A stretch of DNA of 64,000 nt, from assembly GCF_008729015.1 (NCBI RefSeq), contig NZ_RKSM01000001.1, positions 1,922,001-1,986,000 on the forward strand, written 5' to 3'. The notes beneath the pieces were generated by a model, which did not search any database, was not told the DNA's origin, and worked only from the letters and a program-made list of their open reading frames with translations. The translations under genes were made by a program, and so were the position numbers. Positions 1-64,000 of this stretch are shown here, piece after piece. Numbering within the stretch: position 1 is the stretch's first letter; each line of letters opens with the position of its first letter. Source of the stretch: Haloarcula sp. CBA1129 (GTDB lineage: Archaea > Halobacteriota > Halobacteria > Halobacteriales > Haloarculaceae).

Positions 1-185
1 TAACAGTTCGGCGGCGACAGCAGTTACCAGACAACGAAATCACATAGTTAGCGGCCACGATGGGTGAGCGACTGGGGCAACACGGTCCCTGTCGTGGCCT
101 CTCGGACAGAAAACGCCGGGCTGAGGACGTACTGTGTTCCGTCATCACACCCTCGATAGCGACCATCTCGGCAGCGGGGCCGGTG

Positions 186-812
186 TCAGTCCACAACGAA
201 CAGTCGCTCCCGAAGGGTTTCGGCGACATCAGTGAGGTGGGCCTGTCCGAATGCCGCGACCAGAAGCGCCCCGAGCGAATTGAACATCGTATCTCGGACC
301 GTGTCGTCGAGGCCGTGTTGTGCCAGCGGCATCGTGATACCCGTTTCGGTAGCGACGATATCGAGCGCGAACTCGAACAGTTCCCAGATCACCCCGAAGG
401 AGAGCACGACGACGAAGATGTACACGAAGAAGACGCGCTGGGGGATGTGAATCGAATCGTTGTGGAGGTCGATCGTCCGGGCCGTCGTGTACCCGAACGC
501 GGCGATGAGCGAGGCTGACATCGCGTGGGTGAGGTGGTCCCACCAGTCGATCTGTCCGTAGAGCCCGGCCGAACCGAGCGTGTGCAGAAACACCGCGGTC
601 GTGATCCAGAGGGCGAGCCACGGATCCAGAGCCAGATTGTAGTTTCGCCGCATCACCGCCGGAAGAAACGTCACAAGCAGACCGACACCGCCGTTCGTTA
701 TCGGCTTCGGCTGGCCGGCAACGATGCCGTATCCGACCAGCGCGAGCAAGACGAGTTGCATCGCACGAGTGATCCGTCGCTGGTTCCGCATCGACGGTCG
801 GGGCAGGCTCAT
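186..812 (-). CDS. DUF2238/YjdF-like multi-pass membrane protein
   Basis: A 208-residue protein with several hydrophobic segments. The stretch around GQIDWWDHLTHAMSAS, followed by FGVIWELFEFALD, resembles the DUF2238 (YjdF-like) family of membrane proteins with conserved His/Asp/Glu in the membrane; the function of that family is not established. The ATG at 812 overlaps the stop of the upstream gene by 4 nt (ATGA), so the two are almost certainly co-transcribed and translationally coupled. An in-frame extension upstream of this start is Arg-rich and not protein-like, so I rejected it. Confidence 0.75.
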   Translation of the reverse strand: MSLPRPSMRNQRRITRAMQLVLLALVGYGIVAGQPKPITNGGVGLLVTFLPAVMRRNYNLALDPWLALWITTAVFLHTLGSAGLYGQIDWWDHLTHAMSASLIAAFGYTTARTIDLHNDSIHIPQRVFFVYIFVVVLSFGVIWELFEFALDIVATETGITMPLAQHGLDDTVRDTMFNSLGALLVAAFGQAHLTDVAETLRERLFVVD

Positions 813-1450
813 CGCCGCACCATCCGTCGAATACCACGCCAGAGGCGGCGGTCCCGGCGTCTGAAGTAGCCATCGAACAACACACCTGCGACGAGGCCAG
901 CGAGGGTAACGTACAGCCACTCGGTCATCAGCGCCTCGTTGGTCGTGAGATACGTTGTCCCGAGAAACCGGTCGGCGTTCCACCGGAACACCGTCCAAGC
1001 CGCCACTGCAGCGAGTGTCGTCAGGACAACGAGGCAGACGGCAAACCAGTGCGTGACTTCCAGTTGAGTGAACATATCCAGCTCCACGATGACGAGTAGC
1101 GACAGCGCTGCCAGCGAGAGATATGTGGCAAAGGTTCCGACCGTCCCCCCGACGAGGCCGCGGACCAGAATCGGCAGGCAGGCGAGAAAGAGCAGTTCCC
1201 ACGGCAGCATGACGCGCCACTCGCGGTAGGCGACTGGAGGGACAAGCACGACAGCGCCCACGACACCGACGAGCAGTATCCACTGGTAGTCGATATCGAG
1301 GACGCTCTCGACTAACACGGCCGTGAGAATCGCGACGAGCACCCACGCGATGAGTGCGTTGGTTCGCCCGTCGCGAAAGAGCTTTTCGAACGTGTTATCG
1401 AGATCGATAGTCCCGAGACTACTGTCGGGACGGCCGGAACCATCGCTCAT
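809..1450 (-). CDS. Haloarchaeal multi-pass membrane protein
   Basis: A 213-residue protein with about six hydrophobic segments after a short polar N-terminus (MSDGSGRPDSS) and a basic C-terminus ending in RRMVRR. I do not recognise the family. It is the first gene of a two-gene unit with the DUF2238-like gene. The ATG at 1450 is supported by a TATA-like TTTATT about 28 nt upstream on the minus strand (1476-1481), consistent with a leaderless transcript. A longer in-frame reading to 1597 runs through the divergent promoter and is unlikely. Confidence 0.7.
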   Translation of the reverse strand: MSDGSGRPDSSLGTIDLDNTFEKLFRDGRTNALIAWVLVAILTAVLVESVLDIDYQWILLVGVVGAVVLVPPVAYREWRVMLPWELLFLACLPILVRGLVGGTVGTFATYLSLAALSLLVIVELDMFTQLEVTHWFAVCLVVLTTLAAVAAWTVFRWNADRFLGTTYLTTNEALMTEWLYVTLAGLVAGVLFDGYFRRRDRRLWRGIRRMVRR

Positions 1451-1475
1451 TGGAGTGGACTGGGATACGACGGAG

Positions 1476-1499
1476 AATAAACCCAGCGACGTGTTTATA
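1476..1499. promoter_or_regulatory. Divergent pair of TATA-like elements
   Basis: The minus-strand TTTATT (1476-1481) lies about 28 nt before the ATG at 1450. The plus-strand TTTATA (1494-1499) lies about 29 nt before the ATG at 1526. Both spacings put the predicted transcription start at or next to the start codon, the usual haloarchaeal leaderless arrangement. The elements are back to back, so the two transcription units may influence each other. Confidence 0.55.
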
Positions 1500-1525
1500 C
1501 CGGCTCCGGGCCCTTGTACAGGTAT

Positions 1526-2128
1526 ATGATGCTGCCGACACATGCGATAGCGGGGCTTGCCATCGCAGCACCGCTGCTCGTTCTTGCGCCAGACCACGCC
1601 GCGGCGGCGCTCGCTGGCGGCCTCGTCGGTGGCGTCCTGCCCGATCTCGACCTATACTCGGGTCATCGGCGCACATTGCACTATCCCAGTTGGTACACGC
1701 TCGCGGCTCTCCCGACTGCTGGGTTCGCTGCTGTCCTCCAGACACCACTGCTCATTGCGCTCACTTTCGCGTTGATGGGCGCTGCCCTCCACTGCCGGAT
1801 GGACCGGTACGGCGGCGGCCTCGAACTCCGCCCGTGGGAGGCGACATCCGAACGTGCCGTGTACGACCACGTCCGCGGGCAATGGCGGTCGCCGAAGCGA
1901 TGGATACAGTACGATGGTTCGCCCGCGGATGTGGGGCTGATGGTGGTTGTGGGTGGGCCGTTGTTCGTCGTTCTGGACGGCCCGTTTCAGTGGGTCGTCG
2001 GCGCGGCCCTCGTCACCGGCGCGACGTACGGACTCCTCCGTCGTCGGTTGGCAACCCTTGCTCCGGTCGTGTTCGGCAACCTCCCCGAGTCGATCGGGGC
2101 CCACGTCCCGGACCGCTACCGACAGTAA
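1526..2128 (+). CDS. YdjM-like membrane-bound metal-dependent hydrolase family protein
   Basis: A 200-residue membrane protein beginning MMLPTHAIAGLAIAAPL. The early THAIAG, the following GGVLPDLDLYSGHRR and a membrane context are typical of the YdjM/YfhO-type family annotated as membrane-bound metal-dependent hydrolases; the conserved His and Asp residues are seen, but activity is inferred from the family only. The start at 1526 (or the adjacent ATG at 1529) fits the TATA element at 1494-1499. It is transcribed divergently from the membrane-protein pair to its left. Confidence 0.75.
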   Translation: MMLPTHAIAGLAIAAPLLVLAPDHAAAALAGGLVGGVLPDLDLYSGHRRTLHYPSWYTLAALPTAGFAAVLQTPLLIALTFALMGAALHCRMDRYGGGLELRPWEATSERAVYDHVRGQWRSPKRWIQYDGSPADVGLMVVVGGPLFVVLDGPFQWVVGAALVTGATYGLLRRRLATLAPVVFGNLPESIGAHVPDRYRQ

Positions 2129-2152
2129 CGCTCGGCTGCCGCACCGCTTTCC

Positions 2153-2398
2153 TCACTGCGGTCTCGCGAAAGAGTCCTCGGCAACGCCACGTAGCGTCAG
2201 CCATGTGTTGATGCCGGCCCGCAGTGCAACGAGATCGGCCGCCTCAACCGTGAGTTCGACCCGCTGTCCGTCCCGACTGAGGCGCGCCGTCGTCCGGTCT
2301 CCCTCGATATCGTCGATTTCGGGACGGATACTCCGTTCGATTGCGCGAGCGCGGTCAGCGCTGTCGTACTCGGCGGTGAGGTGGGTCTGGTGTGACAC
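2153..2398 (-). CDS. pcc1: KEOPS complex subunit Pcc1
   Basis: An 81-residue protein with the alpha/beta pattern of Pcc1: a first strand (HLTAEYDSADRAR), a helix with IERSIRPE, then strands around TTARLSRDGQRVELTVEA and a C-terminal helix with ALRAGINTWL. Pcc1 is the dimerisation subunit of KEOPS, which makes the t6A modification at position 37 of ANN-decoding tRNAs. It is the last gene of the eL43-rpo12-pcc1 unit, a grouping common in haloarchaea, 112 nt downstream of rpo12. Size matches the family. Confidence 0.85.
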   Translation of the reverse strand: MSHQTHLTAEYDSADRARAIERSIRPEIDDIEGDRTTARLSRDGQRVELTVEAADLVALRAGINTWLTLRGVAEDSFARPQ

Positions 2399-2510
2399 AG
2401 TTATCCTGTTCGGGATGGGGCGTCATCGCATCGGTCACGGGACTGCCCCAGAAAAGCCGTTTCAACGTGGCACAGCCGGTTATCGACTATCGGCCGCGTC
2501 ACCGACAGCC

Positions 2511-2645
2511 TCAGTTGACGTTGATCTCTTTGACGTCGGGCGACCGCTCCTTCAGCAGGACGCGGTGTCCGCAGTACGGACAGCGAACGCCGCCGTACTC
2601 GTCCAGCGTCACGTCGCGCTTACAGCGTGAACACTTGTAGCTCAT
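2511..2645 (-). CDS. rpoP: DNA-directed RNA polymerase subunit Rpo12 (RpoP)
   Basis: A 44-residue zinc-ribbon protein, [19 protein letters not shown] then [15 protein letters not shown], with two CxxC pairs (Cys5/Cys8 and Cys22/Cys25). This is the archaeal counterpart of eukaryotic Rpb12, a small structural subunit of RNA polymerase. The gene sits between eL43 and pcc1 on the same strand, 26 nt after the eL43 stop, which supports an operon. Confidence 0.92.
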
Positions 2646-2671
2646 AGTTGAGAGATAGGAACGGAGGTCCT

Positions 2672-2950
2672 TTACTCCTCGTCTTCGGACAGTGCGGCCC
2701 GAATGGAGCGTCGAACGGTCTTGCCGCCGGGCGTTTCCGGCTTGTAGCTGCCGCCGGTGAACTTGTAGTCACAGTAGCTGCACTGCCAGATGCCCGTGCC
2801 CTGACGGTCGACGCGGTCTTCGCCGCAGTTCGGACAGGCGTGGTCCTCGTTCATCTCCGATTCGATCTCCGCGACGCGGCGTCGGGACACGCGACCGTAG
2901 CGAGCGCCGAAACGGCCCGAGCTGCCGGTCTTTCCGCTCTTGCTAGCCAT
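2672..2950 (-). CDS. rpl37ae: 50S ribosomal protein L37Ae (eL43)
   Basis: A 92-residue ribosomal protein with a basic N-terminus ([19 protein letters not shown]), a C4 zinc finger formed by [11 protein letters not shown] and [10 protein letters not shown], and a basic then acidic tail ([18 protein letters not shown]). eL43 binds the large subunit rRNA. First gene of the unit with rpo12 and pcc1. The start at 2950 begins the conserved MASKSG; upstream in-frame sequence crosses an intergenic region and is not conserved-looking. Confidence 0.92.
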
Positions 2951-3056
2951 AGTGGTCTGTTGTCCGCCGAGCGGCCACATAAGGCCTTCGAGATGCGGTC
3001 CGGTCGGCCGACGGCCACAGGGGTTTAATCCACGCCGCCAGCAACGGCCGACCGAC

Positions 3057-3281
3057 ATGGACGAGATACTCGATGTCGTCGACTTCGTCGCGGACTCCGG
3101 GTTCGAGGGTATCGTTACGTGGCTCGTGCGACTTGTCGGTCTCGTCGCACTGCTGGGCGGGCTCGGTCTGTGGCTGTTCACAGACATGGGACTGCTCGTG
3201 GTGCCGGGAGTGCTGATACTCGTCGGCGTCGTCCTGCTCGTCGCCCCCAGCATCCTCCTGCTGGCCGCGGAGCTAGCCTAG
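3057..3281 (+). CDS. Small two-TM membrane protein
   Basis: A 74-residue protein. A short acidic start ([18 protein letters not shown]) is followed by two hydrophobic segments that fill the rest of the chain (about residues 20-45 and 48-72). I do not recognise a named family. The ATG at 3057 is placed by the TTTAAT element at 3024-3029, about 30 nt upstream. It is divergent from eL43 and followed 37 nt later by another membrane-protein gene. Confidence 0.7.
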
Positions 3282-3318
3282 GAACCACTCAATAGGCCGG
3301 CGGGCAAACAATCGGTCG

Positions 3319-3963
3319 ATGGCAGCGTTCGACGGACTCCGAAGTCGCCTCCAGCGGGTCGTACCAGCCACGAGCGGGCGGCTTACGGCCTCGGAATTCC
3401 TCCTCTCGGGCGCGGCGGCCGGGCTGGTCGGCTGGGGCGGCACGCAGGCAATAGCCCGGCTGGACCACGTCGATACCGCGCTGCTGGCGGCGGTGCTGTG
3501 GGCCGTTCTTATCAGCGGTTTCGTCGGACTGACGGTCCTGCACGCACCGGACTCGGTCCGCTTTTCCGACGCAATGTTTGCTTGGGGAGCAGTCAACACT
3601 ACCGCGACTGCGCTGACAGTCGGCGGCCTCCTCGATATCGTCCCCGAGCGACTGGCGTTCTGGCACGCGTGGGTCGGTGCAACGGCCGTCGGCTACTGCT
3701 GGACCGGCGGCGTCCTCGAAGGGGCCGGCCAGCCTGCGCGCGGCCGCGGCTACCTCGGTGCAGGCGTCGTCGGCCTCTGTCTGCTCGCTGTCGGAGCCGT
3801 AGCGTTTCCGCTGATCGCTCCGACGGGCTATCTGGCGCTCGCCGTGCTCCATGCGCTCCCGATGTTCCTCGACGTGCGAACGGCTTTGCCGGCGATTCGC
3901 CGGACTGTTGTCGTCGGAGTCGCGGTCGCCGCTGTGCTCGCTGTCAGCGTCGTCGTGGCGTGA
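3319..3963 (+). CDS. Haloarchaeal multi-pass membrane protein
   Basis: A 214-residue protein with about six hydrophobic segments and little soluble sequence beyond the first 25 residues. Gly-rich turns (AAAGLVGWGG, GATAVGYCWTGG) and a conserved-looking FWHAW are the only features I can point to. No family recognised. It lies 37 nt after the small membrane-protein gene and ends 21 nt before the convergent DUF2103 gene. Confidence 0.7.
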   Translation: MAAFDGLRSRLQRVVPATSGRLTASEFLLSGAAAGLVGWGGTQAIARLDHVDTALLAAVLWAVLISGFVGLTVLHAPDSVRFSDAMFAWGAVNTTATALTVGGLLDIVPERLAFWHAWVGATAVGYCWTGGVLEGAGQPARGRGYLGAGVVGLCLLAVGAVAFPLIAPTGYLALAVLHALPMFLDVRTALPAIRRTVVVGVAVAAVLAVSVVVA

Positions 3964-3984
3964 CCGCAGGTCCCGAAGCGAGCA

Positions 3985-4713
3985 CTACTCTTGCAGTTCA
4001 GCTTCTCTGAGCGCCTCATTCAGGTCGGCTCGGACGTGTTCACCGAGTTCGCGGTCACCGGCCGTCGTGACGACGCGGTTCTCTTGCACGCTGGAGCCGT
4101 CACGGATGAGCACCCGGACGTTGCCGTTGGCGTCGGCGCGGGTCGCCTTCGCGCGAACACCTGTCGGCGAACTCGCGCCACCGGCGTCGATGGGGCCGGG
4201 GATGACCTTCTTGACGTGGGGATGGCCGGCGACGGTCTGAATGACGCGCTGGCCCGACCGGCCGCCGATGAGCGTCGAGTGGCTCCCGCCAAGTTTCTCC
4301 GCCGGCGCGGCGTCGACCACTTCCAGCGCGGGCTCGCCCTGTCGGTCGATGACCCGCTGAACCGGGTCGTCACCCTCGACACGAAAGAACTCGTAGTGCA
4401 GTTGCGGGCGGACGGCGGCGATGACATCGCGGTCGCCCGTGACGTACACCTCTTCGGGCCGCTTGCGCCGGACTTCGTCTGCGACGAGGCCGGCGAAGTT
4501 GCGAAGCTCGACGACGACGGTTTCGTCGCTCCCCTCACCCTCCGGCGTCGTCGTCACCGTGCGCTGGCCCACGACCGAGCCGTCGAGCAGCGATGTCACC
4601 GTCGCTCGCTCGCGGTCGAGTTCGAGGACGACGGCGTCCGTGTTGGCAGTGTGACAGACCAGACAGTAGTCGCCCGGTCGGTCAAGCGGCGTGGCGCACT
4701 GCCGACAGTCCAT
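3985..4713 (-). CDS. DUF2103 family predicted metal-binding protein
   Basis: A 242-residue protein starting with a zinc-ribbon half, MDCRQCATPLDRPGDYCLVCH, giving two CxxC pairs within the first 20 residues. The C-terminal third carries GGSHSTLIGGRS and HPHVKKVIPGPI, typical of DUF2103, an archaeal family annotated only as metal-binding. Function unknown. Transcribed in the same direction as the pantoate kinase upstream of it (60 nt gap), so the two may share a transcript. Confidence 0.8.
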   Translation of the reverse strand: MDCRQCATPLDRPGDYCLVCHTANTDAVVLELDRERATVTSLLDGSVVGQRTVTTTPEGEGSDETVVVELRNFAGLVADEVRRKRPEEVYVTGDRDVIAAVRPQLHYEFFRVEGDDPVQRVIDRQGEPALEVVDAAPAEKLGGSHSTLIGGRSGQRVIQTVAGHPHVKKVIPGPIDAGGASSPTGVRAKATRADANGNVRVLIRDGSSVQENRVVTTAGDRELGEHVRADLNEALREAELQE

Positions 4714-4773
4714 AGCTGAGGCTACGGGTCCGTGCGGATAAGGAGGCCGGTTCGCGTCCTAGCAGTAGCAGGC

Positions 4774-5610
4774 TCAGTCCTCGTCTTCGATGGTCGCACC
4801 GGGTGGGTAGATGGCACAGACAGCAGCGTCGTACCCCGCATCGGAGAGGCCAGTCCCGAGCGCGAACACCGTTTCGCCGAGCATCGCCATCGCGGCGTCT
4901 CCGCCGGCTTCGGTCACGTCGTCGATGACTCCTTTCACCTCCGGCGTCAGCAGGTCCGCCTCACGGGAGAACTGCCGGGAGGCCTGCACGAACGTCGATA
5001 GTTTCGGCTCCTTCACGACGGTTGAGAGTGCGCGCTCGCCGGCAGCCGTCAGCGTCTCCGTATCGCCGCCGACCACGTCCGCTGTCGATAGCTCACCGAG
5101 CGTGGTGTACTCGATGCGGCTGCGGGCCGGGATGGCATCGAGATAATTGAACTGCGGCCCGCCGGGTTCAAGACGGAGCGGGACGCCGCCGCGGGCCTGC
5201 GCGACAACGTCGCCGAGGCCTGAGCCGGACTGAACCTCTGCGCCGTGGGCGATGGTCACCAGTTCGTTGTACGAGAGTCCGTGGCCGAAGACGGCGTTAG
5301 CCGCCAGCGCAGTGCCGAGCGCCAGCCCACCGGAGACGCCGAAGCCGGACCCAAGCGGGAGCGGCGTTTCGGCGGTGACAGTCGCTGTGGTTCGCAACGC
5401 GTCCAGCACTCGCTCGACGGCTTCCACCTCAATCGGCTCGTCGTTCAGCGTTATCTCGGTTTCAGCCCCGCGGCTGACAGTGACGGCGACGCCGTCAGAC
5501 AGGGCCAGCCCGCCCCCGCGGGAGCCGGTCTCGACCGGGTCCTCGCCCCGGTCAACGGTAAAAAAGCCCGTGATGTGGCCGGGAACGAACGCATGTGCTT
5601 CGTCGCTCAT
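4774..5610 (-). CDS. Pantoate kinase (archaeal GHMP kinase of CoA biosynthesis)
   Basis: A 278-residue GHMP-superfamily kinase. The N-terminus has FVPGHITGFF (residues 8-17) and the ATP-binding loop is PLPLGSGFGVSGGLALG (83-99). Archaeal pantoate kinase phosphorylates pantoate; phosphopantothenate synthetase then makes 4'-phosphopantothenate, replacing the bacterial PanC/PanK steps. The substrate is inferred from similarity to the archaeal PoK group rather than from a diagnostic residue. The start MSDEAHAFVPGH gives the usual short N-terminus. Confidence 0.82.
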   Translation of the reverse strand: MSDEAHAFVPGHITGFFTVDRGEDPVETGSRGGGLALSDGVAVTVSRGAETEITLNDEPIEVEAVERVLDALRTTATVTAETPLPLGSGFGVSGGLALGTALAANAVFGHGLSYNELVTIAHGAEVQSGSGLGDVVAQARGGVPLRLEPGGPQFNYLDAIPARSRIEYTTLGELSTADVVGGDTETLTAAGERALSTVVKEPKLSTFVQASRQFSREADLLTPEVKGVIDDVTEAGGDAAMAMLGETVFALGTGLSDAGYDAAVCAIYPPGATIEDED

Positions 5611-5763
5611 TGCCTCTCCGTGGGACCCGGCGGCGTTAAGGATTGGTGGTCGGTCCTTCCGTTCGGATTGGCTTCCAGACGGCTCGCTAGAGTGTCAGGA
5701 GGGCGACAGGCGGTTCCCCGACCCGTAGTTTGATGTGCGTTTACGGCGGATGACTGTGCAAAC

Positions 5764-6066
5764 ATGCCGACAATCAGCGCGCGGCTCCCGAGCGAAGAGA
5801 AAGACGAACTGGATGACGTCGCCGAGTTGCTCTCCGAGGACCGGTCGACCACGATTCGGAAGGCCCTCCGGGAAGGGCTGGAAACGCTCCGGCTCCGCGT
5901 CGCCGTCGAGCAGTACCAGTCCGGCGACGTGTCGGCGGCCGAAGCCGCACAGCTTGCGGACCTCTCCATCGCGGAGTGGCTCGACGTGGCTCGCGAACGC
6001 AACCTGACGACGCAGCTTGAGCTGTCCGATCTGGAGCTCGATGCTGACACGGCCGCGGAGCTATGA
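5764..6066 (+). CDS. UPF0175-like / RHH-type antitoxin
   Basis: A 100-residue protein. The N-terminus MPTISARLPSEEKDELDDVA is a ribbon-helix-helix-like strand and helix, and the second half (QYQSGDVSAAEAAQLADLSIAEWLDVA) is the helix-turn-helix-like part of UPF0175 proteins. It overlaps the next gene by 4 nt (ATGA), the usual antitoxin-toxin order for UPF0175 with a DUF3368 PIN protein. A TTTACG element about 26 nt upstream of the ATG supports a leaderless start. Likely binds its own promoter; that is inference. Confidence 0.75.
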   Translation: MPTISARLPSEEKDELDDVAELLSEDRSTTIRKALREGLETLRLRVAVEQYQSGDVSAAEAAQLADLSIAEWLDVARERNLTTQLELSDLELDADTAAEL

Positions 6067-6572
6067 CCCGCATCTACGTCGGGCCGACGGGGCTGTACTC
6101 GCTGGGGCAGGTGGGAGAGCTGTCACTGCTGGACGCGTTCGACGGCGACATCGTCATTCCGGAGCCTGTCATCAATGACGTCCAGATCGAACCGACCGCG
6201 ACAAACCTGACGGAGTACCGCGAGAGCGGTATCGACACCGACATCGATGGGGGGCACGTCGACCAAGCAGAATCCCTGCTCGGTGATGCCGACCTCGGAG
6301 CCGCTGTGACGGTGCTGGCCGGCGTGTTGGCCCATCGTGACAGCGACGACCGCTCCGCCGTGGCTGTCGTCTCCGAGGACCGTACTGTCCGCCGGATGGC
6401 ACAGGGGCTTGGGGCGGAGGTGACGAGCAGTTTCGGCGTCGTGGTCCGGGCCGCTATCGAGGACAAGTATCTCAAACCGACACAGGCAAAGCGGATCGTC
6501 AGGCGCATCGATCAACACGGGATGCACCTGACCGGGGAGCTGCGCGAGCGGGCAGTTGGCGAGGTCGCGTAG
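6063..6572 (+). CDS. DUF3368-like PIN-fold protein, probably catalytically degenerate
   Basis: A 169-residue partner of the UPF0175-like gene. The overall pattern of DUF3368 PIN proteins is kept: LYSLGQVGELSLLDAF, then IVIPEPVINDV, then a late VSEDRTVRRMAQGLG and FGVVVRAA. By eye-alignment, the first catalytic Asp of the family (xDTSPL) is Gly here (YVGPTGL) and the middle Glu (GEAEA-like) is Ala (LGAAVTVLAG). Only the late acidic pair ED remains. If the alignment is right, the nuclease activity is lost and the pair acts as something other than a toxin-antitoxin module. Confidence 0.68.
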   Translation: MTRIYVGPTGLYSLGQVGELSLLDAFDGDIVIPEPVINDVQIEPTATNLTEYRESGIDTDIDGGHVDQAESLLGDADLGAAVTVLAGVLAHRDSDDRSAVAVVSEDRTVRRMAQGLGAEVTSSFGVVVRAAIEDKYLKPTQAKRIVRRIDQHGMHLTGELRERAVGEVA

Positions 6573-6787
6573 AGCTGACCCGATACACAGCCATGTCGCA
6601 GATAGCTCGGGTCGGTCCTGTTTCTCCGTAGTGCTTTCATACTGCGGGCTCCAGTCGGCTTCCCTCGTTGAGACGGACGATATACCTCGGTTTCGAGCGC
6701 TACAGAGCCTGAGACAGTCAGGGTGCTGTCACCCACGCCCGGAGCTAGATGCATGGGTTTAACACTCCGGCTCCCAACTCTGGAGGT
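6573..6787. other. Intergenic region upstream of prefoldin beta
   Basis: 215 nt with no reading frame I can support. It contains a small perfect stem (GGGTG/CACCC, near 6721-6734) that could end the PIN-gene transcript, and the TTTAA element at 6758-6762, about 28 nt before the prefoldin start. I looked for a tRNA and found none. Confidence 0.4.
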
Positions 6788-7177
6788 ATGCAGGGTAATC
6801 TTCCGCCTGAAGCACAGGAGAAGCTCGAGGAACTGCAGGACCTTCAGCAGACAGCACAGCAGGTCGCCGCACAGAAACAGCAGGCCGAGACCGAACTCCA
6901 AGAGTCCCAGACGGCTCTTGACGAGCTCGACGACATTGACGAGGACTCGACCATGTACCGCGAGGTCGGCGAGCTCCTCGTGAAGACCGAGTTCGACGAG
7001 GCACAGGATGACCTCGAAGAGAAGGTCAACAGCCTCGAAGTCCGCGTCGAGACGCTCGAAAAGCAGGAAGAGCGCGTTCAGGAGCAGTTCGAAGAGCTCC
7101 AGAGCGAGCTCCAGCAGATGCTCGGCGGCGCAGGCGGCGCGGGTCCGGCCGGCGGCCCCGGCGCTGGCGGCGCATAA
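6788..7177 (+). CDS. pfdB: Prefoldin subunit beta
   Basis: A 129-residue protein almost entirely coiled coil: an N-terminal helix ([20 protein letters not shown]), a beta-hairpin region around [20 protein letters not shown], then a long C-terminal helix and a Gly/Ala-rich tail. Prefoldin is the hexameric ATP-independent chaperone that hands unfolded proteins to the thermosome; beta is present in four copies. The start is fixed by TTTAA at 6758-6762; the GGAGG 1 nt before the ATG is too close to act as a Shine-Dalgarno site. DUF3194 follows immediately. Confidence 0.9.
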
Positions 7178-7181
7178 GGCG

Positions 7182-7418
7182 ATGCCGACAGACGCTGAGG
7201 TCGTCGAGACAGCCTCGACCGCAGCCGAAGACGTTGTCTTCTCACGATACGATGTCGGCGCGGTCGAGGACCTCGACGTGACTGTCACCTTCGAAGACGG
7301 CGTACTAGACGTCGACGTGTACGTCAATGCGCCCGACAGTCGTCAGGACGAGACACAGGTTGCGGACGACGCCGCCCTTGCCGCCCGGGCTGCCGTCGAC
7401 GACCTGTTCGAGGAATAG
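7182..7418 (+). CDS. DUF3194 family protein
   Basis: A 78-residue acidic protein that follows prefoldin beta after 4 nt, a neighbour relationship common in haloarchaea. It reads MPTDAEVVETASTAAEDVVF, then a two-strand stretch (DLDVTVTFEDGVLDVDVYV) and a C-terminal helix (ADDAALAARAAVDDLFEE). No cysteines or obvious catalytic residues. Function unknown; the fixed position after pfdB suggests a link to protein folding. Confidence 0.78.
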   Translation: MPTDAEVVETASTAAEDVVFSRYDVGAVEDLDVTVTFEDGVLDVDVYVNAPDSRQDETQVADDAALAARAAVDDLFEE

Positions 7419-7471
7419 GGACCCGCAACGGGGCGGGCAGCCACTCGGTATTTTACCGACGCCGCGAACCG

Positions 7472-7798
7472 TCAGTCGTGACTGTCGACGGCTGGGTCCC
7501 CGGTCCGGTCGCTCGCGAACCCGGTTCGGAACGCAATCCAGCCGAGCACTGAGACGAACAGTATCGGCGGGAGAATCATGAACCCCCATAGCGGGTCCAG
7601 TCCCCAGCCAAGTAGCAGGGCCAGATCGAACAGTCCGATAGCGAGAAACGGCGCGACGAACATGAGGGCTCGCTTCCGGTTCATGCCGCCAGACGATTCC
7701 GACGCCGACGAGCCCTCGTCACCCGCAAGTAGGTCCGCAGTCGTGCGGTCACCAGTTCCGTCGTCAGCGTGGACGCTGGACTCGGCGGTGTCATCCAT
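7472..7798 (-). CDS. Small membrane protein with acidic N-terminal tail
   Basis: A 108-residue protein with a charged, Ser-rich first half (MDDTAESSVHADDGTGD) followed by two hydrophobic segments (ALMFVAPFLAIGLFDLALLL and LWGFMILPPILFVSVLGWI). Family not recognised. I use the ATG at 7798 because the upstream in-frame residues (MLAELRGLP) precede an acidic start more typical of these proteins; the true start could be 27 nt further up. Confidence 0.6.
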   Translation of the reverse strand: MDDTAESSVHADDGTGDRTTADLLAGDEGSSASESSGGMNRKRALMFVAPFLAIGLFDLALLLGWGLDPLWGFMILPPILFVSVLGWIAFRTGFASDRTGDPAVDSHD

Positions 7799-7876
7799 AG
7801 GTAGCCCTCGGAGTTCAGCAAGCAAAAAAACCGCGCTTGGTCAGTATTCGGAGGAGAGCCGTCAGGTCAGAGGGGA

Positions 7877-8410
7877 TTACGCGTCGCTGTCGTCGCTATC
7901 GTCCGCAGTGGGCTGTTCGTCGTCCACATCCGTTTCGTCAGTGGCGGCCTCGTCAGCATCCGCGTCGCCAGTGGACTCCGCGTCAGCGCCTTCAGATGTC
8001 GATTCGGTCTCGTTCTCGGCCCCGTCGCTCTCATCACCGGGCGTCAGGTCGCTGATCTGTGCGCCCAGATCGCCCGCGAGGTTGCCAGCCTGCTTTTGCC
8101 CGATGAGGGTGTGGATCTCGCTGACGAAGTCAGGGACCTGCTCGGGGAGGTCCGACGGCGGGCCGCGCTGGTCGCCTGCTTCGCCACCGTCAGCGGGTGG
8201 GCCACGACGGTCAGCCGCCTCAGCGGCGGCACCCGATTCGTTCTCGCCTGCGTTCGCTGTTTCGTTCGCTGCCTGCTCGGCTGCGTTGTCCGCCTGTGCG
8301 TTGTCCGCATGGTCATCGGCCTGTGCGCTTGCTGCGCCGGGCAGTGCCGCCGCCGAGCCCGTGATGACGAGCACGGCAAGCAGGCCGCCGGCAATCGTAG
8401 TGAGTTTCAT
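7877..8410 (-). CDS. Secreted acidic low-complexity protein
   Basis: A 177-residue protein with a clear Sec-type signal peptide (MKLTTIAGGLLAVLVITG, likely cleavage after AALPGAASAQA). The mature part is dominated by Ala, Asp, Glu, Asn and Gly, with a repeated RRGPPADGGEAGDQRGPP element and a short ordered-looking segment (PEQVPDFVSEIHTLIGQK). The last 60 residues are almost all acidic or Ser/Thr. No family recognised. Confidence 0.7.
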   Translation of the reverse strand: MKLTTIAGGLLAVLVITGSAAALPGAASAQADDHADNAQADNAAEQAANETANAGENESGAAAEAADRRGPPADGGEAGDQRGPPSDLPEQVPDFVSEIHTLIGQKQAGNLAGDLGAQISDLTPGDESDGAENETESTSEGADAESTGDADADEAATDETDVDDEQPTADDSDDSDA

Positions 8411-8726
8411 TGTGGTCGTTGCCTCCGCTCCTCTCTCTGGCCCAGTGGCATATGAAGGGGGATAGCGGGAAGTGCGAATTAAGTCGAATTTGTCCGAATT
8501 GAGTGTTCTCTCGTTTGTTTTAATTCGATTTAATCCCGATTTAGTGTGCGCTCACCACTCCGTCGGGTCCAGACCGGACTGCTGGATGGGATAGCTAGCG
8601 TGCGCGTCGCGTAGCCGGTCCGGTTGACGAAGACGTGGCCGAGGCGGTCAGGCAATAGCGGACAGGATCGGTCCCTGAAACCGCTGCCGGGGTAGCTTTT
8701 CATACCCGCGAGCCCAACGCTGGACC
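8411..8726. promoter_or_regulatory. 316-nt intergenic region with phased CGAATT copies
   Basis: No gene is supported here. Between 8475 and 8500 the hexamer CGAATT occurs three times with starts exactly 10 nt apart (8475, 8485, 8495). An inverted copy, AATTCG, lies at 8522-8527 in an AT-rich stretch. The region separates two divergent genes. The repeats are 65-117 nt upstream of the secreted-protein start, so they more likely belong to that promoter. A TTTTCATA-like element near 8697-8704 serves the DUF151 gene. Confidence 0.5.
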
Positions 8727-9188
8727 ATGGAATACGATGCCACGGTCGAAGGGGTCGGCGTCGGCGTCAGCGAGGAAGGGAGCGGCACGCCGGTCGTCCT
8801 GCTCCGTGCGCGTGAGGAGATTGTCCCCATCTTCGTCAGCAAGGATCAGGCCCAGTCGATGCAGTTGGCGATGGCCGGCGAGCCCTTCGAGCGCCCGCTC
8901 ACCCACGACCTGCTGGTCGAGATGGTGACGGAGTTCGGGGCCGCCATCGACCGGGTCCGTATTGACGATCTGGCCGACGGGACCTTCTACGGGAAGATCG
9001 ACGCGGAGCAGTACACCGACGACCGGCGCAAGGACATGGTGTTCGACGCCCGCCCTTCGGATGCTATCGCGGTTGCGCTCCGGGTGGATTGTCCGGTCGT
9101 CGTAACGGACGACGTTATCGACGAGGCCGGGCGACCGCCGGAGCAGTTCGATCAGGGCGGGAGCGGCAGCGAGGACCTCGGGCTGTGA
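8727..9188 (+). CDS. Bifunctional nuclease (DUF151) family protein
   Basis: A 153-residue protein with the DUF151 pattern: VVLLRAREEIVPIFVSKDQA, then HDLLVEMVTEFGAAIDRVRI, FYGKIDAE and the family signature DARPSDAIAVALRVDCPVVV. Family members have been reported as DNase/RNase-type nucleases, but the residues responsible are not certain to me, so the cellular role here is open. A TATA-like TTTTCATA about 26 nt before the ATG supports the start. Confidence 0.85.
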   Translation: MEYDATVEGVGVGVSEEGSGTPVVLLRAREEIVPIFVSKDQAQSMQLAMAGEPFERPLTHDLLVEMVTEFGAAIDRVRIDDLADGTFYGKIDAEQYTDDRRKDMVFDARPSDAIAVALRVDCPVVVTDDVIDEAGRPPEQFDQGGSGSEDLGL

Positions 9189-9231
9189 GAACGCGAAACC
9201 TTTCTGCGTCTGTCCGCCCTCGTGATGTGTG

Positions 9232-9906
9232 ATGGGGTACGAATCGGTCATCTTCGACAACGACGGCGTGTTGCTGACGCTAACGGACATGGACGCACAT
9301 TACGTCGGCGCGCGCCGGGCCTTCGAGGAACTCGGTGTTGTGTCGCCGTCGGCAGCCCACGTCGAGGCGATGAGTATCGGCGTGACGGTGCCCGAACTGA
9401 CCGATATCTGCACCCAGTACGATATCGACCCTGAGCGGTTCTTCCGGGCGCGTGACGAGGCACTGACCGAGGTTCAGCGGTCGCTCATCCGGGCCGGCGA
9501 GAAACAGCCCTACTCCGACGTATCCGTGCTCGGCCGACTGGACTGTCCGCTGGGCGTGGTGTCCTCGAACCAGCGTGAGACTGTCGCCTTCGCCTTCGAG
9601 CAGTTCGATATCGGCCATTACTTCGACACCGTCTGGGCCCGGGAGCCGACAGTCGAGAGTCTTCGGCGGAAGAAGCCGCGACCGTACTACATCGAGCGGG
9701 CGATGGCAGACCTCGACGTCAGCGACGCCCTGTTCGTCGGCGACAACGAATCCGACATCGAGGCCGCACACCGGGCCGGCATCGACTCGGCGTTTATCCG
9801 TCGCCCACATCGGGTCGACACTCAACTCGACGTGACGCCGGACCACGATGTGTCCGGCCTCGAAGACGTGGTTCGGATCGCTGGCCGGCATAGCGGGAGT
9901 GACTGA
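9232..9906 (+). CDS. HAD-superfamily hydrolase
   Basis: A 224-residue haloacid-dehalogenase-type phosphatase. Motif I is FDNDGVLLTL (residues 8-17; a phosphatase normally has DxD, here DND), motif II is VVSSNQ, the conserved Lys is in RRKKPRPYY, and motif III/IV is LFVGDNESDIEAA. A cap domain lies between motifs I and II. Substrate cannot be told from sequence; phosphoglycolate-type phosphatases are the nearest group. Start is the ATG at 9232; a GTG directly before it is possible. Confidence 0.85.
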   Translation: MGYESVIFDNDGVLLTLTDMDAHYVGARRAFEELGVVSPSAAHVEAMSIGVTVPELTDICTQYDIDPERFFRARDEALTEVQRSLIRAGEKQPYSDVSVLGRLDCPLGVVSSNQRETVAFAFEQFDIGHYFDTVWAREPTVESLRRKKPRPYYIERAMADLDVSDALFVGDNESDIEAAHRAGIDSAFIRRPHRVDTQLDVTPDHDVSGLEDVVRIAGRHSGSD

Positions 9907-9996
9907 GCCGTATCCACACCTAATAAATACACATCTATCCCGTTCTGGTACGTATACTGAAAGCAACCTTTCCCATGGCAAGTGCCGTAAAACGGT

Positions 9997-12450
9997 ATGG
10001 AGAAGCCGGTCGGTGGAACGGATGAGAACGAACAAGCGGCACGTGACACGCCGGCACAGCAGTCCCCCCCTGTGCTGTTGGAGACGCTCGCCGCGCGAAT
10101 GCCCGAGCCAGTGGTCGTTACCGCCGCAAGCGGAGAGATACAGACCGGGAACGACCATCTCTGTGACCTCCTCGACTCGGACCCGTCGGACGTGTTTGGG
10201 AGCCCAATAGCTGAGTTCTTCCCGGGATTGAGTGATGTTGACCTCGGAACCCACTGCAGTCAGTCGCCAGGAACACCGCTGGTGTCGTCGTGTTCCGTCG
10301 GTGATACGGACCAGTGGGTCGAGATTACCTTCGAGCCCCAGCAGTGGGACGGCGAGGCGCTGTACCTTGGTATCGTCCACGATATCACCGAGCGCCACGA
10401 GCGGACGGAGATGCTCGAACAGTACGAGCGCATCGTCGAGACCATCGAGGACGGGATATACACGCTTGACGAGGCGTTCACGATGCAGACGGTCAACAGC
10501 GCCGTCGAGTCGATGACCGGCTACGACAAGGACACACTGGTCGGGTCGAACGCGACGCTGCTGGCGGACGAATCAGTCATCGAGGACGCTGCGGAGATGT
10601 CACGGCAGTTCATCGAAGGTGAACGCGACGTGGGGACGCTGACGACGGACCTCAGAACGGCTGACGGGGACACGCTCCCGATAGAGACCAAGTTCACGAC
10701 GTACGACCGCGAAGACGGGAGCTACCGGCAAGTCGGCGTCGTTCGTGACATCTCGGACCGGAAGCGGTTCGAGGAGACGCTCGCGGCGTTACACGAGTCG
10801 ACCCGAAAGCTGTTACACACGGAAACGAAGACTGCCGTAGCAGAGCAGATACTCGACACGGCCGTCGACGTGCTGGAGCTCCCTGACGTGGGGATTTACC
10901 TGTTCGACCGAAGCGACAACACTCTCCATAGCGTCGGCGACGCCGGGGAGAACCGGAGTTCGTCAATCGGGCCGGGGGACAGCACAGTGTGGGACGTGTT
11001 CGTGCAGGACAGCGCCGTCGAGGTCGCCCCGGGAGAGAGTATCGACCTCGGGGTGGGCCCGGTCACGGTGGACGCGAAGCGACTCTGTCTCCCGCTCGAA
11101 GACCACGGCGTGTTCTACATCGAACTGGGCGAGCAACACAGCGACGCCAGAACGCGCGAGATGGTTGACCTGCTCGCTGCCAGCGCGGAAGCCGCGCTTG
11201 CGCGCGTCGACCGCGAGACGACGCTCCGCGAGCGCGAGGCCGAGCGCCGCGAACAGAACCGTGAGCTGCGACGGCTCAAGCAGGTCAACGCGATTATCCG
11301 CCGGATCGATCAGGTGCTCGTCGACGCGGAGACCACCGAGGAAATCGAGCAGGCGGTGTGTGACCAGTTGGCCGAATCACAGTGGTTCTCCTTCGCTTGG
11401 CTCGGCCGACAGGATGCGACGGAACTCGTGCCCAGAGCGTGGGCGGGTGACACCGCTAGCTATCTGGACGCCATCTCGCTGTCGCTGGAGCGCGACGGGG
11501 GGCCGCCGGCCGTCCAGACTGCCCAGTCCGAAGCAATGACTATCATCCCGTCAGTGGCAGACAACCTCCGGGGAGACCACTGGCGGACGGAAGCGCTGTC
11601 TCGCGAGTTCCAGTCAGCGCTCAGTATCCCACTCGAATACGACGACTTCGTCTACGGGGTCCTGACAGTGTACGCCGAGCAGGAAAACGGGTTCGACGAG
11701 ATGCTGCAGGAGGTGTTCGCCGAACTCGGTGAGACCATCGCGAACGCGATACGGGAGGTCGAGTCCCGACAGCGACGGGCCGGCGACGGAACCGTCGAAC
11801 TTGAACTATCACTGTCAGCCCCACAGTCGTTCCTGACACAGCTCTCAGATCGGGTCGGCGTACAGGTCGTCTGTGAGGGAGCCGTACAGCGCAGCGACGG
11901 GGCGATCCGTCTCTTCCTCGCGATCTCGGACTGTGACCCGACTGTCGTCGAGGAGCAGATGCTGTCGATGGCTCGTGTTGACACAGCACGAGCGATTTCG
12001 ACCGACCAGTCCGACGGGCTTTACGAAGTCGTCGTGACGGGCCAGACCGTCGCGGAGACGCTACTGGAACAGGGCGGGCGGTTGAAATCGATCCGAACGT
12101 CGACGGGCGGACTCACGGTGACCGTTGTCGTCTCGGGTGAAACCGATGTCCGGCAGTTCGTCGAACAGCTCGGCGAACGCTACGCCAACGTCGCACTGAT
12201 CGCGCGCCGTGACGGCTCACAGTCCGACGGTCAGAGAGACGGGACGGTCCGGTCGGCACTGGAAGAGCAACTCACCGACAGACAGCTCGAAGTGCTCCAG
12301 ACAGCGTATCTGAGTGGCTTTTTCGACTGGCCCCGGGAGACGACCGGTCAGGAGATCGCGTCCAGTCTGGACGTGTCACAGCCGACGGTCAATCGGCATC
12401 TTCGCGTCAGCGAGCGAAAACTGCTCGAACTCGTGTTCGGCGATAGCTGA
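9997..12450 (+). CDS. PAS-PAS-GAF-GAF-Bat/HTH_10 transcriptional regulator
   Basis: An 817-residue Bat-type regulator. Domains in order: PAS (about 25-135, with GIVHDITERHERTE as a PAC-like end), PAS (about 140-255, ending GVVRDISDRKRFEE), GAF (about 265-400), a coiled linker with RREQNRELRRLKQVN, GAF (about 425-590), the Bat-associated domain (about 605-745), and an HTH_10 DNA-binding domain (LTDRQLEVLQTAYLSGFFDW, then SLDVSQPTVNRHL). The family is named after the bacterio-opsin activator. No phosphoacceptor receiver domain is present, so the signal is probably sensed directly by the PAS/GAF domains. HalOD1 follows 100 nt downstream. Confidence 0.88.
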   Translation: MEKPVGGTDENEQAARDTPAQQSPPVLLETLAARMPEPVVVTAASGEIQTGNDHLCDLLDSDPSDVFGSPIAEFFPGLSDVDLGTHCSQSPGTPLVSSCSVGDTDQWVEITFEPQQWDGEALYLGIVHDITERHERTEMLEQYERIVETIEDGIYTLDEAFTMQTVNSAVESMTGYDKDTLVGSNATLLADESVIEDAAEMSRQFIEGERDVGTLTTDLRTADGDTLPIETKFTTYDREDGSYRQVGVVRDISDRKRFEETLAALHESTRKLLHTETKTAVAEQILDTAVDVLELPDVGIYLFDRSDNTLHSVGDAGENRSSSIGPGDSTVWDVFVQDSAVEVAPGESIDLGVGPVTVDAKRLCLPLEDHGVFYIELGEQHSDARTREMVDLLAASAEAALARVDRETTLREREAERREQNRELRRLKQVNAIIRRIDQVLVDAETTEEIEQAVCDQLAESQWFSFAWLGRQDATELVPRAWAGDTASYLDAISLSLERDGGPPAVQTAQSEAMTIIPSVADNLRGDHWRTEALSREFQSALSIPLEYDDFVYGVLTVYAEQENGFDEMLQEVFAELGETIANAIREVESRQRRAGDGTVELELSLSAPQSFLTQLSDRVGVQVVCEGAVQRSDGAIRLFLAISDCDPTVVEEQMLSMARVDTARAISTDQSDGLYEVVVTGQTVAETLLEQGGRLKSIRTSTGGLTVTVVVSGETDVRQFVEQLGERYANVALIARRDGSQSDGQRDGTVRSALEEQLTDRQLEVLQTAYLSGFFDWPRETTGQEIASSLDVSQPTVNRHLRVSERKLLELVFGDS

Positions 12451-12549
12451 TCCCGGCGCTATACTATTAGTGACCAGTCCGGCAGACTGTATCTGTATAG
12501 CCACAATCGCCTTTTCAGTCACCAATCAAGAGACAAACAGCGACGACCC

Positions 12550-12849
12550 ATGTCCCAAGCAAAACTGGTCTACAGACCGACACCCAACGAACCGCTGAGC
12601 GAAACCATCGTCCACGCCGTGGCCGACACGCTGGGTGTCGACCCCGTCGATCTTGATGACCGAATCAGTGACTGTATCGACCCTGATGCGCTTGACCGAC
12701 TGTTTCGTCCCGATACGGACGGTACACCGAGTCCTGACGGACTCGTCGTATTCAGTATGGCTGGCTGTCGTATCGAAGTCGAAGGGAACCGTTCGGTGCT
12801 AGTGACACCGTCCCGTGACGTCTCGGCGGCTACCGAACTCGAAGCGTAG
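12550..12849 (+). CDS. HalOD1 output-domain protein
   Basis: A 99-residue stand-alone Halobacterial output domain 1: SETIVHAVADTLGVDPVDLD, then a DALDRLF region and VFSMAGCRIEVEGNRSVLV. HalOD1 is a haloarchaea-specific signalling domain of unknown mechanism that often accompanies sensor and Bat-type proteins. It follows the PAS/GAF/Bat regulator on the same strand, which suggests a shared pathway. Confidence 0.8.
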   Translation: MSQAKLVYRPTPNEPLSETIVHAVADTLGVDPVDLDDRISDCIDPDALDRLFRPDTDGTPSPDGLVVFSMAGCRIEVEGNRSVLVTPSRDVSAATELEA

Positions 12850-13114
12850 GCTCAGTCTGCGGCCATGCTACTGCTGTGTGTTGACCGTATTTAGAAGGGG
12901 TACTACTGCCCATATCCGTATTATTGTCACCTTATTTTACTCTCTCGGTTAGCTGGATTTTGAATTTTTCAGTAAGTAGATGTTTCTTTCGCGGTAGCAA
13001 TTGAAAAACTGGTACGTAAATTGGATCAAGTCCGACCAAGTATATTGTTAATAGTATATTACTAGTACCCTACTCGTCAGTACCACTATAAGTGCAACTT
13101 TGCCTCTCGATTGT
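12850..13114. promoter_or_regulatory. AT-rich intergenic region with a strong TATA box at 13087-13091
   Basis: This stretch is much richer in A/T than its neighbours, with runs such as TTATTTTACTC and GTATATTGTTAATAG. Its key element is CTATAAG at 13086-13092, centred 26 nt before the ATG at 13115. No reading frame in the rest of the region looks like a gene. The AT-richness may mark a regulatory region or acquired DNA. Confidence 0.5.
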
Positions 13115-13258
13115 ATGGACAGCGAACAACGACTGATCGAAGCCAGCTCGCAGGGCACGGGCAACGAGGCGGTACTCGTTCAACCGAATGCAAAACCGAT
13201 GGGCAAAACGCGGTTAATCAAACATTATTACCCGGGCGGTGAGTCCGATGAGTGTTGA
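13115..13258 (+). CDS. 47-residue ORF overlapping the terpene-synthase-like gene
   Basis: Reads MDSEQRLIEASSQGTGNEAV, then LVQPNAKPMGKTRLIKHYYP and GGESDEC before TGA. The ATG sits 26 nt after the centre of a canonical TATA box (13087-13091), so a leaderless transcript would start at this codon. It overlaps the next gene by 11 nt, which suggests translational coupling. It ends in a single Cys next to a basic/aromatic stretch. It could be a regulatory leader, a small partner protein or a peptide substrate; nothing in it lets me choose. Confidence 0.55.
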   Translation: MDSEQRLIEASSQGTGNEAVLVQPNAKPMGKTRLIKHYYPGGESDEC

Positions 13259-14216
13259 GTCTCCCTCGGCTGATGCACAGGACCTTCTCGAAGAGGTTCG
13301 GACAACCAGTCTCCCCGACAGGGTTGCAGAACTGGCAGACGAGTACGAGCGGGTCTGTGGCGAGCGTGATCGGTTCCTCTGGCAGTGGATCTACTCGCTG
13401 TTCCCCGAGTTCACGCTCTCTTCTGTTCATCCGGACCACGCCGACCACGTCCGGACGCAGAAGACGATTCTCACGATGTACGTCACAATGCTTGACGACA
13501 TCGTCGAGAACGACGGGGACCGGGACACCTTCGAGGAGGCCCGGCGCCTCGTCCAAAACCCGTCGGCCGTGGACCCGAGCCGTGCGGCGGTAAGCGAGGA
13601 CTATTTCTCCTTTATCGAGCGTGTGTGGCGGGAGTTCGAGGGCGGACTGACTGAGGCGCCCCGCGTCGACGAGTTCTACGACGTGTTTACTTACGATATG
13701 CGGCAGACACTGAACGCCATGGACTACAGCGCGGTCGTCAACGAGAACCCCCGAATCGCGAATCTCAGCGGGGCGGAAACCTACGGGGCACATAACATGG
13801 TAATGTTCCCCTACGCGGCCGTCGACCTCATGTACTCGCCGGAGTTTGCGCTTGCCGACTACGGCACGGTTCGGGACCTCATCTGGGACCTGCAGGAGAT
13901 GGCCCGGATCGGCAACTGGCTCACGACTTGGGAGCGGGAAGTCAAAGAGGGGGATTACACCGCGGGGATCGTCGTCCTCGCACTCCAAGAAGGGTTCGTC
14001 ACGCCCGAAGAGCTGGAAAACCCCGACGGGAAAGCCGAACTCATCGACAAGATCAAAGCCGAACAGTTCGAGACCAAGTTCCGAGAGCGGTGGGCCGACA
14101 TCTACCAGTCCGTGCGTGACCGCGAGTTTGACACGGAAAGCGTTGATCTCGATGCGCTGGTCCGGGGCATGGAAACAGTGTTCCAGTACCACGAAGCCAG
14201 CCGCGGATACAAATAG
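13248..14216 (+). CDS. Class I terpene-synthase-like protein
   Basis: A 322-residue all-helical protein with both metal-binding motifs of class I terpene synthases: the Asp-rich LDDIVEND (Asp83-Asp84) and an NSE-like N223-W-L-T-T227-W-E-R-E231, matching (N/D)-x-x-x-(S/T)-x-x-x-E. The 140-residue spacing fits the family. The usual Asp after the Asn is Trp, so activity is not assured. The known reaction type is ionisation and cyclisation of a prenyl diphosphate; the product cannot be predicted. Start at 13248 lies within the end of the small upstream ORF; an ATG 9 nt earlier is also possible. Confidence 0.72.
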   Translation: MSVESPSADAQDLLEEVRTTSLPDRVAELADEYERVCGERDRFLWQWIYSLFPEFTLSSVHPDHADHVRTQKTILTMYVTMLDDIVENDGDRDTFEEARRLVQNPSAVDPSRAAVSEDYFSFIERVWREFEGGLTEAPRVDEFYDVFTYDMRQTLNAMDYSAVVNENPRIANLSGAETYGAHNMVMFPYAAVDLMYSPEFALADYGTVRDLIWDLQEMARIGNWLTTWEREVKEGDYTAGIVVLALQEGFVTPEELENPDGKAELIDKIKAEQFETKFRERWADIYQSVRDREFDTESVDLDALVRGMETVFQYHEASRGYK

Positions 14217-14288
14217 CAGAGCGATATTTTGTGGCCCGCTGCAGGGCCGGACGGTTTTGCGTGCTTGAAACAGGGAGCTGTCGTGCCG

Positions 14289-15833
14289 TCAGTCGTCAGC
14301 GACGAGCGGGTCCTCGTCGTCGGCGACGAGGCGGTCCATCGCGTCGACCATCGCACGCACGGACGCCCGAGTGATATCGGAGTCACTGGCGGAGACGACG
14401 ACGTGGTCGTCGCCGCGTGACATCTCGATTTCGACCGTGACGAGCGCATCGGTCCCGCCCGTGATGGCGTCGACGTGGTAGTCTTCGAGCGTCGCGTCGG
14501 CGGTGTGAGACAGCGCTACCTCGGCAGCATTCATCGCGGCGTCGACCGGCCCGGAGCCGACCGCTGCCTCCTTGCGCTCCTCGCCGTCGACCGCGAGCCG
14601 GACGCTCGCTGTCGGCGTATCGGAGCCGGAAACGGCGGTCAGGCCGAGCAGTTCGACCCGGCGGTCGCGTGCGTCACCAGTCACCTCGTCGGCGATGGTC
14701 AGCAGGTCGGCGTCGGTGACGCGCTTGCCGCGGTCGCCGATCTCCTTGACGCGGTTGACGATCTCCGAGAGCTGGTCATCGGTGACCTCGACGTCGTGTT
14801 CGTCGAGGGCGGCCTCGACACCGGCCCGGCCCGCGTGCTTGCCGAGTGCGAGACGGCGTTCGCGGCCCACCTTCTCCGGCGGATACGGCTCGTACATCGA
14901 GTCGTCCTTGAGCGTGCCGTCGGTGTGGATGCCGGACTCGTGGGTGAAGGCGTTCTCCCCGACAACCGCCTTGTTGGGGGCCAGTGGGATGCCGGTTCGG
15001 TTGGCGATGAGCTGGGCGAGGTCGTACACCTCGGTGAGATCCATTGACTCGACGCCGTAGCCGTGGTCGAGCGCGATGGCTATCTCTTCGAGGGCGACGT
15101 TGCCGGCGCGCTCACCAATACCGTTTATCGTCCCGTGGACGAGGTCGGCCCCGGCACCGAGCGAGACGAGGGCGTTCGTCACCGCGAGCCCTAAGTCGTC
15201 GTGGGTGTGGGTGCTGACCGGTCCTAGATCCGAGAGCCGGGACACGCATTCGAGCGCGCGGTCCGGCGTCGCGTGGCCGACAGTGTCGGCCCAGCAGATG
15301 CGGTCCGCGCCGGCCTCGATAGCGGCCCCGAGCAGTTCTTCGAGGTAGTCCAGATCGGCACGCGAGCCGTCCTCGCCGATGACCTCGACCCAGAGCCCGT
15401 GATCGGCGGCGTACTCCACCAGTTCGACAGTGTTGTCGACGTTCTCGGACTTGGAGGTGCCGACCTTCTGCTCTACGTGCTTATCACTGGCCGGGACAAC
15501 GAGATTGATACCGTCGACACCACAGTCGAGCGCGAGGTCGATATCGTTCTGGATACCGCGACAGAAGCTGGTGACGGTACTGTCGAGGTCAAGCCCTGCG
15601 ACGCGAGAAATCGTTTCGCGCTCGCCGGGGCCGGTACAGGCGCTCCCGGCCTCGATGACGTCGATACGCGCCGCGTCAAGCGAGCGGGCGATGTCGGCCT
15701 TGTCGTCCGGCGTCAGTGAGACGCCGGGGGCCTGCTCACCGTCGCGCAGTGTCGTGTCGAGAAACTGTACCTCACCGACATCTGAGAGCGCACGCATCGC
15801 TGGGTGCCCCTCGAACAATGTGTTCTGACTCAC
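14289..15833 (-). CDS. (R)-citramalate synthase or 2-isopropylmalate synthase
   Basis: A 514-residue LeuA/CimA-type enzyme. The catalytic domain begins VQFLDTTLRDGEQAPGVSLT (signature at about residues 27-45), followed by the metal-binding THTHDDLGLAVTNAL and GTINGIGERAGNVALEE. A central helical region (GKHAGRAG) and a C-terminal LeuA allosteric regulatory domain are present. The haloarchaeal type with this N-terminus is often assigned to citramalate synthesis (isoleucine); sequence alone does not separate it from leucine synthesis. I chose the GTG at 15833, which keeps NTLFEGHP; the ATG at 15797 is the alternative. Short leader ORFs lie directly upstream. Confidence 0.82.
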   Translation of the reverse strand: MSQNTLFEGHPAMRALSDVGEVQFLDTTLRDGEQAPGVSLTPDDKADIARSLDAARIDVIEAGSACTGPGERETISRVAGLDLDSTVTSFCRGIQNDIDLALDCGVDGINLVVPASDKHVEQKVGTSKSENVDNTVELVEYAADHGLWVEVIGEDGSRADLDYLEELLGAAIEAGADRICWADTVGHATPDRALECVSRLSDLGPVSTHTHDDLGLAVTNALVSLGAGADLVHGTINGIGERAGNVALEEIAIALDHGYGVESMDLTEVYDLAQLIANRTGIPLAPNKAVVGENAFTHESGIHTDGTLKDDSMYEPYPPEKVGRERRLALGKHAGRAGVEAALDEHDVEVTDDQLSEIVNRVKEIGDRGKRVTDADLLTIADEVTGDARDRRVELLGLTAVSGSDTPTASVRLAVDGEERKEAAVGSGPVDAAMNAAEVALSHTADATLEDYHVDAITGGTDALVTVEIEMSRGDDHVVVSASDSDITRASVRAMVDAMDRLVADDEDPLVADD

Positions 15834-15847
15834 AGAAGATACTCCAT
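15830..15847 (-). other. Five-codon ORF MEYLL between leader ORF and synthase start
   Basis: ATG GAG TAT CTT CTG TGA. Its ATG overlaps the TGA of the leader ORF by 1 nt (TGATG) and its TGA overlaps the GTG start of the synthase by 2 nt (GTGA). Two of five codons are leucine. A run this short can occur by chance; the double overlap is what makes it notable. Confidence 0.3.
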
Positions 15848-15918
15848 CACGCGCCACGAATTTCGCGGCCAGCCGCCTCGCGGCGACTTCCTCTATCCTC
15901 CGTCGGGTGTTCCGACAT
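15847..15918 (-). CDS. 23-residue leader ORF upstream of the citramalate/isopropylmalate synthase
   Basis: Reads MSEHPTEDRGSRREAAGREI then RGA and TGA. A TATA-like TTTTAG lies at 15946-15951 on the minus strand, about 30 nt before this ATG, so a leaderless transcript would begin here. The coding sequence also forms a GCCGC/GCGGC-type hairpin (around 15871-15885). An in-frame ATG at 15942 is too close to the TATA element to be used. A role as a translated attenuator is inference. Confidence 0.45.
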   Translation of the reverse strand: MSEHPTEDRGSRREAAGREIRGA

Positions 15919-15990
15919 AGTGGTGTCTACTCTAATCTTCATAGTCTAAAAGGTGACGGAACTACCTATCACGTCCCACGCCAATCGCAC

Positions 15991-16338
15991 TCACGACTCA
16001 AGACGGACCGTATCGCCCTCCGAAACGCCTGACGCCGCGCCACCGGGCAGCTCGATGACAGTGTCAGCGTTCGCGTAGCCGACCGACCGCCAAGGCTGTA
16101 GGGTTTCGACGGCTTGCACCTCTTCGTCGACGAGCCAGAGCACGTCAAGCGGGAACCGGACAAACAGCATGTGGATGAACTGTCGACTCGCGTGGTCGAA
16201 GGGAAAGACGAGCGCGTAGTCGTCGGGGATAGATGACCGGAACATCAGCCCCCGGCCCTGTTCGAATATCGACTCGGCGTATTCCACCTCTGTCGCCAGC
16301 GGCCGAGCCGCGCCGTCGGGATCGTAGACGAGCCGCAT
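15991..16338 (-). CDS. DUF192 family protein
   Basis: A 115-residue protein with the DUF192 pattern: AESIFEQGRGLMFRSSIPDD, then LVFPFDHASRQFIHMLFVRFPLD... and VDEEVQAVETLQPW followed by a C-terminal strand region with VIELPGG. DUF192 proteins are small beta-rich proteins of unknown role found in bacteria and archaea. No signal peptide is seen here. Start at 16338 (MRLVYDPDG) is the only one that gives the usual length. Confidence 0.82.
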   Translation of the reverse strand: MRLVYDPDGAARPLATEVEYAESIFEQGRGLMFRSSIPDDYALVFPFDHASRQFIHMLFVRFPLDVLWLVDEEVQAVETLQPWRSVGYANADTVIELPGGAASGVSEGDTVRLES

Positions 16339-16419
16339 ACCACCGCGGAAGTCAGGGGCAGGGAAAAGCGTTCTGTCGGAACAGTGGGTTTGAGGGGCCA
16401 CAGACCTGTATCGTGACCT

Positions 16420-16968
16420 ATGGAGAAGGCCCCCGGGGGCACGTCCGTCGGCGTCGACGACCCGTACGACCACGTCAAGCGGTGTGACTTCGTCACTGAC
16501 GAGGGGAAGTGTCGGTGGGCGCGTGAACACGGCCACCACGACCCCGAGTTCGCCAACGCCCGGAGCGCCGACGACTTTCGCTGTCCGGCGGCAATTGCGC
16601 CGGACGATGCGGACGCGGATGCGGAGCCGGAGTGGGACTGGGGTGACTGCCCGCATTTCCGCTCGCGGAACCACGACCGGGAATGCGTTCGCTGCGGACT
16701 CGAAGAGCGGCGGATGGCCCACTCCGAGGACCGACCGCTACTGGAGGAACACCACCTCTCGTACCGCGACGGCGGCGGTGAGCTATCACACGAAATAACA
16801 GTATTTCTCTGTCGGTGGTGTCACGCGAAGGTTCACCAGTCGTGGGCACGGCTCGACGACGACGCGAATCCAGACCCTGACGCTATCGCACAGCAGGAAC
16901 AGCGACGCTCTAAGGAGCAATCTGAACTGGGCTTCGAATCGGCTGCCGACCGCTACGACGACTCGTAG
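16420..16968 (+). CDS. Cys/His-rich zinc-binding protein with HNH-like C-terminal half
   Basis: A 182-residue acidic protein. The first half has scattered Cys/His (RCDFVTDEGKCRWAREHGHH and FRCPAA). The second half has CPHF, ECVRCG and then LEEHHLSYRD followed by FLCRWCHAKVH, which resembles the HNH beta-beta-alpha metal fold: His-His, two Cys-x-x-Cys and a final His. The central Asn expected before LCxxC in active HNH nucleases is not obvious here. It may therefore be a zinc-binding structural domain rather than a nuclease. Confidence 0.68.
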   Translation: MEKAPGGTSVGVDDPYDHVKRCDFVTDEGKCRWAREHGHHDPEFANARSADDFRCPAAIAPDDADADAEPEWDWGDCPHFRSRNHDRECVRCGLEERRMAHSEDRPLLEEHHLSYRDGGGELSHEITVFLCRWCHAKVHQSWARLDDDANPDPDAIAQQEQRRSKEQSELGFESAADRYDDS

Positions 16969-17038
16969 CCGCCCTGAGTATCAATTCTGATATTCAGAGG
17001 TGGACGGATAAGTAGGTACACAGTAACTGATTAGTATA

Positions 17039-18136
17039 GTGACCTCTCCGGTGCTTACGAAGCAATCACTGGGGACGGGCTATGTCGTCGCGACCGGCGT
17101 CGTGATTACCGGCGCATTGCTCGCCCACGGCATGTCTACCGTCCAGCCGTCCCTGATCGATCTGGTCATCCTCGGCGTGGGGTTGACACCGGCGCTAGCT
17201 CTGGTAGCGGCGAACTATTGGCTCCCGGTGAGCGGGCTGTCCGGCGAACAGATATGGACCGCCGCAGAGTGGTGCGGGCTTGGTATCGCGCTGTTTACGG
17301 TCATCAAAATCGTCGTGTTGCTCGCCCCGGTACCGCAGTCCTCCATGGTCCCATCGATACTCGCAAGCGGGGTCGCGGTCGGCGGGTTTGGCGGCATTCT
17401 GTTCGGGTGGCTGCTGGAACTCCGACGGTCCCGACGGAGACTCTCCCAGAGCAACGAGGTGCTGTTTCGGGTGCTCCGACACGACCTCCGGAACGACCTC
17501 AACGTCGCACTTGGCCATCTCGGCGAACTGCAACGGGATGCCACAGAGCGCGGAGACCCCAAATGCCGTGCGCACGCCGACCAATTGAGCGGCACAATCG
17601 ATGATATCATCGACACGACGGAGAAGGCACGACAGATAGAGTTCGCGTTCGATGCAGACCGTCGCGCACAGCAACCGATTGATCTCGTGCCGTGCGTCAG
17701 AGAACAGGCGAAGACGATCATGGCGTCACATCCCGAAACAACCGTTGAACTCGACCTCCCAGAACAGTCGCAGGTGTACGCTGACTGGATGCTTGATACC
17801 GTGTTACGGAACGTTATCGAGAACGCGGTCGTCCACTGCGAAGAAACCCCCACACTGTATATCTCCGTCGAGGAGCACGGCCGAACCGTGTTCGTCCACA
17901 TCGGGGATAATTGTCCGTCGATTCCACAGCACGAACAAGATGTCCTCAATAGCGGTGTGGAAACGCAACTGTGCCATTCAAAGGGTATCGGACTCTGGCT
18001 AACGACGTGGATCGTCGAGAGTTACGGCGGGGCAGTACACCTCACGACGTCGGATGACGGCAACGTTGTGACGCTGGAATTGTGCGGGCCGACAGTTCTC
18101 GACGAGATTCGCCAGACCCTTCGAGAGTGGCCCTGA
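17039..18136 (+). CDS. Membrane-bound sensor histidine kinase
   Basis: A 365-residue kinase starting with GTG. The N-terminal 125 residues hold about four transmembrane segments with no large extracellular loop. The H-box is VLRHDLRNDLN with His148 as likely phosphoacceptor. The ATPase domain has an N-box (RNVIENAVVH), a G1-like GDNCPSIP and a G2 HSKGIGLWL. No response regulator gene is adjacent, which is common for haloarchaeal kinases. The signal is unknown; the membrane part may sense something in or near the bilayer. Confidence 0.85.
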   Translation: MTSPVLTKQSLGTGYVVATGVVITGALLAHGMSTVQPSLIDLVILGVGLTPALALVAANYWLPVSGLSGEQIWTAAEWCGLGIALFTVIKIVVLLAPVPQSSMVPSILASGVAVGGFGGILFGWLLELRRSRRRLSQSNEVLFRVLRHDLRNDLNVALGHLGELQRDATERGDPKCRAHADQLSGTIDDIIDTTEKARQIEFAFDADRRAQQPIDLVPCVREQAKTIMASHPETTVELDLPEQSQVYADWMLDTVLRNVIENAVVHCEETPTLYISVEEHGRTVFVHIGDNCPSIPQHEQDVLNSGVETQLCHSKGIGLWLTTWIVESYGGAVHLTTSDDGNVVTLELCGPTVLDEIRQTLREWP

Positions 18137-18205
18137 AGCCGGTCGCGAGGGGAACCGTCGACCGCATCAGGAGATATATACGCCTTCGTAGCCTTCGCGT
18201 CAGTA

Positions 18206-18775
18206 ATGACCCGAATCGACGTTATCGACAATCACGGACAGTTCACACATCTGGAGCAGCGTGCGCTCCGAGACATGGGCGTCGACGTCTCACTCAGGGA
18301 CAACACGACACCCCCGGCGGAGATCGACGCCGACGGCATCGTCCTTTCGGGCGGCCCGGACATGGACGATATCGGGAACTGCCCCGCGTACCTCGACCTC
18401 GACGTTCCAGTGCTCGGCATCTGTCTGGGCATGCAACTCATCGCCGACGAACTCGGCGGCCGGGTCGGCGGCGGCGAGTACGGCGGCTACGCGGACGTAA
18501 CGGTCGAGATTCTCGACGACGACGACCCACTTCTCGGCTCGCTGTACCCCGAAACCCGGGTGTGGGCCAGCCACGCTGATGAGGTGAAGGAAGTGCCACC
18601 CGGATTCGAGCGAACCGCGACCTCCGACATCTGTGGCGTCGAGGCGATGAGCAATACAGACGAGGCGATATACGGCGTCCAGTGGCATCCGGAGGTCGCG
18701 CACACTGAAGAAGGCGAGGAAGTGTTCGAGAACTTCCTGTCGGTCTGTGATCAACAATCCGTCGCCAGCCAGTAA
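18206..18775 (+). CDS. guaAa: GMP synthase glutamine amidotransferase subunit (GuaAa)
   Basis: A 189-residue class I glutamine amidotransferase. The nucleophile elbow is GICLGMQLIADELGG with Cys73; the His/Glu pair is in GVQWHPEVAH near residue 165. In archaea GMP synthetase is split: this subunit releases ammonia from glutamine for the ATP-pyrophosphatase subunit that aminates XMP. The GuaAb partner is not in this window. TATATA at about 18174-18180 supports a leaderless start at 18206. Confidence 0.88.
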   Translation: MTRIDVIDNHGQFTHLEQRALRDMGVDVSLRDNTTPPAEIDADGIVLSGGPDMDDIGNCPAYLDLDVPVLGICLGMQLIADELGGRVGGGEYGGYADVTVEILDDDDPLLGSLYPETRVWASHADEVKEVPPGFERTATSDICGVEAMSNTDEAIYGVQWHPEVAHTEEGEEVFENFLSVCDQQSVASQ

Positions 18776-18830
18776 TCGGCAACGGGTAATGTAACTGGTT
18801 TTATATCCGCTCGTAGGGAGTGATAGATAA

Positions 18831-20687
18831 ATGACGGCGACACAGGGAAATCTCGCTAGCCTTTCCCGATTTATCTTCCGGGCTCCGACTTGGTACACGA
18901 GCCTAGCCTTTGCGCTGGTCATCGCCGCGATGACCGGCATCGTTGCGTTCGATTCACGGTTCATCCTCGACGACGCTTGGCAGGGCGTGTTTCTCATCGG
19001 CCTGCCGACCTCAATCGCCAGTGCCGTGACGCCGTGGGTCGACCGACAACTGGGCGGGCAGCTAACCCCGAACCGGGCCACCCTGCTTGCGGTCATCTGT
19101 GAGCTCATCACGATAGCGATGCTGACCATCGCCGGCCTTATCGCCATCTTTACCGTCCGGCTGGGCCAGAACTTCGTCTTCGACGTACTGTTAGTCGCGC
19201 TGGCGTCGATATTCGCCTTCCGGCTGCTGATACTGATGGCCGTCTCGCGACACTCACTGCTGAAAGCGGCGATTCCGGCGAGCGTTCAGACCATCACTGC
19301 CGCCGTGTTACTGGCGATATACAGCGGGGCAACCGCGTTCATCCTCGAAGACCCGATGCTCCGGGAGTACCTCTCGCGCCCGGAAGAGGTCCCGCCGCAG
19401 GTGCAGGGGTTCATCCCGCAAGACTTCATTATCCTCGCGGCTATCTGTGTCATCTACGCGCTGGCAGTCTGGCTGTTTCTGGTCGTCATCGACCAGCCGT
19501 GGCGCTCCTCGCTCGGTGTTTCCGCGCTGGATTTCCTCCGGGGCTTCATCGGGCACATCGCCGAGGGCACGCGCGAACTGGAGGAGTTCTTCGAGGAGAT
19601 CGGCGAAGAAGCCGTCGTCCCGGTCACCGTGTTGTCGGTCCGCCAACCGGACGGCGAGGAGAAGGCCCGGTTCGTCCTGCCGATGATTCACCCCGGTCCG
19701 ATGGGTGAAATCGGCGGTGGGAACCTCCCCAGACGCGTCGCCGAGTCGGCGGAGGGCTTGGCGTTCCCGCCACACGCGACCGCCGGCCACGACTTCAACC
19801 TCGTCACCGAACGGGAGGTCGATACAATCCTGTCGACCGCCGAAACGGCGTCCCAGAAGCTCAAATACGACGATCAGGCAACAGTGGGCCACCGCGTCAC
19901 CGAGGGGGAAGCCACGCTGACCGGGCAGGCCTTCGGCGACGACGCACTCGTCGTGAACACGTACGCGCCGGGTTGTGCCGACGACGTGGAGTACGCTGTG
20001 GGACTCTCAGCGATGTCGGAAGCACGGGCTGACGGGCTCGACGACGTGCTCTTGGTCGACGCGCACAACTGCAACGACGGGCTTGAGGGCGACGACCTCG
20101 GCCACGTCGTTCCCGGCAGTCAGCGGTCTTTCGACATGCTCCACGGGGCCGGTCAGCTTGGCAGCCTGCTTACGGACGCCGAGACCGGCCAGCTCCGCTG
20201 TGGCGTGGCTTGGGACGAAACCCCTTGGGAGCCCGAAGATGGCATCGGCCCGCTCGGGATACGGGTCTGTGTCTTCGAAGTCAACGGCCAGCGGACGGCG
20301 TACGTACTCATCGACGGCAACAACATGGAGCCGGGCCTCCGCCAGCGCATCATCGACGCCGCCGAAGGCGTGGATATGATGGAGGTGATGACCAGCGACA
20401 CCCACATCGTCAATACTGTCGAAGCCGAAAATCAGGTCGGGCAGGCGATCCCTGAGAAGGAAATCGTTGCGCTCATCGGGGACCTCGTCGACAGAGCTAT
20501 CGCCGACCTCGAACCCGTCGAGGCCGGGATGGCGAGCGAACAGGCGACCGTGACGGTGTTCGGCAACGACCGGACAGAGACACTGGCCTCGACTGCCAAC
20601 GCGATGGTCTCGATGGGTGGTGCGCTGGCCGCGGCGTTTATTCTCATCGTAATGACGGTCAGCGTGCTGATCTTCCTACTGACCTGA
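18831..20687 (+). CDS. DUF2070 family membrane protein
   Basis: A 618-residue archaeal protein. The first 220 residues contain about seven transmembrane segments, a large soluble domain follows (about 230-590; with FVLPMIHPGPMGEIGGGN, VDAHNCNDGLEGD and MTSDTHIVNTV), and a final transmembrane segment closes the chain. The conserved His/Asp/Asn residues in the soluble part look like a metal or nucleophile site, but the DUF2070 family has no established activity. TTTATAT at about 18800-18806 supports the start. Confidence 0.82.
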   Translation: MTATQGNLASLSRFIFRAPTWYTSLAFALVIAAMTGIVAFDSRFILDDAWQGVFLIGLPTSIASAVTPWVDRQLGGQLTPNRATLLAVICELITIAMLTIAGLIAIFTVRLGQNFVFDVLLVALASIFAFRLLILMAVSRHSLLKAAIPASVQTITAAVLLAIYSGATAFILEDPMLREYLSRPEEVPPQVQGFIPQDFIILAAICVIYALAVWLFLVVIDQPWRSSLGVSALDFLRGFIGHIAEGTRELEEFFEEIGEEAVVPVTVLSVRQPDGEEKARFVLPMIHPGPMGEIGGGNLPRRVAESAEGLAFPPHATAGHDFNLVTEREVDTILSTAETASQKLKYDDQATVGHRVTEGEATLTGQAFGDDALVVNTYAPGCADDVEYAVGLSAMSEARADGLDDVLLVDAHNCNDGLEGDDLGHVVPGSQRSFDMLHGAGQLGSLLTDAETGQLRCGVAWDETPWEPEDGIGPLGIRVCVFEVNGQRTAYVLIDGNNMEPGLRQRIIDAAEGVDMMEVMTSDTHIVNTVEAENQVGQAIPEKEIVALIGDLVDRAIADLEPVEAGMASEQATVTVFGNDRTETLASTANAMVSMGGALAAAFILIVMTVSVLIFLLT

Positions 20688-20754
20688 GCGGCGGTCGACC
20701 GGCTACGATCCGCCGGAGCCAAGCGCTGTCGCTTGGAGTTGGTCCGTCAGAAAG

Positions 20755-20839
20755 CGCCGAGGAGGAGATTTGAACTCCTGAGTCCGTGAGGACAGTTGCT
20801 CTCGAAGCAACCGCCTTGGCCAGGCTAGGCTACCTCGGC
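20755..20839 (-). tRNA. tRNA-Ser (anticodon CGA)
   Basis: Read on the minus strand, the acceptor stem GCCGAGG (20839-20833) pairs with CCTCGGC (20762-20756), with G as discriminator at 20755. The anticodon stem-loop is GTTGC-TTCGAGA-GCAAC, giving anticodon CGA (reads UCG). A long variable arm (about TGTCCTCACGGACT) marks it as a class II serine tRNA. The T-loop carries GTTCAAATC. CCA is not encoded and no intron is seen. Total 85 nt. Confidence 0.95.
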
Positions 20840-20924
20840 TCATCCATCAGTACCGCCGTTTGCTCTTTAGTGGTTTCGATTTCGGACTCGACACCCCTTT
20901 ACCGGACCCGTAACATGACAGGCT

Positions 20925-21872
20925 ATGGACGCTACCGAGGCAAGCGAGGTGTCGAGTCAGATCCTCGACGAGATCGGGAGTGCCGTCATCGCTGACCGCG
21001 GCTTCTTCGAGACGGTGCTGCTGGGGGTCGTCGCAAAGGGCCACGTCCTGCTTGAGGACGTTCCCGGCACAGGGAAGACGCTGACCGCCCGCAGCGTCGC
21101 GACCGCGCTGGGACTGTCCTTCTCCCGTATTCAGTTCACGCCGGACCTCCTCCCGGCCGACATCACGGGCACACACATCTTTAACGAGGAGTCTCGGAGC
21201 TTCGAGTTCACGGAGGGGCCGGTGTTCGCCAACGTCGTGCTGGCCGACGAAATCAACCGTGCACCGCCGAAGACCCAGTCTGCCCTGCTGGAAGCGATGG
21301 AAGAGGGACAGGTCACCGTCGATGGAGACACCTACGACCTGCCGTCGCCGTTTTTCGTCATCGCGACTCAGAACCCCGTCGACATGGAGGGAACCTTCGA
21401 GTTGCCAGAGGCGCAGGTCGACCGATTCCTCGCGAAAACGTCGCTCGGCTATCCCGACGGCGAGGGCGAGGTCGAACTCCTCCGGCGGCGCGCTGGCCGG
21501 ACGACACAGAGCCCAACTGTGGAACCGGTGCTCGATGCGGAATCCGTCGAGGAACTCCGGAGCGTTCCGGAGACGGTCACCGTCGATGACGACCTGCTGC
21601 AGTACATGGCCGACCTTGTTCGGGCGACCCGAGACGACTATCGGGTGGATGTCGGGGTCTCACCGCGCGGGACCCAGCGACTGTTCGAGGCGACGCGAGC
21701 GATGGCGACAATCGCGGGCCGAGAGTACGTTGCTCCAGACGATATCAAGCGGGTCGCACAGCCAGTGCTAGCCCACAGGCTGGTGTTGACGCCCGATGCC
21801 CGCGTCGAGCAGGTCGACAAGGGAACCGTCGTCCAGAGCGTCCTCGATGAGGTCCCCGTCCCGACCGTCTAA
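20925..21872 (+). CDS. MoxR-family AAA+ ATPase
   Basis: A 315-residue MoxR ATPase. Walker A is LLEDVPGTGKTLTAR (Lys51), Walker B is VVLADEINRAPPKTQSALLE, and sensor 1 is FVIATQNPVDMEG. The C-terminal lid carries VSPRGTQRLFEATRAMA. MoxR proteins act as chaperones that insert metals or activate partner proteins, usually with adjacent DUF58/VWA genes; none is adjacent here, the next gene being convergent. TTTAC about 27 nt upstream supports the start. Confidence 0.88.
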   Translation: MDATEASEVSSQILDEIGSAVIADRGFFETVLLGVVAKGHVLLEDVPGTGKTLTARSVATALGLSFSRIQFTPDLLPADITGTHIFNEESRSFEFTEGPVFANVVLADEINRAPPKTQSALLEAMEEGQVTVDGDTYDLPSPFFVIATQNPVDMEGTFELPEAQVDRFLAKTSLGYPDGEGEVELLRRRAGRTTQSPTVEPVLDAESVEELRSVPETVTVDDDLLQYMADLVRATRDDYRVDVGVSPRGTQRLFEATRAMATIAGREYVAPDDIKRVAQPVLAHRLVLTPDARVEQVDKGTVVQSVLDEVPVPTV

Positions 21873-22279
21873 CCCCACGTCCAGTGTGCGTCAAGCGCAT
21901 ACCGATACACGCCTGTGATGACGATAGCTCCGCCGTTGCCGACCAGCGGCACGACGCCGCCCCATGTGACAAACGCATATAGGAGGCCCAACTGGATCGG
22001 GATCGCCGTCCCACGAACGAGGTTCGTCTTCCCTAATCCGAGGACGTACTCCCGCAGGTTCGAATGCTGCGACCGGTGAAACGTCCAAGCGTTGTTGAGA
22101 ACGTACTGCAACAGAATCGTACACTCGATGGCGATAGCGGCCGCGAGGATGTAGTTCAGGTCGCCAAGGTCGGTGAACAGCCACAGCAACGCTTGCTGGA
22201 CCGACGCCGCGACCACGCCAACGAGGAAAAACCGGACGAGTTGCTGTCGCCGGGCCGGTGTGACGACAGCAGACGCCAT
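21869..22279 (-). CDS. GtrA family membrane protein
   Basis: A 136-residue four-TM protein: LVRFFLVGVVAASVQQALLW, LNYILAAAIAIECTILLQYV with the family's NNAWTFHRS motif, then two further segments. GtrA proteins are thought to flip lipid-linked sugars in cell-surface glycosylation. It is the second gene of a pair with the sulfatase-like gene (6 nt gap). Its stop codon overlaps that of the convergent MoxR gene. Confidence 0.85.
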   Translation of the reverse strand: MASAVVTPARRQQLVRFFLVGVVAASVQQALLWLFTDLGDLNYILAAAIAIECTILLQYVLNNAWTFHRSQHSNLREYVLGLGKTNLVRGTAIPIQLGLLYAFVTWGGVVPLVGNGGAIVITGVYRYALDAHWTWG

Positions 22280-22285
22280 ACAGCC

Positions 22286-23704
22286 TTACTGATAACCGAG
22301 CGCCTTTAATCGTGCTGTTATCTCGTCGGATGCCTCGGTGTTTCCGGTCCCCGTCCCGTCGCTGTCGAGCTTGGCGAGGTGGTCGGCAACAGCATCCGAG
22401 AGCCGGTCAAGCACCGTCGCCGGCGGATCGGCGTCCGTCGAGTCCGAACAGAGATCGACCTGCTCCTCGGGGTCGTTCGTCCGGTCGTACAGTTCCCGGC
22501 GGCCTGATTCCGTGAACTCGATGTAGGTGTAGCGCTCGTCGCGTGCGCTGAGGAGCAATTCGCCGTCGGCGCGGCTCCGCGGAATCGGTTGGCTGGTCAC
22601 GCTCTCGCCCCGGACCGCCGCGGAGACGATGGGAGCGCGGTCCTCGATGTCTGCGCCGTGAATCGCCGGAGCGACGGACGCTCCGTCCCACTCCGCCGCC
22701 GGCGTGAGCGACAGCAGGTCACACACTGTCGGCGCGATGGTGTCGAGGCCGACGGGCGTCTCGACCGACTGGTGCTCACCATCTGGTGTCGAGACGATAT
22801 ACGGGACGTCGATGAGTTCCCGATAGAGCTTGGGGTAGTGAGCGAGATGGCCGTGTTCGAGGAACTCCTCGCCGTGGTCGCCGGCGACGACGACGGCGGT
22901 ATCGTCGCGGTAGCCCTCTGTTTCGAGCGTGTCGAGTAGCCGTCCGACGCTGGCGTCGACCTGCCGGACCGTCGCCTCGTACAGCGTCCGGAGCGTCTCC
23001 AGCGTCCGGTCGTCGACTTCCCAGCCCAGTCCGGTTCGGAGGTGGGAGCTGAGCATCCGGAGGACGCCGAAGTGGTTGTCAGATACCTCGCGGATATGCC
23101 GCGGGGCCGGCACGTACGGCGTGTGCGTGTCCATGTAGTGAACCCACAGGAAGAACGGTCCGTCGGTCGTCTCCAGAAACTCGGTGGCACGGTCTTCGAG
23201 GTCGCCCATCCGTGACACGTCGGCGAAGGGGCGTTCGTCGGACCCGCCGCTGAGAACCGTCGCGGCGCGCCGGAACGGCGAGGTGCCCAGCTGGACCCAG
23301 GCCTGAATAGTCGGGTGGGCCGCCAGATACTTGCTGTAGCCGCCGCTGTCGACGAACGGCTCGAACTCGTCGAACCCGCGGTCGTACCCCCAGTGGTCGG
23401 TGAGAAAGCCGTTTGCAGCGTTGAATCCTGCCGTCTCGACACCGGCATCGGACACCTGCTCGGCCAGCGTCGGCGTCGACGCCAGACCGATGTCGTCGCT
23501 CTCCGCGAACACCGGACGCGACCCGTGAATGCTAGGGAACGAAAACGGCGTCCAATTCCCCTGTGCAACGGCGTTTTCGAAGACGGCACCCGACTCGGCG
23601 AGTGAGTCTATGACAGGGGAGACACTGTCAGGGCCACCCAGCGCGTCTGCCCGCAGCGAGTCCACCGTGACCAGCACCACATTGTTCGTTGCTGGGGCTG
23701 TCAT
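22286..23704 (-). CDS. Sulfatase-like alkaline phosphatase superfamily protein
   Basis: A 472-residue cytoplasmic-looking protein (no signal peptide). The metal site is visible as NVVLVTVDSLRADALGG at the N-terminus and VVAGDHGEEFLEHGH about residue 270. At the nucleophile position the usual C/S-x-P-x-R appears as FSFPSIHGSR, with no Cys and no Arg at the expected spacing, so a Ser nucleophile or a non-sulfatase activity (for example a phosphotransferase) is possible. Haloarchaeal members often occur with cell-surface glycosylation genes, which fits the GtrA neighbour. Confidence 0.8.
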   Translation of the reverse strand: MTAPATNNVVLVTVDSLRADALGGPDSVSPVIDSLAESGAVFENAVAQGNWTPFSFPSIHGSRPVFAESDDIGLASTPTLAEQVSDAGVETAGFNAANGFLTDHWGYDRGFDEFEPFVDSGGYSKYLAAHPTIQAWVQLGTSPFRRAATVLSGGSDERPFADVSRMGDLEDRATEFLETTDGPFFLWVHYMDTHTPYVPAPRHIREVSDNHFGVLRMLSSHLRTGLGWEVDDRTLETLRTLYEATVRQVDASVGRLLDTLETEGYRDDTAVVVAGDHGEEFLEHGHLAHYPKLYRELIDVPYIVSTPDGEHQSVETPVGLDTIAPTVCDLLSLTPAAEWDGASVAPAIHGADIEDRAPIVSAAVRGESVTSQPIPRSRADGELLLSARDERYTYIEFTESGRRELYDRTNDPEEQVDLCSDSTDADPPATVLDRLSDAVADHLAKLDSDGTGTGNTEASDEITARLKALGYQ

Positions 23705-23923
23705 AATCGACCTACACTCCCCTGTGGTCGTAATAGGACCGACGTATCGCGTCCGTAAACCGGGGTTTTCACCCAGCGTGTGCCACCGAATTTTCTCATA
23801 CCCCCTATAACAGACACTGAATACTGAACGTTCCGGATAAATTCAGAGAGGGATAATAGAACCATACTCTCATAAGGTAGAATTAAACCCCCTCTCCGAC
23901 AAGGGCTGTCCAGAACATATTCG

Positions 23924-24451
23924 ATGACCGACCGGATTCAGTTTCGGTCCTACGATAGCCGAGACGCCGATGCTGTCTGGCGTCTTCACGAATGGGCGAT
24001 GCGAGCGAGCGGAAACGACCCCAGTGACATCCCCGGAACGTCGGACCTGAAAAACGTCGAGACGCGGTATTTCGATACCGGCGGCGCGTTTCTCGTCGGC
24101 GTCGTGACCGCCGCTGACGACGAACTCCCGGGGACATTCGATGGCGGCCTAGCCGCGATGGGCGGCTTCCTCCCGAACGAGGTCGGCCACGCGGACGAGC
24201 GGACCGTCCCCGGCGCGGCCGAACTCCATCGGATGCGGGTCGCTCCGTCCCGGCAGCGGCGCGGCTACGGTCGCAGCCTCCTCCACAAACTCGAACAGCA
24301 GGTGGCCGAGCGGGGGTACGATGTCCTGCTTGCGACGACATCTCAGAGCCAACCCGCCGCGGTCGCGTTCTACCGAGACGAAGGATATCAAGAGGTCGAC
24401 CGGTCGACACAGGGTGAGTACGAACTCATCCACTTCGAAAAACAGCTCTAA
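23924..24451 (+). CDS. GNAT-family N-acetyltransferase
   Basis: A 175-residue acetyltransferase. The acetyl-CoA loop is the MRVAPSRQRRGYGRSLLHKL segment (R/Q-x-x-G-x-G/A), followed by LLATTSQSQPAAVAFYRDEG, the usual C-terminal pattern. Substrate unknown. It stands alone between the sulfatase-like gene (divergent) and the UbiB-type gene (convergent). Confidence 0.85.
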   Translation: MTDRIQFRSYDSRDADAVWRLHEWAMRASGNDPSDIPGTSDLKNVETRYFDTGGAFLVGVVTAADDELPGTFDGGLAAMGGFLPNEVGHADERTVPGAAELHRMRVAPSRQRRGYGRSLLHKLEQQVAERGYDVLLATTSQSQPAAVAFYRDEGYQEVDRSTQGEYELIHFEKQL

Positions 24452-24471
24452 TCGCAGCGACTGGACGGCGT

Positions 24472-26190
24472 TCAGTCGCCGCTATAGGCGTCGTCGGTGT
24501 CCTCGCCGAAGGAGGTGTTGAGCCCGCCCGGACTCTCTCGGTCTTGCTCGCGCATGCTCTGGCGCGTGAACTGCGGTTTTGCACGGACGGCCTTCTTCGA
24601 GCGGAACGACCACCACAGCGCCAGAGACAGGCCAACAGTGCCGGCGATACCGACACCGGTCGCGGGAAGCGATGCCTGCGTGTACAGGAACGCCGTCGAG
24701 AACAGCGTGCTTGCAAGCAGCATTCCGAGGATGAGCCGCTTGGTCATCGTCGCGAGCAGGCCGTCGGAGTCCTCGATGTCGGCTTGCACGCGGAAGTCCT
24801 CCCGCTCGACCCTGTCGAGGGCGGACTCCAGTTTCGGCGGGATTCGGACGGCCGACCGGGCCGCGTCGGACACTTCGGTCGCTCTGTCCTCGACGAAGTT
24901 CCGGACGCCCTCGGCGATGTACCCCTCCTCGCGGAGATAGTCGGTGGCGACGCCGATGAAGTCGAAGTCCTCGTCGAGGGTGACACAGACGCCTTCGACG
25001 ACCGTGGCGACACGCAATACGAGCGCAAGATTCGCCGGCAAGCGAAGCGGGAACTCGTAGATGGTGTCCTCGACCTGCTGGATGATTTGCTGGACGCGAT
25101 ACTGCTCGATGTCCTCGCCGCGGGCGTCGGCGATGGCCAGTTCCATCACGTCACCCATCACCTGCCGGTCGGCTTCCGGCGAGAGCGTCCCCATCTCGAT
25201 GAGGGCATCAAGGATGGCGTCGATGTCCTGATCCGCGACGGCGGCGTAGAAGTCGATGATCTTGTCCTGCACGAACGGGTCGACCCGGCCGGACATCCCG
25301 AAGTCATAGAAGACGAGCGTCCCGTCGTCCTGTACCGCGAGGTTCCCGGGATGTGGGTCGGCGTGGAACACGCCGTCGTCGATAATCATCTTGAGGTACG
25401 CCCGCTGGAGCGTCTCAGCCAGTTCCGTCCGGTTGATACCGCCCGAATCGAGGCTGTCGATATCGTTTATTTTCGTCCCGGGGACGTACTCCATCGTCAG
25501 GACGCGCCGCGTTGAGTGGGACTCCTTGACCTTGGGGATGCAGATGCGGTCGTTGTCCCTGAAGTTCTCCCGGATTTCGGTGAGCATACGACCCTCTCGC
25601 TGGTAGTCCATCTCTTCCCGGATGGTCTTCGAGAACTCATCGGCCAGTGTCTCAAGCGAGAACGACCGGGAGTTGTCGATGAAGTACATCAACAGCGGGA
25701 GCGACCAGCGGACGACCCGCAGGTCGGCCTCCACGAGCGTCTCGATGCCGGGGCGACGGATCTTGACGGCGACCTTCTCGCCGTCGACCTCCGCCAGATA
25801 CACCTGCCCGAGCGACGCGCCGCTTATTGCCTCTGTCTCGAACTCGTCGAAGCGGTCGTCGACAGACCCTAATTCGTCCTCGATGACGACCCGTGCCTCG
25901 TCCCAGTCAGCCGGTGGCACGCGGTCCTGCAGTTTCGAGAACTCCTCGATGTACTCCGGTGGTAGGACGTCCGGCCGCGTCGAGAGGATCTGGCCGAGTT
26001 TGATGAACGTCGGGCCAAGCGTCAGCAACGAGTCAAGTAGCTGTTGTGCACGCTCACGACGCTGTTCGGGTGTGACGCGGCGTGATGAGCCGATCACGAA
26101 GAACCGTTTCCGGTCTCGTGCGTACGCGACCAACAGGGGCAGGAAGTGGCGAGCGACGACGAGGAACCGCCAGTACGCGCGAATGTTCAC
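24472..26190 (-). CDS. AarF/ABC1/UbiB-family atypical kinase
   Basis: A 572-residue UbiB-type protein. The family KxGQ motif is in FIKLGQILSTRPD (about residues 62-74), the Ala-rich loop replacing the usual P-loop is SGASLGQVYLAEV, the VAIK-like lysine is in VAVKIRRPG, and the catalytic/metal segment is FHADPHPGNLAV. Two C-terminal transmembrane segments anchor it. Relatives support isoprenoid quinone synthesis or membrane lipid homeostasis by ATP-dependent means. An Hsp20 gene precedes it on the same strand by 18 nt. Confidence 0.88.
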   Translation of the reverse strand: MNIRAYWRFLVVARHFLPLLVAYARDRKRFFVIGSSRRVTPEQRRERAQQLLDSLLTLGPTFIKLGQILSTRPDVLPPEYIEEFSKLQDRVPPADWDEARVVIEDELGSVDDRFDEFETEAISGASLGQVYLAEVDGEKVAVKIRRPGIETLVEADLRVVRWSLPLLMYFIDNSRSFSLETLADEFSKTIREEMDYQREGRMLTEIRENFRDNDRICIPKVKESHSTRRVLTMEYVPGTKINDIDSLDSGGINRTELAETLQRAYLKMIIDDGVFHADPHPGNLAVQDDGTLVFYDFGMSGRVDPFVQDKIIDFYAAVADQDIDAILDALIEMGTLSPEADRQVMGDVMELAIADARGEDIEQYRVQQIIQQVEDTIYEFPLRLPANLALVLRVATVVEGVCVTLDEDFDFIGVATDYLREEGYIAEGVRNFVEDRATEVSDAARSAVRIPPKLESALDRVEREDFRVQADIEDSDGLLATMTKRLILGMLLASTLFSTAFLYTQASLPATGVGIAGTVGLSLALWWSFRSKKAVRAKPQFTRQSMREQDRESPGGLNTSFGEDTDDAYSGD

Positions 26191-26208
26191 CGGCTTGCCA
26201 CCTCTGGG

Positions 26209-26565
26209 TCAGTCCCCGTCGATCGGGATTGTCGTGCTCGGTGCGGCCGTCGCCTTCGGCAGGCGGAGTTCGAGGACGCCGTTTTCTACGGTCCCCTCCC
26301 CGCCCTGCCCGGTCGTGTCCGGCGGGAGCGGGATCTCGGCATCAAGGAACACGGAGCGGTCCTCGCGAACGAACGTGAACTCCCCGGGCACGTCCTTGGT
26401 CCGTTGCCCGTCTATGCGAAGGCGGCCCCCTTCAACGGTCACGTCGATTGTATCCGCGGTCACGCCCGGCAGATCGAGCACGAGCAGGTATTCGTCCTCG
26501 GATTCGAGCACGTCCGCGAACACGGCGTCGGGAAGATCCCGAAGCGCTTCACGCAGGGCTGGCAT
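26209..26565 (-). CDS. Hsp20/alpha-crystallin-like small heat-shock protein
   Basis: A 118-residue protein with the alpha-crystallin fold: DEYLLVLDLPGVTADTIDVT, VEGGRLRIDG, FVREDRSVFLDAEIPLP and ENGVLELRLPKA near the C-terminus (family A-x-x-x-G-V-L pattern). The C-terminal I-x-I type tail is present as TTIPIDGD. It is an ATP-independent holdase by family. It lies just upstream of the UbiB-like gene and may share its transcript. Confidence 0.82.
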   Translation of the reverse strand: MPALREALRDLPDAVFADVLESEDEYLLVLDLPGVTADTIDVTVEGGRLRIDGQRTKDVPGEFTFVREDRSVFLDAEIPLPPDTTGQGGEGTVENGVLELRLPKATAAPSTTIPIDGD

Positions 26566-26609
26566 ACGCCCATCTAGGTGGTACGCTGTGGTAAACCCGA
26601 CGGTCTCCG

Positions 26610-27389
26610 CTACTGCAGGAGGACGGAAACAAGGGCGGCGCTGCCGATGCCGACGGCGATGAGACCGAACACGGTTTCGGCGAGAGCGCCCCGAACGATC
26701 CGTCGGGCAGTGCCGCGCTCGCTGGTGTCGGAGATGACGAACACCGGCGTCCCGTCGCCGTCCCCGACGATAGCGTCGACCAGATTACTCCCCCACTCTG
26801 TTGCGGGGCCGCGCATCGCCTGCCCGTAGACGTACACGTCCTCGGCGACATCCAGCCGCCGCTCGGTAAAGCGCTGTTTGTTCCCCAGACTGAGCTCCGT
26901 CACGAGCAGGTTCACGGACCCGTCCTGTGCCTCGACGCTCTTCGTCCGCTCGACGTAGTCAGCCAGTCGCTCGGGGAGTTCGGTCCCGGGGGACACCGTC
27001 ACCGACTGGGACTCGAACCGCACGTCCGCCCCATCAGGATTCACGCGGACGCGAGCGTTTCCGTCGTCGACGACGAAGTCGACGCCGGCCTGCCCCTCAT
27101 CCAGCGTCTCCCAGTTGGAGTGTTTCCCCGACGATCGGTATTCCTCGACTTCGTAGGTGTAGGCCAGACACTCGCTGCCGGTGAAGGGGGCCGTGACTGT
27201 GCCGGTGTCCTCGTCAGCAACGGCTGTGCCGGTGATTTCGACGGGGCCGGTGTGCCCGTCGAGTGAGCGCACTGGGACCGGATCGTTACGGAGGATATGA
27301 AACACTGTTCGGAGTTCCCGGCCACCGCGGACAAGGAGGAAACCGCCGATAGCCAGAAACGTGATGGCGACCAGTTGGGGGAGGACCAT
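26610..27389 (-). CDS. GIDE-domain-like membrane protein
   Basis: A 259-residue protein with one N-terminal TM segment (LVAITFLAIGGFLLVRGG), a soluble beta-rich domain and a C-terminal TM pair region (ALAETVFGLIAVGIGSAALV). The middle has VEITGTAVADED, LAYTYEVEEYRSSGK and LDVAEDVYVYGQAM, a pattern shared with the GIDE domain of membrane ubiquitin-ligase-like proteins. No RING finger is present. Function unknown. Divergent from the MoeA-like gene. Confidence 0.65.
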   Translation of the reverse strand: MVLPQLVAITFLAIGGFLLVRGGRELRTVFHILRNDPVPVRSLDGHTGPVEITGTAVADEDTGTVTAPFTGSECLAYTYEVEEYRSSGKHSNWETLDEGQAGVDFVVDDGNARVRVNPDGADVRFESQSVTVSPGTELPERLADYVERTKSVEAQDGSVNLLVTELSLGNKQRFTERRLDVAEDVYVYGQAMRGPATEWGSNLVDAIVGDGDGTPVFVISDTSERGTARRIVRGALAETVFGLIAVGIGSAALVSVLLQ

Positions 27390-27533
27390 ACGTCGATGCC
27401 GGACCCGACCGAGGAAAAACATTCCCGGTTCCGCCGTCCCACGGCTGGGACAGTGTGGCTGCCGGGAACGGTGAGGTGTCGGGACACCGCCGCTACGCAG
27501 GGTACTTTTGCCACAGCGGCCGCTAGTCCGAAT

Positions 27534-28463
27534 ATGGCTGGCTCCTCGCCCTCGGACGCCGAATCGCTCCCGCTGGAGACCGCTCGTCGCCGAATCGGTA
27601 GTGTCACCGGACCCATCGACCGGACGGACAGGATTCCACTCTCCGTCGCTACCGGGCGAATTCTGGCAACGGATGCGACGGCGAACGAACCTATCGGCGG
27701 GGCCGAAATCAGCGTCGGGGACGCCGTTTTCGAACAGGGCCATCAGATACGGCCCGGCGACGTGGGGCTGTTGAAAGCCGCTGGGATTTCCGAACTCCTC
27801 GTTCGCCAGCGACCGCAGGTCGGCATCCTGCCGACGGGCGATGAACTGGGTCAGCGAGACGCTGGCAAGGCCCAACAGGTCGAGACGGCGGGGTTCACAC
27901 TATCACAGTATGTCGACCGCTGGGGCGGCAAGGTGACATACCGGGACCCCGTGGCCGACGACGCGCCGGCGTTGCGAATGGCCGTCCAGCGCGACCTCAC
28001 CCGTGACATGATCGTCATTACCGGGACGGAACCGGGCGATACGCTCCGGGACGTGGTGGCGGACCTCGGCGACGTGCTCACGGACACCATCGCTATCGAC
28101 CCCGGTGGCCAGACCGGTCTGGCCGTCGTTGCGGACCGGCCGGTGGTGCTGCTGCCGGAGTCACCGACTGGGGCCCGCGTCAGTGCTGTCCAACTCGTTC
28201 GCCCGCTCCTGAAAACGTTCGCCCACGCCCCGCTAGCTGTGCATCCGGAGACCCGAGCGACGCTGGCGGCGCAGGTCGACAGTCAGAACGCGACCCGGAC
28301 CTTTAGGCCGGTAACCGTGAGCGACGGGACGGCGACGCCACTGTCCGGTGATGAACTCGCTACAGCGACCCGTGCTGACGGTTGGATATCCGTGCCTGCA
28401 GGCGAAACTGGTCTCGATGCCGGCGCGACCGTCTCCGTGGAAAACTGGGACTATCTCCCCTGA
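27534..28463 (+). CDS. Short MoeA-like molybdopterin-binding protein
   Basis: A 309-residue MoeA homologue; normal MoeA is about 400. The start ETARRRIGS and TGRILATDATANEPI match domain I/III, the strand region KAAGISELLVRQRPQVGILPTGDEL is the standard entry to the MoCF domain, and DMIVITGTEPGDTLRDVV is the MoCF core. The segment that normally holds the family S-x-M-D-G-Y-A motif and domain II is missing between about residues 55 and 65. It may bind molybdopterin without doing molybdate insertion. A TTTT element about 27 nt before the ATG supports the start. Confidence 0.7.
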   Translation: MAGSSPSDAESLPLETARRRIGSVTGPIDRTDRIPLSVATGRILATDATANEPIGGAEISVGDAVFEQGHQIRPGDVGLLKAAGISELLVRQRPQVGILPTGDELGQRDAGKAQQVETAGFTLSQYVDRWGGKVTYRDPVADDAPALRMAVQRDLTRDMIVITGTEPGDTLRDVVADLGDVLTDTIAIDPGGQTGLAVVADRPVVLLPESPTGARVSAVQLVRPLLKTFAHAPLAVHPETRATLAAQVDSQNATRTFRPVTVSDGTATPLSGDELATATRADGWISVPAGETGLDAGATVSVENWDYLP

Positions 28464-29098
28464 GACGACGACAAGTCGAGTAGTGAGGCGACGCGCTTGT
28501 CACCGCGCACGCACCGACCCGTCTCTGCCGGGGACCGCCGACCGACGTGGACGCCGTCGAGGCCCGCGTTCCACGCTGCGCCGATGTCCGACGGATTGTC
28601 CCCAGCAAGCACGCCGCTGTGGCCGTTGTACCGGACGCCCATCTCCCGCATCGCCAGTTCGACCGGCTTCGGGTCGGGCTTCCAGCCGATATCGTCGTCA
28701 CAGCAGACGACCGTCTCGAACCAGTCGCCAATGTCGAGATGATCGAGCACCGGTTCTGTGAGGTACTGCTGGCAGTGCGTGACCAGTCCGACCGGTGTAT
28801 CGAGGGTGGCGAGGAACGCCTCGGCGTCGTCGTAGAGATACGTCGCCTCGGCCCGGGCAATAGGGTCTTCCTCCTCGTGGAACAGCCGCCAGAACTCCTG
28901 CTGGTCGACGTTGCGTTCCGCGAGGGTCCGCGACCGTGTCCCACCGAATCCGTACCAGAGTGCATCCCGCTCCCGGTCCGTAAATTCGACGCCGAGGCGG
29001 TCGCCCACGGCACCCATCACTTTCCGGGGGTAGGCTGGCTCGATATCGACGAGCGTCCCGTCGAGGTCAAACAGCCAGAAGTCGTATTCGGTGGTCAT
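28451..29098 (-). CDS. HAD-superfamily phosphatase
   Basis: A 215-residue HAD hydrolase: motif I FWLFDLDGTLVDIEP (residues 7-21), motif II VGLVTHCQQ, Lys in GWKPDPKPVELA and motif III GVLAGDNPSDIGAAWNAG. A helical cap lies between motifs I and II. It resembles phosphoglycolate-phosphatase-type enzymes; the substrate is not determinable. The 3' end overlaps the convergent MoeA-like gene by 13 nt. Confidence 0.86.
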   Translation of the reverse strand: MTTEYDFWLFDLDGTLVDIEPAYPRKVMGAVGDRLGVEFTDRERDALWYGFGGTRSRTLAERNVDQQEFWRLFHEEEDPIARAEATYLYDDAEAFLATLDTPVGLVTHCQQYLTEPVLDHLDIGDWFETVVCCDDDIGWKPDPKPVELAMREMGVRYNGHSGVLAGDNPSDIGAAWNAGLDGVHVGRRSPAETGRCVRGDKRVASLLDLSSSQGR

Positions 29099-29206
29099 TG
29101 GGGGTCGATTTGTTGGGGAGTTTCGAATATAGTCTTTCGGGCCCTACGACTAGTTTTGCTGCGTATAACCCCTCTGTAGCCACCGACTACACAGCAGCGT
29201 CTCGTT

Positions 29207-29632
29207 TCACGCCACCCGAATCGAACTACCAAGGTACTTGTTGCACACCTCGCTGACCGAACCGGCGTTAAACAGGGCCAAATTGTCGACGATCTCGGCT
29301 TTCAGCGACTCCAGATACGCCTCGTCGGTCCTGAGTTCGCTGAACGACGCCGAGACGACTTGACAGCCGAGTTCGTCCCCGGCGAGTCGACGGAAGTGCG
29401 GTTCGTCAGCGAGTTCGCCACGCCAGAGCGTGTCCCGGAAGAACAGCCAGCCGCTGGTTCCCGGGTCATCAGCCGCCCGGTACAGCGTCGTTTCGAACCG
29501 GTCAGGCTCGGTCCACAACCCATCCGCGTCCGGCCCCAGTCGGAATTCGATCCGGAAAACGTACCGGGCAGTCGCGCCATCGGGATCAGTCGGCCGGAGC
29601 GACGCGAGTCCGTCGGTCGTGTCCACAGTCAC
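29207..29632 (-). CDS. LWR-salt family protein
   Basis: A 141-residue haloarchaeal protein with two strand-rich segments (ARYVFRIEFRLGPDADGLW and RFETTLYRAAD), the name-giving DTLWRGEL, and a conserved-looking C-terminus (AEIVDNLALFNAGSVSEVCN) ending KYLGSSIRVA. I place it in the family usually labelled LWR-salt protein; its role is unknown. It starts 4 nt after the PCD-like gene stop and is the last gene of the haem-related unit. Confidence 0.7.
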   Translation of the reverse strand: MTVDTTDGLASLRPTDPDGATARYVFRIEFRLGPDADGLWTEPDRFETTLYRAADDPGTSGWLFFRDTLWRGELADEPHFRRLAGDELGCQVVSASFSELRTDEAYLESLKAEIVDNLALFNAGSVSEVCNKYLGSSIRVA

Positions 29633-29636
29633 ACCG

Positions 29637-29915
29637 TCAGTCGTGGATGCCGTTCAGCCGTTCGGCGAGATCGATATCGTTCTCGGTGATGCCACCGGCG
29701 TCGTGGGTCGTCAGCCGGACTTCGACTTCGCCCCAGCGGATGGTCATCTCCGGGTGATGCCACGCGTCCTCAGCGAGACCAGCAGCAGCGCTCAGAAAGC
29801 CCGACGCGTCCAGATAGCCGTCGAACTCGAAGACGCGAACGATTTCGTCGCCGTCACGGGTCCACTCGTCAGGTAGCCGGTCGCTAATCTCTTCCTCAGA
29901 GAGCAGGTCTGCCAT
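29637..29915 (-). CDS. Pterin-4a-carbinolamine dehydratase-like protein
   Basis: A 92-residue protein with the PCD pattern: LLSEEEISDRLPDEWTRDGD, VFEFDGYLDASGFL and the active-site region EDAWHHPEMTIRWGEVEVRL followed by THDAGGITENDIDLA. The paired His-His-Pro and the later THDAGG-type segment match the family. Haloarchaea lack the usual pterin-dependent aromatic hydroxylases, so the physiological role is uncertain; in other organisms family members also act in molybdopterin or folate contexts. Start at 29915 gives the normal length. Confidence 0.83.
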   Translation of the reverse strand: MADLLSEEEISDRLPDEWTRDGDEIVRVFEFDGYLDASGFLSAAAGLAEDAWHHPEMTIRWGEVEVRLTTHDAGGITENDIDLAERLNGIHD

Positions 29916-29956
29916 ATCGGCTACGTCGGACGGCGTGGGCAAAAAGGTGGGCGTGG

Positions 29957-31303
29957 TCAGTCGTCAGAGAGTCGGTCGAGCATCGCGTTCGGGATTTCCT
30001 CGCGCATACCGTCAGGGATGTCTTCGACCGACATACCCTGAGTGAACTCGGGTGGGGTGGTCTGGTCGGGGCCGCCGAAGTCAGGGTCGAACAACTGCAG
30101 CGCCGTATGGATTGTCGACCAGTCGTCTTCCTCGGCGGCGTCCCGCAGGCTCTTGGTCGGCGCGGCGAGGATCTGTGAGACGATAGCGTCGGCCATTGCC
30201 TCGACGACTTCCGCCTGCTCCTCGTCGAAGTCTGCCGCCGAGAGCGCACTGTTTATCTCTGCCGCCTTGACCTGTTCGGCGCTCTCGTACATCGTCGAGA
30301 TGACCCTGTCGGCACGTTTGCGCTTGTACTGCGTGAGCAGTCGGTCGAACTCTTCGTCAACGATTCGCTCGACTGCCTCGGCGGCTCGCTGTCGCTTGTT
30401 CCGTGTTTCGGCGGTCACCGACTCCAGCGCGTCGAGGTCGTGTACCGCAACTGCTGGGAGGCGGTCAGCACCGGCCGGAACGTCACGGGGTTGTGCGATG
30501 TCGACGATAGACACCGCTCCGGCGTCGCTGAACGTTCCGATTTCGAACACCTGATCGCCGCTCCCCGTCGCCGAAATAACGACGCGGGCTTCAGAAACAG
30601 CCGCTTCGATGGCGTCGAGCGCAACTGCGCTCGCGTCGATATCGACCGATTCGGCGACGTGCTCGGCGTGTGGCACCGTCCGGTTGGCCACGAGCAAGCG
30701 GTCGACTTCCTCACTGAGTGCCTTTGCGGCGAGCTGGCCCATCTCACCCGCCCCGACGACGAGCGCTGTCTCGCCTGCCAGCGAGCACTCCTGTTCGAGC
30801 AGGCGAACCGCGGCGGAGGCAATCGAGACGACGCCCTCGTTGATCTTCGTCTCCGTGCGGGCGCGCTCGCCGACGTGAATCGCTTTCGTGACACCGTCTT
30901 CCAGCATCGGACCGATGCCGCCAACGCCGCGGGCGGTCTCGTAGGCGGTCCGAAGCTGGCCGAGAATCTGGTCCTCGCCCAGCACAATCGATTCGAGCCC
31001 GGCGGCCACCCGGAGCAAGTGGCGGAGACTCTCTTCGTGGCCCATCTCGACAACAACGTCGTCGGGCACGGCGCGGGTGAACAGTTCGAGCGCGTCGAGC
31101 CCGTCCTCGTGATCAGAGACGACGACATACCCCTCAGTACGATTACAGGTCTGCAGGGCAATCGCCTCTTCGACTTCGGGGTTCGCGAGCAGGGATTCGA
31201 CGGCGTGGCGCTCGCTATCCGCCGCAGCGGTCTCTAATTGGTCGACGCTCGCGCGCTCATGGGAGATACAGACCCCAACGATTGCACCAGTGTCCCCTCT
31301 CAC
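29957..31303 (-). CDS. hemA: Glutamyl-tRNA reductase
   Basis: A 448-residue HemA. The catalytic cysteine is in ALQTCNRTEGYVVV (Cys53), with GLESIVLGEDQILGQ downstream. The NADPH domain is TALVVGAGEMGQLAAKAL and the C-terminal dimerisation helices end the protein. It reduces glutamyl-tRNA(Glu) to glutamate-1-semialdehyde, the first committed step of tetrapyrrole synthesis. The start overlaps the stop of the precorrin-2 dehydrogenase gene by 4 nt. Confidence 0.93.
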   Translation of the reverse strand: MRGDTGAIVGVCISHERASVDQLETAAADSERHAVESLLANPEVEEAIALQTCNRTEGYVVVSDHEDGLDALELFTRAVPDDVVVEMGHEESLRHLLRVAAGLESIVLGEDQILGQLRTAYETARGVGGIGPMLEDGVTKAIHVGERARTETKINEGVVSIASAAVRLLEQECSLAGETALVVGAGEMGQLAAKALSEEVDRLLVANRTVPHAEHVAESVDIDASAVALDAIEAAVSEARVVISATGSGDQVFEIGTFSDAGAVSIVDIAQPRDVPAGADRLPAVAVHDLDALESVTAETRNKRQRAAEAVERIVDEEFDRLLTQYKRKRADRVISTMYESAEQVKAAEINSALSAADFDEEQAEVVEAMADAIVSQILAAPTKSLRDAAEEDDWSTIHTALQLFDPDFGGPDQTTPPEFTQGMSVEDIPDGMREEIPNAMLDRLSDD

Positions 31304-31947
31304 GTTTGATCACCAGGTAACTCTCCGATCACGTCTCTAGCTACTTGCTCCCCCTTGTACCTGCCACTATCTAAAGCCTTCCAAACTTCCCGTGACCTGA
31401 CAACGAACCTAACGGCGTCACGCCGTTCGGCCGGCGGGACGCCCCGGTCGCGGAACTCCTCGCGGAGGTCGCCAACGAGAGCAGCCATCAGACCGGCGTT
31501 TCCGAACTCGTCTTCGAAACGCTCGCGCAGGTGCTTCGACAGCGCCGGCGCGCGCCCGCCGGTCGCAATCGCCAGCGTTACCGGGTCGTCCCGCACCGTC
31601 GCCGGAACGACGACATTGCCGAACGACTGGTCGCCGTGGTCGTCAGCTCGGTTGACGAGAGCGCCGTTGTCCTCCGCAGCCGCCGCGAAGGCGTCGTTCA
31701 GGGCCGAGTCGTCCGTCGCGGCGACGACCAGCACCGGATCAGTCCGCTCGACCCAGTCTGTGGCATCCTCGGGAGTCGGCGCGGCCCGGACCTTTTCCGC
31801 GTCCGCGAACGCCCGGTCGGCGAACTCGGGACTGAGGACGACGACATCTGCCTCTGTGGCGAACGTTCGAGCCTTGCGCGCACCGACCGGCCCACCGCCA
31901 ACGATGAGGACCGTCTCGCCCTCGAAGTCGTGCATGAGTGGGATCAT
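31300..31947 (-). CDS. Precorrin-2 dehydrogenase / sirohydrochlorin ferrochelatase-like (CysG N-terminal type)
   Basis: A 215-residue Met8/CysG-N-type enzyme beginning MIPLMHDFEGETVLIVGGGP, with the NAD loop GGGPVGARKA and the family region FGNVVVPATVRDDPVTLAIA followed by TGGRAPALSKHLRE. It oxidises precorrin-2 to sirohydrochlorin and may insert iron. No C-terminal methyltransferase domain is fused. In the unit with hemA and ahbAB it supplies sirohaem for the alternative haem route. Confidence 0.88.
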   Translation of the reverse strand: MIPLMHDFEGETVLIVGGGPVGARKARTFATEADVVVLSPEFADRAFADAEKVRAAPTPEDATDWVERTDPVLVVAATDDSALNDAFAAAAEDNGALVNRADDHGDQSFGNVVVPATVRDDPVTLAIATGGRAPALSKHLRERFEDEFGNAGLMAALVGDLREEFRDRGVPPAERRDAVRFVVRSREVWKALDSGRYKGEQVARDVIGELPGDQT

Positions 31948-31993
31948 CGGTCGGCCCTCTCTGACTCGACATTGCAGTCCTGACTGCGCACGG

Positions 31994-33049
31994 TCACGCC
32001 GTTTCTGTGTTCTGCCGTGCTCGTTCGTCCAGCCTGATGCCCGTCTTCTTCAGGATACGTGTCGAGAACAGCGTGTCCCAGTCGTCCTCGGACACGTCCC
32101 AGTGTTCTGCCATCCGGTCGCGCACCTGCTGGATGCGCTCCTGACTTTCCGCTTCGCTTCGCCCGTGAGTCATCGCGAAGAAGTTGTACGGCCAGACGCC
32201 GTCGTGCCGAGGCCGTTCGTAGCAGTGGGTCACGAAGTCAAACTCGGCAATGGCCGGACCGACCTCGTCGATGACTTCGTCAGGGACATCCCAGACGGTC
32301 ATCCCGTTCTCGCTGTAGCCCAGCGCGTAGTGGTTCGGGATGACGCCGACCCGGCGAACCTTCCCCTCCTCGTTGAACCGCTGTATCGTCTCCAGAACCC
32401 AGTCCACAGCCGCGTCGATTTCGTCGGCAACGTCGGCGTACGGCGTGGCGGTAATCGGCAGGCCGTCCTGAATGGCCAGCACGAGATCGAGTTCGTCAGC
32501 GGTGAGCGACCGCGTCTCGGTCGACATCACGTCCGGCCCGAGGTCCGAGCAGTCGATATCCTGTGTCTGTGGTCCCTCGACGGGGAACTTCGCGCCGACG
32601 TGGAACTCCTGTTGTTTCGGGAGGTTGTACGTCTCCTCGCCGGTCTCGGCTTCGATGTCGGCCAGCACCTCGTCGACACGCTCCTCGTCAGCCACCGAGA
32701 GGACGAACCACATATTCAGATGCGGATGTTCGCGCTCGTAGTTGTGTGCGACCTCCGGGTGGGCGTTTATCAGCTCGGCGTGTTCGTCGTAGCTGCCCTC
32801 GGGGGCGTGGGTCGCGACAAGCGTTGCGGTGCCGCCGATGGCTTCGGCGTTGATGAGTGCCCCAAACCGTGTGAGCACGCCCGCATCGTCGAGGGCTTGC
32901 ACGCGCTCTAACAGCTCGTCCGCGTCGATGTCGACGCCGTGGTCGCCGAGGGCCGCCGCGGCTGGTTCGAACGGCCGCTCGACGACCGGGAAGCCGCCCT
33001 GAAAGGCGTTCAACACCGCCCGGTCTACCGTCTCGAGGTCTTCGCTCAT
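31994..33049 (-). CDS. Fused sirohaem decarboxylase AhbAB (Lrp/AsnC-like)
   Basis: A 351-residue protein containing two tandem AsnC/NirDLGH-type halves, each with a winged helix followed by a ferredoxin-like fold. The first half spans about residues 1-165 (with NLPKQQEFHVGAKFPVEG near its end) and the second about 175-350 (ETRSLTADELDLVLAIQDGL start; CYERP...W-PYNFFAMTHGRS). Single-domain AhbA and AhbB convert sirohaem to didecarboxysirohaem. The tandem in one chain suggests a fused heterodimer. Start at 33049 (MSEDLET); an upstream in-frame extension is not credible. Confidence 0.85.
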   Translation of the reverse strand: MSEDLETVDRAVLNAFQGGFPVVERPFEPAAAALGDHGVDIDADELLERVQALDDAGVLTRFGALINAEAIGGTATLVATHAPEGSYDEHAELINAHPEVAHNYEREHPHLNMWFVLSVADEERVDEVLADIEAETGEETYNLPKQQEFHVGAKFPVEGPQTQDIDCSDLGPDVMSTETRSLTADELDLVLAIQDGLPITATPYADVADEIDAAVDWVLETIQRFNEEGKVRRVGVIPNHYALGYSENGMTVWDVPDEVIDEVGPAIAEFDFVTHCYERPRHDGVWPYNFFAMTHGRSEAESQERIQQVRDRMAEHWDVSEDDWDTLFSTRILKKTGIRLDERARQNTETA

Positions 33050-33160
33050 GCCGAAAGCTGGGGGTTCTGCGAATAAAAACAGTCCGGGACAGTCGGGCAC
33101 ACGCGGCCCACGTGTCCAGATCGCCGGAGCGTTTTACCTTTCTGCGTCCATAGTTGACGC

Positions 33161-33451
33161 GTGGCAATCTCGACAGCCGAACTGGCAGTCCGGCTGCTGG
33201 TCTACCTGTTCGTCCTGCTAGGGGTGCCGCTGTGGTTTGTCCTCATGTTCCGGCTCATGGACTACGCCGCACACGACACGCTGGTCGAGCAGTTCAGCGG
33301 CCAGCGCAACGGTCGCGACACCGGCCAGCTCAACGCGTACTTCGAACAGGCCGCCATCGAGGCACGGACCTGTCGCATCTGTGGCGCGGCGAACGGCTCC
33401 GACTACACCTACTGTCACAACTGTCAGGAACGGCTGGCGACTGACGACTGA
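33161..33451 (+). CDS. Membrane-anchored zinc-ribbon protein
   Basis: A 96-residue protein with GTG start. A single TM segment (VRLLVYLFVLLGVPLWFVLM) is followed by a soluble linker and a C-terminal zinc ribbon (CRICGAANGSDYTYCHNCQ), four Cys in two CxxC pairs. Small TM plus zinc-ribbon proteins are frequent in haloarchaea and mostly uncharacterised. It is divergent from ahbAB and convergent with the next gene. Confidence 0.75.
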   Translation: MAISTAELAVRLLVYLFVLLGVPLWFVLMFRLMDYAAHDTLVEQFSGQRNGRDTGQLNAYFEQAAIEARTCRICGAANGSDYTYCHNCQERLATDD

Positions 33452-33456
33452 CGTGG

Positions 33457-33867
33457 TTACTCGCCTTTGACGCCGGTGACTGCGTAGCCAGCGTCCTCGA
33501 CAGCTTCGAGAATCCCGGCGTGGTCGGCGCTGGCCTCATAATAAAACACGAGATCAAAGGAGCCGTTGCGCAGAAGCTGCTGACACTCCCAGACGAACTC
33601 CTCGTCGTCCAGCGTGAGCCCTTGGTGCTGGTTCGACGCGAACTCAGGGTCGTCGCTGCCGGAGTAGACAAACGTATCCGTCGGGTCCAGCCCCGCACCC
33701 TCGGCGATGAATTCGCCGACCTCGATGGTGGCCTGCATCATCTCTATCTCGTCGCTGCCGTCGTATTCTGTGTGGACGACAGCACCGTTGAGCTGGATCT
33801 CGCCCGGCTCGAGCAGCTGTTTGGTCCGGCGGTAAAGGTCGTCGTCGAGTGCGTCGGCCTCGCTCAT
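33457..33867 (-). CDS. DUF5778-like haloarchaeal protein
   Basis: A 136-residue acidic soluble protein with LLEPGEIQLNGAVVHTEYD, IEVGEFIAEGAGLDPTDTFV, YSGSDDPEFASNQHQGLTL and a C-terminal half (FDLVFYYEASADHAGILEA) that suggests a second small alpha/beta unit. I believe this is the haloarchaeal DUF5778 family, but I am not certain of the number. Function unknown. No TM segments or metal motifs. Confidence 0.7.
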   Translation of the reverse strand: MSEADALDDDLYRRTKQLLEPGEIQLNGAVVHTEYDGSDEIEMMQATIEVGEFIAEGAGLDPTDTFVYSGSDDPEFASNQHQGLTLDDEEFVWECQQLLRNGSFDLVFYYEASADHAGILEAVEDAGYAVTGVKGE

Positions 33868-34042
33868 ACCATGCGGTCGGTGTTGCTCTCCCTAAGATAC
33901 TTCGGATTCGGAGCGCTGGTCGGTCTATCCGAAGATATTCGGTTCGAGAGACGGCGCGGCGACAGCCGTGGGAACCCACACGCTGCCGAGTAACGCCGCT
34001 CGGTCCGAGCACGAGCCCCGTCGAAAAGCGAGCCGCTCCCGC

Positions 34043-34237
34043 TTACAGTCGCGTGAGGTTCGTCGCTCGTGGTCCTTTGTCTGCCTGTTCGATGTCGAAT
34101 TCGACTTCTTGCCCTTCTTCTAAGTCCGGGCCGCCGACGTCTTCCATGTGGAAGAACACGTCATCGTCGGCATCGTCGGTTTCGATGAAACCGTAGCCAC
34201 CCGTATCGTTGAAGAAGTCTACAGTGCCTGTCGCCAT
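34043..34237 (-). CDS. cspA: Cold-shock domain protein (second of tandem pair)
   Basis: A 64-residue CSD protein, [20 protein letters not shown] followed by DVFFHMEDV and [23 protein letters not shown]1 (GYGFI) and RNP2 (VFFHM) are intact. Single-stranded nucleic-acid chaperone by family. It starts 2 nt after the stop of the upstream copy and is nearly identical to it, so the two probably share one transcript. Confidence 0.93.
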   Translation of the reverse strand: MATGTVDFFNDTGGYGFIETDDADDDVFFHMEDVGGPDLEEGQEVEFDIEQADKGPRATNLTRL

Positions 34238-34239
34238 GG

Positions 34240-34434
34240 TTACAGCCGCGTGAGGTTTTTCGCGCGCGGGCCTTTGTCGGCCTGCTCAATCTCGAATTCC
34301 ACTTCTTGCCCCTCCTCGAGGTCAGGACCGTCGATGTCCTCCATGTGGAAGAAGACGTCCTCGTCGGAGTCTTCGGTATCGATGAAACCGTAACCGCCTG
34401 TGTCGTTGAAGAAGTCTACCGTACCGGTCGCCAT
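34240..34434 (-). CDS. cspA: Cold-shock domain protein (first of tandem pair)
   Basis: A 64-residue CSD protein, the close paralogue of the next gene: [18 protein letters not shown] against GYGFIETDDADDDVFFHM, with the rest almost unchanged. A TTTTAATA element at 34461-34468 on the minus strand, about 30 nt before the ATG, supports a leaderless transcript for the pair. The near-repeat structure makes the locus prone to recombination. Confidence 0.93.
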
Positions 34435-34561
34435 TGCAATTCGAACGTTGTGCCGGGGTGTATTAAAACTATGCGCATATATTTCGCCGGATTAGGCGGG
34501 AAATAACTGTACCCAGTCCCTTCCACAAAGTCCTTATTGAGTGGTTGAAATGTATACAACG

Positions 34562-35476
34562 ATGCTATCGAGGGGGAAGCGACTGGGATATGCGGCCTAT
34601 GAGCGATTGCTCCAGTGGGAACTGTCAGGGACGCCCGACCACGTCGCAGTCATCATGGACGGGAACCGAAGATACGCTGAAAAGCAGGGTGCAAAAAAAC
34701 AGGAGGGTCACAAAGAGGGGGCCCAGACGACGGAGGCACTGCTGAACTGGTGCGACGAGCTCGGCGTCCGGGAAGTAACGCTGTACACATTCTCGACGGA
34801 GAATTTCGACCGCGACCCCGAGGAGCGCGAGCACATCTTCGACCTCGTCGAGCAGAAGCTCCGGACGTTTGCCGACGCCGACCGAGTTCACGAGGCCGGC
34901 GTGTGTATCCGCGCCATCGGCGAGACGGAGATGCTTCCCGAGCGGGTTCGTGATGCTATCGACTACGCCGAAGGGCGAACCGCTCAGTACGACCAGCTCA
35001 ACCTCAACATCGCGCTGGCCTACGGTGGCCGGGCCGAACTGCTCGGCGCGGCCCGCGATGTCGCCGCTGCCGTCGAGGACGGGACTCTCGACCCGACAGA
35101 CGTCTCAGCGGACACCATCGAAGCGCGACTCTACGAGGGGCCGACCCGCGATGTCGATCTCATCGTTCGGACCGGCGGCGACGAGCGCACCTCGAACTTC
35201 CTGCCGTGGCACGCTAACGGCAACGAGGCCGCCACGTTCTTCTGTACCCCCTACTGGCCCGAGTTCCGGAAAGTCGATTTCCTGCGGGCGATTCGAACCT
35301 ATCAGAACCGAGAACAGTCTTGGCGGACGACCCGTGCCGAGCGGTCGCTCGCACTGGTTCGTGCCATCGAACAGTCGGAGCTACCGACGGCCAAACGGAT
35401 GCTCGGACGGTTCCGCGACGCGCTCCCGAGCACCGAGCGCAAGCAGGTCGACGAAGAGTACGACCTCGCGGACTGA
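34562..35476 (+). CDS. uppS: cis-Prenyltransferase (polyprenyl diphosphate synthase, UppS type)
   Basis: A 304-residue cis-prenyltransferase. The catalytic loop is VAVIMDGNRRYAE with Asp33, then the helix with EGHKEGAQTTEALLNWCDEL, LYTFSTENFDR, the basic DVDLIVRTGGDERTSNFLPW and TPYWPEFRKVDF. In haloarchaea such enzymes make the long dolichol-type chains used for glycan carriers. The ATG at 34562 fits the TTATT element near 34533-34538; the GTG at 34541 and ATG at 34550 are less likely. The degenerate paralogue is convergent, 4 nt away. Confidence 0.88.
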   Translation: MLSRGKRLGYAAYERLLQWELSGTPDHVAVIMDGNRRYAEKQGAKKQEGHKEGAQTTEALLNWCDELGVREVTLYTFSTENFDRDPEEREHIFDLVEQKLRTFADADRVHEAGVCIRAIGETEMLPERVRDAIDYAEGRTAQYDQLNLNIALAYGGRAELLGAARDVAAAVEDGTLDPTDVSADTIEARLYEGPTRDVDLIVRTGGDERTSNFLPWHANGNEAATFFCTPYWPEFRKVDFLRAIRTYQNREQSWRTTRAERSLALVRAIEQSELPTAKRMLGRFRDALPSTERKQVDEEYDLAD

Positions 35477-35480
35477 TATC

Positions 35481-36089
35481 CTAGCGGCCGAATCGCCGCT
35501 GGCGCTCTTGATAATCCCGTAACGCCCGCAAGTAATCCCGCAGCCGGAAGTTCTGCCAGTTCACGTCGGTGAAGTACAGTTCCGAGTACACGGACTGCCA
35601 GATCATGAAATCGGAGAGCCGCTCGGCCCCGGTTTTGATGACGAGATCCGGATCGGTCGGGAAGACCAGATGCTCTTCGACCGCAGTCTCGTCTATGTCA
35701 GCTGGATCGAGAGCACCGGTATCGACGCTTTCGGCGAGCTTCTGGACGGCCGTTGCGAACTCCGACTGTCCGCCGAGACCGATCGAGATCTGAATCGGCG
35801 CGTCGGCCGTCGTCTCGTCGTTCGGTACTCTGACCGCTATCTCCCGTGGCGCGGTGACGCTTTCGAGTTCGCGCTGGAGTGTCGGAATCGCCTCCTCATC
35901 GAGGACGCTCACGTAGACGACGACGGTATCGGTACCGTACTGGACCGCCCAGTCGAAGAACCGCTCTAACGTCCTGTAGGCACCGTCTCCCAGCAGGTCC
36001 CGCTCCGTAATCACCAGCGCGACCGTCTCGGGCAGGTCGGCGTCGCTGCGCCGAACGCGCGTTGCGAGATATCGGTCGTATAGTCCCAC
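35481..36089 (-). CDS. cis-Prenyltransferase-like protein lacking the catalytic Asp loop
   Basis: A 202-residue homologue of cis-prenyltransferases. The C-terminal substrate region is well kept: PDLVIKTGAERLSDFMIW, then QSVYSELYFTDVNWQNFR. At the N-terminus the invariant IMDGNxR loop is replaced by VALVITERDLLGDG, so the Asp that starts catalysis is missing. This is the pattern of non-catalytic partners in heteromeric eukaryotic cis-prenyltransferases. I used the GTG at 36089, about 28 nt after an ATTTAC element; a GTG at 36125 is possible. Confidence 0.72.
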   Translation of the reverse strand: MGLYDRYLATRVRRSDADLPETVALVITERDLLGDGAYRTLERFFDWAVQYGTDTVVVYVSVLDEEAIPTLQRELESVTAPREIAVRVPNDETTADAPIQISIGLGGQSEFATAVQKLAESVDTGALDPADIDETAVEEHLVFPTDPDLVIKTGAERLSDFMIWQSVYSELYFTDVNWQNFRLRDYLRALRDYQERQRRFGR

Positions 36090-36184
36090 ACCAGTCGGTA
36101 TGCTGACAGCCGCAGTAAATCCCACGGTACCGTCGCCTCCACAGTTCGGAAAGGGTAAGTGCCTCTCGGGGATACCGGTGGGAC

Positions 36185-37543
36185 GTGACTGGCACAGTCC
36201 GTCGGGCAGGCGCGTTCGCCGCCGTGGGGACCCTCGCGGTCGCCGTCCCGGCCGCAACGGGCTTTCGCTCGCTCGAACTCGCGACTGTCGCCGCTATCGC
36301 ACCCTTCGTCCTCGTCGCCGCGCTCGGCGTGACGGTCATCGGACAGGACTCGCGGCTGTTCGACCTGTTCGCCCGCCCCGGTGACTACGAGGACGGGAAA
36401 CTGTACGGCCTCACGGCCTTCTCGCTTGCCGCTGCCGGCCTCGCGTTGCTTGCCGTCCGATTCAGTCTGCCGGTGCCGGTGTTTGTCGGCGTCGTCGTCA
36501 TCGTCGCCTACGGGAACCTCGGTCAGCGGCTCGCGTACACTGTTCGCTCCGACGAGGTGGTCGCAACCGCGGGCTTCGTCCTCGTCGGCTTCGTTGCCGG
36601 CGTCACGGGACAGGTGCTCGGAACACGGATTCAGGCCGCTGTCGGCGAGGGAGCGGCTGCTGTCGATCTCCCGCTCGTGCTGTTTCTCGCCGCCAGCGGC
36701 GCGTTTGTCGCCGCGCTGCTTCGCTCGGTGCTGTTCGAGCGGGACGACCCGCTGGTGATGCTCACCGTGGGACTGCTGCTGTGGCTGTTTTTCGAACTCG
36801 ACCCGTCGGTGACGGCACAGCGCGTCGTCATCGCACTTGCCGTGACAGTCCTGCTCGGATACCTTTCCTACGCACTTGACACCGCGTCTCTCCCGGGGAT
36901 GCTCACCGGCGTCCTCCTCGCGTTTTTGACCATCGTACTCGGCGGGTTCGGCTGGTTCGCGATGTTGATCTCCTTCTTCGGGCTCGGTGGGCTCTCGACC
37001 AAGTATCGGTACGACGAGAAACTCGACCGCGGCATCGCAGAGGAAAACGAGGGCGCACGCGGGAGCGGAAACGTGCTCGCGAACTCTATCGTCGCACTGT
37101 TCGCCGTCGTCGCCGCGGCGGCGAGTCCGAGCCATACCGCCGTCGACCCGCTGCTGTTCTTCTACGCCTTCGCCGGGGCCGTCGCCGCCGCGATGACCGA
37201 TACGTTCTCCAGTGAGTTCGGCGGGCTCTACGACAACCCGCGGCTCATCACGACGCTCAGACCCGTCGAACCGGGTACTGATGGTGGCGTCACATGGCAG
37301 GGCGTGGCTGCCGGGGCCGTCGGCGCGGGCATCATCGCCGGCATCGCCGCGCTCACCCAGAACATCGGGACGGTCGGCGGCGGCGTCATCCTCCTGTGCG
37401 GGCTGGTCGGCATGACCGTCGACAGCCTGCTGGGGGCGACCGTCGAGGGCTCGGTCGTCGGCAATCAGGGCGTCAACATGCTTGCGACGCTGGCGGCCGC
37501 TTTGACCGGTGCCGGTGTCGTGCTGGCCGTCGGTCTCCTATGA
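36185..37543 (+). CDS. DUF92/TMEM19-family membrane protein, possible CTP-dependent isoprenol-phosphate kinase
   Basis: A 452-residue protein with about ten transmembrane segments and GTG start. The second half carries the DUF92 signatures FFGLGGLSTKYRYDEK, then ARGSGNVLANSIVAL, FAGAVAAAMTDTFSSEFGGL and GMTVDSLLGATVEGSVVGN. The family includes plant VTE6, which phosphorylates phytyl phosphate; other members are uncharacterised. Next to two cis-prenyltransferase genes, a role in prenyl-phosphate recycling is attractive but inferred. The stop overlaps the next ATG (ATGA). Confidence 0.82.
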   Translation: MTGTVRRAGAFAAVGTLAVAVPAATGFRSLELATVAAIAPFVLVAALGVTVIGQDSRLFDLFARPGDYEDGKLYGLTAFSLAAAGLALLAVRFSLPVPVFVGVVVIVAYGNLGQRLAYTVRSDEVVATAGFVLVGFVAGVTGQVLGTRIQAAVGEGAAAVDLPLVLFLAASGAFVAALLRSVLFERDDPLVMLTVGLLLWLFFELDPSVTAQRVVIALAVTVLLGYLSYALDTASLPGMLTGVLLAFLTIVLGGFGWFAMLISFFGLGGLSTKYRYDEKLDRGIAEENEGARGSGNVLANSIVALFAVVAAAASPSHTAVDPLLFFYAFAGAVAAAMTDTFSSEFGGLYDNPRLITTLRPVEPGTDGGVTWQGVAAGAVGAGIIAGIAALTQNIGTVGGGVILLCGLVGMTVDSLLGATVEGSVVGNQGVNMLATLAAALTGAGVVLAVGLL

Positions 37544-37956
37544 TCCGCAAGGCCCGCTCCGAAGACGAAGCCACCCTCCGGGCTATCCAGACGAACGCGC
37601 TCGACGAGCCGTGGCCGGAACTGCTCGGCGTTGGAATCAACGGCCCGCCGCTCGTGCTGGTGCTCGATATCGGTGAGCCGGTCGGCTACGCGCTGGTGGT
37701 TCCGGACCACCCGGTCGCGTACTTGGCGGAGTTCGCCGTCACGCCCGGAAAACAAGGTCAGGGCCTCGGAACGACACTGATGGACGGGCTGCTGGAGAGA
37801 CTCCGGGCTGGTGGATTCGAAACGGTCAGACTCACCGCGCGCGCTGACGACGGGCGGGTCCGTTCCTTCTACGATGGGTTCGAGTTCTCGGTCGCCGACG
37901 AACTACCCGACCACTACGACGACGGCGACGGCGTGTTGCTCGTTCGGGACCTCTAG
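37540..37956 (+). CDS. GNAT-family N-acetyltransferase
   Basis: A 138-residue protein with the acetyl-CoA signature EFAVTPGKQGQGLGTTLMDG and C-terminal VRLTARADDGRVRSFYDGFEF. Its ATG overlaps the DUF92 stop by 4 nt, so the two are co-translated. Its own stop overlaps that of the convergent dnaG gene. Substrate unknown. Confidence 0.84.
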   Translation: MIRKARSEDEATLRAIQTNALDEPWPELLGVGINGPPLVLVLDIGEPVGYALVVPDHPVAYLAEFAVTPGKQGQGLGTTLMDGLLERLRAGGFETVRLTARADDGRVRSFYDGFEFSVADELPDHYDDGDGVLLVRDL

Positions 37957-39290
37957 CCCTCGATGCGAACGTGAACGGCTGTCGGCTGTTTGACGTACTC
38001 GCCGTGGCCGCCAGCGACGACAACATCGACGCCGCGTTGTGCAGCGACGTCGAGGAGTTTCTGTGAGCAATCGGCATCGATGACGACGGTCTTGGGAACG
38101 TCCGCAGCGGATTCTAGCAACGAAACAACGGCATCGGCGTCGCCCTCCGCGAGTAGCGTCGCGTCCTCGTCGACCAGCCTGACCGTCCCGCTGTGGTTCT
38201 GGATAACAGCTTCGATGTGGTCCGAAAGCGAGGGGATGGGCGGTTCGTCGCCGCTCTCGGTCGTATCCTCGTCGGTTGCTGCATCCGCTACCGCGGTCGC
38301 ATTCGAGCCGTCCGTGACGTTCGTCTCGCCATCGGTTGTTTCGGCCTGCGCCGACCCGGTCTGTTCCCCGGGGGTCGGCTGGCTGTCGGCGGTATCCTCA
38401 GACATCGCGGCCGCCACGGCACCGCCATCAGCGGTCGTCGATTCCCCGGCATGGGACATCTCCTCGCGGATGCTGTCGAGGCTCTTGGCGCTTGCGACCG
38501 TCTCGTAGGGGACCTTGTCCCGCAGCGCCGACATCACCTCGCTACGCGAGAGATCCTCGACGGACTTGTCGCTGGGAGTGACAGCGACGTAGTCCACGTC
38601 GCCGACCTGCGCGAGTTCCTTCAGAATGAGGTCTCCACCACGGTCACCATCGAGGAACGAAGTCACCGTCCGACCGGCCGTCAGGTCGGCGATGGCGTCG
38701 GGGACATTTGTGCCCTCGACTGCGACGGCGTTCTTGATTCCGTATTTGAGTAGTTGCATCACGTCCGAGCGGCCTTCGACGACGACAATCGCGTCGGAGT
38801 CGGCCACCCGCGGGCCGGCCGGGAGTCCCTCGTAGTCGGTCACGTCGGCGACCCGGACCTGTTGTCTGACCGTCTCGACGATGTCCGCAGTCTGGATGGA
38901 TTTCTCCTCGAAGTCGTTCAGCAGTTCCGTCGCGCGCTCGACGACTTCACGCCGCTTTGCGCTGCGGACGTCCTCGATTTCCGAGACCTCGATCTCGGCG
39001 CGACACGGTCCCACCTGTTCGATGGTCTCCAGTGCCGCGGCGAGAATCGCTGTTTCGACTCTATCGAGGCCGCTCGCGACGGTAATCTCGCCGAAGGACT
39101 GGCCACCTTCGGAGCGGATCTCCACGTCGATGCGGCCGACCTTCTTTGAGTCCTGTAGGTCCCGCAGGTCCAATTCGTCGCCGAGCAGCCCTTCCGTCTG
39201 GCCGAACACCGCGCCGACGACGTCGCTGCGCTCGACGACCCCCGCCGCCGTGATGTCGGCATGTATCAGATATTTCGCCGTATCTTGCAT
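37953..39290 (-). CDS. dnaG: Archaeal DnaG-type primase
   Basis: A 445-residue archaeal DnaG. The N-terminus (MQDTAKYLIHADITAAGVVE) and RSDVVGAVFGQTEGLLGDEL are typical. The TOPRIM domain (about 165-245) carries IVVVEGRSDVMQLL, VEGTNVP and SFLDGDRGGDLIL. An Asp/Thr/Glu-rich linker (about 285-350) precedes a C-terminal alpha/beta domain. Unlike bacterial DnaG there is no N-terminal zinc ribbon. In archaea the protein is associated with the exosome as well as having primase activity. Confidence 0.92.
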   Translation of the reverse strand: MQDTAKYLIHADITAAGVVERSDVVGAVFGQTEGLLGDELDLRDLQDSKKVGRIDVEIRSEGGQSFGEITVASGLDRVETAILAAALETIEQVGPCRAEIEVSEIEDVRSAKRREVVERATELLNDFEEKSIQTADIVETVRQQVRVADVTDYEGLPAGPRVADSDAIVVVEGRSDVMQLLKYGIKNAVAVEGTNVPDAIADLTAGRTVTSFLDGDRGGDLILKELAQVGDVDYVAVTPSDKSVEDLSRSEVMSALRDKVPYETVASAKSLDSIREEMSHAGESTTADGGAVAAAMSEDTADSQPTPGEQTGSAQAETTDGETNVTDGSNATAVADAATDEDTTESGDEPPIPSLSDHIEAVIQNHSGTVRLVDEDATLLAEGDADAVVSLLESAADVPKTVVIDADCSQKLLDVAAQRGVDVVVAGGHGEYVKQPTAVHVRIEG

Positions 39291-39500
39291 GATTGTCCTA
39301 TTTTCGAGCCCGTCGAACGCTGTTCCGACGGACTGCTGTCACTATGCTGATGTTGGGTAGTACAGCGGAATAACCTTGCGCACGCGAGTCGGCAGTGAAC
39401 AAACTCTTCCCCAGTTGCACTGCATGCAGACACTGCCGCAGTTGCGCAGTGGTTCGACGCTTTCGCTGTGGCTCGCCCCACTGCCTGACAGGTCAGCAGT

Positions 39501-40211
39501 TCACTCCAGCAATGGACGCATGCCGTCGATACCGGACTGGATGGCGTCGACTGGATTCTCGGGGTCGTCATGTTCGAAAACGAGCCATTCGGTTCCGGCC
39601 CCGCGGGCCGCATCGACCACGGCCTGAAGCGGGACGACACCCTCGCCGAGCGCCGTCGGCTCCCCGTCCTCAGTCATATCTTTGAGGTGGACGACGGGAA
39701 CGCGCCCGTCGAGTCGCCGGATCAGTGCGACAGGGTCTTGACCTGCCGCGTGCGCCCAGCCGGCGTCGAACTCGAAGCCAATCGATGTCTGGTCGACGAG
39801 CGCGTCGAAGGCGGTGCCGTCGCCGAGCGGGACAAACTCGTGGTCGTGGTTGTGATACAGCAGCGGCCGGTCGAAATCCGCCGCAAGCATGCCAAGTAGC
39901 GTCGCCGTCGACTCGATGGCGCTCTCGCTTGCGAAGTGGTCGTCGTCGAGATACGGGAGGACGAGGTACGGCGCGTCGAGCGTCCGGACCTGATTGCGAA
40001 CGGTTCGAGGGTCGGACTGCAGGTCTTCCAGTTGGACGTGGACGCCAGCAATGCCGAGTCCCGTTTCGTCGAGCGCGCGCCGGGACGCACCGGGATCACC
40101 AATGCCGGCGAACTCCACGCCGTCGTAGCCGGCGGCGGCGATGCGGCCGAGCACGTCCGAGAGGCGTTCCCGGAGGTCTCGAAGCGTCCAGAGCTGTATC
40201 GCTGTTCGCAT
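39501..40211 (-). CDS. Sugar phosphate isomerase/epimerase-like TIM-barrel protein
   Basis: A 236-residue protein starting MRTAIQLWTLRDLRERLSDV, with AAGYDGVEFAGIGDPG, FDRPLLYHNHDHEF, IGFEFDAGWAHAAGQDP and VPVVHLKDMTEDGEP. The pattern of Glu, His, Asp and His metal ligands in strands matches AP-endonuclease-2-type xylose isomerase-like enzymes. The substrate cannot be told. It stands alone, divergent from the tRNA-binding-domain gene. Confidence 0.82.
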   Translation of the reverse strand: MRTAIQLWTLRDLRERLSDVLGRIAAAGYDGVEFAGIGDPGASRRALDETGLGIAGVHVQLEDLQSDPRTVRNQVRTLDAPYLVLPYLDDDHFASESAIESTATLLGMLAADFDRPLLYHNHDHEFVPLGDGTAFDALVDQTSIGFEFDAGWAHAAGQDPVALIRRLDGRVPVVHLKDMTEDGEPTALGEGVVPLQAVVDAARGAGTEWLVFEHDDPENPVDAIQSGIDGMRPLLE

Positions 40212-40262
40212 ACCACCGCTGCGAACGCTGTCATAAAATAAGTGGACGTACTACCGGGGCGC

Positions 40263-40607
40263 ATGGGATTCACGGAAACCGAAATCGACCCCGCACGGTT
40301 CCTCGAAGATGTAGAGATGCGCATCGGCGAAATCGTCAACGTCGAGCCGTTCCCCGAAGCGCGCAAGGACGTGTACAAACTCGACGTGGACTTCGGCGAC
40401 GAGACGCGCCAGTCCGCGGCGGGACTGACCGACGTGTACGACCCGGAGGAACTGCTCGGTTCACAGGTCGTCGCCGTCGTCAACCTCGGCACGGTCTCTA
40501 TCGCCGGCTTCGAGAGCGAGTGTCTGGTCACCGGCGTCGACAGTGAGGACGGCGTCGTCCATCTGGCCCCCGAGCGGGAGGTCGAGCCGGGGACCCGCGT
40601 GTATTGA
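40263..40607 (+). CDS. tRNA-binding domain protein (CsaA/Trbp111-like)
   Basis: A 114-residue stand-alone OB-fold tRNA-binding domain: DVEMRIGEIVNVEPFPEARK, LYKLDVDFGDE-type strand (VYKLDVDFGDETRQSAAGL), LLGSQVVAVVNLGTVSIAGF and ESECLVTGV. Relatives are CsaA and the C-terminal domain of MetRS. The ATG at 40263 is fixed by TAAAATA at 40234-40240. It may act as a tRNA chaperone or with an aminoacyl-tRNA synthetase; inference. Confidence 0.82.
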   Translation: MGFTETEIDPARFLEDVEMRIGEIVNVEPFPEARKDVYKLDVDFGDETRQSAAGLTDVYDPEELLGSQVVAVVNLGTVSIAGFESECLVTGVDSEDGVVHLAPEREVEPGTRVY

Positions 40608-40682
40608 AGAAGATAGTTCTTCAACGAGAGACGGTGAAGGTTCGTTACCCATTAGTACCGCCAGCGGCTAGTTTGTCGTAAT

Positions 40683-40892
40683 ATGAGTACGGGCAGGGCC
40701 GTCGGGTGGACAGTCGTCGCGCTCGTGTTGATGGCGCTGGCAGTCCCGTGGTTCCTCTGGGACACCAGCGGGATTGCGGCTGGACTACCTGTGTGGCTGT
40801 GGTGGCACATCGGGTGGATGGCGCTCGCGAGCGTCGTCTTCGCCGTCTTCGCGCGCACCGACTGGGGCCTCGGTGTCGAGGAGGTGGGCTGA
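40683..40892 (+). CDS. DUF3311 small membrane protein
   Basis: A 69-residue two-TM protein (MSTGRAVGWTVVALVLMALA and LWWHIGWMALASVVFAVFAR) with the ALAVPWFLWDTSGIAAGLPV segment of DUF3311. These small proteins are regularly encoded immediately upstream of SSS-family transporters, as here (1 nt gap), and are presumed accessory subunits. Confidence 0.85.
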   Translation: MSTGRAVGWTVVALVLMALAVPWFLWDTSGIAAGLPVWLWWHIGWMALASVVFAVFARTDWGLGVEEVG

Positions 40893-40893
40893 G

Positions 40894-42420
40894 ATGGCCG
40901 ACACCGCGCTCCAGTTGGGCATCGTCGGCGCGTACATGGTCGTCGCGCTCGCGGTGGGAGCCGTTGCCTATCGGCTCACCGACCGGACCGCCGAGGACTA
41001 CTACCTCGCGAGCCGAACGCTGGGCACGGTTGTCCTGCTGTTCACGACATTTGCGACGCTGCTATCGGCCTTTACCTTCTTCGGCGGCCCGAACCTCGCG
41101 TTCAGCGCCGGCCCCGAATGGATACTCGTGATGGGGCTGATGGACGGCGTCATCTTCGCCGTCCTCTGGTACGTGCTGGGGTACAAGCAGTGGCTGGTCG
41201 GCAAGCGCCACGGCTACGTCACGCTCGGAGAGATGCTGGGCGACCGGTTCGGATCGACGGCACTCCGCGTTGTCGTCGCCGCCGTGAGCCTGTTCTGGCT
41301 GTTTCCGTACGTGATGCTCCAGCAGAAGGGAGCGGGGCAGGCCATCGTCGGCCTCACGAACGGCACGGTCCCGTTCTGGGTCGGGGCCGGCGGTATCACA
41401 CTGTTCATGGTTCTCTACGTCGCGCTCTCGGGGATGCGCGGCGTCGCTTGGACCGACACGCTTCAGGGATTGTTCATGCTCTCGCTGGTCTGGGTCGCCG
41501 TCGCTTGGGTCCTCTCGGCCGTCGGCGGCGCGGGTGAGGCGACGGCGCTGTTAGCAACGGAGAAGCCCGCCTTCGTCGGTCTCGGCGGCGGCCTCTACAC
41601 GCCGCAGTACATCATCTCGACCGCGGTCAGCATCGCCTTCGGCGTGACGATGTTCCCCCAGATCAACCAACGCTTCTTCGCCGCCGGGTCGAAGAAGGTG
41701 CTCAAACGTACGTTCGCGCTCTGGCCGGTGCTCGTGCTCCTCCTGTTCGTGCCGGCGTTTATGCTCGGCGCGTGGGCGGCCGGCCTCGGCGTGACGGTAC
41801 CGGAGGGCGGCAACGTCATCCCGGCGCTGCTGGGCGAGTACACGCCGACGTGGTTCACCGCGCTGGTCATCGCCGGCGCGATGGCCGCGATGATGTCCTC
41901 CAGCGACTCCATGCTGCTGTCGGGGTCGTCGTACCTGACGCGGGACCTCTACCGGCCGCTGACCGGCCGCGACGACGCTAGCGACGAGCGGACCGACCGC
42001 CGTGAGGGGCTTGTCGCCCGCGTCGGCGTCGTCGCCTTCGCCACGCTGTCGTTCGTTGCGAGCCTCTACACGCCGGGAACGCTGGTCCAAATCGGCGATA
42101 CCGCATTCAGCGGCTTCGCACAATTGACGGTTCCCGTCGCACTCGCGCTGTACTGGCAGGGGACGACGCGCTCGGGGATGTACGCCGGCGTGGTCGGCAG
42201 TCAGGTGTTCTACGGCCTGCACGTCTTCCCGGTACTTTCGACGATTGGGGGACTGGTCGGCCTCAACATCGCCCTGCCGACGGCGTACATGGGCTGGACA
42301 CCCGGCGTCGTCGGCATTCTGGTCGGCCTCGTGCTGACGGTCGCCATCTCGCTGGTGACGGCCCCCGCTGCGACCGAGAATCGCACCGCCTACGCCGTCA
42401 CCGGTCTCGAAAGCGACTGA
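40894..42420 (+). CDS. Sodium:solute symporter (SSS family)
   Basis: A 508-residue transporter with about thirteen TM segments. SSS signatures are AEDYYLASRTLGTVVLLFTT, FATLLSAFTFFGGP, LQQKGAGQAIVGLT and AMMSSSDSMLLSGSSYLTRD. The DUF3311 gene directly upstream marks the pantothenate/proline/acetate-like subgroup, but the substrate cannot be read from the sequence. Na+-driven uptake fits a halophile. The start at 40894 is 1 nt after the DUF3311 stop. Confidence 0.88.
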   Translation: MADTALQLGIVGAYMVVALAVGAVAYRLTDRTAEDYYLASRTLGTVVLLFTTFATLLSAFTFFGGPNLAFSAGPEWILVMGLMDGVIFAVLWYVLGYKQWLVGKRHGYVTLGEMLGDRFGSTALRVVVAAVSLFWLFPYVMLQQKGAGQAIVGLTNGTVPFWVGAGGITLFMVLYVALSGMRGVAWTDTLQGLFMLSLVWVAVAWVLSAVGGAGEATALLATEKPAFVGLGGGLYTPQYIISTAVSIAFGVTMFPQINQRFFAAGSKKVLKRTFALWPVLVLLLFVPAFMLGAWAAGLGVTVPEGGNVIPALLGEYTPTWFTALVIAGAMAAMMSSSDSMLLSGSSYLTRDLYRPLTGRDDASDERTDRREGLVARVGVVAFATLSFVASLYTPGTLVQIGDTAFSGFAQLTVPVALALYWQGTTRSGMYAGVVGSQVFYGLHVFPVLSTIGGLVGLNIALPTAYMGWTPGVVGILVGLVLTVAISLVTAPAATENRTAYAVTGLESD

Positions 42421-42522
42421 AACGCCTTCGGTCCGGGCCCGACCATTCAGCGCGACAACCACCGGACGGCAGCCATCGTCGGACATGTAAACCTACAAAA
42501 GCGTCCAGACCAATGTGTCAGT

Positions 42523-42948
42523 ATGGACTCCGATCAAAACGTTGGCGGTCGCGACCGCCTGATCCGAGCGGTGCTGGCAGTCGTCCTGACAATCGTCTCC
42601 CTGCGCTGGCTTCGCAGCGGGAAGCGCAAGCGCGGGCTGCTGGCCGGTGTCGGCGCGCTCGGTCTGGGATTCAACGCCTCAACGGGGTACTGTGGATTCA
42701 ACGACACGCTCGACATCGATACGGCGGCCGATGACGACGACGTGTTCGCGCCGAGCGACGCGGACGACGACTCGGCGACCGACGAGCCGGCCGACGTGAG
42801 CGTTGACTTCACCTCGTCCGACGATGAGGCCTCGAACGGCCACGCCAGCGGTACGCTGACCTGCGCCGTCTGTGCGGACCCCATCGTTCCCGGAGAGCGC
42901 CGCGGACCGAACGAGGACGGCGCTATCGTGCACGAGAGCTGCGAGTAA
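42523..42948 (+). CDS. DUF2892/YgaP-like membrane domain with C-terminal zinc-binding tail
   Basis: A 141-residue protein. The first 70 residues are the YgaP-like DUF2892 unit: DQNVGGRDRLIRAVLAVVLT, LRWLRSGKRKRGLLAGVGAL and FNASTGYCGFNDTLDID. An acidic linker of about 35 residues leads to LTCAVCADPIVPGERRGP and a terminal HESCE, a likely zinc site (CxxC plus His/Cys). This fusion of a membrane domain and a small zinc module is unusual for DUF2892 proteins I know. Confidence 0.75.
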   Translation: MDSDQNVGGRDRLIRAVLAVVLTIVSLRWLRSGKRKRGLLAGVGALGLGFNASTGYCGFNDTLDIDTAADDDDVFAPSDADDDSATDEPADVSVDFTSSDDEASNGHASGTLTCAVCADPIVPGERRGPNEDGAIVHESCE

Positions 42949-43016
42949 CGCACCGCCACTGCGCTCAGCGGCCCGAGTCTGGTTCTTTTTATAATCACCG
43001 TCCCAGTCTTTCACGT

Positions 43017-43934
43017 ATGCAGACCCACATCGTCCCGGTCGGGTTCGACTACGACCGGCTCATCGCGCCGCTCGTGCGCGAGCAACTCGACGTTGACCGC
43101 GTCATCCTGCTCGAAGGGGCGGTCGGCAGCGAGGCCAACGTCGAGTACTCGCGCAACCTCGCCGAGAAGCTCGAGAAGGACTACCAGAACCTGCTCGGAG
43201 CGGAAACCGAGCGATTCGTCGTCGCCGACGTGTACGACTACGACGAGGCCTTCGAGCAGGCCTTCGAACTCATCAACGCCGAACTCGATGCGGGCAGCGA
43301 GGTGTGGGTCAACGTCTCCGCGATGCCCCGAACCGTCTCGTTTGCCTTCGCGACTGCGGCCCACTCGATCATGGTCGAGCGCGAGGGCGACCGGGACCGA
43401 ATCCACACCTACTACACGGTCCCCGAGAAGTATCTGGAGACTGAGCTCGCGGAGGAACTGCGCAAGCAAATCGACATGCTAGAGGACATGCGCACGGGCG
43501 AAGAAGTCGACGAGCGGGTCGACGAGCGACTCGAAACCGCACGGGACCTGCTGTCGGAGTTCGACGAGCGCGGGACGACCATCGGCGCGAAGGAGATCGA
43601 CGGCTCCCACATCGTCGAACTCCCGGTCGCCTCCTTCTCGAACGTCAAGCCCTTCGAGGAGGTCATCCTCTTTACGCTCGGCGAACACGGCGAGTTCGAG
43701 TCCGTCTCCGAACTGGCCCAGCAACTGGCCCGGGACATGGGCGAGGAGTACACAGACTCATTCCGCTCGAAGGTCATCTACAACGTCGACCGGCTCGGCC
43801 CCGGCGGGAAGGGGTACATCGAGCAGGAGGATCACGGGAAATCCTACCGGACGACACTCTCGCGCATCGGGCAACTGTGGGTCCGCGCCCACTCTGCCGA
43901 GGACCGCGATCACCGCGAGCCTGACCTGCCGTAG
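43017..43934 (+). CDS. HFX_2341-type regulator: CARF-like N-terminal domain with C-terminal winged helix
   Basis: A 305-residue soluble protein. The N-terminal half (MQTHIVPVGFDYDRLIAPLV, VILLEGAVGSEANVEYSRNL, EVWVNVSAMPRTVSFAFATA) has the Rossmann-like pattern of CARF domains. A helical linker rich in Glu/Arg and a winged-helix part (EEVILFTLGEHGEFESVSEL, IYNVDRLGPGGKGYIEQED) follow. By analogy with CARF regulators it may sense a nucleotide ligand and bind DNA. No CRISPR genes are nearby. TTTATA at about 42988-42993 supports a leaderless start. Located just upstream of the valS leader. Confidence 0.78.
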   Translation: MQTHIVPVGFDYDRLIAPLVREQLDVDRVILLEGAVGSEANVEYSRNLAEKLEKDYQNLLGAETERFVVADVYDYDEAFEQAFELINAELDAGSEVWVNVSAMPRTVSFAFATAAHSIMVEREGDRDRIHTYYTVPEKYLETELAEELRKQIDMLEDMRTGEEVDERVDERLETARDLLSEFDERGTTIGAKEIDGSHIVELPVASFSNVKPFEEVILFTLGEHGEFESVSELAQQLARDMGEEYTDSFRSKVIYNVDRLGPGGKGYIEQEDHGKSYRTTLSRIGQLWVRAHSAEDRDHREPDLP

Positions 43935-43978
43935 TCAGCGCTGTGAATCTGCTGGAACGCCAGCGAAAACCGAAGTCA

Positions 43979-43983
43979 TTAAT
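43979..43983 (+). promoter_or_regulatory. valS: TATA-like element for the valS leader transcript
   Basis: TTAAT within CATTAATCC, centred 29 nt before the ATG at 44010. No comparable AT-rich element lies 26-30 nt before the valS ATG at 44172, so this is the best promoter candidate for valS and implies a leader of about 160 nt. Confidence 0.5.
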
Positions 43984-44009
43984 CCTGCCGTTGGTGGAAT
44001 ACTACATAC

Positions 44010-44111
44010 ATGGTGCGTCGACTCGCTTCCGATCTGGTTCTCGCGCCCGTCGGTGTAGGGGCCTCCACGCCCCACACCACCTCCCCAAATCGACGCACGC
44101 ACCGCCGATAA
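44010..44111 (+). CDS. 33-residue leader ORF upstream of valS, Val/Leu-rich
   Basis: Reads MVRRLASDLVLAPVGVGAST, then PHTTSPNRRTHRR and TAA. Four Val and three Leu fall in the first 16 residues. The ATG coincides with the predicted transcription start, so it would be translated from a leaderless end. The coding sequence folds on itself: GTGCGTCGA (44013-44021) is complementary to TCGACGCAC (44090-44098), enclosing a 10-bp inner stem (44052-44062 with 44069-44078, one bulged A, 6-nt loop). This is the classical layout of a translated attenuator; function is inferred. Confidence 0.45.
   Translation: MVRRLASDLVLAPVGVGASTPHTTSPNRRTHRR
44013..44098 (+). promoter_or_regulatory. Strong stem-loop structure in the valS leader
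   Basis: Outer 9-bp perfect pairing 44013-44021/44090-44098 and inner 10-bp GC-rich hairpin 44052-44062/44069-44078. Downstream, between the leader ORF stop and valS, a 12-nt unit CGATAACCGCGC is directly repeated (44106-44117 and 44118-44129), the first copy containing the leader ORF stop codon. Whether the fold is a regulatory element or a separate small RNA cannot be told. Confidence 0.5.
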
Positions 44112-44171
44112 CCGCGCCGATAACCGCGCCGCAGTCCGATGCGACTCGGGTGTTACACCCACAGTTAGAAT

Positions 44172-46898
44172 ATGAGTGACACACAGGACTCACCGCAGGA
44201 CGAATCGACTACAGACAACTCAGAAGACGCCCTCGACGGGGAGTACGACCCTCGCGAGGTAGAGCCGGAATGGCAGGACCAGTGGGTCGCGGACAAGACC
44301 TACGCCTACGACGAGGACGCTGACACCCGCTTCACTATCGACACGCCGCCGCCGACAGTGTCCGGGAACCTCCACATGGGCCACCTCTATCAGTTCACGC
44401 TGCAGGACTTCGTCGCCCGCTACCACCGGATGGCCGACGACACCGTCTACTTCCCCTTCGGATACGACGACAACGGCATCGCCTCGGAACGCCTCACCGA
44501 GCGTGAACTCGATATTCGACATCAGGATTACCCGCGGCGGGAGTTTCAGGAGAAGTGCCGAACGGTGTGTACCGGGTTCGAGGACGAGTTCACCGAGGAC
44601 GTCCAGTCGCTAGCGATTTCCATCGACTGGGACAACACCTACAAGACCATCGCGCCGGACGTCCAGCGGGTCTCCCAACTGTCCTTCCTCGACCTCTACG
44701 AGCAGGGTCGGGAGTACCGTCAGCGCGCGCCGACTATCTGGTGTCCGGACTGTGAGACGGCCATCTCACAGGTCGAACAGGAAGACAAGGACAAGCACAC
44801 GAAGTTCAACGACATCGCCTTTGATCTGGTCGAGACCGGCGAGGGGCCAGCCGACGAAGATGCTACCTTCACCATCTCGACGACACGACCGGAACTCCTG
44901 CCGGCGTGTGTCGCCGTCTTCGTCCATCCCGACGACGACGAGAATCAGCACCTCGTCGGCGGTTCCGCACGGGTGCCTATCTTCGAGCAGGAGGTCCCCG
45001 TCATCGCCGACGAGCGCGTCGACATGGAGACCGGCAGCGGTATCGTGATGTGCTGTACCTTCGGCGACCAGAACGACATCGAGTGGTATCAGGCGCATGA
45101 CCTACCGCTGCGACTGGCCATCGACGAGTCCGCGACAATGACCGATGTGGCCGGCGAGTACGAGGGGATGCACACCACCGAGGCCCGCGAGGCCATCATC
45201 GAGGACCTCGACGAAGAGGGGGCGCTGCTTGAGAGCCGCGACCACGACCACACCGTGCAGGTCCACGAGCGCTGCGAGGAAGAGGTCGAGTACCTCGTCA
45301 CCGAGCAGTGGTACATCGAACTGCTCGACAAGAAGGAGGAGTACATCGAGGCGGGCCGCCAGATGGAGTGGTTCCCCGAGAAGATGGCGACCCGCTACGA
45401 GCACTGGATCGAAGGGCTCGAATGGGACTGGTGTATCTCCCGCCAGCGCGACTCCGGTATCCCGATTCCGGTGTGGTACTGCGACGACTGCGGCGAACCC
45501 GTGATGGCCGAGCGCGAGCAGTTGCCGGTCGATCCGCTGTCGGACGACCCGCCGGCTGAGAGCTGTCCGCACTGTGGCCACGACTCGCTGACGCCCGAGG
45601 AGGACGTGTTCGACACGTGGGCGACATCGTCACTAACGCCGCTCGTGAATGCCGGGTGGGACTGGGACAGCGACGCCGGAGAGTTCACCTGGGACAACCC
45701 CGAGCTGTACCCGTTCGACCTTCGCCCGCAGGGTCACGACATCATCTCCTTCTGGCTGTTCCACACCGTCGTCAAGTGCTACGAGCACACCGGCGAGGTG
45801 CCCTTCGAGAACGTGATGATAAACGGGATGGTGCTGGACGAGAACCGCGAGGCGATGTCCAAATCGAAGGGCAACGTCATCCCGCCCAGCGAGGTCCTGG
45901 CGGAGTTCCCGGTCGACGCCACGCGCTACTGGGCCGCCGGTACTTCCATCGGCGACGACTTCCCGTACAAGGAGGGCGATCTGGAGGCCGGCGAACGGCT
46001 CCTCCAGAAGCTCTGGAACGCCTCCCGGCTGGTCGACCAGCTCACGCCGGCGAGCAAGCCCGACGAACCTGAAGACCTTGCGGCGGTCGACGAGTGGCTG
46101 CTGGCCGAACTGGACGCGACCGTGGAATCGGTCACGACGAAGTTCGAGGAGTACGAGTTCTCGAAGGCCCGGAACGAGCTCCGGTCCTTTTTCTGGAACA
46201 CGTTCTGTGACGACTACCTCGAAATCGCCAAGCAACGACTCAGCGACGGCGGCGACGTCTCGACGGAGTTCACGCTTCTGGAGGCCCACCGGACCTTCCT
46301 CCAGCTGTTCGCGCCGTTCCTGCCCCACATCACGGAGGAGCTGTGGGAGCGGTGCTATAGCGAGAGCGAGGCGCAACGCGCCTCGGAACAATCGAGCGGA
46401 CAGGGTCCGCGAGACGAGGATCGCTCCATCCACACGACGGACTGGCCGACGGCGGGCGGCTACGACGCAGACCTCGAAGCGGGCGAGACGGCCATGGAGG
46501 TCGTCTCCGCGCTCCGGCGCTACAAGACCGAGAACGGCCTGCCGCTGAACGCCGACCTCGACCACGTCGAGGTGTTCGGCCACATCGCCGGCTTCGAGGA
46601 CGCCGTCGCCGAGGCGATGCACGTCGCCCAGCTGGACACCTACGACGAGGCCCCGGACATCACGACCGAGGTCAGCGGCATCGACCTCGACTACTCCATC
46701 GTCGGTCCCGAGTTCGGCAGTGAAGTCGGCGCTATCGACGCCGCTATCGAGGACGGCGACTACGAGGTCGACGGCGACACGCTGCAGGTCGCCGGCGTCG
46801 AACTCGACGACGAGATGTTCACCGTCGAGGAGTCCCGGACCTACTCCGGCGAGGGCGAGATGACCGAAACCGAAAGCGCCGTCGTCGTCGTTCGGTAA
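44172..46898 (+). CDS. valS: Valyl-tRNA synthetase
   Basis: A 908-residue class I synthetase with an acidic N-terminal extension. HIGH is present as VSGNLHMGHLYQF (68-71 HMGH), the CP1 editing domain follows (TISTTRPELLPACVAVFVHP), DWCISRQRDSGIPIPVWYCD and zinc-binding CDDCGE/CPHCGH lie in the middle, and the KMSKS loop is REAMSKSKGNVIPP near residue 560. C-terminal anticodon-binding helices include RFEEYEFSKAR-like segments. It charges tRNA-Val. No Shine-Dalgarno sequence and no leaderless-type promoter directly precede the ATG. Confidence 0.94.
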   Translation: MSDTQDSPQDESTTDNSEDALDGEYDPREVEPEWQDQWVADKTYAYDEDADTRFTIDTPPPTVSGNLHMGHLYQFTLQDFVARYHRMADDTVYFPFGYDDNGIASERLTERELDIRHQDYPRREFQEKCRTVCTGFEDEFTEDVQSLAISIDWDNTYKTIAPDVQRVSQLSFLDLYEQGREYRQRAPTIWCPDCETAISQVEQEDKDKHTKFNDIAFDLVETGEGPADEDATFTISTTRPELLPACVAVFVHPDDDENQHLVGGSARVPIFEQEVPVIADERVDMETGSGIVMCCTFGDQNDIEWYQAHDLPLRLAIDESATMTDVAGEYEGMHTTEAREAIIEDLDEEGALLESRDHDHTVQVHERCEEEVEYLVTEQWYIELLDKKEEYIEAGRQMEWFPEKMATRYEHWIEGLEWDWCISRQRDSGIPIPVWYCDDCGEPVMAEREQLPVDPLSDDPPAESCPHCGHDSLTPEEDVFDTWATSSLTPLVNAGWDWDSDAGEFTWDNPELYPFDLRPQGHDIISFWLFHTVVKCYEHTGEVPFENVMINGMVLDENREAMSKSKGNVIPPSEVLAEFPVDATRYWAAGTSIGDDFPYKEGDLEAGERLLQKLWNASRLVDQLTPASKPDEPEDLAAVDEWLLAELDATVESVTTKFEEYEFSKARNELRSFFWNTFCDDYLEIAKQRLSDGGDVSTEFTLLEAHRTFLQLFAPFLPHITEELWERCYSESEAQRASEQSSGQGPRDEDRSIHTTDWPTAGGYDADLEAGETAMEVVSALRRYKTENGLPLNADLDHVEVFGHIAGFEDAVAEAMHVAQLDTYDEAPDITTEVSGIDLDYSIVGPEFGSEVGAIDAAIEDGDYEVDGDTLQVAGVELDDEMFTVEESRTYSGEGEMTETESAVVVVR

Positions 46899-46991
46899 GC
46901 TCGGCGCGTTTTTCCGATCGCAGAAGCATCGGGTTCGCACCCATCGCCGCGACCAGTAGCATGAAGACCTGCGGGGCCGGTGGTTTGAACC

Positions 46992-47168
46992 ATGCAAACG
47001 GAGGAGGCCATTCGGGACCGTATCGAGGCGCTGCAAGCGGAGTACGACAAACACGACCCGCCCTCGACCGAGCTGGAAGACGAGGCCGAGGTCGCCATTT
47101 TGCGCGCCATCGAGGAACTGGAATGGGTCCTCAAAGAGCGCGAGGCCGAGGACGGTTTCACGACCTGA
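46992..47168 (+). CDS. Small acidic coiled-coil-like protein
   Basis: A 58-residue protein: MQTEEAIRDRIEALQAEYDK, a short Pro-containing break (HDPPSTELEDEAEVAILRA) and a second helix (IEELEWVLKEREAEDGFTT). The two-helix amphipathic pattern and strong third-position GC bias support coding. No named family recognised. It follows valS by 93 nt on the same strand. Confidence 0.68.
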   Translation: MQTEEAIRDRIEALQAEYDKHDPPSTELEDEAEVAILRAIEELEWVLKEREAEDGFTT

Positions 47169-47200
47169 GCGGCCGCACTACCGGTGCAGGACAGCGGTGG

Positions 47201-47971
47201 TCACGCCTGCCGTTTCACTTTCTCTACGCGTGTGGCCAGTGCCAGAAACGTCGCCAGGAGCGTCAACACGACTGCCCAGCCGGCCGCGAGGTCGTGGGCG
47301 AGTACCGTGTGGTCGAACCCGCCGGCGGCGACCAGCGGCTCGGCCCGCAGCCAAGTGTGGTGTGGCCCATCGAGAACTGGGACGAAGTAGTCCACGATAT
47401 CATTGAAGCCGTACCAGCCGACGGCGACCGCGACGGAGGCGACCGAAAAGCTCGCGTAGCGGTGGATGAGAAATGCTTCGGCGGCCATCGCCAGATGGCT
47501 CAGAACTAGGAACCAGTAGAGCCACAGCGGAATCCCGCCGGGGCCGTTGAGGACGAGCTGGACGTACGGCGTCCAGAGGCCGAGCTTGATACAGCCGAAG
47601 AAGCCGAGCATGTGGAGCCACTGTACATCCCAGTCGAGCCGCCACGCCACCAGCGAGAGCCCGATGAACATCGTCGCGACGGGCGAGTCCGGAATCAGCG
47701 GATAAGCGGCAAGCGGGGCCGCGCCGAGTTGCCCCTCCACGAGCGGCGGGGCCGTGTTCAGCGGTCGGCCGGCGTAGTACCAGAAGCCAAACAGCGTGCC
47801 GACCAGATTGACGAGCGCGATGGGCCAAGCGAGTCGGAGCCCGGCATTTTCCAGCCACGCCGGTAGCGGCGCGACGTACCGCGGGAGCCCCTCGGCGTCG
47901 GGGAGCCGCCGGCTGAACACCCGCGCGACAGCCGCGTCGATGCGCCCGCCGACACTCTCGTCGGTAGCCAT
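47201..47971 (-). CDS. DUF1405 family membrane protein
   Basis: A 256-residue protein with about six TM segments. LAWPIALVNLVGTLFGFWYY, DSPVATMFIGLSLVAWRL, FFGCIKLGLWTPYVQLVLN and EAFLIHRYASFSVASVAVAV match the DUF1405 (YpjA-like) family. Function unknown. I used the ATG at 47971 (MATDESVGG); a longer start to 48025 adds residues without family support. Confidence 0.8.
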   Translation of the reverse strand: MATDESVGGRIDAAVARVFSRRLPDAEGLPRYVAPLPAWLENAGLRLAWPIALVNLVGTLFGFWYYAGRPLNTAPPLVEGQLGAAPLAAYPLIPDSPVATMFIGLSLVAWRLDWDVQWLHMLGFFGCIKLGLWTPYVQLVLNGPGGIPLWLYWFLVLSHLAMAAEAFLIHRYASFSVASVAVAVGWYGFNDIVDYFVPVLDGPHHTWLRAEPLVAAGGFDHTVLAHDLAAGWAVVLTLLATFLALATRVEKVKRQA

Positions 47972-48137
47972 GTCGGTGCAGTGGGGAGACGCGATGAAAA
48001 CGGTAGTGGTCTCAGCCCCGTCCACTGAGGAATATCGCTGCCACTGGCCCGATAGCAGTCCCCTCGCAGACGGGTCAAACGGCGTTCTGTCCCTCGAAAG
48101 GACACGCGTTAAGTAAATCCAGTCCTAAGCCGAAGTA

Positions 48138-49046
48138 ATGAGTGAAGAGACCGACCTCGAGGACCTCCGTCGCGGGACTGACCTCGTCAAGCGCGGCTTC
48201 GCGAAGATGCAGAAAGGCGGCGTCATCATGGACGTCGTCAACCGCGAACAGGCTCGAATCGCCGAAGACGCCGGCGCAGTCGCCGTAATGCACTTGGAGT
48301 CGGTGCCGGCCGACATCCGCAAGCGCGGCGGCGTCGCCCGGATGGCCGACCCCGGCAAGCTCGAAGAGGTCATCGAGGAAGTGTCAGTTCCGGTGATGGG
48401 CAAGGCCCGCATCGGCCACACCGCCGAGGCCCAGATTCTGGAAGCCGCTGGCGCGGACATGGTCGATGAGTCCGAAGTGCTGACACAGGCCGACGACCGC
48501 TACCACATCGACAAGCGCGAGTTCACCGCGCCGTTCGTCTGCGGGGCGCGGAACCTCGCCGAAGCGCTGCGCCGTATCGACGAGGGCGCGGCGATGATTC
48601 GCACAAAGGGCGAGGCAGGCACCGGTGACGTGAACCAAGCTGTCACGCATCAGCGGAACATCCAGCGCGCTATCGGCAAGCTCGAAGGGATGGCCTACGA
48701 GGAACGCGACGAGTGGGCCCGCGAACACGGTGCTCCCCGGCGGCTCGTCCACGAGACGGCGGACCGCGGCCGACTCCCGGTCGTCAATTTCGCGGCCGGC
48801 GGCATCGCGACGCCCGCTGACGCCGCACTGATGATGCAACACGGCTGTGACGGCATCTTCGTCGGCTCGGGCATCTTCGGCGCGGAGAACCCGCAGGCGA
48901 TGGGCGAGTCCATCGTCGCAGCGGTCAACAACTACGACGACCCTGAGCAACTCAAGGAAATCGCGAAGAACCCCGGCAAAGGGATGAAGGGGCAGGCGAA
49001 CGCGGACCTAGATGACGAAGAGCAACTGCAGGGCCGCGGCGTCTAA
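48138..49046 (+). CDS. pdxS: Pyridoxal 5'-phosphate synthase subunit PdxS
   Basis: A 302-residue PdxS/SNZ protein. It has the family N-terminus ([20 protein letters not shown]), the [20 protein letters not shown] loop, [20 protein letters not shown] and the catalytic-lysine region [19 protein letters not shown]. It joins ribulose-5-phosphate or ribose-5-phosphate, glyceraldehyde-3-phosphate and ammonia (from PdxT) to form PLP. PdxT is not in this window. TTAAGTAA near 48108-48115 supports a leaderless start. Confidence 0.94.
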
Positions 49047-49138
49047 CAGGGGCCGCGCCAGTCCTTTTTGCTTCGGTATCAGACACCTTACAGACGACCG
49101 TTCAAAGACGAAGACACAAGTTCCTACGGTGGCGATAG

Positions 49139-50362
49139 GTGGCTGTGCAGGGGACGGCTACGCCCACGCCAGCGGCCAGCGACACCGGTGAAGGGCTTCT
49201 GGAACTCTTTACCGTGTTACAGCGGTCGCTGGAACAGTTGGTCGCGACGCAGGGGCGACTCGTCGCGACGGTCATCCTCTTGGTCGTCCTGCTTTTCAGC
49301 GTCGTCGCCGTTCCCGCGGCCCTCTCCCGGTTGCGGGCCGTCGCCGCGGACCGGACCGGCGACTGGGTGCAGGTTATGGCGGACTACACGCCGACGACCA
49401 TCCGGGGCGTGTTTCTCCGGATCGCCCAGTTCTCGATGGTCGTTCTCGTCGTCATTTCGTTTCTCATCGTCTGGGGGATCTTCGATGTCGTCCAGACGGT
49501 GGGCCCGTACCTCGACGGGAGCGATCAGTCAGTACTGGCGACGATACAAACGGTCGTCCTCGTCATGCTGGCCTTTGTCCTGTCCGACCAGATGCAGCGA
49601 TGGATCAGCCGGTTCAGCCAAGCCGTTACTGGCTTCACTGAGCATCAGGAGGAGATTCTCCTCCGACTGGGGCAGGTCACTGTGTTCGTCACCATCGGCG
49701 CGACAGTGTTCGCCGTCTGGGGTATCGACCTCAGTGGCCTGCTTGTCGGGGCCGGGTTCCTCGGTATCGTCGTCGGTCTGGCCGCCAGACAGACGCTCGG
49801 GTCGCTTATTGCCGGCTTCGTCCTGATGTTCTCCCGCCCGTTCACTATCGGCGACTGGGTACTCATCGGCGAGCAGGAGGGTATCGTGACGGATATCACT
49901 ATCTTCAATACGCGGCTGGAGAACTTCGACGGCGAGTTTGTCATCATTCCGAACGACCGCGTGAGCGACCGCGCGGTGACAAACCGCAGCCGAAAGGGGC
50001 TGTTGCGCCTCACAGTCGACATCGGTGTGGACTACGACACCGACGTAGACCGGGCGATGGATCTCGCTCGCGAGGCGATGGCCGACATCGAACACGTCGT
50101 CGATTCGCCGACGCCGGACGTCGTCCCGAAAGACTTCGGCGACTCCGCTGTAGTGATGGAACTCCGGTTCTGGATCGACCACCCGACGCCACCGCGGAAG
50201 TGGCGCGCTATCTCGGCGGTCGTCCGGGGTGTGAAAGCCACCTTCGACGAGGAAGGCATCTCGATTCCGTTCCCCCAGCGGACTCTCTCGAACCGTGTGG
50301 ACACAGCGGATGGCGAGTCGCCGGAGCACGGCGTGGAGATGCGTCCGGACGGCGACGGCTGA
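49139..50362 (+). CDS. MscS-family mechanosensitive channel
   Basis: A 407-residue MscS protein with GTG start. Four to five N-terminal TM segments end in the pore helix (LLVGAGFLGIVVGLAARQTL and GSLIAGFVLMFSRPFTIGDW), followed by the beta domain (IVTDITIFNTRLENFDGEFV, IIPNDRVSDRAVTNRSR) and the alpha/beta vestibule. It releases solutes on hypo-osmotic shock, an obvious need in a halophile. The GTG at 49145 is an alternative start. Confidence 0.9.
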   Translation: MAVQGTATPTPAASDTGEGLLELFTVLQRSLEQLVATQGRLVATVILLVVLLFSVVAVPAALSRLRAVAADRTGDWVQVMADYTPTTIRGVFLRIAQFSMVVLVVISFLIVWGIFDVVQTVGPYLDGSDQSVLATIQTVVLVMLAFVLSDQMQRWISRFSQAVTGFTEHQEEILLRLGQVTVFVTIGATVFAVWGIDLSGLLVGAGFLGIVVGLAARQTLGSLIAGFVLMFSRPFTIGDWVLIGEQEGIVTDITIFNTRLENFDGEFVIIPNDRVSDRAVTNRSRKGLLRLTVDIGVDYDTDVDRAMDLAREAMADIEHVVDSPTPDVVPKDFGDSAVVMELRFWIDHPTPPRKWRAISAVVRGVKATFDEEGISIPFPQRTLSNRVDTADGESPEHGVEMRPDGDG

Positions 50363-50671
50363 CTACAGGTCGAGGCCGTCGAGCAGGAGTCCCAGCCCGA
50401 GAACCCAGCATCCCAGTGCGGTTCCGAGCGTGCTGACGTAGAACAGCCGGGAAAGCCCCTGTCCTGCTGTCAGTCCCCCGTTCATCGCTGCGGTCGCGGA
50501 GTCGGTCGCGGCCGGGAGCGACCCGGCGATGAAAACCATACCGACGAATGCACCGATGGCGACAGGCAGCAGCATGGTGACAATCGCCAGACCGGCACGT
50601 TCGGCCAGCGCGGCGACTGTAGCCGGGTCGAGGGATCGGCCGTACGTCGGGACCGGCTGTCGCTGTGACAT
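50363..50671 (-). CDS. Small haloarchaeal membrane protein
   Basis: A 102-residue protein with a soluble N-terminus (MSQRQPVPTYGRSLDPATVA) and two hydrophobic segments (IVTMLLPVAIGAFVGMVFIA and FYVSTLGTALGCWVLGLGLL). Not recognised. Convergent with the MscS gene, the stops being adjacent. Confidence 0.68.
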   Translation of the reverse strand: MSQRQPVPTYGRSLDPATVAALAERAGLAIVTMLLPVAIGAFVGMVFIAGSLPAATDSATAAMNGGLTAGQGLSRLFYVSTLGTALGCWVLGLGLLLDGLDL

Positions 50672-50886
50672 GCTAGTTCATAACATAGGAAGCTGGCATA
50701 AAAGTGCGTTCCCCCGACCGGGACTGTGACGTGTGTTCGCAGCGCATAGGCAATTCGACAATCACTACAGAACAGCAGTTTTGGGTGCTAAAAGGGGCGT
50801 TCGCTGTTTTGTTTGGGCGGTAGGGACATCGTGGCGGAGCGGTCGCCGGTCGAAACTACTATCCCCAACGGGACGAACGGAGTGAT

Positions 50887-51468
50887 ATGAGCACTCCGCC
50901 GGGGGAGTATTACACCGAAGAACGCTGGCAGAACTGGCTAGACCGTATCGAGGAAGAGGAAGTCGACCCTGAAGACGAGGATTCGGCGCGACTCCTGTTG
51001 AACCTCCAAGACGATGCCGCGATTGCGGTCGCGAAGATTCTCACCGACTACGAGGACGGTGACCTCGACGAGGAGACGACCATCGACGAACTCACCGGCG
51101 TCCGGGAAATCGTTCTCGACGACATCGACATCAACGACGAGGAGACCGTGATGCTGATCGACGGCGTCCAGACCTCGCTGCTGTGCGTGTTCTACGCGGC
51201 CGAGGAGTTCGTTGCTGAAGGGGCCGCAGACGACGCGACCATCACGGACTACATCGAGGCCGCCGCGGACGCAGAGGCGGAAGAAGACCTCGATGCGGCG
51301 CTGGGCTACTGTGTGCAGGCCGGCACGCAGATCATCGGCGGGTCGGAGCTCCCGATGGAGGTCGCCGAGGACCTCGAATACGGGCTCGTCTCCGAGTGGG
51401 TCAATGGACTCGATAGTCTACAGACCGCGATGAGCGACCCGGAAGTCGTCGAAGAAGACGAGAGTTGA
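50887..51468 (+). CDS. DUF2150 family protein
   Basis: A 193-residue very acidic protein: YYTEERWQNWLDRIEEEEVD, LLNLQDDAAIAVAKILTDYE, VMLIDGVQTSLLCVFYAAEE and ALGYCVQAGTQIIGGSELPM. This matches DUF2150, a haloarchaeal helical family without known function. No TM segments. Confidence 0.82.
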   Translation: MSTPPGEYYTEERWQNWLDRIEEEEVDPEDEDSARLLLNLQDDAAIAVAKILTDYEDGDLDEETTIDELTGVREIVLDDIDINDEETVMLIDGVQTSLLCVFYAAEEFVAEGAADDATITDYIEAAADAEAEEDLDAALGYCVQAGTQIIGGSELPMEVAEDLEYGLVSEWVNGLDSLQTAMSDPEVVEEDES

Positions 51469-51514
51469 TAATTCGGCAGTCAGGTTTTTACCGCCGTCTC
51501 CGCAACTCATCGGC

Positions 51515-53512
51515 ATGACTTTCACGGGCGATGAGCGTGCGCAGTCAGTACAGGTCGGAGCTGTGCTGCTGTTCGGTGTGCTTATCATCGCCTTCTCTTC
51601 GTATCAGGCGTTTGCCGTCCCAGAGCAAAACCGAGAGGTGGAGTTCAACCACAACCAGCAGGTCCAGACACAGCTACAGGACCTGCGAAACGCCATCGTC
51701 TCTGTTCCGGGACAGTCGAGTCGGCAAGCCGTCTCGGTCCAGTTGGGAGCGCGGTATCCGAGTCGGCTGGTGGCGACGAATCCCGGGCCGCCGTCGGGGT
51801 TGCTGTACACGGACGGAACCAGCAACGAATCGCAGAACCTCACGGTTCGTAACGCCGAAGCGCGCAACCCCGAGACGGCAGATTACTGGAGCGGGACCAC
51901 ACCGCAGCACTACAACACGGGAGCTATCGCCTACAAGCCGGAATACAACGTCTACGGGGAGGCCCCAGAAACCGTCTACGAGCATTCGGTCGTCTACAAC
52001 CAGTTCCGTGAGGGCAACATCACGCTCTCGGAACAGGCGATGGTCGACGGCCGCGACATCACACTGGTCACAGTCAATGGGTCGATGAGCCGCTCAGCAA
52101 GCGATTCGGTTACGGTTGATGTGAAGCCGACATCGCAGTCGTCCCGAACGGTCCGTGTCACGAACGCGACTGGAACAGCGAACGTCTCAGTGTCGTTTCT
52201 CACCAGACTTCCGGCGTCGGAATGGGAAGTACTTCTCGAAGATCAAATCGACCCGAACCCGGGTGACAAGAGCAACGACCGGTATGTTGCGAACGTCATA
52301 GAGGCCGAGGGACCCGGCTCGCTCTACAACGTCACTATCGTTTTCGAGCGGGGATCGACGTACCGCCTGAAGATGGCGAAAGCGGGCGTCGGCACTCGTG
52401 TGACTTCTGAGAGTGAGGCGTACCTCACCACTGTCGGCAGTGAGAATATTACGGTCGCAAAGGGTGACAGTGAAGAGATAGTGCTGGAGGTCCGGGACGC
52501 GTACAACAACCCCGTAAGCGGCGTCACAGTCAACGGTTCAGTTGACGGGAATAACGCGGGGTCGCTTACCACAGACACAGAATCGTCCGACAATGACGGT
52601 CGCGTCAAGTTCGTCTACGAGGCAAGCCAGTCGACGGCAACTGGAACAGCCACTGTCCAGTTCAGCCTCGATGAGATCAACGGTTCGTTCGACGGCGAGA
52701 CCCCAGAAGACGTCTCAGTGCCGGTGACGGTGACGGAAGCGAATCAAGGGTCCGGTGGCGGGTCCGGCAACAGTGGCCTCATCTACAACGAGGACGCCGT
52801 TGCCCTCGACAGTAACGGAGACATCGATGGCGGCGTCCAATTTAGTGCCACCAACGAACTAGGCGAGACTATCACAATAACGACAGTGACAGTCGATCCA
52901 GTGGACGAAAATATAGACTATCTGAGCGACACGTACAGCAATGACCGCGACCCGGCGCCACAGGAGAACGAACTGTACATTGAAGCGGATACTGACGGCT
53001 ACACTGACTTCGGTGGTGGGACAGACGTTCCACGCATCATCGATGTCGATGACGAGAGTCGTTCCGTGTCCGGACCGAATCCGGTCATGGCCGACGGCTC
53101 GGTTGCGACGTTTCACTTGTTCGAGTTTGGTAACGGCGTCGACGAGGTGAACATGGACGGGGAAAGCGTCACCATAACCGTGACCTACGAACTGTCGAGT
53201 GGCGGTACCGACTCGAAGATGTTCACGGTCACTCCCGGCGGCGCGAACACGAACGCGCAACCGAACGCCGACTTCACGATAACCTCCAACGGGGGGGAAT
53301 CAAACGACAAGTGGGACTTCGACGCTAGCCCGTCCAGTGACCCGCAGGGAGACATCGCTGTCTACGAGTGGGACCTCGATGGCGACGGTATCTTCGACGA
53401 TGGGAGCGGCCAGAGATTAGAGAAGAGAACCGTGTCCTCTGGCACGATAGTGTCGCTCCGCGTCGTCGACTCGGAAGGGAACGCCGACACCATCCGAAAA
53501 GAGGTGCCGTAA
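51515..53512 (+). CDS. Surface protein with pilin-like N-terminus, Big-1-type and PKD-like domains
   Basis: A 665-residue exported protein. The N-terminus has a short charged head then one TM segment (SVQVGAVLLFGVLIIAFSSY), reminiscent of archaeal pilin-type or DUF1628-like anchors. Then come beta-rich parts with many N-x-S/T sites. A Big-1/invasin-like Ig module lies at about 305-415 (VLEVRDAYNNPVSGVTVNGS, DGRVKFVYEAS), a Gly/Ser linker follows (GSGGGSGNSG), and a PKD-like module is near the end (AVYEWDLDGDGIFDDG). Likely cell-surface structural or adhesion protein. TTTTTA about 27 nt before the ATG supports the start. Confidence 0.78.
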   Translation: MTFTGDERAQSVQVGAVLLFGVLIIAFSSYQAFAVPEQNREVEFNHNQQVQTQLQDLRNAIVSVPGQSSRQAVSVQLGARYPSRLVATNPGPPSGLLYTDGTSNESQNLTVRNAEARNPETADYWSGTTPQHYNTGAIAYKPEYNVYGEAPETVYEHSVVYNQFREGNITLSEQAMVDGRDITLVTVNGSMSRSASDSVTVDVKPTSQSSRTVRVTNATGTANVSVSFLTRLPASEWEVLLEDQIDPNPGDKSNDRYVANVIEAEGPGSLYNVTIVFERGSTYRLKMAKAGVGTRVTSESEAYLTTVGSENITVAKGDSEEIVLEVRDAYNNPVSGVTVNGSVDGNNAGSLTTDTESSDNDGRVKFVYEASQSTATGTATVQFSLDEINGSFDGETPEDVSVPVTVTEANQGSGGGSGNSGLIYNEDAVALDSNGDIDGGVQFSATNELGETITITTVTVDPVDENIDYLSDTYSNDRDPAPQENELYIEADTDGYTDFGGGTDVPRIIDVDDESRSVSGPNPVMADGSVATFHLFEFGNGVDEVNMDGESVTITVTYELSSGGTDSKMFTVTPGGANTNAQPNADFTITSNGGESNDKWDFDASPSSDPQGDIAVYEWDLDGDGIFDDGSGQRLEKRTVSSGTIVSLRVVDSEGNADTIRKEVP

Positions 53513-53526
53513 CTGCGCCCAGTCCC

Positions 53527-54276
53527 TCAGCAGAGATTCACAGTGATATAGACGACACCGTTAGCGGTCGCCGCGCCGACGCCGATGTGGTTCGCGTTCG
53601 CTATGTACAGCGTATCGCGGGGGCCGGAGAGGTCAAACCAGTGGTCGGCGACGGCGTTGGCCGTCCGGGTCGCGTTCGCGCCGTTGGGGTCGATGCTCGT
53701 GACGAGTTCGAGGTCGGTCACCGGACGGATGTACGCATTCCCTTCGTGGCGGAGGCGACACTGTTCGGACAGTCCGGCGGCCGCGTACCGGTCTGTCGTG
53801 TCTGACCCATTTGCAATCGGGGAGGCAAGCCCCTGTGCGGCCATGCGCACGCTGTGGTTGCCGGCCATGGCTGACAGCTTCTGTCCTGTTTTGGTCTCAT
53901 CCGAGAGGGAGCCGTCGAAGGCGTCGCTGGCAACTGGGTTGCCGCGTCGGTCGTTGATTGCCGCGACAAGCCGGTTTTCGAGGCGCTCCGTATCGACAAC
54001 TGGGCCCGAGTCCCCCGGTGGAGTCTGTACCGCGTCCGGCGTCGGGGTAGGTTCCACGGACTGCGTCACTCCGGCCGCAGTCTTCTCACCATGTGGCGTG
54101 TCGGGCGACGCACTGTCTGCGTGAGGCGTCGCTGCCGGCGACGCTTCCGCGGATTCCATCGGCGCTGGCTGGGTCGCGTCTGCGCCAAGTGTCCCCTCGA
54201 CGGCGACACCTGCGAGTCCCGAGACACTGAGTGCCGCCAGCACTACCAATCCGAATGTGATGACCGATCTGTTCAT
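53527..54276 (-). CDS. Secreted CAP/SCP-like domain protein
   Basis: A 249-residue protein with a Sec-type signal (VITFGLVVLAALSVSGLAGV), a Pro/Thr/Ala-rich linker (about 35-95), and a C-terminal CAP domain: LENRLVAAINDRRGNPVASD, MAGNHSVRMAAQGL, VADHWFDLSGPRDTLYIANA and NHIGVGAATANGVVYITVNL. The HxG-type His (NHIGVG) and the early His in GNHS fit the family cavity. Function in archaea unknown. I use the ATG at 54276; the longer reading to 54369 removes the signal from the N-terminus. Confidence 0.8.
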   Translation of the reverse strand: MNRSVITFGLVVLAALSVSGLAGVAVEGTLGADATQPAPMESAEASPAATPHADSASPDTPHGEKTAAGVTQSVEPTPTPDAVQTPPGDSGPVVDTERLENRLVAAINDRRGNPVASDAFDGSLSDETKTGQKLSAMAGNHSVRMAAQGLASPIANGSDTTDRYAAAGLSEQCRLRHEGNAYIRPVTDLELVTSIDPNGANATRTANAVADHWFDLSGPRDTLYIANANHIGVGAATANGVVYITVNLC

Positions 54277-54457
54277 ATGAAACGTTCCTGTACCGTTCCG
54301 AGAACTGATATCTGAGGTATACTTCTCTCGGAACTGACTCGAACGGCGTAGATTCGGCTCTCTCCCCACAAATATGTTTGGACGGTATCGGTGGTCCGAT
54401 TACCAGCGACGAAAACCCGCCCGTAAACATCTTTACTGTGGGTGAGTGTGCTGAGAT

Positions 54458-55144
54458 ATGGGTGACCTGTCGCGGCGCGGCTTCGGGGCCTCGATTCTCG
54501 CCGCGCTCTCCGCCGGCTGTCTCGGGAGTCGACCTGAACAGGAAGCCGAGACGACACCAGTCCCGGAACTGACAGCGTCACGACGGACTGTTGCAACTGA
54601 CCGTGTCGATACTACCTCGACGCCAGCGGCAGATGGTGCTGCTACTCCGGCGAACACTTCAACAGCACAGCGCGCCGAGGCGTCGCAGACGAACAACTCT
54701 ACGGAAACGTCGGCACGTCTGCAGGTCGAAACCGAGACACCGACGCCGACGCCCGAGCCGAACCACCGGTCGGTCGATACGACATTCCGGCTGGAGGAAA
54801 ACGAGTACGAAGATTTCACAGTTGACGCGACTGGCCAGACGACGCTTACTTACGACCTCATCGTTCGGCGTGGCCCGGCTGTGGATGTCATCCTGTTCAC
54901 CGAAGAAGAGTACCGGGCGTTCCAGAGCCGCTACCGGGCCCGGTACGCTGATGAGGTGTCGCGGTTCCACGAGACGAACATCCCCGACAACCGGATTACC
55001 ATCGGGCCGGGAACGTATCGACTCGTGGTGAACAACACCGACTGGTCGCGTGCCGTTCCGTCACCGAGTGAACCGTACGACAGTCTCGAAGGCGAATGCA
55101 TGGTCGATTTCTCGTTTAGTACGGAACCGGCGACCAGCGAGTAG
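54458..55144 (+). CDS. Tat-type lipoprotein of unknown function
   Basis: A 228-residue protein starting MGDLSRRGFGASILAALSAG and then CLGS: a twin-arginine signal followed by a lipobox with Cys at about residue 21. A Thr/Ala/Ser-rich linker (about 25-105) leads to a beta-sandwich-like domain (RLEENEYEDFTVDATGQTTL, YRLVVNNTDWSRAVP). The mature protein is probably lipid-anchored on the cell surface. The globular part resembles a substrate-less binding or pre-peptidase-type fold, which I cannot name. Confidence 0.78.
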   Translation: MGDLSRRGFGASILAALSAGCLGSRPEQEAETTPVPELTASRRTVATDRVDTTSTPAADGAATPANTSTAQRAEASQTNNSTETSARLQVETETPTPTPEPNHRSVDTTFRLEENEYEDFTVDATGQTTLTYDLIVRRGPAVDVILFTEEEYRAFQSRYRARYADEVSRFHETNIPDNRITIGPGTYRLVVNNTDWSRAVPSPSEPYDSLEGECMVDFSFSTEPATSE

Positions 55145-55241
55145 CGGTCTTACAGAGAGTTCGCGTCCCATCGGAGGATAATAGACAATCGTCGAAAGAC
55201 CAGTCGACAAACCCATATACATCCACACTGACGCTAGAGTC

Positions 55242-56579
55242 ATGACTGCTGTCGGTATCGACGCCATGGAGATCTGGACCGGGAAGCTCAAACTCGACCT
55301 CGCTGAGACGTTCGCGCCGGCTCAGGGAGATGATCCGGGCAAGTACACGAAGGGCCTTGGCCTGCGCGCGTCGTCGTTCCCGGACGTGTACGAGGACATC
55401 GTCACGATGGGGGCGAACGCGGCCCATCGCCTGATGGAGCGCAAGGGGCTGACACCCGAAGACATCGGCCGCATTGACGTGGCGACTGAGAGTGCTTTCG
55501 ACAACTCAAAGCCCGTCTCGACGTACATCGCGGGCTGTCTCGAACAGGTGTACGATGAGAACTTCCACCACGCCAACAAGGGCGAGCGGAAGTTCGCCTG
55601 TATCTCCGGGACACAGAGCCTCGACGACGCCTACAACTGGATCCGTGCCGGACGGAACCGCGGTCGGGCCGCGCTCGTCATCGCGACCGACACCGCACTG
55701 TATGCCCGTGACGACCCCGGCGAGGCCACGCAGGGGGCCGGCGCGGTGGCGATGCTCGTTGACGAAGACCCGAATCTGGTCGAGTTGTCGACCGAGCAGG
55801 GATACGGCAGTGCCGACGAGACAGACTTCCTCAAACCGAACCAGCAGTTCCCGTCCGTTGACGGGAAGCGCTCGGTGAACGTCTACCTCGCTCGCATGCG
55901 CGAGGCGCTTGAGGACTTCGCTGAGGTGGCCGGCGACATCCACCCCGGCGACTACGAGATGATTCCGTTCCACACGCCGTTCCCGGGCATGGTCCGGAAG
56001 GCCGCCGCGCTTGGCTACCGCCACATCATCCGCGGTACCGACGTGGGCGATCTGATGGCCGAGGAAATCGGCCACCAGCCAATGCGCGCGGATTTCGAGA
56101 CCGACGACGAGTTCCACGCGGCTATCAAGGAGTACACGGATGCGCTCACTGAAACCGAGCGCTATCAGGACTGGTACGCCAACAGCATCGACCCGACGCT
56201 TGCGATTTCACGCGAGGTCGGGAACTGGTACACTGGCTCCGTCCACATCGCCCGCGCTGCAGGCCTGAAACACGCCCGCGAGAACGGACTAGATCTGGAC
56301 GAGGCCCGATTGTTAGTTGCCTCCTACGGGTCCGGCGCACAGGCAGAGGTCCACGCCGAGACTATTGTCCCCGGTTGGGAGGAAGAAATCGGCGCGCTCA
56401 ACATTGACGAGCAGATCCGGAACCGCTACGAACTCACCTTTGCGGAGTACGAACAGGTCCACGACGTCCATAATCACGAGACTGAGACCGATGTCGAGGA
56501 GTTCACCGCACCCGAAAACGAGTTCGCCTTCGACGGCTGGGGGCGGATGGGTGAGCGGAAGTATCGGTACGTGGAATAG
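55242..56579 (+). CDS. Hydroxymethylglutaryl-CoA synthase
   Basis: A 445-residue HMG-CoA synthase. The catalytic Cys is in GERKFACISGTQSLDDAYNW (Cys120), the Glu in VATESAFDNSKP (Glu83), and the later MIPFHTPFPGMVRKAA holds the His of the triad. It condenses acetoacetyl-CoA with acetyl-CoA in the mevalonate pathway that feeds archaeal ether lipids. TATA-like TATACA about 27 nt before the ATG supports a leaderless start. Its neighbours are unrelated. Confidence 0.93.
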   Translation: MTAVGIDAMEIWTGKLKLDLAETFAPAQGDDPGKYTKGLGLRASSFPDVYEDIVTMGANAAHRLMERKGLTPEDIGRIDVATESAFDNSKPVSTYIAGCLEQVYDENFHHANKGERKFACISGTQSLDDAYNWIRAGRNRGRAALVIATDTALYARDDPGEATQGAGAVAMLVDEDPNLVELSTEQGYGSADETDFLKPNQQFPSVDGKRSVNVYLARMREALEDFAEVAGDIHPGDYEMIPFHTPFPGMVRKAAALGYRHIIRGTDVGDLMAEEIGHQPMRADFETDDEFHAAIKEYTDALTETERYQDWYANSIDPTLAISREVGNWYTGSVHIARAAGLKHARENGLDLDEARLLVASYGSGAQAEVHAETIVPGWEEEIGALNIDEQIRNRYELTFAEYEQVHDVHNHETETDVEEFTAPENEFAFDGWGRMGERKYRYVE

Positions 56580-56580
56580 C

Positions 56581-56740
56581 GAGGGGCGCGAACGAAGTGA
56601 GCGGCCCTCGAACCGAAGCGGCGACCGAAGGGAGCCGTGGAGAATAGCGAGAGCCCGAGCAAAGCGAGGGCTCTCGGATAGCGAACGGGGAGCGTAGCGA
56701 CCCGTGAGTAGTGAGAGGCTTCGTTTCACTCGGCCTCTCG
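56581..56740 (+). terminator. Three successive GC-rich hairpins after the HMG-CoA synthase gene
   Basis: Stem 1 at 56581-56609 (GAGGGGCGC with GCGGCCCTC, one mismatch). Stem 2 at 56648-56656/56668-56676 is a perfect 9 bp (CGAGAGCCC with GGGCTCTCG). Stem 3 at 56713-56719/56733-56739 is a perfect 7 bp (GAGAGGC with GCCTCTC). They share GCGA/GAAGTGAGCG-like words. The region lies between convergent genes and encodes nothing I can support; a bidirectional terminator or a repeat cluster fits best. Confidence 0.5.
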
Positions 56741-56801
56741 GATCGAAGGGGCGGGCGCGTTACTTTTGAGACAGGCGTCAATACGAGCGTGCACTCGACA
56801 G

Positions 56802-57509
56802 TCAGGGAAGGTTTCGAAGACCGCCCAGCAGTTCCTCCAGATCGGTATCGGTAATCGCCAGCGAAAAGTCGTCGATGCGGGCGAGGTCCTGTGCGTGCTC
56901 CCAGACGGCTTCATCGTCAAGCCCATGCAGGATAACCGCGTTGGGCGTCGGTGAGACGACGCGGAGCGCGACCAGCGGGGACTCGCCGCGGGTGACGTTG
57001 GTGAACACGAGCGCGCGGTTTGTCGACTGGCCGTATAGCTGGTAGAACTCGTCCGAAGAGAGGCGCGTGATGGCGGCGATGGAGTTGATGACGGTGTGAC
57101 CCGCGACGGTGTCCTGACTGCCCCGGAATAGCTCTTCGGCACCGATAGCGTCGTAGACGCGCTCGACGCCGACGTTGGCGGAGTATTCTCGGAGGTCATG
57201 GACCACGTCGCTGTCGAACCCGGCGGAGAGCACGCGGGCGTGCTGGCGGATGTGGTCGCCGCCACGGTTCTCGTCGATGTCGAGCAGTGCGACGACGAGA
57301 CGTCTGACAACGCCGATACCGGGGTTGTCACGGCGGCCGCTCTCGTAGTCGGAGACGACAGACGGAGAGACGTCAAGTTCGTCAGCGAGCTCGGTCTGTG
57401 CAACGTCGAAGTCAGTGCGCCACTTCCGCAGGGTCGCCCCTGGGTCGTCGCTCAGTGCCACCTCACCCGCCATTTTTTCCGCGAGGTCATCGCGTGCGCC
57501 CCCTGCCAT
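56802..57509 (-). CDS. XRE-family HTH transcriptional regulator
   Basis: A 235-residue protein with an N-terminal XRE helix-turn-helix (TDFDVAQTELADELDVSPSV then VSDYESGRRDNPG) at about residues 32-65 and a C-terminal effector-like domain (TRLSSDEFYQLYGQSTNRAL, GESPLVALRVVSPTPNAVIL). Archaeal members of this type are putative transcriptional regulators; the signal is unknown. Convergent with the HMG-CoA synthase gene. Confidence 0.85.
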   Translation of the reverse strand: MAGGARDDLAEKMAGEVALSDDPGATLRKWRTDFDVAQTELADELDVSPSVVSDYESGRRDNPGIGVVRRLVVALLDIDENRGGDHIRQHARVLSAGFDSDVVHDLREYSANVGVERVYDAIGAEELFRGSQDTVAGHTVINSIAAITRLSSDEFYQLYGQSTNRALVFTNVTRGESPLVALRVVSPTPNAVILHGLDDEAVWEHAQDLARIDDFSLAITDTDLEELLGGLRNLP

Positions 57510-57561
57510 TAGTTCACACGCTGGAGGGTCGCGAATAAAAGGGTATCGGAACCACGGGCAC

Positions 57562-58119
57562 TTACCGCCGAGCGGTCAGTTCGACCGCAGCAAGGACGCC
57601 GTTCGAAGGGGTGTGAATGACACGCACTGCGATGGGATCGCCCGGGTCGACAGTGCCACCGCCGGCGTTCAACTGGAAAGTGATGACCCGGCCCGCCGAC
57701 CACCGCTGGCCGCCGTTGGCGATGACGCCGCCGACACAGTAGTCGTAGACGACGTTGTCCGGGTCGTCGGTATTGCTCGCTGACAGTGCCGTGCCGGAAA
57801 CTGGTAGGTCGACGACGCGGGCGTCGCTGTCCGGCAGTGCAACAGCGACTTCCAGTTCGTCGGCTGGGACCGGGTCGCCGCCGGCGTGTCGAATCGTCAC
57901 CGTGTTCGCGCCGCATCCACCCGACGGGCCAGTCACGAACTTTCCTGTCGAGCGGGCGACGGTCGGCGTCTGATGGCCCAGATCAGGGGTCGCACTGAGC
58001 GCAACCCCGCCGACTGTCGCAGCCAAGAGGACGGTGATCGAGAGCATGAGGACCACGCCGATGACGGGACTGACGCCGCGACAGTGCTGATCGGGGCTCT
58101 GTAGGACCACTGGTGTCAC
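57562..58119 (-). CDS. Archaeal type IV pilin-like protein
   Basis: A 185-residue protein with GTG start. The class III signal region is CRGVSPVIGVVLMLSITVLL, matching the archaeal pilin N-terminal domain (cleavage just before the V/S-P-V-I-G-V-like H-domain). The mature part is a beta-rich C-terminal domain with two Cys (GGCGANTVTIRHAGG, VYDYCVGGV) that could form a disulfide. Likely a pilus or pseudopilus subunit processed by PibD. It is the last clearly host-like gene before the AT-richer element. Confidence 0.85.
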   Translation of the reverse strand: MTPVVLQSPDQHCRGVSPVIGVVLMLSITVLLAATVGGVALSATPDLGHQTPTVARSTGKFVTGPSGGCGANTVTIRHAGGDPVPADELEVAVALPDSDARVVDLPVSGTALSASNTDDPDNVVYDYCVGGVIANGGQRWSAGRVITFQLNAGGGTVDPGDPIAVRVIHTPSNGVLAAVELTARR

Positions 58120-58255
58120 GCTCTATGTCCCGCCTTGTCTCAAAAACCCCAGCAGTGGACCGATACCGCTCCGCAATCCCTAAACGCCGGTCGCGCCAAT
58201 CAGGACCCAATGGATTGGACGGAGAAATAGTTAAAATCACACCCATATTATGCCA

Positions 58256-58420
58256 CTACTCGTCATCATCAGTCACGAGATCGTTCCGGTCGATGTAGTC
58301 CTCAACAGATAATCGTATGAAGTCGCTGAGGTTCTGTACTCGTGGTTCGTTTTCCAGCGCCTGTTCCCATCTCTCTTTTTGCTCGTCGTCTATTCTGAGG
58401 CTGATCGTAGGACTGCTCAT
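58256..58420 (-). CDS. Ribbon-helix-helix DNA-binding protein
   Basis: A 54-residue protein: MSSPTISLRIDDEQKERWEQ, then ALENEPRVQNLSDFIRLSVE and DYIDRNDLVTDDDE. The strand TISLRID followed by two helices is the RHH fold; the basic/polar strand residues would contact DNA. It lies divergent from the plus-strand operon, and repeated CGTATAT motifs occupy the shared promoter region, so it is probably an autoregulator and operon repressor. Confidence 0.78.
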   Translation of the reverse strand: MSSPTISLRIDDEQKERWEQALENEPRVQNLSDFIRLSVEDYIDRNDLVTDDDE

Positions 58421-58444
58421 CGTATAGCGTGCGTATTAGTAGAG

Positions 58445-58510
58445 GCGTATATCTTATGACCGCTTTCTGGGTATCGAATGTATATACGCTGTGGGGTCAA
58501 AAGATATACG
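58445..58510. promoter_or_regulatory. Operator-like CGTATAT repeats between divergent promoters
   Basis: Three related sites: CGTATATCTT at 58446-58455, its inverted copy AAGATATACG at 58501-58510 (perfect 10-bp inverted repeat), and GTATATACGC at 58480-58489 between them. The first overlaps the TATA-like sequence about 27 nt before the RHH start (58420). The third lies just upstream of the CTATAGT element (58523-58529) that serves the plus-strand operon. The layout suits binding by the RHH protein. Confidence 0.6.
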
Positions 58511-58548
58511 TATGCTTCGGCACTATAGTACGGTAGAGGTTTTCCAGA

Positions 58549-58818
58549 TTGCCCGATAGCACCACCGAGGACGTAGAGGAGAAGGTGGAAGAGTTGGAGA
58601 ACAAAGTAGAACGGTTGGAGGATCGGACGAACGGGAAGAACCAGATCGAGATTAGCTCCCATGATCTGAGTGTTCAAGCCAGTAGCGAGGAGGCGAGTAT
58701 GGAGGAGTTGATGGATCTCTGTAGTGATGAGATGGATCGTATCTCGAAGCGTGCGCTCGTGGGAGAGTATCAGGAATTGGAGCGAGAAGGTCTCCACTCG
58801 CAGCTTTTCGGTGATTAA
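58549..58818 (+). CDS. Coiled-coil acidic protein, first gene of the element operon
   Basis: An 89-residue protein with TTG start: a long Glu/Lys heptad stretch (VEEKVEELENKVERLEDRTN), then a polar middle and a second helix (EELMDLCSDEMDRISKRALV). A TATA sequence at 58524-58527, about 25 nt upstream, puts the transcription start at the TTG, so it may be leaderless with an uncommon start codon. Coiled-coil scaffolds of this size are frequent in viruses and plasmids; no family recognised. Confidence 0.65.
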   Translation: MPDSTTEDVEEKVEELENKVERLEDRTNGKNQIEISSHDLSVQASSEEASMEELMDLCSDEMDRISKRALVGEYQELEREGLHSQLFGD

Positions 58819-58820
58819 CA

Positions 58821-59240
58821 ATGTTCGGGCTTAGAGACTCCGACGATACCCAAGAAGAAGAGGAAGATGAGTGTCTGAATCTGCCGATTCAGGTGACTAC
58901 GATGCTGATCGAGCGAGATGTGAAGGAGGCTAACGAGAACATCGATATACTCAATCACGAGTATGATTGGCAGGTCTACCGCCTCCCTGTTCCCGGTGAA
59001 GATCAAATCCCTACTCTGGGTCAGTTGAGGGAGATTGACGAGGATCTTCGTCGGTTGTACAACAAGGTCTCTGAACAGCGCCCGCTGGACACTACTGAAC
59101 GGCGTCGGATCATCCGTGCCCGTCAGTCCGTTCAGGAGTTGATCGACTTCTATCTCTATTTCGATCAGATCACTGAGCCTGTGGAAGAGTCGTCTGCTGG
59201 TTCTGACGACGAAGGAGGTGTTCCCAGTGCCTCGGTCTGA
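58821..59240 (+). CDS. Uncharacterised helical protein of the element
   Basis: A 139-residue protein with an acidic N-terminus (DSDDTQEEEEDECLNLPIQV), a helix with MLIERDVKEANENIDILNHE, then RLYNKVSEQRPLDTTERRRI and IDFYLYFDQITEPVEES. It starts 2 nt after the preceding gene. Predicted helical, no known motif. It overlaps the next gene. Confidence 0.65.
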   Translation: MFGLRDSDDTQEEEEDECLNLPIQVTTMLIERDVKEANENIDILNHEYDWQVYRLPVPGEDQIPTLGQLREIDEDLRRLYNKVSEQRPLDTTERRRIIRARQSVQELIDFYLYFDQITEPVEESSAGSDDEGGVPSASV

Positions 59241-59460
59241 TGCTATTCAGAACTTCAATGACGGGATTTCAGCATATCAGAACGTCCTCCACAGTGCTGG
59301 TGTCCATCTGAATCCTCTGACCAATCCCACTCGGGAAGCGATTGATGAGCGCATGAACCAGATCGAGCGAGCGAAAGAGAACACGACTCACCCGGAGAGG
59401 ATGCAGAAACTGAACAGGCTCAGGAACTACCTGCTGGAAATCAACTACGAAACCCAATGA
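59227..59460 (+). CDS. Small helical protein; GTG start set by a strong Shine-Dalgarno site
   Basis: A 77-residue protein (VPRSDAIQNFNDGISAYQNV ... LRNYLLEINYETQ). GGAGGTG at 59214-59220 sits 6 nt before the GTG at 59227, the ideal spacing, so I prefer this start to the GTG at 59218 that lies inside the Shine-Dalgarno sequence. Two predicted helices with basic residues (RMNQIERAKEN). Function unknown. The stop overlaps the next ATG. Confidence 0.62.
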   Translation: MPRSDAIQNFNDGISAYQNVLHSAGVHLNPLTNPTREAIDERMNQIERAKENTTHPERMQKLNRLRNYLLEINYETQ

Positions 59461-59930
59461 ACCGCCGAAATTACCTCAAGTCGATGGCCGCTGTACCGTT
59501 CACTCCTACCCTCGTCCCTGAGTTTGGTAAGAACGAGCCTGATTCCAAGGAAGGGATGAGCGGTGTGTGGAAGCGCCGAGTTGACGAGGGCATAGTAATC
59601 ACCACAGAAGGAGAGAAAGAGTATCAGACGTACACTGAATGGCGTCGAGCAGCTGCTTCTGAGGCTCGGCAGTCCAGTCATAATCTGATTGCGACCCTAT
59701 TCGATTTCGAATTGATTTCGATTCAGACGGACGAAGACAGGTGGCGCAGCCATTGGGCGCACGATTGCGGTCTTGAAGCTACTATTCGTGAGGATACGAC
59801 TGAAGAAGTGGGATACGAGATGGTCGTTACTCACGTAGCTGAAAAGTGGGAAGAACACCGGCACTACGCTTCTGACAGCCAGATTGCTATCGCTAATAAG
59901 GCGATGCAGGAGCGTGACGAGTATCTATGA
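59457..59930 (+). CDS. Element protein with twin-arginine-like N-terminus, paralogue 1
   Basis: A 157-residue protein starting MNRRNYLKSMAAVPFTPTLV and then PEFGKNEP. The Arg-Arg, Leu/Lys and following hydrophobic stretch resemble a Tat signal, though the hydrophobic part is short. The mature part is polar with HDCGLEATIRED and EMVVTHVAEKWEEH. It shares the RR-x-(Y/F)-x-K/S-(S/A)-x-A-x-(L/V)-P start and FGKNEP with the next gene. ATGA overlap with the preceding gene. Function unknown. Confidence 0.7.
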   Translation: MNRRNYLKSMAAVPFTPTLVPEFGKNEPDSKEGMSGVWKRRVDEGIVITTEGEKEYQTYTEWRRAAASEARQSSHNLIATLFDFELISIQTDEDRWRSHWAHDCGLEATIREDTTEEVGYEMVVTHVAEKWEEHRHYASDSQIAIANKAMQERDEYL

Positions 59931-60457
59931 ATATGGAACGAAGGGAATTCACCAAAGCAGTTGCATCGCTCCCGGTCGCCCCTTCAGTACCGAGTTTTGG
60001 TAAGAACGAACCTGAAAAAGACTCTCGAACCCACGGTGAAGAGGATGAATTCTGGGAGATCTCTTCGGCGTGGTTTCAGAAGCACGATCATGGCGATCTG
60101 ACTCTCGTGAAGAATGGCGAGGTCGAACACCGATGGAAGTATGAAGACTACGAGATGTGGCGAAAGGCTACTCTCCTCAACTCTCGTTTCGTCGCTGACA
60201 GTGGAAACCAGCAGACGGAGTATGTCGCTGACCTGTTTTCGATGAATATCCACGAGATCTACGTCGATCCTCCGTATTTCTCGGTTACATTCCGTGGAGA
60301 ATCCAGCGAGGCCCATATCCAGCAAGGCAAGTATTCCGAGGATGAGTATGTCTATTCCGTAGAGAAGCACGATGATGAAGCTCTTCGGGGCGTCGATGGT
60401 GGTGCGGATTCGATAGAAGAAGTGATCTCCGAGGTTGGTGAATTCATCCGTGACTGA
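59927..60457 (+). CDS. Element protein with twin-arginine-like N-terminus, paralogue 2
   Basis: A 176-residue protein starting MNMERREFTKAVASLPVAPS then VPSFGKNEPEK. Compared with the preceding gene the first 35 residues are clearly related, including FGKNEP, while the rest differs (DLTLVKNGEVEHRWKYEDYE, YFSVTFRGESSEAHIQQGKY). ATGA overlap with the preceding gene. An ATG two codons later (MERR) is an alternative start. Likely exported if the N-terminus works as a Tat signal; inference. Confidence 0.7.
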   Translation: MNMERREFTKAVASLPVAPSVPSFGKNEPEKDSRTHGEEDEFWEISSAWFQKHDHGDLTLVKNGEVEHRWKYEDYEMWRKATLLNSRFVADSGNQQTEYVADLFSMNIHEIYVDPPYFSVTFRGESSEAHIQQGKYSEDEYVYSVEKHDDEALRGVDGGADSIEEVISEVGEFIRD

Positions 60458-60713
60458 ATCGTTGGTCAACGAATACCAGATGTGGACTTGTGGTGAGTAT
60501 CGAGTAGTTGTCGGTCTCCGTCACGGAATCGCTTTATTCGCCCGCTGCCCGTGTCCTAAGAGCAATCTGAGTGAAGAAATAGAAGTCAACGAGTGGGGCT
60601 ACAAAACGTGGTCTTGGGAGTCGTCGTACTGTGTTCACACAGTAACTGTGCTGGCTCACTACTACGCTGAACATGCGAGAAAAGACCTTGAAACGGAGCG
60701 GATCAATGCGTAG
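60450..60713 (+). CDS. SWIM-type zinc-finger protein
   Basis: An 87-residue protein, GTG start overlapping the preceding stop by 8 nt. The pattern ARCPCPKSN ... SSYCVHTVTVLAHYY gives C-x-C, a 24-residue gap, then C-x-H, the SWIM zinc-finger signature. SWIM domains bind DNA or proteins and are common in archaeal mobile elements and recombination-related proteins. Start chosen at 60450 because upstream codons lie within the preceding gene. Confidence 0.65.
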   Translation: MTESLVNEYQMWTCGEYRVVVGLRHGIALFARCPCPKSNLSEEIEVNEWGYKTWSWESSYCVHTVTVLAHYYAEHARKDLETERINA

Positions 60714-61083
60714 GCGTAGCTACCTCTCTTCAGTCGCTTCGCTGCCTCTGGTTCCAGTTTTATCTAATCTGACCACGAACCGGAATCTCATAGAGACTCG
60801 GAAAATGTGCCCGCCTGCACGCAACCACGATCAATTCATTTCTACTGATTACTGGTACACTATCAATTCGAACGGGCATTCAGAGCGCACCTCCGATGAA
60901 AATGAAGTAGATCGTGTAGTGTATGTCGCCATCAGAAAAGAGTCGTCTGTAGATGCTACAGAGCTACTCCCGCCTGTAGAATTCGATCACTTGGAATACG
61001 ACGTGTACTTCAACTTGATCACAGAGGAGGATAGACTTCTGGTCGCACAACGGGGTCTCGTGAGTCCGTCTGTTGTCGATTAG
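60706..61083 (+). CDS. Element protein with twin-arginine-like N-terminus, paralogue 3
   Basis: A 125-residue protein starting MRRRSYLSSVASLPLVPVLS. The first 20 residues resemble paralogues 1 and 2 (RR-x-(Y/F)-x-x-x-(A/V)-A-S-L-P), but the FGKNEP segment is replaced by NLTTNRN. The remainder (YDVYFNLITEEDRLLVAQRG) is different again. GGAG about 7 nt before the ATG at 60706 supports the start, which overlaps the SWIM gene by 8 nt. Last gene of the operon. Confidence 0.65.
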   Translation: MRRRSYLSSVASLPLVPVLSNLTTNRNLIETRKMCPPARNHDQFISTDYWYTINSNGHSERTSDENEVDRVVYVAIRKESSVDATELLPPVEFDHLEYDVYFNLITEEDRLLVAQRGLVSPSVVD

Positions 61084-61110
61084 TCTTTGTCTCGTTCTAC
61101 ATCAACAGAT

Positions 61111-61266
61111 TCAGTCATAATCTTCTACCACCTCTTCTACATCCTCAGCAGAGAAGTCGCCTTCTAAGCGTGCTATTTCTCCGGCTTCTTCGTGATGTAT
61201 TACCAGTACGTCACCCTCGTTAGATACGATGAAAGACGTATCTTCGATAATTTCCATATTGTTCAT
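61111..61266 (-). CDS. Small acidic protein of the element
   Basis: A 51-residue protein: MNNMEIIEDTSFIVSNEGDV, LVIHHEEAGEIARLEGDFSA and EDVEEVVEDYD. The alternating strand-like N-terminus and acidic C-terminal helix suggest a folded small protein. It is on the minus strand between the plus-strand operon and the integrase, 45 nt downstream of the integrase stop, so it may be the tail of the integrase operon. Confidence 0.55.
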   Translation of the reverse strand: MNNMEIIEDTSFIVSNEGDVLVIHHEEAGEIARLEGDFSAEDVEEVVEDYD

Positions 61267-61311
61267 AGCTTGTCAAATACAACGTTAGAATAGAGTAAAG
61301 GAGTTAGCCCG

Positions 61312-61929
61312 CTACCGTTCTTGGTAGTGTTCATAGATCCGTTCCGTTGTTGCAATTGAACGGTGTCGGAGTCGGTTCCGAACGTCAATCAATCGAGTAT
61401 CAGGATCTTGGAGCATGTATGAGGCGAGGCTGTGCCTGAGTGCGTGAGGGTGCATCTCTGATGGGTCTGCTGGCTCTCCATCCGAACGTCGAGGAGATAC
61501 GTCGGCTTCCACGGCAAGCCTTCTAATAACGTTCCTGATGGATTCTGTAGTCATCTGTTCTGACTGCCTCGATGGGAATACATATTCACTATCCTGAGCC
61601 TGCCACCAGTCGCTGTTGAAGTACCTCTTGAGCAGTCGTTCGGTTCCGAATAGGCCGTAGGGATCGATCTCCATACGAGCAGAACTCGGAGAGGCGTCTG
61701 TTGGGTACTTCTTCTGGATATCAGCTGGAAGGAGTAGGTGTCCTTCATCGAACCGGAAGTGACTGCGCTTCAGCTGATTCAGTTCTCCAACTCGAAGCCC
61801 AAAGTCAGATGCTGCAACGACCAGTACTTCGTTTCGGTCAGCGAGGTTTCCTCCGATATCGTGGGCGGCGTCTCTCATCTGGTCGATTTGATCGACTGTG
61901 ACTCGTCGGTGGATTGTTTGCTCGCTCAT
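61312..61929 (-). CDS. int: Tyrosine recombinase (integrase), catalytic-domain type
   Basis: A 205-residue short integrase. Catalytic residues by position: Arg46 (DFGLRVGEL), His162-x-x-Arg165 (HPHALRHSLASYM), His189 (RLRHRS) and Tyr199 (TTERIYEHY). A core-binding domain is mostly absent, as in several short haloarchaeal integrases. It is the last gene of the minus-strand operon, its ATG overlapping the preceding stop (ATGA). It would integrate the element by site-specific recombination; the att site was not found. Confidence 0.85.
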   Translation of the reverse strand: MSEQTIHRRVTVDQIDQMRDAAHDIGGNLADRNEVLVVAASDFGLRVGELNQLKRSHFRFDEGHLLLPADIQKKYPTDASPSSARMEIDPYGLFGTERLLKRYFNSDWWQAQDSEYVFPSRQSEQMTTESIRNVIRRLAVEADVSPRRSDGEPADPSEMHPHALRHSLASYMLQDPDTRLIDVRNRLRHRSIATTERIYEHYQER

Positions 61930-62195
61930 ATTCTTCTATCACCCCATCTTTCTCGACCTCTGTATACAATATATGAGAGAACGATTCCGTACACGAACCC
62001 GACGTATAGTGGATCTGTAAGCGTGTATGCGAACCTGTGCGCTCCCATCAGAATATCTGGTATCGTCGCTAATATTCTGGAAAGCACCCATACTATTCCA
62101 CCACCAACGACTATCGTACCTGCTATAATGATCAGTACGCCAAATCCTGCAATCAAATAGTCTACCCAGTCTTCTAACTCAGCGTCTTCACTCAT
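61926..62195 (-). CDS. Small membrane protein of the element
   Basis: An 89-residue protein, MSEDAELEDWVDYLIAGFGV followed by two hydrophobic stretches (LIIIAGTIVVGGGIVWVLSR and VGFVYGIVLSYIVYRG). The ATG at 62195 overlaps the upstream gene by 8 nt, and its stop overlaps the integrase ATG, fixing it in the operon. Function unknown. Confidence 0.62.
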   Translation of the reverse strand: MSEDAELEDWVDYLIAGFGVLIIIAGTIVVGGGIVWVLSRILATIPDILMGAHRFAYTLTDPLYVGFVYGIVLSYIVYRGRERWGDRRI

Positions 62196-62337
62196 CTCGA
62201 TCACGAGCCTGTCGGCTCTTTCGGTCGTTCTCATCGTCTTCGTCGTCCTCGCCGCTGTTCTTAGCAGCAGAGATCAGGAAGGCAGCGATGAATAGGCCAC
62301 CAAGTATGACCTTTAGAAGTGGATATAGCTCGATCAT
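62188..62337 (-). CDS. Tiny single-TM protein of the element
   Basis: A 49-residue protein: MIELYPLLKVILGGLFIAAF then LISAAKN, and a charged tail (SGEDDEDDENDRKSRQARDR). One TM segment with an acidic/basic cytoplasmic tail. A strong GGAGGTGA Shine-Dalgarno site lies just upstream of the ATG, and start and stop overlap neighbouring genes. Confidence 0.58.
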   Translation of the reverse strand: MIELYPLLKVILGGLFIAAFLISAAKNSGEDDEDDENDRKSRQARDRDE

Positions 62338-62489
62338 GAGCCATCACCTCCAGACTCGTCAACCTCTACAACTCCAACTACTCCGGAGAGTTCTTTGTCT
62401 GCTTCAACACAGTCCTCGCAGGCATACTCGTATCGACCGTCCTCGAACAGGATGACGTAATCTTCCGATTGAGCGCAACGAAGAGTCAT
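62334..62489 (-). CDS. Tiny acidic protein with CxxC
   Basis: A 51-residue protein: MTLRCAQSEDYVILFEDGRY then EYACEDCVEADKELSG and an acidic tail. Three Cys, two as CEDC, suggest a minimal metal site. GGAGGTGA sits about 6 nt before the ATG. Both ends overlap neighbouring operon genes. Confidence 0.55.
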   Translation of the reverse strand: MTLRCAQSEDYVILFEDGRYEYACEDCVEADKELSGVVGVVEVDESGGDGS

Positions 62490-62785
62490 TCTGCATCACC
62501 TCCGTTCTGTATCGCTCGAATAGCATCCAATACGTGCGATTCTTGCTTGTATACGTAATATCCTATCCACAGTGAAGGGAAGATAGTCAAGTGGGCGATA
62601 ATGATAATCTCATACGTCTTCAGCGGATCTGGTTGTGTTGTCGTGTACCAGATAGCTCCTGCAACCATCCCTACTAAAATCACAACCCGAGCTGCGAATT
62701 CTCTAATTCCGTTTTTGATGTACTCTACTTGTTCGTCAGAATCGAGATCTCTGAAATCTCGTTCCTCAACACTTGTGACTTTCAT
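62486..62785 (-). CDS. Two-TM protein of the element
   Basis: A 99-residue protein with a charged N-terminus (MKVTSVEERDFRDLDSDEQV), two hydrophobic segments (AARVVILVGMVAGAIWYTTT and IIIIAHLTIFPSLWIGYYVY) and a short C-terminal helix (DAIRAIQNGGDAE). Strong GGAGGTGG Shine-Dalgarno site before the ATG. Stop overlaps the next ATG. Not recognised. Confidence 0.62.
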   Translation of the reverse strand: MKVTSVEERDFRDLDSDEQVEYIKNGIREFAARVVILVGMVAGAIWYTTTQPDPLKTYEIIIIAHLTIFPSLWIGYYVYKQESHVLDAIRAIQNGGDAE

Positions 62786-62976
62786 GCAGAACCACCTCCG
62801 AGGATTTGTAGGATGAGTAGAGTACCAACGATTGTACCAACTATTCTGACTATCTGAGGTAGATCAAAGTAGCCTGTAGTGAACCAGAGGACGCTGGCTA
62901 TGAATCCGATGAGGAGGAATGACCCTACGACGAGGAGCAACCGAGCAGGACCTTCTTGAGGTAATTCACCACTCAT
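62782..62976 (-). CDS. Two-TM small protein of the element
   Basis: A 64-residue protein (MSGELPQEGPARLLLVVGSF ...) with two hydrophobic segments separated by a short polar turn (TTGYFDLPQI). I chose the ATG at 62976, which has a GGTGA 5 nt upstream; a GTG at 62985 that overlaps the preceding stop (GTGA) is equally possible. Not recognised. Confidence 0.58.
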   Translation of the reverse strand: MSGELPQEGPARLLLVVGSFLLIGFIASVLWFTTGYFDLPQIVRIVGTIVGTLLILQILGGGSA

Positions 62977-62981
62977 TGTGA

Positions 62982-63188
62982 TCACCCACTCACCTTGCTG
63001 TAGACTCCGAGAATGATTGATATCCCGACGATACTGAATATGAGCTGTCCAGCTGGGTTCATCGCAAGATCAAACGGAATGACTCCAAATCCAGTCAATA
63101 TCCCAGCGATGACGCCCCCTACGATTTGACCGAAAAAGAGGATCAATATCCCCTTGAGTAGATTTTTGACTGCTCCAGTGGCGCTCAT
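62982..63188 (-). CDS. Two-TM small protein, possible virion membrane or coat protein
   Basis: A 68-residue very hydrophobic protein: VKNLLKGILILFFGQIVGGV then IAGILTGFGVIPF, a short Asp/Asn/Pro turn (DLAMNPAG), and a second segment QLIFSIVGISIILGVYS. Size and two-helix layout resemble small coat proteins of spindle-shaped archaeal viruses; this is shape-based and weak evidence. The ATG overlaps the preceding gene and has GGTGA upstream. Confidence 0.58.
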   Translation of the reverse strand: MSATGAVKNLLKGILILFFGQIVGGVIAGILTGFGVIPFDLAMNPAGQLIFSIVGISIILGVYSKVSG

Positions 63189-63319
63189 ACAGAATCACCG
63201 GCATCGTCGCCTCCTTTGCGAATCTCTCTGAGTTTCTGTACATCTACGTCTGATGCGTCGAATTCATCATCGAATACGATGATATCTTCTTCATCATATT
63301 CTGTATTGTTATTTGACAT
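63185..63319 (-). CDS. Tiny acidic protein, first gene of the integrase operon
   Basis: A 44-residue protein, MSNNNTEYDEEDIIVFDDEF then DASDVDVQKLREIRKGGDDA. First gene of the minus-strand operon that ends with the integrase. AT-rich promoter-like sequence (TTTACAT near 63336-63342) lies about 20 nt upstream. Function unknown. Confidence 0.55.
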   Translation of the reverse strand: MSNNNTEYDEEDIIVFDDEFDASDVDVQKLREIRKGGDDAGDSV

Positions 63320-63360
63320 AACAATATTATAATGTAAATGGTATGGTAAAAAACTTCTGC

Positions 63361-63465
63361 GAGTTTTGGAGTTTGCATATGAGTCCGATTTTTCCGCTCG
63401 AACCCTACCTATAGACCGCTCAAATCGGGTTGAGTTTTGGTTTCTGTTAGTAGACTCCAAAACTC
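63361..63465. repeat. Inverted and direct GAGTTTTGG repeats between divergent operons
   Basis: GAGTTTTGGAGT at 63361-63372 and its perfect inverted copy ACTCCAAAACTC at 63454-63465 enclose a third copy, GAGTTTTGG, at 63432-63440. The region is AT-rich and lies between the minus operon (start 63319) and the plus nuclease-like gene (start 63506). It is either a repressor operator array or part of a replication origin. Confidence 0.55.
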
Positions 63466-63505
63466 ACGAACACCTTTGGGGAGAAATTATAATATATATG
63501 ATAAG

Positions 63506-64000
63506 ATGGCGACAGACAACTCATCGTTCACTCTCGCAGTGGACGACGATCTACGAGAAAAGATGTATAGACACGTTCTGGGTGACGATTTCTCAGAGAA
63601 CGACGTTCGAGACGGTTTCTGTATCGAGTGGGATGACATAGGCCGACCGGAGGAAGAAGCAATCGGGAACGCCAAACAAGGATTCATCGCTGAAGCTGCT
63701 CTCTCCCAACTGTTCGAGCAGGCTGGAATCGAACATGAATGGGATGGGAGCGAAGGAGCAGATGATCTGGTTGTTCACGGGAAGACTATCGATGTGAAGA
63801 CACGAGCGAGCAAGTGTGAGTACAGAAATCTGATCAAGGACTACTGTATGAGCAATTCAGATACAGTCGATTTCTATTTCCTGTGCAACGTCCACTACCA
63901 TCCAGTAGATCGGAATCGAATTACTGCGGTTGAGTTCTTGGGCTACATCAGCAACGAGGAATTCGAAGAAGTGAGCCAGCCGGTCAAACTCTACGACCAC
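63506..64000 (+). CDS. PD-(D/E)XK-like nuclease (partial, runs off the window)
   Basis: At least 165 residues, open at the right edge. Key residues: Glu63 in GNAKQGFIAEAALSQL, Asp86-Asp87 in SEGADDLVV, and Asp96-x-Lys98 in TIDVKTRAS, the order and spacing of a PD-(D/E)XK nuclease core. The later part (VDFYFLCNVHYHPVDRNRIT) continues the fold. Such nucleases occur in viruses and restriction systems alike. TATA-like ATTATAATATATAT lies just upstream (63487-63500). Confidence 0.6.
   Translation, partial: MATDNSSFTLAVDDDLREKMYRHVLGDDFSENDVRDGFCIEWDDIGRPEEEAIGNAKQGFIAEAALSQLFEQAGIEHEWDGSEGADDLVVHGKTIDVKTRASKCEYRNLIKDYCMSNSDTVDFYFLCNVHYHPVDRNRITAVEFLGYISNEEFEEVSQPVKLYDH

What the first reader, a model, noticed from the sequence alone, without database searches (positions are those of the whole stretch)
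44010..44171. Possible translated attenuator in front of valS
The predicted transcript starts at a 33-codon ORF whose first 16 residues hold four Val and three Leu, and which folds into an outer 9-bp and an inner 10-bp stem. valS itself has neither a Shine-Dalgarno site nor a leaderless-type promoter at its own start, so it must depend on this leader. Bacterial ilv leader peptides have the same amino-acid bias. A 12-nt direct repeat lies between the leader ORF and valS.
Basis: partly seen in the sequence, partly recalled or inferred. Interest (0 to 1): 0.6.

Follow-up and report, generated by a model that had tools for sequence, protein, structure and literature searches.

The report
Archaeal valine-sensing leader before valS
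A tiny valine-rich reading frame in front of the valyl-tRNA synthetase gene, with sister versions rich in the matching amino acid in front of other haloarchaeal genes, looks like the ribosome-read amino-acid sensor known from bacteria, which I found no report of in archaea.

Summary
The leader ORF (44010-44111), the inner hairpin (44052-44078) and the outer stem are real, and all are conserved. 93 distinct valS leaders from Haloarculaceae, Natrialbaceae and others keep an in-frame ORF ending in Val codons (GTA fixed) flush against a GGGGC/GCCCC hairpin, although its length takes 17 values. The same module precedes ilvB in nearly every haloarchaeal family sampled, including this genome, but with Ile-Val (and Leu) codons: the codon before GTA is Ile in 48/48 ilvB and 0/93 valS leaders. 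pheS has Phe-rich leaders (GFGFFF; this genome too), and a second trpS has Trp-rich ones (WRWW). ileS, leuS and five class II synthetase genes have none. The rest of the peptide is unconstrained. A TATA-like box lies ~28 nt before the leader ATG, so translation is probably leaderless. Published dRNA-seq had mapped uORFs before Haloferax trpS and pheS as small proteins. Best reading: a family of archaeal ribosome-stalling attenuators; a ribosome stalled for lack of charged tRNA keeps the hairpin open and raises expression. Whether the hairpin acts by premature transcription termination or at translation is unresolved. The 12-nt repeat is a strain-specific duplication.

The parts
43970..43985 (+). 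BRE/TATA-like promoter block (CCGAAGTCATTAATCC), ~28 nt before the leader ATG
   Evidence: conserved in Haloarcula-type loci even where the upstream gene differs; AT fraction 0.92-1.0 at -27..-30 in 26 loci; same AT peak in valS and ilvB leaders
44010..44111 (+). leader ORF, 33 codons, probably translated leaderless
   Evidence: ORF; frame-0 ORF covers the hairpin anchor in 88/89 valS and 48/48 ilvB loci versus 6-18 and 7-10 in the other frames, anchor chosen without regard to frame
44037..44057 (+). control-codon zone: Val10 GTT, Val14 GTC, Val16 GTA; GTA abuts the hairpin
   Evidence: GTA is 154/231 Val codons in the last 6 codons of valS leaders versus 1/60 in the window valS gene; 88/93 leaders have a further Val within 3 codons of the GTA, 26.7 expected
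44052..44078 (+). inner (attenuator) hairpin GGUGU-A-GGGGC CUCCAC GCCCC-ACACC
   Evidence: -17.1 kcal/mol; GGG/CCC core present in all collected leaders, extension replaced GGUGU/ACACC -> UAGU/ACUA between clades
44013..44021 (+). 5' arm of outer stem (codons 2-4)
   Evidence: 9/9 complementary to 44090-44098; helix of 8 bp or more in 89% of 35 Haloarculaceae-type leaders versus 6% of shuffles, with CGUCGA/UCGACG <-> CGCCGA/UCGGCG changes
44090..44098 (+). 3' arm of outer stem
44074..44089 (+). G-poor, C-rich tail after the hairpin core
   Evidence: 7-9% G over the first 20 nt across valS leaders, 4-7% in ilvB leaders
44103..44126 (+). 12-nt tandem duplication CGCCGATAACCG x2, strain-specific, probably not functional
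44172..46898 (+). valS, valyl-tRNA synthetase, the controlled gene
   Evidence: ORF; conserved in all 32 genus genomes

Best explanation
It is a ribosome-mediated attenuator. The valS transcript starts at or next to 44010 and the first thing translated, leaderless, is a 33-codon sensor ORF. When charged tRNA-Val is plentiful the ribosome passes the Val codons, finishes and leaves; the GGGGC/GCCCC hairpin (with, in Haloarculaceae, the outer stem) forms and lowers valS expression. When Val-tRNA is short the ribosome stalls on the Val codons that abut the hairpin; its footprint covers the 5' arm, the hairpin cannot form, and valS is expressed. The same design with Ile/Leu/Val codons controls ilvB, and leaders rich in the cognate residue precede pheS and trpS2. 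Shown here: ORF, frame maintenance, gene-matched codons, hairpin next to the codons, covarying outer stem, promoter placement. Inferred: translation of the leader, stalling, the direction of the response. Undecided: whether the hairpin lowers expression by premature transcription termination (my first guess) or by interfering with translation.
For: Codon before GTA is Ile in 48/48 ilvB and 0/93 valS leaders; Ile makes up 28% of the last six codons in ilvB leaders and 0.5% in valS leaders; Val 25% and 41%. Control residues peak within about 6 codons of the hairpin and fall to 4-10% further up. Frame 0 open in 88/89 and 48/48 loci while ORF length takes 17 and 14 values. Rare codons are used: GTA 154/231 versus 1/60, ATT 65/81 versus 2/25. 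No amino-acid constraint upstream of the control codons: differences by codon position 601/558/575 (valS) and 112/116/108 (ilvB), as expected when only decoding matters. Pattern GTAGGGGC-N3-9-GCCCC occurs 3 times in this 4-Mb genome: ilvB leader, valS leader, and once without a short leader ORF in a long open frame; in 59 genomes most matches sit before ilvB or valS, and the 20 others checked were not such leaders. pheS leaders ..GFGFFF.. including this genome's MASESHTGVARQPPDRPGFGFFFAT*; trpS2 leaders with W-x-W inside a covarying stem. Independent: dRNA-seq of Hfx volcanii found uORFs downstream of mapped TSSs before a trpS (23 aa) and pheS (26 aa) (PMC4983044). A hairpin gave 59% termination in an Hfx volcanii reporter (PMC7237163).
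Against: No expression, TSS or ribosome data for these valS/ilvB leaders. No alternative antiterminator helix was found. Terminator-type T-runs after the hairpin are short and irregular (longest 1-5 in 60 nt). Five of 93 valS leaders have no further Val within three codons of the GTA. Halorubrum and other Haloferacaceae valS lack the leader, and ileS, leuS, thrS, serS, proS, hisS, glyS, main trpS and trpC show none. Many loci are closely related, so counts are not independent events.
Confidence: 0.82

Rival explanations
1. An RNA-only element: the stems form a riboswitch or a tRNA-Val mimic bound by ValRS (E. coli thrS-type autoregulation), and the ORF is incidental.
For: The hairpin core GTA-GGG-GC is nearly invariant in nucleotides; the outer stem covaries; the RF03001 leuA-Halobacteria element elsewhere in this window shows that structured leaders exist in these genomes.
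Against: Frame kept across 17 and 14 lengths; the same hairpin serves ilvB, whose product is not a synthetase, with codons swapped to Ile/Leu/Val; Haloarchaeobius and Halorubellus valS keep a Val-rich uORF (VAVV) without the GGGG hairpin; no Rfam match at or above a family's cut-off.
Confidence: 0.08
2. Same sensor, different output: translational rather than transcriptional control. Ribosome position on uORF1 decides whether ribosomes reach the main start, in many loci through a second short ORF whose TGA overlaps the main ATG (ATGA). (This is a sub-variant of the best explanation; its confidence is conditional on the sensor being right.)
For: A second uORF ending in the ATGA overlap occurs in 39/43 ilvB loci (7.7 expected by shuffling; 0 and 5 in the other frames) and in 47/92 valS loci (15 expected); the spacer is G-poor just after the hairpin; no consistent T-tract terminator.
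Against: The second uORF is absent before Haloarcula valS, the case in this window; no conserved pairing between the hairpin and the main start was found.
Confidence: 0.4
3. A functional small protein or arrest peptide encoded upstream of valS.
For: Short leaderless ORF conserved as an ORF; C-terminal VGA/STPH residues recur.
Against: N-terminal part evolves equally at all three codon positions and mostly by amino-acid change; length 11-41 codons before the hairpin in valS leaders; the conserved residues coincide with the RNA hairpin; four different gene types carry different cognate residues.
Confidence: 0.04
4. Chance ORF and chance stems in a GC-rich genome.
For: Single-sequence folding is barely better than shuffles (z -1.7).
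Against: Conservation, covariation and gene-matched codons across several families.
Confidence: 0.01

Closest known systems
Bacterial ribosome-mediated transcription attenuators (ilvGMEDA, ilvB, trp, phe, pheST leader peptides)
   Same: Short leader ORF loaded with codons of the regulated amino acid(s), codons placed so that a stalled ribosome changes a hairpin; ilv leaders mix Ile/Leu/Val; synthetase genes such as pheST can be targets (own knowledge).
   Different: Archaeal host and promoter; sensor ORF probably leaderless; one hairpin directly abutting the control codons and overlapping or near the stop codon, no antiterminator found, no clear U-run terminator; often a second uORF overlapping the main start.
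E. coli pyrBI-type attenuation
   Same: A ribosome sitting next to a hairpin directly prevents it from forming, without an alternative hairpin (own knowledge).
   Different: pyrBI senses UTP through RNA polymerase pausing, not a charged tRNA.
T-box riboswitch (Firmicutes aaRS genes)
   Same: Controls aaRS and amino-acid genes by sensing tRNA charging.
   Different: T-box binds uncharged tRNA directly; no T-box match here and the present element is read as codons.
Rfam RF03001 leuA-Halobacteria RNA
   Same: Conserved leader element before a branched-chain amino-acid gene in the same class; read as an ORF it ends near an Ile codon (ATT).
   Different: Different sequence and structure; it matches at 15855-15907 and not at the valS or ilvB leaders.
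uORFs in long 5'-UTRs of Haloferax volcanii (Babski et al. 2016, PMC4983044)
   Same: uORFs with mapped TSSs before a tryptophan--tRNA ligase gene and pheS, the same gene types as the Trp- and Phe-rich leaders found here.
   Different: Reported as small proteins; in the section read here no cognate-codon bias, hairpin or regulatory role was reported, and valS and ilvB are not in the table.

Membership tests
ribosome-mediated attenuator (bacterial leader-peptide type) | short leader ORF enriched in codons for the cognate amino acid | tested here: met
   Val 41% of the last six codons before valS; Ile+Leu+Val 64% before ilvB; Phe and Trp leaders
ribosome-mediated attenuator (bacterial leader-peptide type) | control codons placed where a stalled ribosome alters an RNA hairpin | tested here: met
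   control residues peak within about 6 codons of the hairpin and GTA abuts it
ribosome-mediated attenuator (bacterial leader-peptide type) | mutually exclusive antiterminator and terminator hairpins | tested here: not met
   consensus folds show the single hairpin (plus an enclosing stem or small helices) and no competing helix
ribosome-mediated attenuator (bacterial leader-peptide type) | intrinsic terminator (U-run) before the structural gene | tested here: inconclusive
   longest T-run in the 60 nt after the hairpin is 1-5; a hairpin motif from a coding region terminated 59% of transcripts in Haloferax (PMC7237163)
ribosome-mediated attenuator (bacterial leader-peptide type) | expression rises when the cognate aminoacyl-tRNA is scarce | not testable with these tools
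   needs starvation reporters or ribosome profiling
T-box riboswitch | specifier loop and T-box bulge, Rfam T-box model match | tested here: not met
   no T-box match at E<=10 in 43900-44300, none in the window at gathering cut-off
leuA-Halobacteria RNA (RF03001) | match to the RF03001 covariance model | tested here: not met
   valS leader and ilvB leader do not match; match only at 15855-15907 minus strand
aaRS autoregulation by tRNA-like leader (E. coli thrS type) | synthetase binds an anticodon-like leader stem-loop | not testable with these tools
   the same hairpin precedes ilvB, not a synthetase gene, which argues against it

The most novel reading that the evidence does not exclude
Halobacteria possess a general, previously unrecognised system of amino-acid-sensing attenuation in which leaderless sensor ORFs with cognate codons (Val for valS; Ile/Leu/Val for ilvB; Phe for pheS; Trp for trpS2) control synthetase and biosynthesis genes: the first ribosome-mediated attenuators in Archaea, and therefore evidence that archaeal ribosome stalling on nascent mRNA is used as a regulatory signal.
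Probability: 0.72. Interest if true: 0.9.

Novelty: new variant of a known kind. Interest (0 to 1): 0.84.

Why it matters
Leader-peptide attenuation is a textbook bacterial mechanism; my searches of the open PMC library found no archaeal case. A conserved set of codon-matched leaders before valS, ilvB, pheS and trpS2 would show that archaea use ribosome stalling on leaderless mRNA to sense charged tRNA, imply usable coupling of translation with transcription (or with downstream initiation), and explain how these genes respond to amino-acid supply. It is directly testable in genetically tractable haloarchaea with small reporter constructs and existing RNA-seq/Ribo-seq data.

Tried and rejected
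Rfam scans of the leaders: no family at or above its cut-off. Single-sequence folding: uninformative. Leaders before ileS and leuS, thrS/serS/proS/hisS/glyS, main trpS and trpC: none found, so the feature is not generic; trpC instead has a palindromic TGTACA-rich promoter. Other genome-wide matches to the hairpin pattern: 20 examined; most lie in long open frames, none has the leader layout, and two sit just upstream of a tRNA gene. Purifying selection on the leader peptide: not found, which argues against a functional small protein. Antiterminator pairing: not found. Functional role for the 12-nt repeat: rejected, single copy in close relatives. An DNA alignment failed on coordinates; the covariation count was done by script instead. 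Literature: ten searches of open PMC papers found no report of archaeal leader-peptide attenuation; most subscription papers and all preprints were not covered. Main-text search of PMC7237163 found no mention of attenuation.

Full report
Observation. The leader ORF at 44010-44111 (33 codons), the 9-bp outer stem (44013-44021/44090-44098), the 10-bp inner stem with a bulged A (44052-44078) and the 12-nt direct repeat (44103-44126) are all in the sequence. By folding energy alone the leader is unremarkable (z -1.7), so comparison had to decide.

Conservation within the genus. valS was found in all 32 genomes of the genus. Upstream of it a TATA-like block (CCGAAGTC[AG]TT[AT]A) lies about 28 nt before a leader ATG, and the ORF and both stems recur. 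Two clades exist: the window type (MVRRL..VLAPVGVG[AV][SP]TPHTT..*) and a shorter type that stops just after the hairpin (MARR..VLVPVVGVSTPH*). The hairpin extension is GGUGU/ACACC in one and UAGU/ACUA in the other, both with the bulged A. In 35 Haloarculaceae-type leaders the longest helix between the codons after the ATG and the region after the hairpin is at least 8 bp in 89% (6% of shuffles), with CGUCGA/UCGACG to CGCCGA/UCGGCG changes and GUG/CAC to GCG/CGC extensions. The 12-nt repeat is single in close relatives.

Conservation in the class. From about 140 valS loci and 51 ilvB loci I obtained 93 distinct valS leaders and 48 distinct ilvB leaders. valS leaders end V-V-G-A, V-F-V-G-A or V-R-V-G-A according to lineage; ilvB leaders end I-I-V-G-A, I-R-I-V-G-A or G-I-V-G-A. 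In the window's own genome ilvB carries MTAAAGRQVRPPASTATAILGVRIVGAL* with hairpin GTAGGGGCACTATAGCCCC. The hairpin pattern occurs three times in that genome: before ilvB, before valS, and once in a long open frame without a leader layout.

Is it read as codons? Five lines say yes. ATG-to-GTA length takes 17 and 14 values. (2) Specificity: the codon before GTA is Ile in 48/48 ilvB and 0/93 valS leaders; Ile is 0.5% of the last six codons before valS and 28% before ilvB. (3) Position: control residues are concentrated within about six codons of the hairpin and drop to 4-10% further upstream; 88/93 valS leaders have a further Val within three codons of the GTA, 26.7 expected. (4) Rare codons: GTA is 154/231 of Val codons there and 1/60 in valS; ATT is 65/81 of Ile codons there and 2/25 in ilvB. 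(5) The rest of the peptide is unconstrained: differences fall equally on the three codon positions and most are non-synonymous. Counts describe related genomes and are not independent events.

Generalisation. pheS loci carry leaders such as MASEPYAGCTSREPAARPGFGFFFDA*, in this genome MASESHTGVARQPPDRPGFGFFFAT* (roughly two thirds of 38 loci). A standalone second trpS carries MQSAPTRWRWRTSGADSLAFAA* and relatives, with the Trp codons enclosed by a stem GTCCGCTCCC/GGGAGCGGAC that covaries (GTCCGCTCTC/GAGAGCGGAC) (11 of 12 loci). ileS, leuS, thrS, serS, proS, hisS, glyS, the main trpS and trpC have none. Published dRNA-seq of Hfx volcanii lists uORFs in long 5'-UTRs before a tryptophan--tRNA ligase (23 aa) and pheS (26 aa), noted there as small proteins (PMC4983044).

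Architecture downstream. After the hairpin comes about 20 nt with only 4-9% G. Before ilvB (39 of 43) and in about half of the valS loci, nearly all Natrialbaceae, a second short ORF ends with its TGA inside the main ATG (ATGA), far above shuffles (7.7 and 15 expected) and above the other frames. Haloarcula valS lacks it.

Mechanism. The placement of the control codons directly against the hairpin means that a ribosome waiting for Val-tRNA (or Ile/Leu/Val-tRNA) would cover its 5' arm; a ribosome that has finished would let it form. The simplest reading is that the hairpin is the off state. How it lowers expression is open. Hairpins can terminate transcription in Haloferax (59% for one tested, PMC7237163), but T-runs here are weak; the ATGA-coupled second uORF hints at translational coupling. 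No competing antiterminator was found. Leader translation, stalling and the sign of the response are inferred, not shown.

Comparison and novelty. It works like a bacterial leader-peptide attenuator but fails one classical feature (alternative hairpins) and differs in being leaderless and archaeal. It is not a T-box and not RF03001, which lies elsewhere in the window. Ten searches of the open literature found no archaeal precedent; preprints and most subscription journals were not covered, so priority is not certain. A related hint is the published remark that the leuA gene HVO_1510 may need ribosomal slippage and be translated only when leucine is unavailable (PMC8305020).

Noticed in passing
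window 15855-15907 (-), upstream of the leuA/cimA-type gene at 14694-15770 (-): Match to Rfam RF03001 leuA-Halobacteria (72.8 bits). Read as an ORF it is MSEHPTEDRGSRREAAGREIRGA*, with an Ile codon ATT near its end; in other families a different short ORF with ATTCGGGG..CCCGAAT (MTRDRFIRG..*) precedes this gene, so it may be an Ile-reading leader too.
   Followed up: partly
L272-L281 (leuA directly upstream of ilvB; G000:C1 about 313340-314495): No ATG/GTG/TTG near the expected LeuA N-terminus in frame in most of 10 genomes; the promoter-proximal ATG opens an overlapping ORF shifted by one base, with conserved CGA GTT CTT CCA, suggesting a +1 frameshift at Val-Leu codons. The start-codon problem and possible slippage were already noted for HVO_1510 (PMC8305020).
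   Followed up: partly
L063 and L066 (Haloterrigena sp. H1, Natrinema hispanicum), valS leader: An insert of roughly 80 nt with inverted ends TCAGGGCGGACGTAA..TTACGTCCGCCCTGA splits the leader exactly between GTA and GGGG; L064 (another N. hispanicum strain) is intact. A natural disruption of the attenuator.
   Followed up: no
L088 and L113 (Haloarchaeobius, Halorubellus) upstream of valS: Very short Val-rich uORFs MEHASVAVVRT* and MESFAVAVVRPVA* without the GGGG hairpin.
   Followed up: no
L350-L378 upstream of trpC: Conserved inverted TGTACA-rich promoter block (e.g. TTATGTACA..GTACATTAGTGTACA), an operator-like site instead of a leader ORF.
   Followed up: no
L252 and L255: GTAGGGGC..GCCCC element conserved upstream of a tRNA gene, with a TTTAAGTA box, unrelated to the valS leader.
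   Followed up: partly
Natrialbaceae valS leaders, e.g. L061, L082, between hairpin and valS: Highly conserved block CCGTTTCGACGGATGTATTGTCGNCGACCAGC and a GCCCG..CGGGC hairpin just before GGTGAGAGCATG; function unknown.
   Followed up: partly

Follow-up and report, generated by a model that had tools for sequence, protein, structure and literature searches.

Introduction

Little is known about host-changing genes in archaeal proviruses. Among described systems, the locus analysed here is closest to the pleolipoviruses, the particles of which are membrane vesicles according to the account given in PMC7547991, and to the haloarchaeal proteins exported by the twin-arginine (Tat) route. The provirus-like element in the window (the whole 64 kb stretch of DNA that was analysed) shares with the Betapleolipovirus Halorubrum pleomorphic virus 10 (HRPV10, Pleolipoviridae, MG550111) a homologue of the spike VP4 and apparently the gene order spike-ORF-ORF-ATPase, but is about 24.8 kb long as against 9.3 kb. 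It encodes an integrase (PF00589), as integrating pleolipoviruses do, and, unlike HRPV10 and the integrase-bearing pleolipoviruses, it carries restriction-modification genes and an operon of proteins with Tat-type leaders.

Haloarchaeal Tat substrates and lipoproteins of the TatFind/TatLipo class, as described in PMC2945643, have RR-x-[FY]-[LIVT] near the start followed by an uncharged h-region, with the lipobox Cys of the lipoproteins lying 12–21 residues past the second Arg; the same source includes an RR-to-KK test on haloarchaeal Tat lipoproteins. The three proteins of the operon, P1, P2 and P3, have the same kind of start, with leader words that are those of host SCO1 and solute-binding lipoproteins, whereas they lack the lipobox and their h-region is short and Pro-rich. 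A search of the open-access literature found nothing that joins archaeal viruses or proviruses, or pleolipoviruses, with twin-arginine signal peptides. The reading that we consider reasonably probable is that P1–P3 are Tat-exported provirus cargo, encoded in a slot after the marker gene ORF89 in which a conserved leader is swappable and the bodies behind it are replaceable by recombination.

The provirus carrying the operon

The left part of the element occupies positions 58167–64000 of the window and runs on to about C1:2004946 (L003:5946), the extent being that of an alignment with a related element in a genome (G055) of a different genus but the same family as the host of the window. The GC content is 0.47–0.52 inside the element and 0.62–0.65 on the host side, with a drop at window position 58200 (about 0.63 to 0.50) and a recovery near C1:2005000. 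The element, here called a putative pleolipovirus-like provirus, encodes a homologue of the HRPV10 spike VP4 (E 5e-21; PHROG 2231, E 4e-54), an AAA ATPase, a PKD protein and restriction and methylation genes. The ATPase (424 aa) occupies the position matching that of the pleolipovirus ATPase beside the spike block, and has no direct match in phage records or in HRPV10. Related elements include one with an HRPV10-like spike and ATPase (G356), one with an HRPV10-like ATPase (G285), both ATPases being homologues of HRPV10 ORF7, and one with a homologue of the ATPase of the window's element (G013); their hosts are presumably haloarchaea.

The run of genes containing P1–P3 begins with ORF89 (58549–58818, plus strand), a conserved gene that marks the module, followed by ORF139 (58821–59240, plus strand) and ORF80 (59218–59460, plus strand), which are both conserved in G055 (98 and 91 %, respectively) and in G356. 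Divergent from this run is a gene for a 54-aa protein (58256–58420, minus strand), which by eye looks like a ribbon-helix-helix (CopG-type) regulator, is 100 % identical in G055 and had no match in a Pfam search. On the other side, P1–P3 are followed by a 51-aa protein (61111–61266, minus strand; 90 % identical in G055) and the catalytic part of a tyrosine recombinase, the integrase (61312–61929, minus strand; PF00589, E 1.9e-20; PHROG integrase). P1–P3 thus lie at one edge of the provirus, on the integrase side.

No clear att repeat was found for the element, and a scan for sigma-70 promoters and terminators gave chance-level results. Attachment in a nearby pair of tRNA-Leu genes (TAA and TAG; L003:5308-5393 and 5526-5612, C1:2004308-2004612) was considered and rejected, as no repeat was found and both tRNAs lie inside the aligned element. 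This pair sits within about 409 bases that are absent at that point from the G055 element, with aligned sequence on both sides, and a DNA search of the genome found no near copy of it elsewhere. A gene that by eye is transposase-like (L003:5984-6811) lies directly at the element's right edge and may have deleted the right attachment site. The element also contains a GmrSD-type restriction gene (L002:8013-9758; PADLOC Orf5/HEC-06, E 5e-147), for which no match was found in the G055 element; G356, as judged by eye, has a similar gene (L026:3977-5722). An 843-aa protein (L003:1177-3708; 47 % identical in G055) by eye shows repeats of PKD-like units, has a membrane stretch at its C-terminus and is possibly a surface adhesin of the virus. 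The HRPV10 spike VP4 precursor (L014:1228-2808) starts with a twin-arginine-like leader; the leader of its homologue in the window's element is Sec-like by eye.

The operon and its relatives

Window positions 59457–61083 hold four overlapping plus-strand genes in the order P1 (59457–59930), P2 (59927–60457), a SWIM-like CxC...CxH protein (60450–60713) and P3 (60706–61083). The overlaps at the ORF80/P1, P1/P2, P2/SWIM and SWIM/P3 junctions amount to 4 to 8 bases each, so translation of the operon is probably coupled. A second ATG in P2, at 59933, places its RR at residues 3–4; P3 probably starts at 60706, where the ATG overlaps the stop of the SWIM-like gene, rather than at 60673. With these starts, the leaders (residues 1–27) correspond to 59457–59537, 59933–60013 and 60706–60786.

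The original prediction, made from the letters of the DNA, was correct in its description of the individual motifs. RR-x-(Y/F) is present at residues 3–6 of all three proteins, the predicted Pro-bounded hydrophobic patch corresponds to an uncharged, Pro-containing stretch of 13–20 residues that follows it in each, and FGKNEP is identical in P1 and P2, where the DNA is near-identical, with 19 of 24 bases the same (at most 16 in shuffles). The predicted SWIM protein also lies within the set, between P2 and P3; its C-P-C...C-V-H motif can be read in the sequence, and its match to Pfam SWIM (PF04434; E 0.011, 15.7 bits) is below the cut-off of 19.6. The view of all three as paralogues with strongly differing mature parts requires division. 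P1 and P2 (family I), 29 % identical overall, are homologous in both leader and body: past the leader, their alignment score of 59 compares with 33 ± 6 in shuffles and was reached by 2 of 500, and their counterparts in G055 score 74 against each other, a value attained by none of 500. P3 shares the leader type only (about 27 residues), and it is its body that is unrelated; after residue 30, its scores against P1 and P2 were reached by 277 and 475 of 500 shuffles, and its profile match to family I is limited to residues 1–27.

A search for further family members, as had been proposed, did find them. Profile A1 identified true relatives of P1/P2, all with RR-x-[FY], in 4 of 391 genomes (G000, that of the window, G055, G013 and G356), three of which have the tandem pair while G013 has a P2-type gene alone; the matches in four other genomes (E up to 0.1) were short and partial. 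With a wider profile (A2), clear relatives were still confined to 4 of 391 genomes, and many of the weaker matches (E 0.01–1) fell on the first 15–50 residues of other proteins. P3 had no match below E 0.01 in the remaining 193 of 194 genomes, and the SWIM-like protein was found in 1 of 145 genomes, again that of the window. In G055, G013 and G356, P3 and the SWIM-like gene are replaced by a convergent small gene with a similar C-terminal sequence, as seen by eye. P1 had no match in plasmid records or, like ORF89, among 50,697 phage records, isolated pleolipoviruses included; the same held for a family II protein (see below) in phage records and for an ORF89 homologue in plasmid records. Neither A1, A3 (the ORF89 profile), P2, the family II protein nor the spike gave a match in viral_contigs, nor did A1 in genome_contigs; candidates in these collections require short near-exact peptides, so distant relatives may escape, and the profile search of genomes yielded more relatives.

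An alternative is that P1–P3 belong to the virion or to vesicles that are released, as membrane-associated minor structural proteins, instead of being host-surface accessories. The pleolipovirus-like character of the element and the presence of a spike homologue are in keeping with such a role; we nevertheless regard it as unlikely, since P1–P3 are encoded at the end away from the spike block and on the opposite strand, their bodies differ between elements whose cores are related, and they have no match in PHROG or in phage records that include the isolated pleolipoviruses.

Tat-type leaders

All eight leaders of P1–P3 and five homologues combine RR-x-[FY] with an uncharged stretch of at least 13 residues (13–20 after the RR; best 13-mer Kyte-Doolittle value 1.04–1.85), and R3 and R4 are two of the seven invariant columns in family I. 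In the 64 kb window as a whole, five ORFs of 80 aa or more have Tat-like starts, and three of these are P1, P2 and P3, a cluster with a Poisson probability of 2e-5 when compared with the remainder of the window and of 2.5e-4 when compared with the host DNA rate (12 in 165 kb). Near-identical leaders occur in the host on two exported families, SCO1/SenC and solute-binding protein family 3, and a host SCO1 protein with a like leader (MNRRTFIKSTAAVPVGATAGC) matches Pfam TAT_signal. P1–P3 themselves match neither this model nor the NCBIfam Tat models at E up to 1. Their h-regions are short and Pro-rich, no clear cleavage site is seen (P1 has no good A-x-A site), and none of the three leaders contains a Cys that could form a lipobox. 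In AlphaFold models, residues 1–36 of P2 and 1–26 of a family II protein have pLDDT below 50 and lie outside the fold. Judged by these sequence features, P1–P3 are probably exported, and Tat export and cleavage proper would be the expected route. Just beyond the element, window positions 54458–55144 hold a host Tat lipoprotein-like gene (RRGFGASILAALSAGC) with no Pfam match.

The slot downstream of ORF89

Following up weak leader matches revealed further elements in which tandem RR proteins come after a homologue of ORF89. Profile A3 gave 21 matches (E up to 0.01), distributed over 20 of 391 genomes. Of these, 18 were kept, at which ORF89 marks the same edge; three (G160, G323 and G227; E 2e-4 to 5e-3) were dropped for long or broken frames. 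Tat-like starts were defined by a rule of our own, not TatFind: the ORF had to begin with ATG and be 80 aa or longer, with RR-x-hydrophobic among its first residues and an uncharged run of 13 residues or more. They were counted downstream on the same strand as ORF89 within 3.5 kb. At least one such start lies just downstream of ORF89 at 13 of the 18 loci, a total biased by the 7 loci that came from leader- or family-based searches; the rule finds none at the other five (G229, G332b, G173, G200 and G127). Overall, the 59,407 bases that follow ORF89 at these loci hold 28 genes with Tat-like starts and the 62,875 bases upstream hold 2, compared with 1 in 107,447 bases in the rest of five elements and 12 in 165,204 bases of host DNA, a rate that is inflated because some loci had been picked by leader matches. 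Of the 11 loci to which ORF89 was the only guide, two of which have stretches ending at contig ends (G396 and G182), 6 have Tat-like starts, with 9 genes in 34.9 kb downstream and 0 in 38.4 kb upstream; relative to the host rate, the Poisson probability is 0.0013, or 0.0039 if the near-duplicate G396 is left out.

Canonical lipobox leaders are found on 3 of the 28 slot genes. The cargo slot holds two large Tat lipoproteins of 493 and 443 aa (L026:8697-10178 and L106:8588-9919), which match each other faintly (hhalign E 0.006) and have no Pfam match. As operons of this kind are found again in integrated elements of related microbes, the slot looks like a docking place for proteins that are displayed or secreted by the host for the virus, and the region downstream of ORF89 would be a general cargo slot with a conserved leader.

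Leaders and bodies as a mosaic

The 28 slot proteins comprise families I (P1/P2), II, III, IV and V, singletons and the three lipobox proteins. At the same element position, this leader type precedes five or more body families, of which four or five are unrelated in sequence. When leaders are included, profiles of different families match at residues 1–27 (I–II, E 3e-7; I–P3, E 3e-6); without them, no pair among families I–V or P3 matches except II and V, the bodies of which match faintly (E 3e-5). At the DNA level, leaders on unrelated bodies agree at 39 of 45 positions (G049_1/G043_2), 38 of 45 (G285_3/G043_2) and 36 of 45 (G285_2/G285_4), compared with a mean of 19 (sd 5) of 45 over 286 pairs from different loci. 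As body identity in these pairs (0.31–0.35) is at background, leaders have at times been swapped between bodies. Within the window no swap is visible, the P1/P3 and P2/P3 leaders sharing 16 and 13 of 45 nucleotides (background). Since the leader is conserved and at times swapped between unrelated bodies, the exported body would be replaceable by recombination. The idea of an export-type leader joined to differing bodies in a mobile operon is supported by the body families in other elements and by the host exported families.

It could be argued that the N-termini are not export signals, and that the proteins are cytoplasmic, the RR leader serving in binding or in membrane association from inside. 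The lack of matches to Pfam and NCBIfam Tat models, the short, Pro-rich h-region and the unclear cleavage site would fit, but the retention of the leader in front of bodies that are unrelated, its presence in exported families of the host, and the occupation of the same slot by lipobox leaders, make this quite unlikely and favour exported cargo.

Divergence between related proviruses

Most of the larger genes are 81–98 % identical between the elements of the window and G055, with dN/dS of 0.03–0.2. P1, with 86 % identity and a dN/dS of 0.15, is under purifying selection, and positive selection on this gene was rejected. P2 is 55 % identical with saturated dS, and lies in a patch with the diverged integrase (65 %) that looks like the product of recombination. 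The other diverged genes encode small membrane proteins (51–73 %), a 148-aa ORF (36 %) and the 843-aa protein noted above. This pattern is one of mosaic replacement, and positive selection is not demonstrated; the rapid diversification originally proposed for the three proteins is not supported by the dN/dS of P1 or by the apparently recombined patch around P2.

Bodies behind the leaders

Structure prediction, as proposed, was applied to P2 (mediocre, with pLDDT 61 and pTM 0.45) and to a family II protein (better, with pLDDT 77.5 and pTM 0.72), each modelled from 7 rows. For P2, the best Foldseek E was 0.11 and the best VIA Z 7.4 (actin-capping protein), a level also obtained with unrelated models; for family II, there was no good match in the PDB (best E 0.063, best Z 5.5) or BFVD (best E 0.0018). 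Both models can be read as two sheet-plus-helix halves, and a common fold is not claimed for these bodies, between which no sequence relation was found. A sequence search of solved structures found nothing useful, and the bodies tested had no usable match in Pfam, NCBIfam, PHROG, PADLOC or structures.

Tis1 protects against the (p)ppApp synthetase Tas1. A toxin/immunity function was among those first suggested. That the operon encodes such a set, or a toxin-antitoxin set, in which some parts are exported and P2 is the immunity protein, is very unlikely: its sole basis is a match of P2 to Tis1_ImmP (PF24154) over 42 residues (E 0.002) that we reject at 18.6 bits against a cut-off of 27, P1 has no such match, no Tas1 was recognised among the neighbours, and PADLOC reports nothing for the operon.

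Conclusions

As provirus cargo, P1, P2 and P3 would be accessory proteins of a pleolipovirus-like provirus, made from one overlapping operon at its integrase-side edge; their leaders would be Tat signals without a lipobox, and the proteins would cross the cell membrane folded and act at or beyond the surface of the lysogen. Given this location at the provirus edge, beside the integrase and away from the spike block, together with export, our guess is that alteration of the host surface by the provirus is the likeliest role. The surface exclusion or adhesion originally suggested may apply, and the benefit might, as a tentative guess, be that competing viruses or vesicles are kept off the host surface. 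The broader proposal, that pleolipovirus-like proviruses maintain a dedicated, ORF89-marked slot with the Tat leader as a recombination handle, and that the swapped bodies provide lysogen-specific surface proteins that exclude rivals, is speculative and must be considered doubtful.

A marker gene combined with a leader offers a simple way to locate a whole set of exported proviral proteins that have no known relatives, and the ORF89-plus-leader rule makes it concretely testable whether the surface of archaeal lysogens is remodelled like that of bacterial ones. In bacterial prophages, the lysogenic-conversion and superinfection-exclusion genes known as morons are accessory genes for exported proteins at the prophage edge, outside the structural block, as are those for the presumably exported P1–P3, and we know of no sequence relation between the two. 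Unlike the morons, the archaeal slot has a leader that is common to several families and swappable. If the broader proposal is true, the slot would correspond in archaea to the lysogenic conversion brought about by prophages, the signal peptide being the point of exchange.
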